Notes under the pieces: model-generated | The model's database searches: none | Told to the model about the DNA's origin: nothing | Seen by the model: only the letters and a program-made list of their open reading frames with translations | From: Antedon bifida | Taxonomy: Eukaryota; Echinodermata; Crinoidea; Comatulida; Antedonidae | Direction of reading: 5' to 3' | DNA length: 64,000 nt | Assembly (NCBI GenBank): GCA_963402885.1 | Contig: OY727093.1 | Coordinates: 682,001 to 746,000, forward strand | Program-made: the position numbers and the translations under genes | Part shown: positions 1 to 64,000 of the stretch, piece after piece | Layout: every line of letters begins with the position of its first letter | How positions within the stretch are numbered: position 1 is the stretch's first letter

Positions 1-71
1 CAAACGTTTATAATGATAAACATTATCTCTCTGAAAGCATACATTTCTATAATTACTTTCTTATGTTTCAG

Positions 72-7827
<7,756 letters not shown>

Positions 7828-7911
7828 TTTATTTACTGAATATAACATTTAGAACACCTTGAGTCAATATTTTATACTCATTTTTATATTAAATGAATAT
7901 TATTATGAGTA

Positions 7912-7917
7912 AATAAA
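7912..7917 (+). promoter_or_regulatory. Polyadenylation signal of the EGF/CUB gene
   Basis: A canonical AATAAA lies 85 bases after the TAG stop of the EGF/CUB gene, in AT-rich sequence. It is the first such hexamer downstream and the likely 3' end signal. Transcript data were not available. Confidence 0.55.
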
Positions 7918-8318
7918 TTAAAAGCAAACATTTACTTTCTTTCAAAGACAGGTCAAATCTATTTTTTATTTTGTTTTAAACTGCTAAATTTTAAAATTTT
8001 AAAATTCTTTAATTACAAACACATTTAAACTGCATTAAGGTGTGGTTTAGTAGTGCTTTTTAAATTGTAATTTATCATTAAATTAAACAGCAAATACCAA
8101 AATATAGTAGAGTATTGTAATATAATAAGACAGGGTATTAACCCAGATTATGATAATAATGATATAAATAATAAATAATATAAAAGAGTAATATAAAGTT
8201 ATCTATCATCATTTGGTAGATTATTATATTTAGTGTGCAATGCATAATAAGCATGTTTATTTAATTTAAATTAAAACTGGACCTGGACTTCTAATTATTT
8301 GAAAGAACTGAAATAAAA

Positions 8319-8449
8319 AGCTCTGTTTACACTATCAAACTAGTGTGATGTGCCCAAATATGGTAGTGATATGACAGCATCGTGTCCATATATGGGTACA
8401 TCACATTTTCTTTTATCACATAAAGTTTGATAGTGTGGACAGAACTTTA
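8319..8449. mobile_element. MITE family 1 copy
   Basis: The inverted ends are CTCTGTTTACACTATCAAAC and GTTTGATAGTGTGGACAGAA. The interior carries GTGCCCAAATATGG and GTCCATATATGGG, again roughly inverted. TA-containing flanks fit a TA target site. Confidence 0.8.
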
Positions 8450-8621
8450 GTGTGCAGTAAAACACAATTTATTATGTGCCAAGATGACAAGATTAAACTT
8501 TCGTTTCTATTATTTCCTTTTAGCACTTGAAGACAATCTTGTTGTGGTATAATTCATTCAAAATAGTGATAAACACTGCCACTAACAGGTTGCACAAGAA
8601 ACACATAGGCCTCCTCGAAAA

Positions 8622-8842
8622 AAAACTTGCGTCACCTATCAAAACTCGCGTCGCATAGCAAAACTCGCGTCACCTATCAAAACTCGCGTCGCATAGCAAA
8701 ACTCTAGAGTTTACGTACACTGGGACGTCATCACCTGCATGTGCGTGACGTTTCAGTGTGCGTAAAATCTGGAGTTTTGCGAGGTGACGCGAGTTGTTTT
8801 GCGAGATGACGCGAGTTTTGCGGTATGACGCGAGTTTTGCTA
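8622..8842. repeat. Inverted repeat with arms built of short tandem units
   Basis: The left arm has four alternating copies of an AAAACTCGCGTC core followed by ACCTAT or GCATAG. The right arm has three copies of the reverse complement (GACGCGAGTTTTGC). The central part holds CTAGAGTTTACG and, inverted, CGTAAAATCTGGAG. The CpG-rich arms stand out in AT-rich surroundings. It is probably a small foldback or MITE-type element. Confidence 0.7.
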
Positions 8843-9824
8843 GGAGTGACTCGATACAGTACTACACGATCATTACTTATTCATCTATCTTTTACTGTTG
8901 TCTAATAATATTAAGTAGGATTTAAAACTTAAACAATTGCATAGTGAAGTACTATTTTTGTATAAATTAAGGAAAAATAAGACATTTTTATATGACGTTT
9001 GTAAATTAGAAATTTGGATGTACATAGAGTTATGATACCAATGTAATGGTATTTCCGATTTGCTTAATATTTGGGGTTTGTGTATAGATAGAATATTTGT
9101 ATAATAATGTTTTTATATTTTAATCTACACAGCTTAAGTACCTTTGAGAAAAGTGCCTTGTGCTTAATTATTTAAACTTACAAGTTTTTAACTATTATTG
9201 TACTGTATATGTTTTGTAAGGAGTAAGTGTTTCTTTCATTTGATAAATTGATTAGGTAGTTATTGGGTAGTTTTTCGTTCATCAAATATCAAAATCGTTT
9301 TGGATGAGCAAAGTGGTTTTTTTTTTTCAATTTCAAATGATGTAAAATTACAACAATCATATTCCAACTTAAGAACAGAGTTTCAATTGCTGTTCAACTT
9401 TTGAATATGTCACTACAATTTCGATGAGGGTGTTTGGAATAAGTACAATGTGCATGCTTTCAAATGTTTAATTTCAAATAAGAATGGTGTCCTAATTTGT
9501 TTTTTTTTTATTTCAAATTCAAAATTTAAATGTCGCGGACGAAATAAAATACTCTATATGTTTCTATTGTATTTGATCACAAAGGGCAATAGGTTGTATT
9601 ATCTTTAATTTCAAAAAGTGGGTTACCTCGTGGACAGAGGGCAAATGAGTTGACCAATCACAAGCAATTTATCAACAAACTTGTATTTGTATTAGGGCAG
9701 ATAGATGTGTCATGTGCTTTATTATTTTAATCTTCAAATTGATATTCTAAAATAAAAGGAATTTAAGAAAAAAATGTTTATCCACTGTAGTTATATTATT
9801 ATTATTTCATTACCCTATAGGTAA

Positions 9825-10035
9825 AGCGTGGTTCCCAATAGAACGCAACGCAGCGCAGCAACGTATCGACGCAAAGTACTGTATTGCGTAATCACAAGTG
9901 GGAACCGACGACGCAACAGTGCTGCAAACATCGCAGGTTGATTTCACGTAGGCGGGGGAAAACACAATTATTAGAAGGGCATTTTCTAACGTTGCGTAGA
10001 TTGCGTTACGTTGCATCGCTAGTGGGAACCACGCC
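9825..10035. mobile_element. MITE family 2, full copy A
   Basis: Terminal inverted repeats GCGTGGTTCCCAATAG and CTAGTGGGAACCACGCC are flanked on both sides by TAA (9822-9824 and 10036-10038). The interior contains TTGCGTAATCACAAGTGGGA, a subterminal inverted copy, and GATTTCACGTAGGCGGGGG. It has no coding capacity. A 3-bp TAA target duplication is typical of PIF/Harbinger-derived MITEs. Confidence 0.8.
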
Positions 10036-10431
10036 TAATACTGGTAAAGTAACTTGGAAGTACAACATTAAACGAAACGAATCTTTCTCTTTCTCTCAAA
10101 ATGTATATAGCGCACATATCCACTAAAAGTGCTCAAGCCACTAGCAACCACATACTGTAGCTGATTTAGTATCCGATTTCTTTTATTTATCCATTAAATT
10201 CATATGCCTCAGAAAAGAGGTGTGATTTAAATGGGTTTTTTTAATATCTATTTTTAACAATCTATCCGTCAATAATACTTCCATTTCTGCCATTGTTACG
10301 TTTGTCAAGTTAATTATGACTGTAACACGTCAATACAATTGTCACCTAATATTAAAAGTACGCGTAGAAATGATTCCAAGAAAACGTTAACGTAAAACGT
10401 CATCTACAACGGAAGGCGACTGTAAAAATAA

Positions 10432-10631
10432 AGCGTGGTTCCCACTAGAACGCAACGTAACGCAGCGACGTATCGACGCAAAGTTATGTATTGCGTAATC
10501 ACAAGTGGGAACCGACGATGTAACATTGCTGCAAACATCGCAGGTTTGATTTCACGCAGGCGGGGGCAAACACAATTATTGCTAACGTTGCGTAGGTTGC
10601 GTTACGTTGCGTCGCTAGTGGGAACCACGCG
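10432..10631. mobile_element. MITE family 2, full copy B
   Basis: This has the same architecture as the copy 600 bases upstream. The ends are GCGTGGTTCCCACTAG and CTAGTGGGAACCACGCG, with TAA on both flanks (10429-10431 and 10632-10634). It lies in direct orientation to copy A and differs by small substitutions and an interior deletion. Confidence 0.8.
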
Positions 10632-11219
10632 TAACAAAAACATTAACCATCCTACACAGTGCTTCTTTCACTCAATGACATTATGAACTTGTTATTATCA
10701 CCTTATTATTGACAGAATATTAATAATTAATAGGTGAGAATATAAATACATTTAATTTTGGGTCATCAAATTCCACTCCTCTCAATCCCCACCCACACCG
10801 GGCCCAGGTGTATTACTACAGCACCCCTGTGTGTGTTTCAGCAATCCTGAATTCAACCCTGCTAAATAATCATTATTACAGATAGGCCTATAGTGTAAAA
10901 TTAATAAAATTAACATACAATCAAACAAAATCACTTATGTATATATACAAAATGATATCACTGCTACTAAAATAACTACGCCAAAGTTAGGCCTATTATC
11001 GTCTAGGTACACTTGACTTTTAACCTTGGAAAGACTAGAAATTATTAATAAACTTCATTATTACCCAGTCATCCGAACACAACACAACACTTCAGCAAGA
11101 CTCGACAATTTTAACAATTCTGGAGTTATAAACCCCGCCAACCATGATCACTGGTAGTCTGCTAGACGGAAGGCAACTTTAAGTGGATACTAAAACTCCA
11201 ATCATTCTTGGATGATATA

Positions 11220-14200
11220 ATGTCGGTTTTAACTGCAGAACGAAAAGTTTTGAACTTAAAGATTCTTGTTGTAGGAGACAGCGGTGTTGGTAAAACCTGT
11301 TTTATTTACCAATTTTGCGATGGTAAATTCTATCCTAATTACGTATCTACAGTTGGTAAGTAAATTACTGAAAATCATTTCTATGCGGTAACATTTTAGT
11401 AGGTCTATCTAAAAGAACATTTTATTACAGAAAAAAATGTCAATTTCAGGTTTGTTCATAGCAATCCTTTCAGTAAATTCCAAAACGAAAAATCAATATA
11501 ACAACAACAATGCATTATTATATTTCGTGTGGGCTTAATAGTGCATGCAGTATATAAACCATTCTTATGGGCTTATTAGTGCATGCAGACCAAACAATGA
11601 TGTCTGTGACAAGTCTACGTCAGCTGCCGATTATATCAAAACATCCAAGGTGTTTCATAATATTGGGGCATAAAAAAGAGACCAAGCAGAACCAATACTT
11701 ATTATTGAAATTATCATTAACTCCGACTATTTGCCCTATTATACTTAAGGTATACTATTTGCCCTGTTATACTTAAGGTATACTTAAGTATTTTCAAAAT
11801 TAGATTACCATAGGATTGTTCATGTCACACAAAAGTTTAAATATAATTAAAGTTAAAAAAAGGTTTCGTTGCGTTTTTTAAATATTAGGTCAGCCACACA
11901 ATTTATAATAAACTAAGAACCAACTTAAGCTGAATAGTAGTCAAATTATACGGTAATTCGACTACAATGGCGGTGGTTTTCTTTCTAATTGATTATATCA
12001 TGGAGTACTTATTACTCCATGATTATATTAACTAATTCGACTTTAATTATCAAATTCTATATTCTACAGGTTGTGACTGTCGGAATGTTACGACGGACGT
12101 TGACGGCACACGTATGCAATTACAAATATGGTAATGTAATAAATATGCTAATACAATATTTTTAAAGGGTCTTATATCCAAAAGTTTCAGTAATATTCTT
12201 AAAAATACGGCACTCTAATAGAAAACGTCATAATATTGCGTAAAAATACGAGTTTTATTTTAAAACTTGGGCCAACGAGGAATGGTGTTCTCTTTTGATT
12301 TGCTTTTTGCTTTGTATATCTCCATTGAGATCCAGCCACACCATTGTCATTTTTCAGTAATTTGCCATTGAAGTAGGCCTTATATTAAAAGACATATTTT
12401 CCCCCTGAACAAATAATTGTTTTTGTTGAATATGCCATTTTAATTTCATATAACAGTTATTCACTTTGACCAAAAATTGGATCGAAAAAAAATATGTACC
12501 TGAAAAAAACTGTAATTTAGGCCTAAAGCAAAAAAACAGTCAATTTGGCTTTCAGTTTCAATAATTATTTTCTGTTTATTTCTATGAACGTGAATAACTT
12601 AAAACTACAAAATGGCCTATTTAAAGTCTGATGTTCTTATTCATTTTTTTTATGTTTTTTGGGACAATACATTAAACATTATAGATACGCCTTTAAGTGG
12701 GCATGGGAAAAAATATATATATATATACTTTTAAGAAAAGTTTGTTTGTATTACTTTTAGCGAATTATGCTATCAATTTCTAAATAACAAAGCTATGATG
12801 AGTTTAGATATATGTTTTAATATTTAATACTTCTGCAAACTTAATTATACAAAGATAATAAAAAAAAGTAAAATAGAAATACGGAACATCTGCAAGAAAA
12901 CTAAATAAAACTAAGCGCGTGATCAAATGAAAACATCTGCCTATTTACATTTGCATTGATTATATATCCCAATCAGCTATCTGTATGTTTACTTGGTAAT
13001 TGGTAATAATTAAATATTTAGTACAGTATCTTATTATTGAGCATCTGTCAATAACAGATTAATATTAATAGTTACATTGAAACATCTGCCCGGTTCTATT
13101 TACATTGGCAGTAGCCTATTTATCTTAATCTTTGTGTTATACTGGTAATAATTAATACTTATTTCAATATTCTGCATCACAGTGATTGTCTTATTGAGTA
13201 AAAACACCATCTACCTATTTGCGCACACTTTAATTAGCTATGTTTACGCTTAGACGTGATCATACTATTTAGTTCATAATTATGGGAGTTTCCATTTAAT
13301 ATGTACGGTGATTCAATACAATAGTTCAATGCCTATGAAATTTGTTAACAATAGCACTTCATTTTAGATGTAGACAGACACATCATATAAACAGTGCCAT
13401 TGTACTTTTTTTTATGACTATTTCACTGTCTATCCCGCCTATCCTATGTTGTAATAGCCTAAGTTCAGTTAAGACCTTTTTTAAAGGCAGCTTTTTAAAA
13501 AAAGATAGCGGTCTCACGTCTCACTCCATGTGATGATACGCAGAAGGTGTGTCTAACGCATAAAATTCTATTGAAATTTAGAGTAAAATGGAACATTTCA
13601 ATATACGTGATTTGGAAGCCTTTAAAGCACAACATGTTTGAGTATTGACCATTATTATAAGTCAGTCAGTATAACATTAATATACGGCAATGGGGAGCAC
13701 CAACCATCAATAAATATCATTATAACATACAAGTATATTATAACATCATTTAGATTGTATCAATTATTTGATTTTAGTATGTTTGTATACGTCACCCTAT
13801 CTTTGTAATGTATCACACCAGCCAGCTATGATTTTACAATGACGAGCAATTTTTTCAGCTCTGCTTCTGTGTTGCTGCATTGTTCGTTTGCACAAACGTA
13901 CGCATATCTGCTTTTATTGCTTTACTGTTTGCCTGGTGAGGATAAGAATGGAACACATGATTTCGGTAGTGTTGAAATGTTCTCTGAGTTTAGTAAAGCC
14001 TGGTTCTCATTAGCGACGCAACGTAATGCAACCTGCGCAACGTAAGAAAATGCTCCCCGTCTGCGTGAAATCAAACCTGCAATGTTCCCACTTGTGATTA
14101 CGCAATACAACACCTTACGTCAATACGTCACTGCGTTGCGTTCTAGTGGGAACCACCCTTTAGTTTAAACTTGGTTCCCACTAGGACGTAGCACAAGGAC

Positions 14201-17200
14201 ATACGTAGCGCTTACAACCGATTAAGTTCGGATGATCCATCGCATCGATTGGTCAAATTCCTTGCGTTGCGCTGACGTCATTCCTACACATTCGTTATTT
14301 TAAGGACTCGCGGATTAACTTTACAAATTTAGGATTGTCCAATTGCTAAATTTATTAGATTATATATAGATACTGGTATCTAATTATTATTTACTTGTCT
14401 GGCTGCATACGGACTATTATTAATAGGTCATATTTTACAGACATAAACAATTGACATCATTACATAATGTTGTTGACAGAAATATTGATTACACAGTGGT
14501 TATATAACTCACTGTGTTGACATAACGTAGTCTATACAAGAACACTTTAACAATTGGCTGTGACGTCACATTGTACATACTTAGTGAAACCGCCCATCAC
14601 GTGAAACAATAATGACAAACGTACACGCGCGTAATTCAACTGTTATGTACTTGGTCATGCGTATATTATTAAGGGCATACCTCCAATCCCAAATACGAGA
14701 TGTACATTTCACAAAATATTAGCCGGAGAGGACAAAATGAGAAATCCATGGTGTGGTTACAACAGGAGCCGGGCTGTTTAGTATTTATTACAATAAAAGT
14801 ATTTTATTTACAAACAATAACAATAATATTAATAACTTACGTTCCGTTGATGTCCGGCAAATAATCCTTCTAAATCCAATTATGTCCACATGTAAATTGT
14901 TATAAATCCAAGTATTATCCACATACAAAATAAATCCAAAAAATTCACAAGTAACGGATAACATAAAAAACGATCGCAAATTAAGGTTCTTATATGCCTA
15001 CGTGCTGCTTTGTGTGTAGTTTTTATCAGCAACAAACCGATATTCACTGACAACTCACATTACTTGATAGTTGTTCAAAATGTTAAAACCTAATAAAATA
15101 ATACACTGTTAACACAATAACGTTCTCCATGGCAAAGCAAAACAGCAAGAAAACAAGCTTATTAAGCGGAATCCACCACATGTCATGGAATATGCAAATA
15201 ACTCTAAATAACTAAGATGTGTTGGCCAATAGTGGCCCGAGAACTACCGAGCTCGTGTGTTTTCTGACAAAGATTTCCCGATAATTGCCGAGCCCGTGTG
15301 TTCTCTGACAAAGATTGCCCGAGAACTACCGAGCCCGTGCGTTCTCTGACAAAGGTTGCACGAGAATTGCCGAGCCCGTGTGTTCTCCGACAAAGATGGT
15401 CCGGGAATTGCCGAGCCCGTGTGTTCTCTGCTGACAAAGATTGCCCAGGAACTACCGAGCCCGTGTGTTCTCTGACAAAGATTGCCCGAGAATTGCCGAG
15501 CCCGTATGTTCTCTGACAAAGATTGCCCGAGAATTGCCGAGCCCAGTTATGTTCTCTGACAAAGAAGGTCCGATAATTGCCGAGCCCATGTGTTCTCCGA
15601 CAAAGAGGGTCCGATAATTCATCTCCTATTGTCACAATGTGTATATTTATTGTTTTATAATAATGGTTCATTTTTTAATTTATTTCAGGGATACGGCTGG
15701 TCAAGAGCGATTTCGTACTTTAACGTCAACATATTACAGGGGTGCATCAGTATGTTAAAATATTTGTTTGCTTCTAGCAGTGTGTTATGTTAAGGTTTCC
15801 ATCCCGTCTTTTTGGAATACGTCCTTTTGTCTTCAGTAATAAATGACAGGTAGTCCATTCTGGGGATATCCATTCCCTCACCCGATATCAATAATGTACC
15901 CCTAACTGTACCCTTAACAAAGACACGAAACCAAGTGCATTACAATCATATTACATATTATTTAACTTTACATCCTTTCGTTTAGGGAATCATATTGATG
16001 TATGACGTAACAAACGAAGGTTCTTTTAATAATATTACTTACTGGTTGGAAAACATTGTACATGTAAGTTGATTTTAAATGTATTCATAGCTGAACTGAT
16101 TTAATCTGATACACACTGTATTAGATATTGTAAGGCACTACCTAGTCTCTTTTTGCTTTAGTGCACTAGAATACGAACTCATTGCCATTTTGGCCAATCT
16201 TTATGCTGTTAGATGACAAATTTCATCTACTACAAAAAACAAGTCTAGGCGTAAAACAACCTTTTCTTCAGTATAGGTCTAAATTCTTTATGTGCAAAAA
16301 GCACCCCTTTTAACAATCCTGGCTATGGGCTTGCACTAATGTAATGAATGAGACGGCTCCCCGGATGGCTCAGCTCTCGCTATTATTCGAAATTCAGAAT
16401 AAAACATCTTAAAATAAACATTTCTTACAGAATGCCTCTCAGGATGTTTGTAAAGTATTAGTTGGTAACAAATGTGATAAGAACGAACGACAAGTTGACT
16501 ACAGACGAGCACAAATAGTAAGTTATCGTTAAACATTAGTTTTTATCTCATTTTTTGTTGAATAAATTCGATTGATGAAAACGAACAAAAATACACATCT
16601 CCTCTCCCTTCCCCACACCATTATTAATCTTATTCAAAACAAAGTTAATCGGTAGTCAGTCTGTGGTTCTGTCCGTTAAGTGTAGAAAGTTCCATTCATT
16701 TAATATTATTAAAGTATTGCCTAAACTGAAGAGTTTGTCAGGAGGTTGATTGGTCGATTTCGTTTTTCAGTTTTATTGTTTTGTTTTTCTCTCTCTTTTA
16801 ATGGGGCACTCTGATTATCACCTGGCATTAGTTTACCCAGACAGAGTGGTTATCCCCTATAAACAAAGTTAAAACAATATCAAATAAATAAAATGGATAA
16901 GACCAACAGAAAAACCAAACTTAAAATGAAGTCCGATAATAAGTAGCGCTCGATCAAATTCTAAGTAATCATACGACATGATAAGAAATAATAGCATTTA
17001 ATGTCATTGTGATAGTTGAATGACAGGTATATAATAGATACAATGACATTCAGATATCATGTCTGCCCTTTTGTCAACGTTTATGTTTTGGACTATGGAT
17101 GGATGAGTCAGCATTAAAAGTGTGTTGAACTCTGAATCAATAGTTTTACCAATATCGCAACGTTATCAATTATAGGTACAGATAACAAACGCTTAGAACA

Positions 17201-18175
17201 TTTTATACATTAACATTATAACAAGTTGTTGTTAGCATATATGCAGGTTTGGATGCAAGATTCACTAAGAACATTCTGATAAATGTACCCAGTGAACATG
17301 GAAAGATTACTATAGTTAATATGCAAAGAATTGCATACAAACAAAGTGAATTCCGATACCAACAGGACTTAATTAAGAGCACTCGTTAATAAAGTCCTGT
17401 TAACAATCCAATGTGAGTAATCTACCTCCACAAACCTCAATTGTGAGACCACTTTAGTTTGCAGTAATCAACCTCCACAAACCTCATAATTGTGAGACCA
17501 CTTTAGTTTGCAGATTCATATGATATGAAGCTTGAAGAAATAAGCGCTAAGAAAAATCAAAACTTGGAACAAGTTTTCGAATCATTGTGCACAACAATCA
17601 TGGAACAAAGGCAACAGAGAGTAAGTATTATAGCAACCTTCTAAAAACTACACTTTTGATATAATTGTGTAGATATATCCCTCACCATGTCACGCACTCT
17701 TGTCTCTTGGTTTCATGGACGGATGGTGATATGAGTGGTCATGTGGATGGATGGGTGAAAGGGTTTAGCCCTCTGTGTCTAAACAAATAACAATCGACAT
17801 AAGAGAACGAACAATCAGATCAAAGATCTAGACGTCAGTAATAATACGTAGGCACACTGGTATTGTAGCTTGGTGCTTCACATTAATACCAGGGTACAGG
17901 GTTCAAATCCTTGTCTCATTTAAAAACAGAGTACAGACTTGTGCATCATATACTATAGGAGTAGAGACTTGTGTGCTTCTTCATGTCCTGAAATTGGAAA
18001 CTAACGCTGTTGAATGTTTGATAAACTTTAAAAAATGTTTTAAAATAATTTAAAATTACTACAATTTATCTTTCTATTTCAGTTGAGTCACCAAGAGCAT
18101 GTTGAGAGTGAAATCAAGGAAAGTCAAGTCAAGTTGTCTGGTAAAGAAAAATCAAAAAGTTGGTGTGGTTGTTGA
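11220..18175 (+). CDS. Rab-family small GTPase, divergent switch I
   Basis: A complete 209-aa Rab that should cycle between GDP and GTP on membranes and direct vesicle traffic. Exons: 11220-11355, 12070-12130, 15689-15749, 15986-16063, 16431-16517, 17507-17620, 18083-18175. Motifs in order: P-loop GDSGVGKT near residues 20-27, switch I with STVGCDCRN, WDTAGQERFR (switch II), NKCD (guanine specificity), EISAKK (G5), and a C-terminal WCGC giving a CXC geranylgeranylation site. All joins keep phase. The ATG at 11220 places about 19 residues before the P-loop, normal for Rabs. The TVGCDCRN segment resembles Rab26/37 (TVGIDFRN) more than the usual TIGVDFK, while the core after the DTAGQE motif looks Rab8/10-like, so I give no paralogue symbol. 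The exon at 17507 has a duplicated acceptor region just upstream. Confidence 0.92.
13997..14160. mobile_element. MITE family 2, degenerate copy C
   Basis: The ends read GCCTGGTTCTCATTAGCGAC and CTAGTGGGAACCACCC. The interior keeps CTTGTGATTACGCAATAC and the ACGCAACC-type words, in inverted orientation to copies A and B. A second related sequence (CTTGGTTCCCACTAGGACG) starts at about 14169 and looks like a truncated family 3 copy. Confidence 0.65.
15232..15618. repeat. 41-42 bp minisatellite in Rab intron 2
   Basis: About nine tandem units, each containing TTGCCGAGCCCGTGTGTTCT followed by CTGACAAAGATTGCCCGAGA, with point changes and a few small insertions. The unit length is a near-multiple of three, so long open frames occur on both strands. 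They are an effect of the repeat and not a gene. The array ends about 70 bases before the acceptor of exon 3. Confidence 0.85.
17411..17513 (+). repeat. Tandem duplication spanning a splice acceptor
   Basis: Two direct copies of a roughly 52-bp segment sit head to tail. Each contains CACAAACCTCA, GTGAGACCACTTTAGTTTGC and AGTAATC/AGATTC. The downstream copy supplies the real acceptor (TTTAG ending at 17506) for Rab exon 6. The upstream copy holds an identical acceptor whose use would run into an in-frame stop. Confidence 0.85.
17860..17930 (+). mobile_element. tRNA-like SINE head
   Basis: GTAGCTTGGTGCTTCAC followed by GGGTTCAAATCC resembles an A-box/B-box pair. No convincing cloverleaf forms, so this looks like a decayed tRNA-derived SINE within the last Rab intron. 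Confidence 0.35.
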
Positions 18176-18923
18176 CGTGAACATTTTCTTGGACTAACAT
18201 TTTGGATGAATCTCTAAACTTTGTTTCTGTAATGTTGAATGATACAAAACATTAAAGAAAATGTTTATAATTATTATTTTTTATATTGATTTTCACTAAG
18301 CCTACTGTAATTAACACATACAGTATAGATTATAGCAAACTTACATATCTGGGTAAGGCTCAAGTAATACAGTATTGTATACGGTACAGGTATTTCCATA
18401 TTACAAACATTATTAAATAATTTACCATGTTTTAGGACTGGTTCTATTTTAGAGGAATCTGATGAATTAAGTGATATCTAAATTAATATGTAATAGTAAA
18501 GTAGGTTTTTAGAAGAGTTGTTTTGTGTGCAATAATAGTGTTGAATGGTAGAAAAAAGGTGTTTTTAGTTGGACATATTAGATCATAGTGTTGAATAGAA
18601 AAAAAAGGCGTTTTAAGTAGGGTCATATTGATTGAAATATATATTTATACTGGTCATATGATGACTATTTAGACTGCATAAACCTAATTTATGTGTTGAA
18701 TGGTATATAAAGACGTTAAATACGGCCATACTCAGAACATTGTAATATATAATATTATGGACCATACATAGAGCATATTAGACCATAAGATAAAGCGTAT
18801 GAAAACTTCCATTTAGACCATATGAGATAGAAGGATTGAATTTAATTAGAACATTAAGGTGGTCAGATGTTTTGCCCTATTCTGACGTAATTTGTACTTT
18901 ATACTAAGTAGATTGTGAACAAT

Positions 18924-18987
18924 TGCGGGTGGGACTCGAACCCACGACCTTCAGATCACTCCCTGACTGACCACAGTAGTTAAACAC
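18924..18987 (-). mobile_element. tRNA-derived SINE head (minus strand)
   Basis: On the minus strand the segment contains GTGGGTTCGAGTCCCAC, an intact T-arm and B-box, preceded by a degenerate D/anticodon part. A close relative lies at 35223-35306 and shares the sequence from GTGAT to AGTCCCA, so this is a dispersed SINE family rather than a tRNA gene. Confidence 0.55.
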
Positions 18988-19605
18988 AATTACAACATTA
19001 AGGAGGTACTCAAATGTAGGTCTTGTTTCCTGGGTGTGCATGACAATTAAATTACCACAAAGAAAAAATGTGGAATGTATCAATGTATTTATTAAAAAGA
19101 CACAATGTGGCTAACTTCCTGCTCTAAGTCCAGACTTATGAAATTTGCTGTAAATTAAATATAATAAAAGTATTTATTGCAGGTAAATAATAAAGTATAC
19201 ATAAAGTATCTGTATTAGTGATAAACAGTATGTTTTATTATATTTGCTTTAACTTTACATAGCAAATATTCCATAGAATAAAAGCTATAAAGACAAGGTT
19301 TAAGAGGAGTGTGATATAAAATCCTATGACATAATATCTTGGTCTTTGAACTCAATAGTTCATAAAACTTGTAAAGTACATTTGTACATTTTATTAGACA
19401 GTAGACCTTATCATAAAATGTTGAATATTTATAAATAACATTTAAAAAATTACAAATTTCTAAAAATAGAATGCCTAAATAACAGTACTGTTATTTGAGA
19501 CAGCCGTAGATATCAAATAAGTAGATAAGGATATAGTAATATTAAAGTCAATGAGTGGTTACAGGTATAACTGTATATTCTGTTGGATTTTGTTGGAGGT
19601 TTGTT

Positions 19606-24656
<5,051 letters not shown>

Positions 24657-24931
24657 TTAGAGGAATTAAAGCAGGAAAATTGTCAACAATAAAACAACTC
24701 GACTGCATAGAAACGAGAGGTATATTCAGAGCGTCATTCTGACGACTGGAGCATTCTCTACTTCTCTACGGAGCGCCATTTATGCCTTTATTAACTTCAA
24801 TAATAGAAATTGTACTACGGTAACTGCTCAAGTGGACCCAATTTAGCACCAGGGTAGCACAGTGATAAAAAAATAGAAATAAAAGTTACTACTTTTAATA
24901 TCGTTTCGTATATACCCATATCACAAACTGA

Positions 24932-25448
24932 CAAACAGATACATCTTGGCATTCACATTGATTCAAATTTATCTTTTTCTTTTCATGTAAAACTCCGTTC
25001 CAAACTGGGCTTGTCCATCTCCATCTTATCGCGTGCTCGGTCATTTCATTATTAAACACACATCCATACTCCTCTATAACACTATAATCCTCCCACACAT
25101 TGTCTATTGATGTAGTGTTTGGGGAATCAGATCGAATATTGACCGAATACAGACTATTCAAAATAGAGCACTTCGCATTATCCACGAACTAACATTTACA
25201 ACACCTTAAATCTTCATACAGTCCAAGATCGCATGCATCTACAACTGGGCTGCCTTGCCTACAGGTCTGTAAATGGTCTTGCTCCGGAATACCTTGCCCT
25301 GCGTCTTGCCAGAATTCCAAATCATCGATGTACTCGAAGTGTAAGTGAGAGGAAATTTGTCGTCCCTTTCCCAGCTTCATCATCTATAGAGCACAACATA
25401 CCTGAATTTGCTACCCACCAAACTAAGAAATGCGGTAACAATAAATAA
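24932..25448 (+). pseudogene. LINE reverse-transcriptase C-terminal fragment
   Basis: Plus-strand reading with several frame shifts gives LGIHIDSNLSFSFHVKLRSK followed by SISILSRARSF, then LQLGCLAYRSVNGLAPEYLA. These are hallmark C-terminal segments of the reverse transcriptase protein of CR1/Jockey-type non-LTR retrotransposons (YLGxxIDxNLSF and CLxYRSxNGLAPxYL). The catalytic part is missing and frames are broken, so this is a dead 5'-truncated insertion inside the foldback-like composite. Confidence 0.7.
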
Positions 25449-25639
25449 GTCTGCTCTAAAAAAATATTTAATCCCAAAAGAAAAAACTCAACGTTTTGTA
25501 TAGTATTGTAGGCTATATTTTTGTATTTAAGTACATATATATTATATATTTAAATTTTTTGAACATAGTTCATCCGTTTTTTCATATATGTTTTTTACTG
25601 TCTGCATATGCTGTTTAGGGCCACTCTCACAAAATAAGG

Positions 25640-25820
25640 TTTAATAAAAAAATAAAATAGAAATAAAGTCACTAAATTTTAATATCTTTTCGTATGTTAA
25701 TACAATGTGCTCAAGTGGACCCAATTTGGCCCCAGTGGAGCACAGTGATATAAAATAGAAATAAAGTCACTAAATTTTAATATCTTTTCGTATAAAACAC
25801 TGTGCTCAAGTGGACACAAT
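25640..25820 (-). repeat. 97-bp tandem units, left cluster
   Basis: About two units in the orientation opposite to the right cluster: TATAAAATAGAAATAAAGTC, ACTAAATTTTAATATCTTTT and TGCTCAAGTGGACCCAATTT. Another unit sits at 24825-24910, next to the left inverted end. Confidence 0.8.
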
Positions 25821-25827
25821 TTGGTGC

Positions 25828-26700
25828 AAGAGGACCGCGAATGACTAACATACCATCTTTACCATAATACACCTGCACAGACTCATCTGCATAACAACGC
25901 ACGCACATGCCAAACTGTTTAAAATAGAGCTACAAGGTACCCGAAAATGACATCTATTATGTTTTCAAACAACATGCATAAGAATCTTCAGTACCCCACC
26001 ATGCTTGGGGCTGAGCAAAGACAATTTTGAAAAAAAAGCTGTATACAGTAGGTTCCCGCCCGAAAAAATGGCGTTACATTATCTGAATAAAACAAACTAT
26101 ATAAGACTCACCAGGACAATATATGAGCTTGTCCCCGGAAAGTGCACCTATTCATTGAAATATAAAATTAAATATTAAGTCTCCAGTACTAGCCCATCCA
26201 TGGTTGAGGCAGAGCAATGAAACCCAGAAATGCACTTACTTATACTTATTACTATACATAGTCACCTATGATAATTATGATAATGTTAAAAAATCCAGAT
26301 GCGACTTCAACATGCGACATTTCGCTACCAATGTTGCAACATTGATTAACAAAATCAAAATTTAACAGTGGGGCGCGTTAACCGCGTAGGACTAACAATA
26401 CCATCTTCCCCATTACACCTGCACAAACTCATTTGCATAACAACGCAGGGCTTACCAAACTGTTTAAAATAGCTACAAGGTCCCCAGAAATGACACCTAT
26501 AGTATTTTGAAACATGATATATAAGAGTCTTCACTACCCCACCATTTTGAAAAAAATATTTATTGAAATATGAAATTCAATATTAAGTCTCCAGTTAAGC
26601 TCACCATGGTTGGGGCAGAGCTAAGAATGAAAGCTGAGTCCCCGGAAATAATGAAACGAAATATAAAAGTCTTCAGGACCAGCCATACAATGGTAATTGT
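25828..26700. repeat. Two direct copies of a roughly 500-bp interior segment
   Basis: Both copies hold ACTAACA-TACCATCTT, ACACCTGCACA, CTCATTTGCATAACAACGCA, AGCTACAAGGT and AGTCTTCA/AATCTTCAGTACCCC in the same order, starting near 25832 and 26370. Shorter derivatives recur at 27128-27270 and 28150-28295. Confidence 0.65.
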
Positions 26701-27014
26701 TTCCCAAGTGTGAGACATGCAATGCACGCGGCCGTGACGGTAATTCAACAAAACAAAATTATGAAATACAAACAGAGCTAGCACACAAAAGCCTACTTAC
26801 TAATTTTAATATTTCTATAATTTAGAAAAAAATTAGATTTATCATATCACCTTTGATAATTATAATGTTAAATTTCAACTATCCAGATGCGAATTTTAGG
26901 TTGGGTTTAAAAAAAACTCGACTTTCATATATGCTTCAATTTCGAAGATCTGCTTAAAACATATTTATTTATTTATTTATTCTGCCATAAACTTTTATTC
27001 ACAACATATTAGTA

Positions 27015-27271
27015 GGCCTACAATACAATTATCTTGCATGAAACGGATATTTAAAAATACACTATAATGTGTAACGGTAGAATTACAATTCTAATGTAAA
27101 AGATTAACAAAATAAAAATTGAACAGTGCTGTGTGTTGATCGCGAATGACTAACAATACCGTCTTTCCTACAGCATATGTGCACACTCATTTGCATAACA
27201 AACGCACGGCATACCAAACTACGATGAGATAAATTAATTCTCTTCTAAACACGTAACGAAGAGAATTAATT
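27015..27271 (+). repeat. Direct repeat, first copy (second at 28044-28302)
   Basis: Nearly identical over about 255 bp to 28044-28302: GCCTACAATACAATTATCTT, ATAATGTGTAACGGTAGAAT and AACAGTGNTGTGTGTTGATC occur in order. Both end in a hairpin made from AATTAATTCTCTTC and its inverse GAAGAGAATTAATT. The second copy interrupts the 97-bp array, so the segment has moved or been duplicated recently. Confidence 0.85.
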
Positions 27272-27340
27272 CCCTTTTTTTTACATTAAAATAAATTGAG
27301 GGCGCTAAACATAAAATTTAAACCGTCAAAGCAGTTTGCA

Positions 27341-27609
27341 AGAGCCAAAAAAAAAAAAGATGGTAAATGTGCTCTCCCTGCCTCAGCACTAAGGCCCTGC
27401 CACAGCCTTTTGGGGTCGTTTCCACCACATCACCAGATGCATTGATGTTGTCGCCTCATGATGTGTGGTGGAAAGGGGGACGTATGATCTGTGAACCCCA
27501 AACACAGTGGCTCGCATAGCCTTAACTCTATTCCACCGACCAGCGTGGGAATCGAACCCACGACATACGTGTTGTTAACACGACGCTCAGACGACTGAGC
27601 TAACTGATC
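27341..27609 (-). mobile_element. SINE with tRNA-Val(AAC)-like head
   Basis: On the minus strand the head at 27609-27538 folds as a 72-nt tRNA. It has a 7-bp acceptor stem (two G-T pairs), D-stem GCTC/GAGC, anticodon loop TTAACAA (anticodon AAC, Val), and T-arm GTGGG-TTCGATT-CCCAC. It continues into about 175 bp of unrelated body and ends in a T-run near 27348. The body and tail argue for a SINE rather than a working tRNA gene. A real tRNA gene with chance downstream sequence cannot be excluded. Confidence 0.65.
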
Positions 27610-27699
27610 ATTTTGGTTTTTGCAAGGTTAATACGATATTTATGACGTAATGATCAATTACGTAATACACGTATAAATAGACTATTATCAGCTTTTCAG

Positions 27700-27795
27700 T
27701 CATGTACTTGGTGGCTTAACGGGTAATGCTCAGTTTTGAGTGCTATCGGCTGGGGTTCAAACCTCGACGGATATTTTTTTTTTTTTTAATTGTTT
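27700..27795 (+). mobile_element. tRNA-like element ending in T-runs
   Basis: ACTTGGTGGCTTAACGGGTA resembles an A-box and GGGGTTCAAACCTC a B-box. A long T-run follows at once, as expected of a Pol III terminator. The cloverleaf is imperfect. It may be a short SINE or a tRNA pseudogene. Confidence 0.45.
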
Positions 27796-27878
27796 TTTTT
27801 TTAAATAGAGATATGTGACACTGTATTGTCGAACATGTATGGTACCATACCGGTAGGTATTCAAATATGCTTAATACG

Positions 27879-29210
27879 AAAAGATATTAAAATTCAGTGA
27901 CTTATTTCTATTTTATATCACTGTGCTCCACTGGCTCCAAGTTGGGTCCACTTGAGCACAGTGTATTAACATACGAAAAGATATTAAAATTCCGTGAATT
28001 ATTTCTATTTTATACCACTGTGCTCGCCTGGTGCCAAATTGGGCCTACAATACAATTATCTTGCATGAAACGGATATTTAAAAGTACACTATAATGTGTA
28101 ACGGTAGAATTACAATTCTAATGTAAAAGATTAACAAAATAAAAATTGAACAGTGTTGTGTGTTGATCGCGAATGACTAACAATACCGTCTTTCCCACAG
28201 CACATGTGCACACTCATTTGCATAACAAACGCACGGCATACCAAACTACGATGAGATAAAATTAATTCTCTTCTTAACACGTAACGAAGAGAATTAATTT
28301 TATATCACTGTGCTCCACTGGCGCCAAATTGGGCCCACTAGAGCACAGTGTATTAACATACCAAAAGATATTACAATTCAGTGACTTATTTCTATTTTAT
28401 ATCACTGTGCTCCACTGACGCCAAATTGGGTCCACTTGAGCACAGTGTATCAAAATACGAAAAGATATTAAAATTCCGTGACTTATTTCTATTTTATATC
28501 ACTATGCTCCCCTGGCTCCAAATAGGGTTCAATTGAGCAAAGTGTATTAAAATACGGAAAGATATTACAATTCAGTGACTTATTTCTATTTTATATCACT
28601 GTGCTCCACTGACGCCAAATTGGGTCCACTTGAGCACAGTGTATCAAAATACGAAAAGATATTAAAATTCCGTGACTTATTTCTATTTTATATCACTATG
28701 CTCCCCTGGCTCCAAATAGGGTTCAATTGAGCAAAGTGTATTAAAATACGGAAAGATATTACAATTCAGTGACTTATTTCTATTTTATATCACTGTGCTC
28801 CACTGACGCCAAATTGGGTCCACTTGAGCACAGTGTATTAACATACGAAAAGATATTAAAATTCAGTGACTTTTTTCTATTTTATATCAATATGCTTCCC
28901 TGGCTCCAAATTGGGTCCACATGAGCACAATGTAATAACATACGAAACGATATTAAAATCAGTGACTTATTTCTATTTTATATCACTGTGCTCCACTGGC
29001 TCTAAATTGTGTCCACTTGAGCACAGTGTTTTAGCATACAAAAAGATATTAACATTCAATGACTTGTTTCTATTTATATCACTGTCCTCCACTGGCTCCA
29101 AATAGGGTCTACTTGAGCACAGTGTATTAAAATACGAAAAGATATTAAAATTAGTGACTTATTTCTATTTTATATCATCACTGTATGTGCTCCACTGGTG
29201 CTAAATTTGG
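27879..29210 (+). repeat. 97-bp tandem array, right cluster
   Basis: About a dozen units, each with GAAAAGATATTAAAATTCAG, TGACTTATTTCTATTTTATA and TCACTGTGCTCCACTGGCTC followed by a word near TTGGGTCCACTTGAGCACAG. Higher-order pairing of variant units is visible between 28360 and 28850, a roughly 195-bp period. The array is interrupted at 28044-28302 by the second copy of the 27015 repeat. Confidence 0.9.
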
Positions 29211-31109
29211 TCCACTGAACCAGAGTTACCGTAGTACTATTTCTATTTCGGAAGTAAATAAAGGCATATATGGCGCTCCGTAGAAGTAGAGAATGCTATC
29301 GCCGAAATGGCGCTCTGAATATACCTCGAAACGACTGAAAACTCGAGCGGGACATAAACGTACCAATTTATAGAAGGCAGTATAAACAATATTCTATTCA
29401 TCATGTTATCCATCATGATCCAAATAATCTTGTGTTAAGCTCTTCTATGATTAAATAAAAAGTGGATTTTTAAAGATATACACAAGTAAAAAAAACACGA
29501 CACATTTCAAATAAACTTGTACTTAAATTACTTTAATGAGGTTTTATCTGAAGTATAAATGAACGTGGTGGCGACATTTAAAATGTATATACATTATCTA
29601 ACCCTACGCCATCGTATTATCTTCATAATATACAACTGCTTAACTTTCACATATTTTGTTAACAAACATCGCAAATCATACCTTACATAATATTTCTTTG
29701 GTATGTTTCTCCGCAGTGCAGTAGTACACGTTTTGTGTACAACTACTATCGTCCTGCCGTCAATATCCTGTTAGCCTGTCATCATCATCACGTCCTTATT
29801 ACTACTTTAAGATACAAAAATTGAGGTAGTCTTGTTTTTATAATGAGGTATTCAGTATAATACTCTATCTAATAATAATAATTATGGCACCATTTCATTT
29901 TTATCAATTTTCTTACATCTTTCGGGTAAAATCCGAGTAAAATAGACTGGGATCATTTTAATACTCAACCAGATCTTCTTATCATTATTGGCCAGGTCTA
30001 CATAAAATTTAATTGAGCTGAGGTAATCACAAAATGGTCATTTTTTTTTTAAATCACTCTTAAACATTATACTTTAACATGCAATCACTGAATGCTAATT
30101 ATCATATTATAGTAACTGTAGGCCTATTTACTAATACACCTATTGTACATGGAAACATACTGTAGACCTACACATGTAAAGAATATACTTATCCTTACAA
30201 TGTATAGTAAAATACAAATATCTCTCTGCTTAAAGATCATACCAGTTACAAATTCCCTAAAACTTGAGATTTTTTGGCACACAAGTTTACCTTATTAAAG
30301 GACCACTAAAACCACACCCAAATAATAGTCTTTAATTGCAGAGACACATGTATGCAAAACATGTTACACAAATCTATGTGTGACTTGTAGATGTCCGTTT
30401 AGGTTTACTTATTTACCCAGGTTAGGTTGTTTCATGAGTACAGTTATCGCTAAGTATGAACTAAATTACCCAAGTAAATAACAAAGCCTAAATGGGCACC
30501 ATGTACAAGTAAGTCAAACTGCCTTGGTTCAATCTACCAAGCAATTGTTTGTTTCAAGTAAATATTAATATATAAATTGATAAAAGTGCTAAACACTCAA
30601 ATATTCCCTGTTTGCCGAGTTAATCCATTTTATCTCAATACAAATTATTTAATGGAAAAATGGGTCATGTACATTCTACCAAATAATTTGTCATATTCTT
30701 CCCCTCTTTCCAAGTAGGTCACGCAAATAATACAGTTAATGCCCTTTTGTCAATTGTATCATCAGGTTGTATAAAAGATACATTTAACCTTTCAATATAT
30801 TGTACAGTATTGGTTTGTACTATGAATGATAACTTAAAACACATCAAAATAAAAGTTGTGTACAAAATAAATATAACTATCATGTAATGCTAACAAACAA
30901 TGGGCAGCACTGATATTAACACATTTTTTATATACAAACTTAAAAACTACCAAGGTAGTAAACTCAGTGCTGTAGTCACGAGAATAGAATTGGTGCATTG
31001 GTTGCAAAAAGACAGAACAACCCCCTGAGCAGGCCACAGGGTTGTCAAAGACCTCTGCCAAAAAGTGGTCAGGATGAAACCAACCATACTGGTGACTACG
31101 GCCCTAACA

Positions 31110-31310
31110 CTGTAAACTATCCATGGTAATGGTAACTGTACAACCGTACAGGGTAAATGGTAACTGTACAACTTCCATGGTAAATGGTACCGTAATTGTA
31201 CAACCGTACATGGTAAATATTAACTGTACAACCGTACATGGTAAATGGTAACTGTACAACTGTACATGTTCAATGTTAACTGTAAAACCCTCCATGGTAA
31301 ATGGTAATTC
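31110..31310. repeat. Degenerate roughly 28-bp tandem repeat
   Basis: About six units built from GGTAAATGGTAACTGTACAA followed by CCGTACAT, with CTTCCATG and similar variants. Short open frames across it on the minus strand are products of the repeat. Confidence 0.75.
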
Positions 31311-32784
31311 GATTGGTCATTTGAGCAAATTCACTAAAGTGATTGGATAAAAATAATGTTACATCATTATTCCAAATATGGAATATTAAACTTGAAAACA
31401 CAACTGACAATCACTCCTGAAATAAATGTGTCTCAATATCCCTTTTCAATTATTTTACCTACTCCCAACCCCCTCCCAAATATAGATTAAACTTGATAAC
31501 ACCAATGACAATCACTGTAGTGAATGTATCTTATTACTCAATATCCCTAATTGTTTTACCTACTCATGGTCCCCCCTCCCCCATATTAAAGTAAGATTGT
31601 GTATGTATAACATACTGGCAGCTTAAATATAGTGCTACAGTGTCTACAACAGTGTACACAAACATTAACAGGTAGATTGGTACAAAAACTTAGCCAGTCC
31701 AAGGTTCTTATACACCAATAAACAAATTGCAACAGCTAATTAACGAGGTAGATTAATTATTATAATTAGGTAGTTAATGATCAAAAGTTTCCCATATTTT
31801 TTTTATATAAATATATAATATAATTTATTGTTGAGGTACAAGGATTCAAATCTTCAATATTTCATTTTAAATTGAATAAGGAATTTAAATAATATAAGTA
31901 AAATTGAGATAAGATATGTGTGGAGTTGCTTGTTTACATAGTATGCATATGTCTTTATCCTTCTCTCCGAGGATTTAAACAATTAAGTATTGAAATGTGA
32001 ATTCTATGATGATAGAATACTTTCTAATCACATGGGGATTAAGACATTAATCCTGGTATCATTTGTTATCTTAAGCCAAATCTTTTGCCAAATCTTTTAA
32101 TCTAATTAAACATTTAATATAAATACTTCTTGTATTTATATAATAAGTATTTTTGGTCATAAAATTTTAAAAACGTGTGTGATGGAAATTAAAATAAATC
32201 AATTTTTCATATCTGATAAAAGATAGTTAAATAAAATTGTTTTAAGAATACATACTTACTACCAGTAAGTAACTGTTGAAATAAGCTATATACAAATTGT
32301 CGTCTTAAAACCTAATAGAATCCCTGAGAACTTAATACTGCCTGAGAAATGCCCTCTTACTTAAGTTGGTACAAACGTACCATATAAGGTCAATTTCTGT
32401 AGACATTACACAATTTGACATTGTGTATATTTTGAGATGACTTCTCAAAAATAAAATTTAGTATTCAAATATTGTGCACACCTGTATGCACTCATGCGTG
32501 TAATATATTCAAATTGAGCTATCGGCCGGGGGAACAGTAATACTGCAAACTCAATTCTCTTTCAATACAATTTAAGCACCTTAATTATTTCTTATTTTTA
32601 CACACATTTTCAGCGTTTTACACATTTGAAAATGCAAACATATTTTTCTTCGGATTGGAACATTGTATGATTGCTTTAAGTAACTCAATGTATGTGATAT
32701 ATTCTACATAGTATTCCTAACCTGAATAATCCTTATTTTTATATTTACAAGAAAAATCAGAGGAGACATTTTGTTGTCTCATAT

Positions 32785-33085
32785 ATCGCCTTCCCAATTC
32801 ATATTAACATTTCCCAATCCATATAATCCCTTCCCAATCCATGTTTCATATATATACTGTACAATCCCTTTGCAATCCATATTATCCCTTCCTTGTCAAT
32901 ATTATCCCTTCCCAATCCCTATTATCTTTTTGCAATGCATACCATCTCCTAAATCCATATCCCTTTCCAATTCATATTATCCCTTTCCAATCTACAGAAT
33001 CCATTTTCCTAATCCACATAATTCCTTCCTAATCCATATCACCGCGTCCTAATCTTTTACTTCCCAATTCATATCATCCCTTCAC
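32785..33085. repeat. Degenerate roughly 21-bp pyrimidine-rich tandem repeat
   Basis: Repeated TTCCCAATCCATATTATCCC with many substitutions, about a dozen units. Overlapping open frames of 60-90 codons result from the composition and show no protein features. Confidence 0.7.
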
Positions 33086-34114
33086 TGGAACAACGGATTG
33101 GTTATGGTGTACCACCAAGTACACTTGATCATAACATCAGTGAGGTATACAATATACAATAATAAATATGGTTAATAAAGAAATAATCAATTAATAATCA
33201 ATTAATAATTAAGAGGTAGAAGCTGTATTGAGGTGTCAGCTGCATCAGTTTTCACAAGCACATCAAGGGACAGTTATCATATAAAAAACATCACATTAAA
33301 CATACATACAAAGTCATTTCCACCAAAATATGATGTTTTCATAAATTACACTATTATCTCAAATCTTAAACCTGATGCCAAATAAGGAAGCACACAACAT
33401 TGTGTACATAGTGATGATATCATGTTATATCAATGTTAAATATACTGATATCAAGAATGTAAATACATAACATTATCACAGCAGTTGATTGTTGATTGAT
33501 TGGAAGAAATAATTACTCCTAAAATTAATTAAAATATAAATATTATTTATATATAATTTGTATTTTAGAACCGAATAATTTTTTTAGAATAAGAGTCAAG
33601 TGTATTGTGCAATACAAAATAAAAAGCACGGTTCCTTGTACAATTAGACGTGTAGCACACTCAACCGGCCCCTAACTACTCACTCTCCCTTACCTTAAAT
33701 ATAGACAATAAAAATTTGCATTATATTACAATATATCAGTGAGTTAAGGAAGAAACTATCATTTCAGTATTAATATCAGCTGTCAACTTAAAAATAATAA
33801 ATGTTAAAATCAGAGGTTTTAAACAAGTACACCAAACTATTTACATTCATTTATATATAATATCCCTGCATAAAACTTTGGTGTACATTTTTCATATAAG
33901 AGTCCACAGGTATTAGCTGACAAGTTATAGGAAGAAGCCATGTACTTCTTGCTACATAAAAGAAAACATTTTTGTGCAATATCTTCTTACATATTATAAT
34001 ACTTCCCTGTAGAATATTGCTATTTTGCGTGGATTAAATTCCACTCTTAAACATGGACGACCTATTTCAGACATAATACCCGTACCATTGTTCATTTAAT
34101 GAGATGCATTGCCA

Positions 34115-37100
34115 CTACACTGTGTATTCTCTAACATGTGGCATGTCAAAGATCCGAGGCAAGGCATTGCCTCCCGCACAATTAAACATTGTCCTTTCAA
34201 TAGTAGGGCATGAAGACCCAAATGGCTCGATCTCACCATCGCAAGAGATGCCTTTTGAGGATGCATTAGATTCTTCAGAGCTTGTGCCAGAAGACTCTTG
34301 CTGCCAGACCTTGTTCTGAAGGGTGGACATGCTGGCACTCTTGGGGCTGTCTTGCTCCCCATGGCAACTGGAGATTCCAGTGTCTTGACTTGACCCTTCC
34401 ATGTTGTTGATGGATGACATGTGCAGACTGCCATCAAAGCTAACGTTGTGATCGTCTGGGTCTTGATGTATGTCTACTTCGATTCCATCTTCACTGGATT
34501 TTGCAGAAGTTCTCTGATACTGGTGTGATATCTGGTGACCTCTGCTGGTTGATGGTGTGGAATATGTCGAAGGTGAAAGGTTACGCATCATTATTGAGGT
34601 ATCAGAAGATCCCTAAAATATTGAAATCACATTAATCTATTTTAACAGAAGACATTTTGTTTTTTATTACATTTCTCAAAGCACAAAGAAACAAACTGAA
34701 ATGTCATTATCCAAAATTGTATCAATTGTAGAACTATAACTAAAGCTCTGTCTACACTATCAAACTAGTTTGACAACAGTCTGATGTGCCTAAATATGGT
34801 AGTGATATTCCCAAATATGGTAGTGATGATCATGATCATCGTGTCCATATATGAGCACATCACATTTTTTTAAGGGCAAAGGAGATTTCTTGATATATCT
34901 ATATCCAGCATTTTTTGATAGACTACAATGAGTTTGAATAAGCCAGCTTTTATAATACAAAGTACTGTACTGACATAAATGGCAAGAAGCCAATAAGAAC
35001 AATGCTACCCTTACCTTAGCATCAATGAAATTAGGTTGTGAGGATTGGCTGAACATCGGTATTAACTGATCTAGCTGGGCCTGTCCATCGGACCAGTTAC
35101 TTTGGTTGACATAAGTCCGTACTCTTTCTACCAATGCATCGTTAGTTGCTGCTTGTGATTGTCTATACCGTTCTGCTTGCTTGTTAACATACCTACAATT
35201 TAACATTGAGAACAAAAATTGCAAGTAATTCTCGCATGGGACTCAAACCCATGACCCCCAAATCACTAGCCTGGTGTTCATACTTCTAGACTACCAAGTC
35301 AGGGTTAGATCTGAGCCTAACTAAGCAGTGGGTACTGACAGAGTAATTAATAATTACAATATTACCTCCTAACTCCCAGTAGGATTGCAACACAACAGAA
35401 AATACACCCTACGACTATTCCAAATCCAAGCATAAGCCCCATCAATGTATCTTCCATTACCCTTGTCGAGGTATCGTCTGAAAAAAAGAGTAAAATTTAA
35501 TTAAAAATTAAAAACTAGGCAATTGCTTGCAGCTCTCCTTAAACAATGCTTTTGAGAAATCGGCCCTTTTTACTTTTACCTTTTGTACCATAATACTAAA
35601 CGTTTCAATGGGAATTTAAAACATTTCTTTTGTAATATATTTTTTGTAAATCAACAATTTCAGCCTTCAGGCTGCATGTTTTTACTATAAAAACATGAAT
35701 AAATAAAATATAAAAATCATCATGGTGATAAAACTTAAATTAGTTTGCTGAGAAAAAATACAAAAACGTAAGAAATTGAATAAATACCATCATCATCATC
35801 GTCATCATCTGAGGAAGCTGACATGTCAACCAAGGTCAGGACAGAAACGATTTTCGTAGGCGGACTGTCACCATTGTTGTTGCGCGCCCTCATTCTGAAG
35901 TAATACTTTGTATTGCTGTCAAGATTGTTGATTTGGGTCAAAAGGTCATCTTCTCTTTTTTGATCGTCAGGACGATGAACTGAAAATATACAAAGGTATT
36001 CACATGACACTACATATTATTTTACAATATTAAGATTCAGATTGAAAAGCCTTTTATATGGCCGAGACAAATAAGCACATAGGTGATACATCCAAAAGAA
36101 TCAAAACATAACAGAAGTTGTCATTTTAAAGACAGGCACAAAACAAAATTATTGGTATAGTTTTTACACACAACCAATTAGATTGTATCAATTGTACTCC
36201 ATGCATCTTTCTGATCTCCAACCTAAATATACACTATGTACACATTGTTAACCTTAAACATGGTTAAGTAGACTTAAGCTTCGTCTACACTATCAAACTT
36301 TATGTGACAAAAAAATGTGATGTGCCCATATATGGACATGATGATGTCGTATCACTACCATATTTAAGCATATCATTACAATATTTGGGCACATCACAAA
36401 CTAGTTTGATAGTGTAGACAGAGCTAAAGGACTTTTACACTCTGCCAATTGCTGTTCACTTGTCTCAATATTTTCTTACCTTCATCATATGTCTTTTCTT
36501 GTTTGAGCCACTGTTCATCTGGCTGGCTTTCATTCACATTGTACATAATGATGTACGTTAATATTGGACCATTTGGCTCCGCAGGTGGATGCCATCGCAT
36601 CTCAACAGTGTGAGCGTCAATCGGCCGCGCATTTACATTTGTTGGTGGGGATGACGGCTCTGATAAAAAAATTTAAAAATATCCTTAAAATTGCCACCTT
36701 CTTTAAAACAATGACAATTGGATAAACTTTATCAATCATTTATTTATCATAATGTAATAACATTTAACACAGAAAACATTTGCATTTGAAAAAACTCTGA
36801 CAGATGACAAAAGTATAGGTAGACGCAAATCAAAAGCTTCTTAATAGTTATACATACTTCTATAAATAAAACCTGAAGATATTCCAGTCAGCCAGCATCA
36901 ATAGCTCCTCTCATAATGTAACCTACCCTAACATCTTTAATACAAATATTTCCATAAGCTAAAACTAGCTAATGTAACTTACTATTTTGTGGTGTGCGGC
37001 AGTTGACCTGTTGACTAAAGCTACTAACACTTTCTTCACCTTCGGCTTGAAGAGCGAATGTATACCATTTAGATGGTTCAAGTCCATCTATGGTCACTCT

Positions 37101-40100
37101 CTCTTTTATATTATGCCTACAATGCAAATAAAGGTATGATACAAAATAATAATAATGTTTTTTCTGTTATGTATTTACATTGTTTTGTCTGTTTATGTGG
37201 ATATTTAAACTTGATGGCATCAGTAGTTAATACAATTGAAATATAAATAAGTTTTTGAAAAGAACCAATTCACTCATGGTATTAAACATTTTGAAATTAT
37301 AAACAGATCACCTGGTGCCCATCAGATATCAAACCTCTTTTATGAAATTCAATGAAAGTTGTTAATGATATTGTATTGTATATAATAAGATAAACACTAG
37401 TAAGGTTTGAATGTGTTTCTAAAAAGCAAGTAAAGTTGAGAATGTCTTGTCTTTCAATTGTTATGCTACAACCGTCTTCTGGAGTAATTTTGGAAACAAT
37501 TGGTGTACTGCATACTTTACTATATGGCATGCAAACATATATACAATACATAAAGCATTATTTGATTTGAATCCTTACCTGTCAGGAATGTACTGAACAA
37601 AATTTGGCTGGTCAATATCAACAATAGCTGTGCCACTAACACCGTACTTAATAACATACTTAGTTACTTCTAAGTTTGGGTATGGCCACATCCAAGATAA
37701 CGTCACAGACGTCGTTGTTTCTGCCGTCACATTGAACTTCTCTGGAGTTGGCATTATGCTCGGATCCCACGGTGTGCCTATGGTAATATAAAATATACAT
37801 TATTAAACTCTTCAACTTATTAATTTGAAAGAAGATAATGTATTTAAGGCCAGCAGGAGGTTAATAAAGAAAGGCTTTTAATTAAATAATTTTAAATAAA
37901 TTTAAATTTAGAAATCCATCATTCATTCTTGAATGACTTGAGGACATTTTCCATTTAATTATATTCCTGGCTTTATAAATTATTTGGCATATTACAACTT
38001 TGCGTGACAAATGACAAAAAATGTGATATGCCCATATATTGACATTATGACATCATATCACTACTATATTTGGGCATATCACACCTTTTTTGTCAAATTA
38101 GTTTAATAATGTAGACAGAGCTTATTATGTGTATCATCTTTTAATTAATTTAACTGTTCACGCAGGATTTCAGTGTTACAAGACAACACCTGGTCAATAA
38201 CCTCAACGCAAACCTTTACTCGTTTTATTGTCCAGTTCTACTGAAATAAGCTAAACATTACATCTCAAATTCTACTAGACACGTTCCCAAGATACTTAAA
38301 CTGAATAATGTTTATGTGACATGACACCATATGCTTTTTACTGTATGGAATTAATACATATAAAGTGGCGCTGATGGTTTACATTAGTGAAATAGTAATA
38401 ACAATACATGCGGAAAATGATACCTTAATTTGGATATTTAATTGTAATAAGACTCTATTTGTAATCGGAATAATTTTATTTCATGTTTGAATTTATGTGT
38501 TTTAAAATGATATGAATTCACCTAACAAGTCATGTCAAGTCATTAAATACGTAAGTGTCATTGTTGTATATTTGCTGTTGTTGACAGAGATTTCATTTTG
38601 GTTTCAACACATTTCTTTGTTTATGGAATATATTTTGTAACTTTTCAAGCAAAAGTCTCTTTTGGTAAACAATACTATATAATAATGTTAAACTTAAATA
38701 CTAATAATTTAAAATTTGATTTAATTGAATTTGGATTTAATCTTACCTGTCAAATATAAAATATTTATAATTAAGAGACAAAACTACAAGCCTAACTAAA
38801 CATTGGGTACGATTCTTATTTAAATTTGATAATTTTCAGATTTCAAATTGAGAACTTGCTTAGTCTTTTCTTGCTCCATGCTTAGAATCATGTCCAATTT
38901 ACAAATAAATTTGTTTGCCCAGGGGAGTTATAAAAATAGGGCCAGACAGGAAAATATGTAAGCCAGCCCTGGATATAACAATAAGACTTACCAGATGCTG
39001 TGTGAGTTGTAATGGTCTGTACAGTTTTGCTACCTTCTTGTTCCACAGTGTATGCTAGCAAACTCACTGTACATGTTGACAATGGCTCTGAAAAATATTA
39101 ATTATTAAAAATTGTAAATATTTATGCTAGAATACGTCAATAATAAACACATTAACTGTCAATTTAAAATGATTCTACTTTTAAAAAAAGCTGAATTGGG
39201 AATATTATTTATTTTTTCCAAATTGCAACAATCTAACAAGAATATTTTTATTTTAAACATTGCATTGTTTAAGTTCTGAGGACCCCTATGAAAACAAGTA
39301 TTTGGGCTTATAGTGTTATAATCTAGCAAAAAATAAATAAAAAACAACAATATTTAAATGCTTTAATATTAAAGATGTATTGATTGATCCCTCAAAAACA
39401 TGAAAAATGAAAATTAATCAAATCAAACTTTGAATATGCAATTTTGCAGTTTGAATAATTTTGTGATATCAAAATGCATAACAATTTTTAAAATGATTTT
39501 CTTCAGAGAGAAAATATATATTGTTAAAGCTAAATATTATCTGCAGCAAAATCTAGTCAATTAGTGTACAATATCAATAGGTATCAATATGTATAAATTA
39601 ACAATACAATAGGTTATACTGTACATATACTCTAGTAACCTAGTGACTTTTAAAGCAAATAAAAACAATTAATTGTATATCATAGTTTGTTGAACTATTG
39701 ATTCTGAAAGGAGAGGGTACTGCAAATTGATTTTACATAATTATTGAATTAAATTTGAATATATATACAATATAAACATGGTATTTATTGATTGAGTGTT
39801 GAATCCAATGGTATAAAGGTTAATACTTTTGACCGAACAATGACAATCATTTAGTCAGGAGATTAGTCAAATAACATAAACCCATTATCCAAGGGGAACA
39901 AACCCTCTTCCTTTCTCCTTTTCAAACTAGAGACCAGTTATGCTGTTTAGGACGACCCTCTATAAAAAAAGTTTAATAAAATAGTGCATAATTAGCCTAG
40001 ACATAGATAGTAGATAATAGATAGTAATATAATAATAATATAATATCTCTATGGCCTAGATCATAAAGAGTGTTTTTTTTTTTGATAGGCTAATCTCCAT

Positions 40101-43100
40101 TTGGCCTTGTACCATAATATTAATTAATTTTAATTGGATTCAGAACATTAAACATCTTATTCTTTACTTTGGCCTACATTCTCACATTCCCTTAATGTTT
40201 CGGTTATTCACTGATAAAGACATGCTGAACATTGTTTATATATCATCAGTTACACGTCAGGAAGTGTAACAACTTCTGACAGTCTGTCCATGGCATCCAA
40301 TGACACCCTTAATGAACTGTACATTATTCTGAATATGATTCAAGCTCAAGTCAAATTAGATACAGTGAGCGTGTGCAGATCATGAGTCCACGGTCAATGC
40401 ATAACTGTGAATCTATTCAACGCATTTTGACATTGTTGACCTTTATCATTTTGTTCATTATACCTGGTAGTAATGTTCACCTTTCGTTGAACTCATAGTT
40501 CATGTTGTTATGATCATAAAGAACAGCCTGGTGTTTGGAGGCTAAACTTAATTGTATGTAGCTTCAATTTGGTTGAATTTGGAGTATTATTATTAAAATA
40601 AATGGTGTTAAAATTCAACTGAATAAATTTTTAAAAGGAAATAATGACTCTAGAAATGAGTAAAATACTCCTTTACTTCTGCAATTGTAAGAAAATTAGA
40701 AAAATAATCCATACATATATATATATATACTTCCACAATTGTAACTGATTTATTTTTTATAGAATAATTATTCTACTTACTGCAGTAACTTTGTTTAAAA
40801 CTCGCTTTAACCGATTTATGAAATCAATAAACAAGGTTTCTGGGTAATAATACACATTGGTTATGGTAATGACTGTACTGAATGATAAATTGAAATAAGG
40901 TAAAATATTTATTTAACAGTAATTGTAGTACTGTAGATAATTTTGACATGATCTATTGCCATACAGGATTACAACTCATCAATGATGTATTATTAAGTAA
41001 CAACTTTTGGTAAATTCTAATGAATAACCTGGAAAAATATTTCTTCCACAGCTTTTGAAATAATTATATTTTTCCCAATAACTAATAAATCAATAATATT
41101 TATGATTGTGTATAGAATTATATAATACAAAAAGGGAAAAAAAACCTTGCATAAATAAATGCAGAAAGCAGAGGGAGGGTGGACAATTGTTGGAAACCTG
41201 CTAGCAGAGGTTACAGTCTTTGACCTTGAATGTCAACCCTTTTGATTTCAGACAATTGGAAAAGCAAAAAAAAACTGTTTACTGTTATTTCCTTTCAAAT
41301 GTACAAAATAAATTATATTGGGACATTGTTTGGATTGTTGAACACTTGGATTAAAATTATAATATAAAGAAATATACTGTGCAAATATTACTTACTTTTA
41401 TGATGGTATAATAATTATTAAAACATGTAATAATAAAAATGATTGGACTGGAAGTAAATTTATATATATAATTTCCATCTATATATAAAGTCCTAATGTA
41501 CTTTCATCATTAAATATTGAAAATAAAGAAATAAATAATCCTAAATATTAGCGTATATATATATAAATCCAAAGGCAAATTACTGAAAAAAATGGCAATG
41601 ATGTGGGTATAGATGGCTGGATGGATACAAATGGAGATACAAAATAAAATAAGCAAAAAGCTAAATTTAAATGATAAAGTAAAACTGCCAGAAAAAATGT
41701 CGGGAAACACTAGCCCTTCATCAGTGCAAGTGAATATATAAACATAATTCATGAACACAAACATAGGCAAACATGAAATGTGTTTTCCTTTGGTTCTTTA
41801 AATCCCATATGTATAAACACATTGAATTATCTTTGAAATGAAGTTTGATACATTGATTATTACCAAACTACTTGCTTTTTTCCATAATGTTAATAGTGCA
41901 AATGTATTATCATTACCCACTCCTGCAGCTGAATAAATATAATCTTGCCATGTCATATTACTGGTCAATTGTGACCACCAAGTGGCTCGAGTATTGAACC
42001 TATTACAAGCTGGTTGACAAAAGGACGTCAAAACACAGTGTTCTACATATAAACTATTCAAATTAACGAACACACAGCCCAAGCACTGTTGCACCCCATG
42101 GTACTGTATTTTAGACTGAGATGCTTTGCATATAAACAGTGTGACTAGAAATAAAGCACGCAATGTGGTACAACCGAAAACTGATCTTAGTGGGTATGAA
42201 CGGTTCAAGGAACAGCCATAATCTTCCAATGAACCACGATTATTGACCAATCAATGGGTTTCATCCATATATATCTGAATTTCCATATTATATCAACAAA
42301 CAATTGTTACTACTAAGTACTATAAGGATTTCTGTTTTCTTTTTTATTGTTGTTAAACTAGTGTCAAAAGTACTTTTAATCTGTATTTTGTGATTGTATA
42401 AGTCGATTTCGGGCCACAGAATGCCATAGTATCGATATTAAAATTCAAAGAAAACAAACAAAGCTAAGAAAACAATGAAATGTGAGCTTTAGCCAGTGTG
42501 AGTCAGAGAGCTTGCCTGGATCAACCCCATGTTAGCCTTGCTGCTTTTACATCTCAATATTATATACAAATTTACAATCATTACAATAACAATTATCACT
42601 AAAAAAACCTATTAAAGCTCTGAATTTGTAAATTTTGATAGTGCTTTTTACAAAATTGGAGATTATAGTTTACAAGAAGCTGAGTTACAGCATAGAGATA
42701 TTATCACTATATCTCTAAGGTTACATCAATCTGCCTCTTACTGTACCAGTATTTTCATTATATATATAGTATAATGCTGGTCAAATATATGTAAAAAAAT
42801 CATATGTAGTACATACTATGGACTGAACAGAAGTAGTTAAATCAATGTACTTTTTCTTTTTGACCATTTATTTGAGTGGCCGAGTGGTTAAGACAGTGGA
42901 ACCGTAAACCATAGCCTTGGCAAGGGTTTGAGGCTCTCTCGCTCCTAGTTCTGGTGGTATGATGAGTCTTCCTGGATAAGGACTATAAACCATAGGTCAA
43001 GTGTACACAAAATGCTCATGTGCACTTTAAAAAAGAACCTAGTACATCTTTTTAGACGAGTAGAGGGTTACCCCGGTGTATTAGCCCACGCAACCACTAC

Positions 43101-46100
43101 CCTAGTTCTGAGCAGGAGAAGAATACTGAACTGGATTAGTAAACTATGGTAGTTGGCAACACCCGACATGACATGACCCTAAGGAGAGAAGAATTGATTG
43201 AAAAGTGTAACATCCAAGTCCACAGCGGATTAAAAACGACATTGTTTGTAGAATGCGCTATATAAATACATATAACATTAACATTGATTAAACTAATTCT
43301 TACTCCGTGGTACAACCATCTCCACCTAGTGCTACTTTGATACACTGTTAAACACAAGGCCAATCTGCAAGGCTTTTGAACCCTGATGCTCAATTCTGAG
43401 AAGGGGAAGAATACTGGCTGTTAAAATAACTGGATTATTAGTATAAACTAGATAGTTGACCCAATATGACATACATTCATATTATTACCCGTGACTAAGG
43501 CTTGGATATGATCCAAGAATTTTACTCTCGTATGTGTTACACCAATTATTATTCCTTAAATAGAAATAAACGATACAATAATAAAAATTGTCAGTTATGA
43601 GATATTTCAATTTTTTAAATACGTATATTTGTTTTGATGTTTACAATTGTGAATAACAAACTTTTAATTTCACGCCTTTATGACTTTCGTGTAAACATTT
43701 CATTATTTCATAGTGTACTTTGTAAATAACATGATTGTAAATTATTTTTGGTTTGTAGTAGGCCTAAATTTGTAATTACAGCTAGTAATTCTTCTCAAGA
43801 AGCTGTTCCTTAAAAAAAACATGTTAAAATGTAACTATTTGGTTTGTTTTTAAATTCAACACTTTCTATCTATCTTGGTATAGGCCTACCCCTCTGGTTT
43901 GGATCAATATCTATTTAACAGGTAACTTTTTTGCCATTTAAGTTTTTATTTCAATTGGTTTGTTTTCAAATTCAACACTTTCTATCATCTCCTCTCTTTT
44001 ACAGTTTGCATCAATATCCTCTTGCAATTATTAAAACATAGATAATTAATATTTGATACCATAATTACATGCATATAAATCCTCAATCAACTTAATCAAA
44101 AGCATTGTATTTTGTACTGTTCTTTAATCATCTCCGAGTTCTTTAGTTCATATTCATCCCAGTGCATATTTCTATCGAATTTGTGGCTGTAATCTGATAC
44201 TCTGCCGCGTATATCAATAAAGTAATCAATGCATAGATGACCTTTGACCTGATGGTGTTGGTCAGAATGTATCTCATTACTTTTAGTTAATTTGAATCAT
44301 TGAAATTGGTTCCAGAATAATTCAAGCCAATTAATCGTTTAATAGGGTGAAAAAGGTCAACCGTGGTCTCAAAACGTCCACTTTGATAATTGCTTGCATA
44401 ATAATAATATCTTAAGGCAATCCATAAACCCAGCGATATCATAATTCAAGAATAAAGATCATAAACAATGTTAAAATTATAAGAAGTGACCAATCATGAA
44501 TTAGTTATATATTCATATTCAAAACACTCACAAAAGCGGACATAATTTAGTATTATATTACAATTAATTCTCAACTTGGCGTATCCATTTAACACGGACA
44601 ATACAACTAACGTCCGGCAATCATTAATGCACAAAAGCGGCTTATGGATTTCATCATTAGAGCTGGATAATACTAATAGCGTGTTGTTATTATTTTGATG
44701 TTACAGAGAAAACAAATTAGCTGACTAATTATACTGTTGATTATTTATATGGTGGTAATACAACCATTTGTAATAAAACAGCCAAACAATGTTTGAAATC
44801 ATTAAAAAAACAATCTAATTGAGTGTTTTATTATTTTTACTGCAATGATATTACTCAATTTTAGATTAGCTATAAAAGTTTGTTGTTCAATAAAAAAATA
44901 ACTGTAAAATACTTGACATGAAGCGATAAATAAAATGTACGCCTCATTAAACAAATGCTAGCATTAACCTTGTGGAGAAAAAGGTTCACGTTGATCTAAA
45001 AAATCTTAATCTCAGGTCTTTATTGGGTAACATTTATTTTATCCTTATGATGTGAACTATAAAATGTAAATTGGAAAAATAAAATTAAAATCTAATATAA
45101 AGCACACAATCATGAACAACCACACAATTTCTAATAAATAACTTCAGTAGTCGTTCAACTAATGAATTTCAATCGATGATTTAACGAAAACGAACGCCAA
45201 CACACAAAGTAGTAGTACCATTATTTGGCAAACAGCCAAGTTCATAATTAATAAGGGTCAGTTGATCAAGCTAAAATTCAACCCACAATCACGCAATATT
45301 AACAAAACCTTTGACAGGCTAATCACTACTAATATCGCATTCCCAACGAAGAATAATTATAAATGTAGCAGCATATTAGCAGATGGTGAAATAAGACTGG
45401 CTTTATTGCCTTCTTTAATTTAGTCTTCTATTCATATTTATAATAGCTAATAAATCGCGATATATGATTATTTATTTATAAGTTCTTATTTATGCAATGA
45501 ATAGGTTTAGAATTTATATTCATTGTCAATGTGAAAGTTGTTGCAATTTACTTTCTATTGTGGTTATTCAAGCAGATTATCTAAAAACCAGAATATCCTT
45601 TCGTGTTTCAAATACAGTAAACCCCCATTAAGGGGGATGCATTCAAGACCCAACAAAGTACCACAAGGGTGTCCAATGAGTAGGTTGGCAGTTAGTCTTA
45701 AAACTAAATTTTCAACATTTGATTTCACATGAAAGTGTCCTCCTAACACGGATATCCTCTGAATACGAATGTTACAAAGGAGGGTCTACTCTAAAATCAG
45801 AATATCAAAATAAGAAGATAGAATAAAAACCTCTTCACAACATATTGTTGGTATATTTAAATATAATCTTTGGGACACCCCTATTCAGGGACACATCTAA
45901 TAAAGGGACATTTTTTAGGGTCCTGAATGTGTCCTTTTAGTAGGCTTTTACTGTTTAAATTTTGGTATACTGTTTTAATTTGTATTCATGTACTCCCTAG
46001 TCTGAAATCTGGACTCACCACGACACCAAATAATAAAATATTTTGAAAACATGTTTTAATATAGATGCAAAAATTAAAATTAGATTTTGTTAAAATTAAA

Positions 46101-49100
46101 TTCTAAATCTTAAAGAAGAATAGAAAATAGTATTCTTATTTTATTCATACCACATTAAAATGTCAATATTGTATTCATAGAATTTTGGAATGGTATGACC
46201 CCTTGCTGAGTAAACTGTTGTCATCGCTAAATACTGGTATGGCCAGCGGCCTAGCTGACCTACTAATACCAATGGTCAGTTACTGATTATGATGGATGCA
46301 TGATGAAAATCACAGGTGTCCAGAAGATGGCCGCCGCTGCTGCGGTGGGAGAAAGTCCAGAAATGTAGACTATAGATTTCAACACCTACAGTTTGTAATT
46401 CAATTGCCTCAAAATGAGAATGTAATAATTGAAATACATTAGCAGTATAAAATAGATCTTAAAACAATTTATAAATAGACATCAAGCAGCCAAACAACCA
46501 AAGAAAAGGTCAATTTATGATTGGGATGAAACTAGGTGATGCAAATAATCAAAATATTACACTATTCCAAGTCATTATATCTGTATTTACATGCACTAGA
46601 GTAAAGCATGCATAGTACAAATCATATTTGAGTTTACATCCAACAGAAGTGCTCATGTTATCAATTAACTCTTTGTTGTTGACTCTGATTAAAATAATTC
46701 TTAGAAACTTTAATTAAACTGAAAAGATAATGAAAGACCAACAGCTGAAAATCGTTCAGCTTCTTTCACGATTACAATTGAATCGTTATTTTCCGTTCTG
46801 CTGGCAAGAAAATGGGGTTTAAATGTTCATTCACATACTATTTCATCGCAAAACAAACGTTAGAAAAACGCAAAATGCGCAAGAAGTCAGTTTTATTTTC
46901 TATATTCACTATTTATATTTCTATACTGTCTGTAAACATGTTTTAATATCCCTTTAATTTTCACTTCTTTTTAAAACATTGTAATATTACCTGTCTTTGT
47001 ATTGTGATTTTAAAGTTTTTTAATGTCTTTTTATGAATGCCTTTAATCTATTGCTCTAAAAACAGGACCATCATGTAAAACAGGTGAAATATCTATACCT
47101 GATATGTTATTTTTATCCTGTATAAATATGTTTTTAAATAAAATTAGAATAAATTAAAAATACCATCATAAAATTAATCTTGAGAAACAACATCTGGTAA
47201 ACTATATAAAAAAATCAAATTATCATAAAAACTTTATTTGGAATTAATGAATATTCATAAGAAACATTGTTTGTAAATATCAAATTGAATGTGGTATTTT
47301 CAAGGTTGTAATAAGCAGTTTTCTATACCTGCTTTTCGAACTGTTCAATTACAATATGAGCTATCCCATGCATAAACTCCTACACGATTATTTTAATATT
47401 CAAATTAACGAGCGTTAGGAATCCGATATTTTCATTCCTAGTTATTAACTACAAAAGCACAATTAAAAATTAACAATTCTTTTCCGAATTTACAGAATTC
47501 ATGCGTGGGCACGACCTTTGACCTGAGTTTAATGATTGGCTTAACAACTAAAAAGTGTATATAAGCACTCTTAATAATATAAGTATGTGCCTATTTAGAT
47601 TACTGCATTAACATTATATGATTTTAGTTTAAGAAATCACTTGTAACAATGTAAAGCTTGCTATATAAACAGGTTTATAGTAAACAAGATATAGTTACTG
47701 CAGTAACTGCAGTTAATAATTTTGACATGATCTGATAAAATCTGTATAAAAAAAAGTTAGCCCAATACTATTGCTGAATAAACAAGTTTATAGTAAACAT
47801 ACTAAGGTTGATAATTTTTAAATGTTTATTTTGGTCTGCTTTGAAGTACAACATACATTTTTCATAAAGATAGTTTCCAATTCAATGCGTTGCTTAAAAT
47901 TTAAAATGCTAGATTATAATTAATGAATTCATTACCATCCTCAATCTGCCAATACTTAAGTGTATTCTAAGAATGCTATTACCGGTTACCCTATTTGTCA
48001 ATAAAAATTGTCAAATAAATTTGTAATCTTGTTGAAACGCCCCTATTGTTGCTCGTTCTCATTTCGCTTCCTGACCAGATTGTAACAAATGCAAAATTCT
48101 ATAGGAAATAATCCAGCGCTTAATATAAAATTTAAGCCATTTCCTTTGTCCCTGACCATTCTAAGATCCAATTTGAAATTCCCACCTAAAGTATTCAAAG
48201 TACAATTTAAAGATTTAAAAAAAAGTTAAACTTTAGATTTGCATAAAGTGAGAGTTTACAACTTGAGTGTGACCTCAACTGTGCAAAATAATGTAAAAAA
48301 AATAAAGTAAAACTATTGTAGATCTATGTTACTGTAGTAATGTAGACAAGGAGGGCTTGGGGGTTCAACCAAACCCCCTCCCCTCTCTTCTTTTTCCATT
48401 TCCCATTTAAAACGGAAGATTAGCAGCAATTCTGATTAACTATAGAGATTGCTATAGATATATTATTATAGACATTGTTACAGCTTAACTAGCCTTGCTA
48501 ATGGCAATTTTTTGTGCAAAATAACCCACCCCATATAAATCTATGTAATCCATATTGTTTGCTTATATATTTTATAAATATGTTTGAAAAATTAAAAGGA
48601 AATCTAGTATCAAAAGAAGTCACTTTGATAAGGTTTGTCATCGTCATCAAGAGGAAAAGCGGTCATCACGTTCATCTTGACCAGTGTCCATTGAAAGATC
48701 AAGCATGTGATCAGAGTAGAAAACCGGTTTGAACTGGTTGGATCATAGGTCAACGACATTAACAATGGACAGTGTCCTTCAATGGTCAGCAGCTTTACCA
48801 ATCTACCCACACAGCAAGTTCAATGTTCCAAAAACACAATAAACCAGTCAAAATTTCAATTCTCGCATACGTAATTGAGAATTTTTCTCACAAGCTGTGC
48901 ACAGATAGATTGTTTTTCATCAACTAAAAACAAGCTTTAATCTATTTTTATTCCTTCTTCATTAACTCCTTACCAACATTAAATTAAGCAGGAAAATGAA
49001 TCAATCTACTAGCAAGAAACCAATCTTCAATCAAACTCTAATGAATTTCAATTCTCAAATCAAGCATAGTTAAATATTGACAAGAAATATGTTTATTTTT

Positions 49101-52100
49101 CCATAATATTGTCATACGAAAGCTCATAAAAAGCTAGTCTTATTGTAATTATCTCCTTATAAAATCACTATTGCAATATAGAGGTGGTTGAACCTGGAAA
49201 TCTTTTTAATTGCCCCAAGCGAATTATTTTGAAGTTCACAAAGTGTTTACAAAGAATTGTGAGAATCAGGATGAGAATATAATCATTATAGAGGTCACAT
49301 TCATATCACAGAAAGGTGTGTAGTAATTGTGGGTGTTTGTTTTGTTTGGTTTATTTATTCCACCAGCATAACAACAATACAATAACATACAATACATAAA
49401 AATGAAAACTGCTATTTAAGCATTTCCTTGACTGTAACTTGCTGAAAGGTGTGTATAAATGTGGGTGTTTTGTTTTTGTTTGGTTTATTTATTCCACCAG
49501 CATAACAACAATGCAATAACATACAATACATAAAATGAAAACTGCTATTTAAGCATTTCCTTGACTGTAACTAATGAGCAGATTAGAAAATGAAATACTT
49601 TTTTATCATAATCAAATATGAATATATATTAACAAAAATAAAAGATGATGATTATAATATTTCAAGAAAACAATGGTACAGTATTATAGTATTGTGCACA
49701 TTTGTAAATAACAATGATGATGATAATGATAATAATGATGATGATATATATATTATTGTTGTTGTCGTCTGATTTTATACTGATGATGAAATAAATCACA
49801 TAATGACAATGATTACATAACTATGATAATGCATAATTTGTTTCATTCCTTATTTGGTTTATTGTTGTGCATTATTGAGTAATTACTATGTAATATTTAT
49901 TATTGAATCTTTCAAGCTATTACACTCATTTACACAGTGCATTTGATAAGTAGCTCATTGAACTACTACGATAACAAATAAACACTTGTATACATAGTGA
50001 CATCATTGACCCGACCTTAGCGATGTAAACATCATAAATGTTTACACTTGCAATTATTCATTTACTAACGTTCTTGAACCCTGATTGGTCAGGATGGAGT
50101 CAAAGATCGATTGTTTGAATATAAGATGTAAAGGTTACACATTTACGCAAGTTAATTGTAAAAAAAACAAACGAAAATCTGACCTCATTCTCTACTGTGC
50201 TAACATCAACAATGCAAATGAGTTAATATTGCGCTTGGTATATTTAAGCACAGACTTGAATATAAGATGTAAAGGTTACACATTTACGCAAGTTAATTGT
50301 AAAAAAAAACAAATGAAAATCTGACCTCATTCTCTACTGTGCTAATATATATCAACAATACAAATGAGTTAATATTCTGCTTGGTATATTTAAGCACAGG
50401 CTTATATCTAAGCATGGGCTTTGGATATGTTAACTGCACACATAAGCTATCATCTAAATAATCTTTAGATTCCGCAAGGTTCATATTGATTAGATCAGAT
50501 TAGCTGGATTAGGGTTTGTTAGGCCTAAAGATTCTGAAACACCCAGGAGGCCGAGGTAGGCAAGTGATGCGTGTATTGGTGGGCATTAGGATTTATGTTA
50601 GGCCTGATCATGGAATTTGTGTGTATAAGGTCTAGGTCTAGGCTGGTAGGCAAGTGATGTGATGCCTCTAATCTTTTAAATGAAATAAACAGTGTGAGAA
50701 AAGCAGATCAGACTGAAATAAAGACTTATTTTAAATGTTTAGTGAAGATGGAGGCCAAGAACAAAAGGCAAATTTGAGAACTTACTTAGACCGGTTATTG
50801 TGTAATCTGTTACATTTGGTGCTAGGATGACAGGACCAGCCTTTACCCCATCCACGGTGTAATAAGAGATTTTGTAGCCTATAATGTTGTTGTCAACTGG
50901 CTCCCATTGAACGAAAATAACAGACTGATTCACAAATGTAGTCCTCATATTCGGAGCTGTAATATCACCTGAAACGAATATCAATACATCGTTATGAATT
51001 GATTTTAATGAAACAATGAAAATTATCTTTTTTAAAATAATATAAAAAACAACACTGAAAATTTAAAAAAATTCACAACATAGTAAATCATTTATGTATG
51101 AAAATTTTAAAATTAATGCTTGACATTGTTTTGTAATGTTTGGCAGCTTATATGTTTGCTCTGAAACAGGTAATAATCAAATCTTAAACATTTGTGACTC
51201 ATTAGGCCAGGCTTTTAAACAAATCAACATATCACTAATTTTTAAAAAAAAGTATGTCACAAACATGAACTATGTCCTTGTACATTGAGTCAACATTTCC
51301 ATCTATTTAATGTTAAAAATAACAAGATTATAAAATCCATTTACTTATTATGTTTCCCTAAGTTAATAGTTATAGAGGGTTTATTGAGGAGATAAACATT
51401 AATGATGAAATAAATTGTTATAAGAAACAAAATATTTTTATTCGTTAATGTAGAGATCTTATAATGGTTCATTGTTCTATCAACTTGTTTTTAATATCCA
51501 ATCATTTTGCTTTTAATAATCAATATGAAACAACTCAATCTTTCCTTTTATTAATTTGTCTCAGCAAAATAACAACCACAATTTCTTAGAATTTCATTAC
51601 ATAAATTTAAATTCTATATTGATTTTCTACTTAAAGTGAGTACATGTAAACAAATTATTAAATTAGTATTATTTTCATTTGATTTAGATTAATTTTGAAT
51701 TCATTAAATGGATACAAAATTACAAGGGGAAGAAAAAAGAATTGAATGTCTGGATAACTCAATTAAACCTGGTTATAAATAACCAGAATTTAAATTCAAA
51801 AATTCAATAAAACAATTTATATTTCCAATTGCTCCATAATGCAAAGAGAGGATCAAAAGAGGAATCAATTATTATAAACATATGATATATGATATGGTTA
51901 AAATATAGAAAAAGCTTGAGTTAATAACGTTAAAAATTAAGAAAAACATCTAGAAGGCAGAGATAAAATTCTTTAAATTACTCAATGTGAACAAAAAATT
52001 ACCTGGACGGGTTCCTGGAATTAGAGTCCTCTTCTTCGTCCATCCTGACCAAGGCCCTTTGCCAATAATCGTGGCAGCTGATATGCGAACTTCATATTCC

Positions 52101-55100
52101 GATCCAGGTCGAAGGTCATTGATGACTGTACCGTTTTCTTTTCCGTTTACTTCTATATCATTAGATGTTTTATCGCCGTATTCTCTGTATTGAATACTGT
52201 ATTGTATGATCACGCCATTGGCGTACTCTAGTGGCATTTTCTGCCATTTAATGTCCAGTGATGTAGCTGTGTTGCTAGCTAATGAAAACTTGGGAACATC
52301 TGTTGGTTCTAAATGATTCAAATTCAATGGTCAGTGATGGATCAAGGATTTTTAAATTTTTAATTGGATTTCCGCTAAAATTTCATGTCAATTTATTAAC
52401 TGGTATACCCTTATGCATTTTAATTTATTTATTATATTTATTTATATAAAATTTGTTTACTAATGTAAATTTTAAAAAGAATAAAAGATCACTTACTGTC
52501 AGGCTGGGTCCTGATGTAAACATATTCTGAGGGGTCACTGACCCCAATGCTATTGTATGCAAGTACATAAATTGTATAATTGGTAAATGGATGTAATTTC
52601 GGTATTTCTACAGGATCGCTACCATGAAAAATAGATTTATCTATTCCGCCTAAAAATTAGAAAAAGTAAGCAAAACAAGGCGATGATTCAAGTGGAAATA
52701 TAAAGTATGAACTTAATTAAGTTCAGTAACATTGGGCAGGTTCAGGCATAATTATTTACTTGGCTAAGCTGGTGCTTTACCCACCAAAGTTAGCGATAAT
52801 TCAATGAAACCAACTTAGCAGGTAAGTATTAGTGTATAGTTTGTTTATATGAGGGCCTCTTGATAGTCAGCATATGCTGTTTAGGGTCACCCTCTATAAA
52901 TAAGGTTAAATAAAAGAAAAAATGAATAAAAGAAAAAATGAATAAAAAAGTTAACTAAGCCCAATGGGTCATTATGGGCTACGTTTCAAAAATTGATAAT
53001 TGGATAAAAAGTTTATTCAAACAAAAATTCTCACCATTTGTTTCAAAATAATGAACACCGTATCCAAGAACAGGGATGATAGACTGGCTCCAGGTTACTA
53101 ACAACTTCTGAGAGTCACTTGCTTCCACTTGCACATTAAAAGGTGGATCAGGTCGACCAGATTCTAAACAAATCACACAACTAAGTTAATAAACTTCTTT
53201 TTAAGCATGAAACTTAGCCATTTACAGGACCAATCAATGCTACTACTGTACTGTACTGGAACGCATTGTTTGAAAGCAGGAAACTAGGACTTGATACAAT
53301 TTATACTGATGTGAAGTTGACAGAAAATAAGCCAGAGTCTGAAACAAATCTAGAATGTTGGGAAATGGGACAAGGTGTGAATGGCCATCTACGTTTTCTC
53401 TTATTGTTTTTTTAAAGGGTTTTTTTTCACCTTTCAAATGGGATGGAGAGGGGGATGGAGAGGTGAATGGGGAGGGGATGGAGAGGTGAATGGGGTTAGG
53501 ACAGAGCCAGCTAAGCTTATCATAATATTGAACCAAGAAGGTCATGTCACACACCATTTACATTTAACCATCATAGTTTAATATCAAAGAGTATCCAATT
53601 ACAGATTGGTGGAGAACCTGTTTAATTTGTTAAAATCTTAGAAAAGGAAAACAGCTCTAAGATAGATAGGAATTTAAAGGTAAACGTTGTAAAATAATAA
53701 TGCTTGACAAATATTGAACCAATAGAATAGAGAAATGCCATTGGATTCATTTAGCATACCGGAACCAATGCGTTTGTTGGTATATGATAAGAGGTGAAAA
53801 TAATATATTTACACAATGGTTATTGCAGTTAAACATTGGTCAGATAAAAACATTACAAAAACACGTTTACAAAAAATCTTTGATAAACATGTAACCATAC
53901 TACATAATACTATATTAAAATATATATTTATCAGTACAGTAGCAGGTAAATATCTACAAGTTGATTGCTATACAGTATCAAAATAGTACGTTTAGATTAC
54001 AGGTTTACAACACAATACAAGGGTGGGGGATGGAGGGGCAGGGCAGAGGAGTTCTGGAAAGTGACAAGAAAACAGTAATTTCACTCATTTTATAATTTTA
54101 AAAAACAAGATATAGTAACATCTGTATAATTTCTATCCCAACAGTATTAGTTAAGCGAAAGTTTTTTGTGATATGACAAATATTATTTTTAAACCCGGTA
54201 TTTTAAAATTAAATTCCCACCTTCCAATACCCTTATGTACGCCCTATACATACATGGGCTTGCAAAACAAGGAAGACCAGCACTCACATACATTTATTTA
54301 TTTATTTATTAACAATATTTAACCAGGGTGGCCCAATCAGTCAAAAAGACTGGTCTCCCTTGGGGCCCTGGGTACAATAGTACATTTTAAACTAAAATAT
54401 AAAAATAACAGTAAACACAATAGAACTTAAACTACAGTAATGCCTTAAAGTTACTTTTGAAAACATTTAAATTACTTGACAATTTAATTTCTTCACTTAA
54501 TTGATACATTGATATACTAGAGACGAAGACTGGTATGTAGAGAGATGGACTGGCGGTCACCATGGCAGATAGGAAGTTATGGAGGAATCTAGTCATATAA
54601 GTTTGGGTATGTCTTGGACTAAGTAAGTAAATAATAAACACTTTAAATATTTCAATCTCAATCAGTATAGTTTTAATTACTGAAATAACAACCCAGGTTT
54701 TTATAATGGAAAAAAGTCAAGTACTCACTCATTTTGAATTTGACTGCGACCGAGGCCTGCATGCTGCCAACTTGGTTTTCAGCAAAACATTGGTATATAC
54801 CAGTGTCTCTTACTTGTGATGCCAATATCACAAGTTTATCCACATCTGTTTCTGGGATAGTGAATCTTTCGTCCAACACAACAGGCATTCCATTTTTATA
54901 CCATATTATTTTTGGTTTTGGTTGACCAATAGCCCGACATCGGAGGTGTATATTTCGGCCTATTATAACGTCACTTTGTTCCTCTGGTGGTTCTTCAATG
55001 ATGGGAGGTGCTAAAATACAACAATTAATTATTGTTTTAAAGATATAACTTATCTATATATAATTTATCTTTATAACCTCAATTTCAAACTAGACATGAA

Positions 55101-58100
55101 ACTCGTCACTTTGACGAGTTAGTTATCCGCACAACGACAAACGCCACGTGCACGTCATACGTTGGAATATTGCACACAGATAAAGATTATGGCATTATGA
55201 CAAGAACTGAAGAATATGATATGCTGTTAGTGCTGAATTCTGTCAATTTGTGTCATATAGTATATACATGCAAACAGTATAATCTGTATACATATTACAT
55301 ACAGTGTAGAATAGGTGAAATTACGGGACCCGCCATTTATTCCAATTTTTAACATGGCGACGGTATCAAAATGAAACACTTAAATAGCAATTTCTGAAGG
55401 AAATTATCTCAGGAACAACATATTAACGTGTAGAAGTAATTTGAATACGTAAAATATAGATGCGCACCCTTTTAAATGTGATGAACTATTACGCAAAATA
55501 TGAAAATACGACTTTTTTTATTCAACTGGCCATATGATGACGTCACAACATCCGATTGGCAAAATGTTTACATGAATTCGTATCTACAATCCAATAGCTT
55601 CCAGAAAAAGTTTTAATCGTGATTATCACATTTTATTCTTACGAGCTATTACAGATTAAAATTTACTGTAAAGATGAAATTAATGACCCACGTAATTAAA
55701 ATTTTTAGGCATGATGACGTCATAAAAATTAAAATATTTTTATCTCATGCTAAAGAAAGTTGATTGACCTACACAATATATAAATTTAGGAGAAAAAGGA
55801 ATACAGATAAGCGTGATGCGCTCTATTGAATGTGATGAGCAATAACGAAAGAGACAAAAATCCTATATTTTACATTCGTGTGGCCATACGATGACGTCAC
55901 AATGTTTTTTTAGCCTTATCGATGCATGATCCGATATCTACAACTCATCAACTTCTAGATTTTGTAATAAAAATAAACGGTTCACGGTTTACTTTAGAAA
56001 CTATGACTGTTTAAAAAAAGACATAATTTTGACGATTTTTTAAGCTTTTTCATAAAAAACGCGCACGAATTGTCTTATTCAACGTGTTCGTATGGCGTTA
56101 TTTAAACTGGAAAAGGTCTAAATTGTTTTCAAAATTACTAGGAAAGACTTGAAAAATATAATTCAAGAGAAAAAAATATGTTTTTAACGCTACGTGCGCA
56201 CCGCGTGCGTAAAAAATTGCGCGCCCGTGGGAATTTTTGACATGCTCAAAATGACAAGAAACGCATAAAAAGTTGATTAGAAATTAATTTTGCGCATTTT
56301 GAAATTTTAAATGCGCGTGCGCGCGTAACTTCTTGTGAAACATGCCATTTTTAATCCGTAGAAAGTTTGCCCCTGATATGACTTAAATTTTGTCAAAGTG
56401 TCAATACTAAATGACTTTTGGCTTTTAATCTATAATCAATCATTGAAATTCATAAAATTGCGCGTAAGTCACGTTGCGCAACTATGACGTCATTCAAAAA
56501 TAGGAGGTGCACAACTTCACGTAAATGCCCATATGTTGTCAAAGTTATGAAATGTTATGTTTACATATTTTAGAGAAACACGACTCACAAAAAGGAAGGA
56601 AGGAAAGAAGAATAATACAGAAAAAAAATATTGATCTCATACAATAACAAGGAGTTATCCGCTTGGTATACCAAGCGGATAACTAATAAACAAATTCTTT
56701 TGTGACTATTAAGGTTCATCCTTGATACCACATTGTTTTAATTATATTTTTGTTATATTTAAATAAAAAAATATATGTAGATCAACTAACTAACACAAAA
56801 ATGGGAAAAATATACAGAAACATTTAAACCGACGACAAAATTAGCTTTATAAAGTGATGTTTACTTATAGATATCATTGAATCAATTTAGCAACACTTTT
56901 ATCAACACCTTGATATACTTAACTCCGCTATTCCTCCTACATAATTAGATCACATGCGGCAGTCATAGGCTTATAATTGGCCTAGATTTATTCAACTGGA
57001 CATGGGTCAATCAATATGGTGAATAACCAAATCCAAGTCCATTTCAACCTTCAAGTTTTGATCCTATATTTCCTGATACTTGTAATTATCTAACCTTATG
57101 GTATCACTACCTGTGCTATACTTTATCAACCATTAAGGCTATTTACACTATATGTGAATCTTTATAATCCCAAGCGTTTTAAGTGCCTTTACAAACAGGT
57201 GCTAAAGGCCATGGGAAATATTCGTGCGGGTGCGAACTTTCGGCCGCCGCATCAAACAAGTTCTTCAGCTGGTGATGAATGTTTACATACAAAATGGCAC
57301 CAGGATACTTTTGAGGTGCTGTGTTTCTTCCGAAAAATGATGAAATACTAATTTACTGACTTTACAAATAGACTATTGTTTGAAACAAGTATTTGAACAT
57401 ATTTAGTCAAAAATGGTCTAATAATTAGTTACTAACTGTGGCCAATGTATTTACACACAGGTAAGCCCATGCACAAATGACGACAACTTAGGTGTTTTTT
57501 AAATTAAAATCTACCCCAATCAAACTGACCCAGATTTCTGAACTGAGTCACAAAACAACTTTAGTATTTAAGGATATGTGTTACTTTAATTAGTTCTGTC
57601 AGTTTCAATAATGCATGTATACACCTTACTGTAACCTACATCATAATATTCATGAATCAAGTTATGGAAATGAATATTTTCTCAATGGATTTAATGATGG
57701 TCATTGGTCAGTCATTCCTTTGTCCGATTGCTATTACTTATGAATATAAGTATTATTTATAGAGTATATTAGCATATCGTAACTTTCCTACATTCAATAT
57801 TATTACATTAGTACTTGTCAACAGAGACAAAGACAATCTTGTACGTACATTATCAAATGTAATATCGAGAAGTATAATATAATTTTGAGGTAAATCATGA
57901 TTAATGATTTCAAAATTGTTGTCTATCTGTCATTATCAAGGAATGACCAATACAAGTACACAATTTACCTGAAATTAATTGAAAAATAATTTACAAAGTT
58001 ATTTTTTGTGTCCTGATTTTAAGTTTCCAATTGACAAATAATTCTTTCTCTGGAAAGCATGGGCTATTGTCGGTTTATCCGGGTAAGCTGGGCACAAAAT

Positions 58101-61100
58101 AGACAATTCACTTTGTTCTTAAAACTTACCTACAACTGTTAGTTTAGCACTTCTTTCAGCTACAACGCTCCCAGCTTGAAGAACTTGGCAGGAATACAAG
58201 CCAGAATCATCTGATGACAAGTCCTGTAACATCAGGTTATTACGGCCTATTGAACTTGCTCGGCTCGACAATTCAACTATTTTTCCATCTGAAAAACAAA
58301 ATTTATTTAATATTTTCATTAGATAAGTTTGTGGCCATCAATAAAAACTTTTTTTGTAATTAAAAAAAATATATTTATATTTATTCCAGTACACTGATAT
58401 TGTTTATAAGGGTCATCACCTGACAAGTGCTTGTACTTCTAGACAATTTTAATATTAAAAATAAATATTTAATTTTCCTTTTTTTTGTATTGTTATTTTT
58501 GTGATATTTTGACATTTTTAATATCTGAAATTCAACGTAGTAAGTATTTATTTATTGATTTAATTTGGACACTTCATCTTTAGAACTGTGGCACTCACAA
58601 AAACAAAGCCATTTGTGGTGCGGTTAAAAGAAAGAAAAAAAAACATTACATAACATCAACAAACATTAAAAATACCTGTATGTACAGAGTATATAAAAAG
58701 AGAAAGAGTTTGATCTCTTTATATCAAAATGTCGAACATAAAGCTGATGATATGCTTTGTAAGTAGAACAAGTCTCAAAATGTCTCTAATGACAACAATC
58801 AATCATTAATGTTTGTTATCTGTTTTTGTACTTTTCTTCATCTCTATTCACCTTGAGCATTTCATGTTTTTACTAAATACAACACAAACCGATCAATCAA
58901 CATTTCATTATATTGTTGTTATCTTATATCCTAATGGCATGCCATCAGTAGCTATTAAAAAAGATCTTAGATTCTCACATTATTGTCCATGTTCTATCTA
59001 GCACATTGGATGTTTAAAGGCAGAATTCACATTAAGAGTAATGTAACTGCGATACAGGGTAGACAATGGGGAGGCGGGATGGCAAGAGGCTTTCTACATT
59101 CTAGGAGTGTTATCAGATAATCTATATTGTTTTGACAACTCTTGTAACATGACCACAGTGCTGATTTTGCCATTTGTCCCCCAATGTAATGTAGACTGCA
59201 ATGTAACTGTGATAGACCGCAATGTAACTGTGATAGACCGCAATGTAACTGTGATAGACAGCAATGTAACTGTGATAGACCGCAATGTAACTGTGATAGA
59301 CCGCAATGTAACTGTGATAGACCGCAATGTAACTGTGATAGACCGCAATGTAACTGTGATAGACCGCAATGTAACTGTGATAGACCGCAATGTAACTGTG
59401 ATAGACCGCAATGTAACTGTGATAGACCGCAATGTAACTGTGATAGACCGCAATGTAACTGTGATAGACCGCAATGTAACTGTGATAGACCGCAATGTAA
59501 CTGTGATAGACAGCAATGTAACTGTGATAGACCGCAATGTAACTGTGATAGACCGCAATGTAACTGTGATAGACCGCAATGTAACTGTGATAGACCGCAA
59601 TGTAACTGTGATAGACCGCAATGTAACTGTGATAGACCGCAATGTAACTGTGATAGACCGCAATGTAACTGTGATAGACCGCAATGTAACTGTGATAGAC
59701 CGCAATGTAACTCAGAAAAAAGCATGTAAACATAACTAATTAAATATTTAACTGTACACCATATTTACTGGTTTACCACATCACAAAAACATCACAATAA
59801 TAATAATCTTTTATTATCATGATTGACACGATTCTTCTCTGATACAAAATGAAATAGGCAAAGGTCAACAGATAATGGCTTTATCACATGACCTCCCAAA
59901 TGATGCTTCAAAATTAAGTTTACCTATGTGTACATGCTCTTCTCTCTATCGGAGTTAAATTGCGTTCAAACACAAACATTAGACCAATTAAAAATGCAGT
60001 GAAAAATGAAGTCCTGAACTTAACTTTTGCATTGTAATTTCCAAAATTTTGGGGAAGCTGGGCTGACTGGCGAACTAATCGGGTGTATCTCTGAAACCCA
60101 TCAGAGTTATATTGCAGTTGAAGGTATACTTGGAGGTATAAAATCAGTACACTTTCATTGGATGTACAGTAACTCAGATATGATTCAGATGCTTAAGAAT
60201 TAACAAACCTAACAGTGTAGTGTGTGTAAACACACCTTTTTGACCATTGTAATACAGTAAATGTAAAAATAAGACAGAAACAGATCGAAAACGAAATCAT
60301 CTTTAATACTCAAGAACATAAATGGGAACAATTACATTAAATATGATGCAAAAGTTGTCATCCATTAACTTAACAGCCCATAAAGAAGTTCTATTTCAAA
60401 TTGTGTTTATTTCCATTACTTAATAAATCTAGTGTTGAGGTGATAGCCTTTAACCAAGAAATGTGTAGTTTATCTACAGTACTAAATTATACAAAAGTTC
60501 TTTGTTGAAATTCTGATGAGCTTTCTATACAGTAATTATCTTATCTTAATTGTGAGTAATACAAGCTACAGTGTTTAATTACATCTCTTGTGCTTCATAT
60601 GCTAAATAATCAATTCTGCGTTCTAAAAATTTATCTGACAAACGTCATTAAAAACGTTTACAGTATACCATTTTGATTCATCTTCAATATCCTTTTTTTT
60701 AATTGTTTATTTTACAGTATCTTGGACACAATACAGTAGTAAATTAATCACTGTCCTATCAGATAGGTGGTAAACCCCTGACACGGGGGCTTTCTTGTGA
60801 ACCAGTTCACCCCTCATCTTGAATGACTGGGTTATTAATTAAAGTAACACAGGTAAAATGACGTGTACACTGGACCTTCAGTTTATAGCCCTTAGAAGGC
60901 TTGTTCCACCACCACAACTAGAAGCAAGTCGCCCCGAACCCATGCCAATATTGTTGGCTTTTTACGGTAAACATCAGATATAGCTTGACCCAGCATCCAT
61001 AAGGGTGTGTTATAATGTTGCACACTTCCTTTAGATAAAAAGTGTCATAAGAAAGTGCCATGTCCTAAATTGCGTTACCTACATAAACAGCTGAAGGTGA

Positions 61101-63905
61101 TAAATCATTATGCTATGGAAAATCTGTATCAACAAAATATAAATCAATATTTTGACAATCCTACAATATCCAAAATAAATATATTCATTGCTACATAATC
61201 TTAGTGATTTGTTTATTGTCCATAAACAATATCATAAAAGCAGAAAGTTAATGTAGTGTACAAAGACTATTTATTTACTATCTATTTATGTACAAAGTCA
61301 AGTAGGACCTGTTTCTATAGAAACAATCAAAAAGAACGGTTTTTCGCTTTTGTTTATTCAATGGTTTTATTGATAACCGGTTTTTTTAAGTGATTTGTTT
61401 TATAAAAAAATCATGTTGCAGCCTAATTTTTCTCAAACTAAAAACCGTTGTTGATCATTGTGTTTAGTTGTTTAATCATGTCAAATTGTTGTTGGTTGCT
61501 AAGGGTGAATTCTAAGCCTAAATTTATATTTTTGAACCAATCGTACTTTTGAGAAATAATAGATTGAGAATGAAATCAACCGGAATCAAATTAATTCAAA
61601 TTAACTACAATAGCCTTCATTATTACAATAAAATATCATTGATTGTTTACTTGATAGTGTGCAGGTTATTGAACAACACACTCCCTCAGCTGATCTAGTC
61701 AATAGTGTAAATAGTTTAAAAGTACTAACTGTAGAATACATTACATTTTCAATTCTTCGAAAACCAGACTGCTCAAAATGGGTTGGACCAAAAAGTGCAC
61801 AAAACAGACTACCTTCTAGGGTGACACAAGACCCCAAAACCAGACTAAAGCTCAGAAATGTCTCAAAACCAGACACCCTTTAGGGTAGCTCAAAATGCCT
61901 AGTTTTCCCCTGCAAAGTCTAGTTTTCAGAGTGCATTTTAAATTGTTTGAAACGTTCAGTGCATTAAAGGTTTTGCTGGCCGTATTGGTACATATGGTAC
62001 TACAGACTCTCATCCCTTTTCAGTCGATTTCTCTTTAATAAATTTCTTTGTAACATGCCCCCCTTCCCCTTAACCCCCAAAGACATGCACATTAGACTTC
62101 TAGGTTCTTATAGCCACTTGGATGCAACACAAGGACCTAAGCCCATCATCGTAATTTGACACGATAGATCATCCAAACTGTTGTTATTGGTCAACACACT
62201 TGCGTACAATACATATTGGGCCTACATTGTTGCATTGTCTCCAAGTGAGAACCAAGCTTAACGCAAAATGATGATGTAACTTACCTTGTTTGCTATGTAT
62301 CCACGCCACAGTACAAGACTCGGGCAAATCCACAAAGCATTCCATCACCACATTTGTATGACGTTTACGAACAATAGCATCAGGAGACTTAACAAATACA
62401 ACATCTATGGGCTGTCGTAATGTTGAATTGAGCGACAACGTTACTGGTTGGCTTTGTCTTTTACCGGCAATGTTTTGAACGACACATCGGTATTCTCCCG
62501 TTTCCTGTTCGGTGACATCAACAATTTGTAAAGCACCCCCAGGAAGAACCGTAAATCTGTAATTTATTACGTTAAACAAATTAATTTCATTTTCCTATCG
62601 TAAATGATCAAAATTATTATTATCATCATATTTTATCAATTTTTATGTATTCAAATTGAAGTTCAGCTAGGCACAAAATTGACTAATATCATAGTCTAGA
62701 TAATTGATTTTTTAAACAATTATTTCAAAATTAAAGATTTTAATACAAATACTATAGTTCTACTTTTATTGAACAGAGTTTGTTTGTACTTTTTTGGATT
62801 TAAAGTACCTCACAGTTTTTGGGTTACAGTATACCAACTTTTGTGGACAGACAAGTTAGTTAAAAATAAAATAAAACAACGAATATGTTCACACCTACAG
62901 GTGTGAAATTTAGTTAATCAGGATGTGATTTTTCTTTTATGATATAATTTAAGTAAAAAATTAACCGAATAATTTTTAGGCATTGAAAAAAAAAGATTGA
63001 AAAAAAGAAAATTGATATCCATTCCTTGACATGTTAATATTAACATTGACATAGAATCAGTACTGTATACTGTAATGTAATATAACCAGTAATAATAAAA
63101 TTATTATATAATCATGGAAAATAACGTAGATTCAAGTATTTTGACAAAATAAATTTAAATTGGAATGGAAGGTGCTAGTATCATTAAACAACAAATCATG
63201 ACAATGTTTATTAATATTTTAAATTAGACAAATTTACTTATGAAGGTAGAATTATCCCAATACTCTTATCAGCTTTATTGGCAGATAATTCTAAAGTACT
63301 GATAAATATTCATAAATTATGACAGGGTACAGTTAGATATATTGCAAAATACCCTTCAACTGAGCTAAACTCAAGGTCACTTTATTTTACCCCAAGGGTC
63401 GTTGTATATACTTCAAAGTAAACAAAATCCGTCATGGATTAAATATGAAAACAGTACTCAACAGTACAGTAATCACAATTTCAATTTTCAAACAATCTCC
63501 CATCAAAAGCGAATTTTATGTTGGCTTTTTTTTCCCGAGTCAGATGACATACAGTATAGTATACAAAATTGTCTTACAGCTCAGTGTGAAAGGGGCTTAT
63601 AGCTCTACAGTAGTAGTACTGTATCCCAATAAGACCGGTTTACACTGTCAAATGTGCTACATTAAACACAAGACAATTCGAAACAAAATTGAATATTTAA
63701 TATTATTTAAAAAGCAGACAGTATTGCTTTTAAACTAACTTTGATCCAACTCCATCCCCGCTGCCTTCATCTTCTCCAATAGCATTTTTCCCATGATGCC
63801 ATTTGACAGTTGCTGGCGGCGCTGCATCAATTCCGCAGAAAAACCTGGCAACCCCTCCTAGCCTTGTGATTACTGGCTCTGGCAGGCTTGTAAAAATGGG
63901 CTTAG
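34115..63905 (-). CDS. Protogenin/IGDCC-type receptor (Ig and FNIII, single-pass; N terminus missing)
   Basis: A surface receptor of the DCC superfamily. Exons in transcript order: 63905-63740, 62556-62285, 58288-58130, 55010-54729, 53163-53035, 52649-52497, 52308-52003, 50968-50786, 39087-38992, 37777-37579, 37116-36983, 36659-36480, 35979-35788, 35477-35366, 35192-35015, 34612-34115; all phases agree. About 1078 residues are visible. Exons 1-2, 2-3 and 4 encode three Ig domains (Cys pairs FFCG/YRCVV, MECF/YSCQV, LRCR/YQCFA). Exons 5-13 encode five FNIII domains. A run of aspartates ends exon 13. Exon 14 holds the membrane helix (GLMLGFGIVVGCIFCCVAIL). Exons 15-16 encode a Ser-rich tail of about 230 residues ending HVREYTV. 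Five FNIII domains match protogenin and IGDCC4; DCC and neogenin have six and IGDCC3 two. A fourth, N-terminal Ig and the signal peptide should lie beyond the window. PRTG versus IGDCC4 cannot be settled here. Confidence 0.9.
34741..34872. mobile_element. MITE family 1, right end missing
   Basis: Starts with CTCTGTCTACACTATCAAAC and keeps the ATATGGTAGTGAT words and GTCCATATATGAGCACATCA, but lacks the terminal inverted repeat on the right. Lies in the last intron of the IGDCC-type gene. Confidence 0.75.
35223..35306 (-). mobile_element. tRNA-derived SINE head (minus strand)
   Basis: The minus strand carries CATGGGTTTGAGTCCCATG (T-arm with B-box) after GTGATTTGGGGGT, matching the element at 18924-18987 word for word with a few changes. 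It lies in the intron between the transmembrane exon and the next exon of the receptor gene. Confidence 0.55.
36274..36427. mobile_element. MITE family 1, full copy
   Basis: The inverted ends are TCGTCTACACTATCAAACTT and GTTTGATAGTGTAGACAGAG. The interior has GTGCCCATATATGGACATGA and ATTTGGGCACATCAC. It lies 52 bp from an exon of the receptor gene. Confidence 0.8.
37990..38122. mobile_element. MITE family 1, degenerate copy
   Basis: The right end GTTTAATAATGTAGACAGAG is recognisable, and the interior keeps GATATGCCCATATATTGACA and TTTGGGCATATCACA. The left terminus is mostly lost. Confidence 0.65.
42873..43278 (+). mobile_element. tRNA-derived SINE, about 400 bp
   Basis: The head has GTGGCCGAGTGGTTAAGACA (class II tRNA A-box) and CTTGGCAAGGGTTTGAGGCT (B-box). 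The body has GTACACAAAATGCTCATGTG and GGGTTACCCCGGTGTATTAG. The tail ends at GAATGCGCTATATAAATACA, a 3' end common in marine-invertebrate SINEs. A partial second tail-proximal copy follows at 43388-43470. Confidence 0.7.
45615..45793. mobile_element. Pogo/Tc1-like MITE
   Basis: Starts CAGTAAACCCCCATTAAGGG and ends GGAGGGTCTACTC, a short imperfect inverted repeat flanked by TA on both sides. Termini of this CAGTARACCCC type are characteristic of pogo/Tigger-like elements. It has no coding capacity. Related sequence in the opposite sense occupies 45866-45955, ending TAGGCTTTTACTG. Confidence 0.6.
49312..49572 (+). repeat. Tandem duplication, about 130 bp x 2
   Basis: Two adjacent direct copies, almost identical, each with GAAAGGTGTGTA, GTTTGGTTTATTTATTCCAC, CATAACAACAATRCAATAAC and GCATTTCCTTGACTGTAACT. 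Confidence 0.9.
50114..50400 (+). repeat. Tandem duplication, about 143 bp x 2
   Basis: Two adjacent direct copies start at TTGAATATAAGATGTAAAGG and end at GGTATATTTAAGCACAG. They differ by a few bases. They lie about 400 bp upstream (plus-strand sense) of the FNIII exon at 50786. Confidence 0.9.
53164..54728. other. Intron between the last Ig exon and first FNIII exon
   Basis: AT-rich intron of 1.56 kb. A short GGGGATGGAGAGGTGAATGG repeat lies near 53450-53510. A TTTATTTATTTATT run followed by CAGGGTGGCCCAATCAGTCA at 54295-54345 resembles a dispersed repeat I cannot name. No gene is visible. Confidence 0.5.
55119..56686. mobile_element. 1.57-kb non-autonomous DNA element with terminal palindrome
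   Basis: The block begins TTAGTTATCCGC (55119-55130) and ends with the exact inverse GCGGATAACTAA (56675-56686), a perfect 12-bp terminal inverted repeat. The right end forms a perfect 32-bp palindrome (56653-56684) centred on GGTATACC. The interior is strikingly different from its surroundings: rich in GCGCG words and with ATGACGTCA repeated at about 55540, 55710, 55886 and 56485. No transposase frame is visible. It occupies an intron of the receptor gene. Confidence 0.65.
56687..58129. other. Remaining intron sequence between Ig exons
   Basis: AT-rich intronic DNA after the 1.57-kb element and before the exon at 58130. I see no coding potential and no clear repeat in it. Confidence 0.5.
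59195..59714. repeat. 21-bp minisatellite, about 25 copies
   Basis: The unit is CAATGTAACTGTGATAGACC followed by G. Nearly all copies are identical; the only recurrent change is CAGC for CCGC in two places, roughly 250 bp apart. Because 21 is a multiple of three, open frames of 200-230 codons appear in several frames on both strands. None is supported as a gene. The array lies in the receptor intron between exons at 58130 and 62285. Confidence 0.95.
59740..62284. other. Intron sequence of the IGDCC-type gene
   Basis: AT-rich intron continuing from the 21-bp array. Possible decayed SINE sequence lies near 60.76-60.98 kb (GCCCCGAACCCATGCC as an inverted B-box), but it is too weak to list. A MITE family 3 copy ends just before the exon. 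No gene is supported. Confidence 0.5.
62097..62258. mobile_element. MITE family 3 copy
   Basis: The left end CTAGGTTCTTATAGCCACTT and the right end CCAAGTGAGAACCAAGCTT are diverged inverted repeats. The interior shares GATGCAACACAAGGAC and CACGATAGATCATCC with the copy at 3938. It ends 26 bp before the exon at 62285, close to the splice donor of that minus-strand exon. Confidence 0.6.
62557..63739. other. Intron between the first two visible receptor exons
   Basis: AT-rich intron of 1.18 kb splitting the first visible Ig domain. Short plus-strand open frames at 63402-63738 show no protein features. Nothing else is recognisable. Confidence 0.5.
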
Positions 63906-64000
63906 CTAAAAAAAACCAAAGGAAAATATGGCAATTAACATTCAAAATACCAAACATTTAAATGATACATTATATTATTTTGCTAATCTTTATAAATTCA

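Follow-up and report, generated by a model that had tools for sequence, protein, structure and literature searches.

Foldback elements are familiar as chromosome-reshaping inverted repeats, and conserved non-coding cargo is not usually expected inside them. In tRNA-derived SINEs with conserved central domains, a tRNA head is followed by a conserved body. The element described here shares this conserved body after a tRNA head; unlike in SINEs, the copies checked lie inside an element with terminal inverted repeats (TIRs), and a T-run terminates the unit. In MULE transposons, the target-site duplications are usually longer, at 8–11 bp.

The closest described systems are Galileo, Tetris and Dada, compared here on the basis of parts of the published sources (PMC3573991, PMC4079207, PMC3706591, PMC2775673). 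As described there, Galileo, a P-superfamily transposon of Drosophila, shares with our element 7-bp duplications, TIRs that are long, repetitive and variable in length (with tandem repeats inside them in one subfamily), chimeric copies and many copies lacking a transposase. Unlike in Galileo, no P transposase was found with the ends studied here and the GTAGTAC consensus is missing, while the tandem interior modules and the candidate tRNA-headed gene of our element are absent from the Galileo descriptions in these parts. Tetris, a foldback element of Drosophila virilis, has the same succession of an outer domain, an array of tandem units and a variable non-coding middle, and its mobilising element was likewise not found. 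Its units measure ~220 bp as compared to 97 bp here and differ in sequence, whole interior modules are amplified only in our element as far as the Tetris description extends, and tRNA is not mentioned in the main text of the Tetris paper in the portion available. Dada also leaves short duplications (6 bp, or the 7-letter GCGTTCA in one tRNA-Leu family) and is connected with small RNA genes, but Dada inserts into RNA genes, whereas here an RNA-like gene lies inside the element. Since Dada-U6 and Dada-U1 reportedly lack TIRs, and our element has TIR ends, identity with Dada was set aside. A search by title and abstract opening in one open-access library returned no TIR or foldback element that carries a gene with a tRNA head.

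The window analysed is a 64,000-nucleotide stretch of Antedon bifida contig OY727093.1, and an entire copy of a dispersed TIR element, with GAGGTATATTCAGAGCG at each terminus, occupies its positions 24717–29327 (Table 1). This copy is a mobile, non-autonomous, foldback-like DNA transposon. The 7-bp duplication GAAACGA fixes both ends, and therefore 24717 and 29327 are the true termini; an earlier sequence-only reading had correctly recognised an element at 24697..29349, with its limits set 20 and 22 bp too far outside. The inverted ends noted in that reading align (24717–24911 against 29132–29327) with 82% identity over 203 columns (E = 1.5e-48). The outer parts alone (24640–24822 against 29224–29400) gave an alignment score of 147.9, compared with a best score of 135.0 and a next of 79.2 among 2000 randomly drawn segment pairs of this window. 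In an alignment of 44 ends, picked for an intact start and including the window end, every column of the outer 13 bases was at least 95% identical. The element ends are of the GAGGTATATTCAG type.

Table 1. Features of the window copy and its flanks, in window coordinates.
Feature	Position	Strand	Basis or remark
Left target-site duplication GAAACGA	24710..24716	+	identical to 29328-29334
Left TIR outer domain, starts GAGGTATATTCAGAGCG	24717..24822	+	aligned ends
First 97-bp-type unit, left array, partial	24825..24912	+	repeat comparison
LINE-derived 3' fragment, limits approximate	24913..25651	+	tblastn match, recurrent position
Two 97-bp-type units, left array	25652..25834	+	repeat comparison
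Interior module, diverged repeated blocks	25834..27271	.	closes with AATTAATTCTCTTC...GAAGAGAATTAATT palindrome
Candidate Pol III transcription unit	27347..27612	-	Rfam tRNA 50.4 bits, conservation, fold
T-run closing the candidate unit	27358-27347	-	
Hairpin-rich body of the candidate unit, ~175 nt	27535-27359	-	
tRNA-Val-like head of the candidate unit	27610-27536	-	Rfam tRNA 50.4 bits
Conserved island upstream of tRNA-like head	27661..27700	-	low between-group difference
Right-array 97-bp units, one full and one partial	27870..28041	-	precede duplicated block
Second copy of block 27015-27271 (98%)	28042..28299	+	abuts unit array directly
Main right array, 97-bp units, n = 9 by length filter	28297..29216	-	
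Right TIR outer domain	29224..29327	-	inverted match to left end, aligned ends
Right target-site duplication GAAACGA	29328..29334	+	identical to 24710-24716

A 22-base terminal pattern matched the 316-Mb genome 384 times, while the reversed pattern, used as a control, gave no match. We assessed 20 candidate copies, fetched for their best-scoring ends and excluding one-ended copies (L016, L020, L025, a second L027 copy and a partial L017 end). Exact 7-bp target duplications flank 12 of them, a 6-bp duplication one, and none the remaining seven, four of which have a damaged or mis-assigned end. Mismatched flank pairs showed a 7-bp duplication in 1 of 380 cases, and this single pair probably stems from the flank assigned to both L010a and L010b. 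A terminal inverted match was present in 19 of the 20 candidates. These terminal matches and duplications confirm the proposed mobile element and refute the idea that the region upstream of TEX9 was duplicated locally in inverted orientation, with ends unique in the genome or confined to TEX9 promoters. The stretch does lie upstream of a gene that the earlier reader took for TEX9; this explanation is nevertheless extremely improbable.

The 97-bp units of the window copy are mirror-oriented, with three on the plus strand at the left and ten on the minus strand at the right passing the length filter; counting by a 41-bp core raises the right side to 12, matching the number given earlier. The previously noted repeated interior blocks were also recovered, including the 98% duplicate of 27015–27271, interpreted here as what is left of a second interior module, and others. 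Copy L013 has a junction similar, not identical, to the one between this duplicate and the array. Stop-to-stop frames in the interior module reach at most 78 aa.

Inspection of frames of at least 130 aa within the element bounds of 20 loci recognised no transposase, in agreement with the sequence-only reading, and none was recognised near 129 of the at least 384 TIR places. L029 holds no frame of 100 aa, and the 7.8-kb TIR pair of L043 encloses a LINE insertion but no transposase. A search for a full-length relative encoding a transposase, the predicted proof of a Galileo-type element, found none. The same 13 terminal bases with another continuation gave five matches, one of them copy L011b, compared with two in the control.

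By description, the 7-bp duplication length and the long, repetitive ends recall Galileo. It is possible but unlikely that the element belongs to the P superfamily as a Galileo-type member and is moved by a THAP/P transposase encoded in this genome. Transposase loss is described for Galileo in the parts cited above, the genome contains 58 P-type transposase matches, and one of its P elements has a 7-bp flanking match, CTACAGT. However, the closest P match is 59 kb from any of the 129 TIR places, and two P families start with CAAAGATC (seen at both ends) and ACCGCCGAACC (seen at one edge of shared homology only), not with GAGGTATA. An autonomous partner was found neither in six P loci nor in a second copy of a 642-aa family, and none of the 12 element duplications reads GTAGTAC. 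The foldback/Galileo likeness suggested earlier stands for the repetitive ends; the duplication length also agrees with Galileo, and the target consensus does not. A Mutator-type (MULE) foldback like Tm1 appears quite unlikely: the 7-bp element duplications are shorter than usual for MULEs, and the closest of the 33 MULE transposase matches in the genome, which themselves lend it some support, lies 77 kb from any of the 129 TIR places, one match being on a contig without a listed TIR. A Mutator/Foldback family has been published, to go by its title (PMC3169594, drawn on here in part), which also speaks for this reading. Taken as a whole, the locus is likely best explained by a non-autonomous cut-and-paste (TIR) foldback-type DNA transposon family that carries a tRNA-headed unit.

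The nested LINE and SINE of the sequence-only reading proved to be a genuine LINE piece and a tRNA-Val-like sequence with a structured body. Positions 24918–25203 align with the C-terminal region of a reverse transcriptase encoded in the same genome, the L043 LINE protein used as the tblastn query (29–39% identity, E = 1.4e-9). Among 20 fetched loci, the LINE piece, full or shortened to ~90 bp, adjoins the left array in 17 and the tRNA region is in place in 19, L019–L020 having been seen in part. Therefore both predate the amplification, which rules out their earlier interpretation as independent late insertions.

The tRNA-headed unit has a predicted fold (27612–27349) with a z-score of -3.08, and its B box, GGTTCGATTCC, is invariant in 21 aligned sequences out of 23 distinct ones. 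Rfam families other than tRNA gave matches below the gathering score only. The anticodon was unreadable for 3 of 32 tRNA calls from the 20 loci, as it was in three of six additional loci, and an anticodon-loop base is missing in some copies; the unreadable anticodons do not fit a functional tRNA-Val gene. Within and next to the upstream island are the words TATTTATA, TTACGTAA and TTACGTCA, and the between-group difference in the island is 2.8–5.0%, compared with 9–23% in adjoining 20-base steps.

Across 42 copies, a non-independent set that counts tandem copies of a single element, the tRNA-headed block had 24 variable sites in 249 versus 164 in 329 for the flanks. Shared variants numbered 9 in the block and 104 in the flanks, and singletons 15 and 60, respectively (p = 0.024 for the shared-to-singleton contrast). 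The singletons are three-fold depleted in the block and are therefore not as expected from selection on source copies alone; part of the effect may come from gene conversion, misaligned flanks or a lower mutability of this stretch, which is richer in GC. In a subfamily comparison in which L029 (anticodon AAC) joined three GAC loci by its flanks and L016 belonged to the other group, the values were 2.6%, 2.4% and 12.3%, changing to 2.5%, 2.4% and 12.5% with L016 moved. No compensatory changes were detected in 68 body pairs, the body being too conserved for a test of covariation, and part of the family commonly carries a G-to-C change at a position paired in the fold of the window copy. From the sequence comparisons we infer that 27612–27347 is a candidate Pol III RNA gene maintained by selection during the spread of the element.

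A credible, if less favored, alternative is an old SINE trapped in the element, its low divergence reflecting copy exchange or an active SINE elsewhere and not a role in the transposon. Its tRNA head and conserved body are SINE-like, recombination between copies is evident and no covariation was detected. At up to three mismatches, a 33-mer of the body matched the genome 618 times and one of the upstream flank, the sole flank pattern counted, 205 times, a difference that fits the better preservation of the body but could also mean body copies outside the element. However, the low-divergence stretch starts and stops with the transcription unit, which closes with a T-run, not an A-tail, and the few block contexts checked were all within element sequence. 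Among 98 comparable exact matches, 76 have a listed TIR no more than 15 kb away, compared with 1.4% of random places. Of the other 22, all six that were fetched sit in longer element homology, so that no free copy of the block occurred among these six loci, and three more fall within element copy L025.

For the transposon family with its candidate Pol III gene, a transposase supplied in trans by another element would bind the TIRs and possibly the array units as well. The tRNA-headed unit would be transcribed by RNA polymerase III, and copies losing it would spread less well, which would account for its being better preserved than the rest of the interior. It is a rather doubtful proposal that the spread of this DNA transposon depends on the carried non-coding Pol III RNA gene. 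Under it, the tRNA-headed RNA or a TFIIIC-binding promoter would be selected at the transposon level and multiplied with the modules, and may aid escape from silencing, settling near chromosome ends or mobilisation. If the unit is under selection, this DNA transposon would carry a non-coding gene that acts on its behalf.

The family has the long TIRs, internal tandem repeats and variable length of foldback elements. It combines array growth, module growth and arm extension in one genome, making it useful for the question of how foldback arms grow. The TIRs of 12 of the 20 candidates measure 165–196 bp (82–89% identity), but those of L018 extend over 1,074 bp (96%) and those of L027a over 479 columns (93%). 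The number of 97-bp units ranges from 0 to 10 per side, as the predicted array-length differences between copies had it, and arrays and modules may lengthen and shorten by exchange between copies. Interior modules are multiplied in tandem up to seven-fold; the portion of L020 that was fetched contains four tRNA calls, and L029 contains three. One copy sits inside the TIR of another, flanked by the duplication TCGTCAG.

We found that the foldback-like element in the window is one copy of a dispersed mobile family. The sequence-only reading had placed an inverted-end element at 24697..29349; its inverted ends were recovered in a self-comparison of the window (82% identity over 203 columns, E 1.5e-48), while its true limits lie about 20 bp further in at either end. 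The element terminates in GAGGTATATTCAGAGCG at one end and in the reverse complement at the other. The inverted ends exceed chance: their outer parts score 147.9, against a best of 135.0 and a next best of 79.2 among 2000 random pairs of window segments.

Features of the element and other repeats in the window (window coordinates)
Feature	Position	Strand	Size	Remarks
Whole element	24717-29327		4,611 bp	bounded by GAAACGA on either side
tRNA-headed unit	27612-27347	-		tRNA-Val-like head, ~175-nt body, T-run
T-run of the unit	27358-27347	-	12 T
Second conserved island	27661-27700			upstream of the tRNA-like head; holds TATTTATA- and TTACGTAA-like words
tRNA-like sequence	27700-27785	+		good B box and T-run; faces away from the tRNA-headed unit; no Rfam listing at E up to 5
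Remnant of second interior module	28042-28299		258-bp copy	abuts the 97-bp unit array directly
Tandem array	59192-59712		21-bp x 25	99%
Tandem array	22503-22796		49-bp x 6	99%
Tandem array	15233-15606		41-bp x 9	85%

The genome comprises 315.6 Mb in 27 contigs, with the window at G000:C1:682001-746000. A search with the left end returned 51 matches (40 scored of 630 candidate places); the 40 long matches outside the window start at 24716-24718 in 33 cases and up to 12 bases further out in seven. Allowing at most one mismatch, the terminal 22-base pattern has 384 occurrences, 197 of them forward and 187 reverse (reversed control 0), and the 100 terminal inverted repeat (TIR) places listed of these include 28 neighbouring plus/minus pairs spanning 1.7 to 14.3 kb. 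TIR places are enriched near the ends of contigs C1, C7 and C8, where 52 of the 81 exact places, and 32 of 50 loci after clustering, are no more than 3 Mb from an end, against an expected 17%.

Twenty loci were fetched, picked around high-scoring ends, and target-site duplications were sought in 20 candidate copies, among them that of the window, for which both ends were available. An exact 7-bp duplication flanks 12 of them and a 6-bp one flanks L015; many copies with flanking duplications, proposed in the earlier reading as the mark of a mobile element, were indeed found. Among the seven without a duplication, a terminus is damaged in L022, L024 and L027a, and the right end assigned to L010a is wrong, owing to L010b lying within it. 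L009, L011b and L019 have intact termini yet no duplication, which might fit chimeric or old copies. Mismatched flank pairs gave an exact 7-mer in 1 of 380 cases, probably the flank common to L010a and L010b. The insertion site of L010b is the TIR of another copy, and its joined flanks match intact TIRs save for five extra bases. At L027:4943-4949, two copies stand head to head, 5 bp apart.

Each end consists of an outer domain of ~105 bp followed by 97-bp units in mirror orientation, on the plus strand at the left and the minus strand at the right. Array lengths vary between copies, a comparison already proposed from the sequence, with 0 to 10 units per side after a length filter. Single opposite-orientation hits in L009 and L029 may stem from the palindromic core of the unit, read from the sequence as CACTGTGCTC ... 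GAGCACAGTG. TIRs measure 165-196 bp at 82-89% identity in 12 of 20 copies, are shorter or weaker in L009, L028, L029 and L011b, and were not found in L024. They are longer than usual in L018 (1,074 bp, 96%), L027a (479 columns, 93%) and L015 (288 bp at 96%, plus an extra inverted pair of 653 columns at 87%); a few copies are thus long-armed foldbacks.

The region between the arms holds diverged blocks and, among the matches listed, a LINE piece (17 of 20 loci) and the tRNA region (19 of 20, missing from L013), in constant order wherever present. Several copies repeat interior modules of ~1.5 to 2 kb in tandem: the 8.6-kb L029 carries four body matches, three with a tRNA call, and a 14.3-kb TIR pair on C7 carries seven, spaced ~1.77 kb. 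The junction between module remnant and array in the window resembles, without being identical to, that of L013, which aligns across both at 91.5% over 659 columns; over the remnant alone L013 is barely distinct (98.8% vs 98.4% for others). Junction and alignment fit recombination between copies.

The head of the tRNA-headed unit scores 50.4 bits against Rfam tRNA. ARAGORN called 32 such tRNAs across 19 of 20 loci, 29 of them Val (23 AAC; 6 GAC, in L009, L027 and L028) and three with an unreadable anticodon. Decoding is not a likely role, since some copies lack one anticodon-loop base while the remainder of the block is kept. The unit has a fold z of -3.08. Sequence variation is too low for compensatory changes to show in any of its 68 consensus pairs, and one frequent G-to-C substitution falls on a base paired in the window's own fold.

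This block is strongly conserved, with figures drawn from a sample biased towards best-scoring ends. Across 36 aligned copies, groups of 27 and 9 differ by 2.6% in the tRNA and 2.4% in the body vs 12.3% just upstream (2.5%, 2.4% and 12.5% with the doubtful L016 moved to the other group). Between the window and L028, compared over one module in 40-base steps, high identity is unbroken over 27340-27619 (0.95-1.00 vs 0.69-0.97 elsewhere). In 42 copies, which include tandem copies of single elements and are not independent, 24 of 249 block sites vary vs 164 of 329 in the flanks on both sides. Variants shared between copies (9 vs 104) are more depleted in the block than singletons (15 vs 60; p 0.024), pointing to selection within the spreading lineages. 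As singletons are also depleted, part of the effect may come from lower mutability, misaligned flanks or exchange between copies.

Genome-wide 33-mers with at most three mismatches number 618 for the body and 205 upstream (both reversed controls 0), a difference also compatible with body copies outside the element. Of the exact body matches, 98 could be compared, and 76 of these have a listed TIR no more than 15 kb away, vs 1.4% of random places. From the remaining 22, all six fetched lie in longer element homology, and three further ones fall in element copy L025. Judged on exact body matches, the unit does not appear to be an ordinary free SINE.

As in the earlier reading, no transposase was recognised: no frame of at least 130 aa within element bounds reads as one in 20 loci, by inspection rather than family scan, L029 has no frame of at least 100 aa, and TIR pair L043 holds an inserted LINE. 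That LINE (L043:2888-6061) has a single 1,058-aa open frame with endonuclease and reverse transcriptase. A full-length relative with a transposase, also looked for, was found neither in the fetched loci nor near the genome's 58 P-type and 33 MULE transposase matches, the nearest of which lie 59 kb and 77 kb, respectively, from the 129 TIR places whose positions are known (100 through the terminal-pattern count, 29 through the left-end search) of at least 384. Two P families with an edge seen, one judged from a single edge, have termini unlike the element's. Its first 13 bases with a different continuation gave five matches (control 2), one being copy L011b.

In architecture, the element matches foldback elements and is nearest to Tetris and Galileo. 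As far as the available portions of their descriptions go, it shares with Tetris an outer domain, a tandem-unit domain, a variable middle and the lack of a recognised transposase, and with Galileo 7-bp duplications and repetitive TIRs; unlike both as described, it has tandem interior modules and a conserved tRNA-headed gene. We do not assign the element to Galileo itself, because the duplications do not match its target consensus GTAGTAC and the 58 P matches and 129 TIR places revealed no P transposase bearing such ends.

Our account starts from the observed TIRs, 7-bp duplications, copies, arrays, modules and conserved block. A transposase supplied in trans would mobilise the element, with array units as putative extra binding sites, a role that the available portions of the Galileo and Tetris descriptions discuss; arrays and modules may grow by unequal exchange; and the block would be transcribed by Pol III and benefit the element.

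Two P-type families were also seen in the genome. One, at L032:43-5108 and in L033, has termini CAAAGATCTTATA and a frame of 758 aa, which is 623 aa long in L033; the L032 copy is flanked by the 7-bp match CTACAGT. The other (e.g., L030 and L042) gave 15 matches of equal score, with a 642-aa frame in 14 and a 638-aa frame in one; the two copies that were fetched share 99.5% identity across 5.1 kb, and this family looks recently active.
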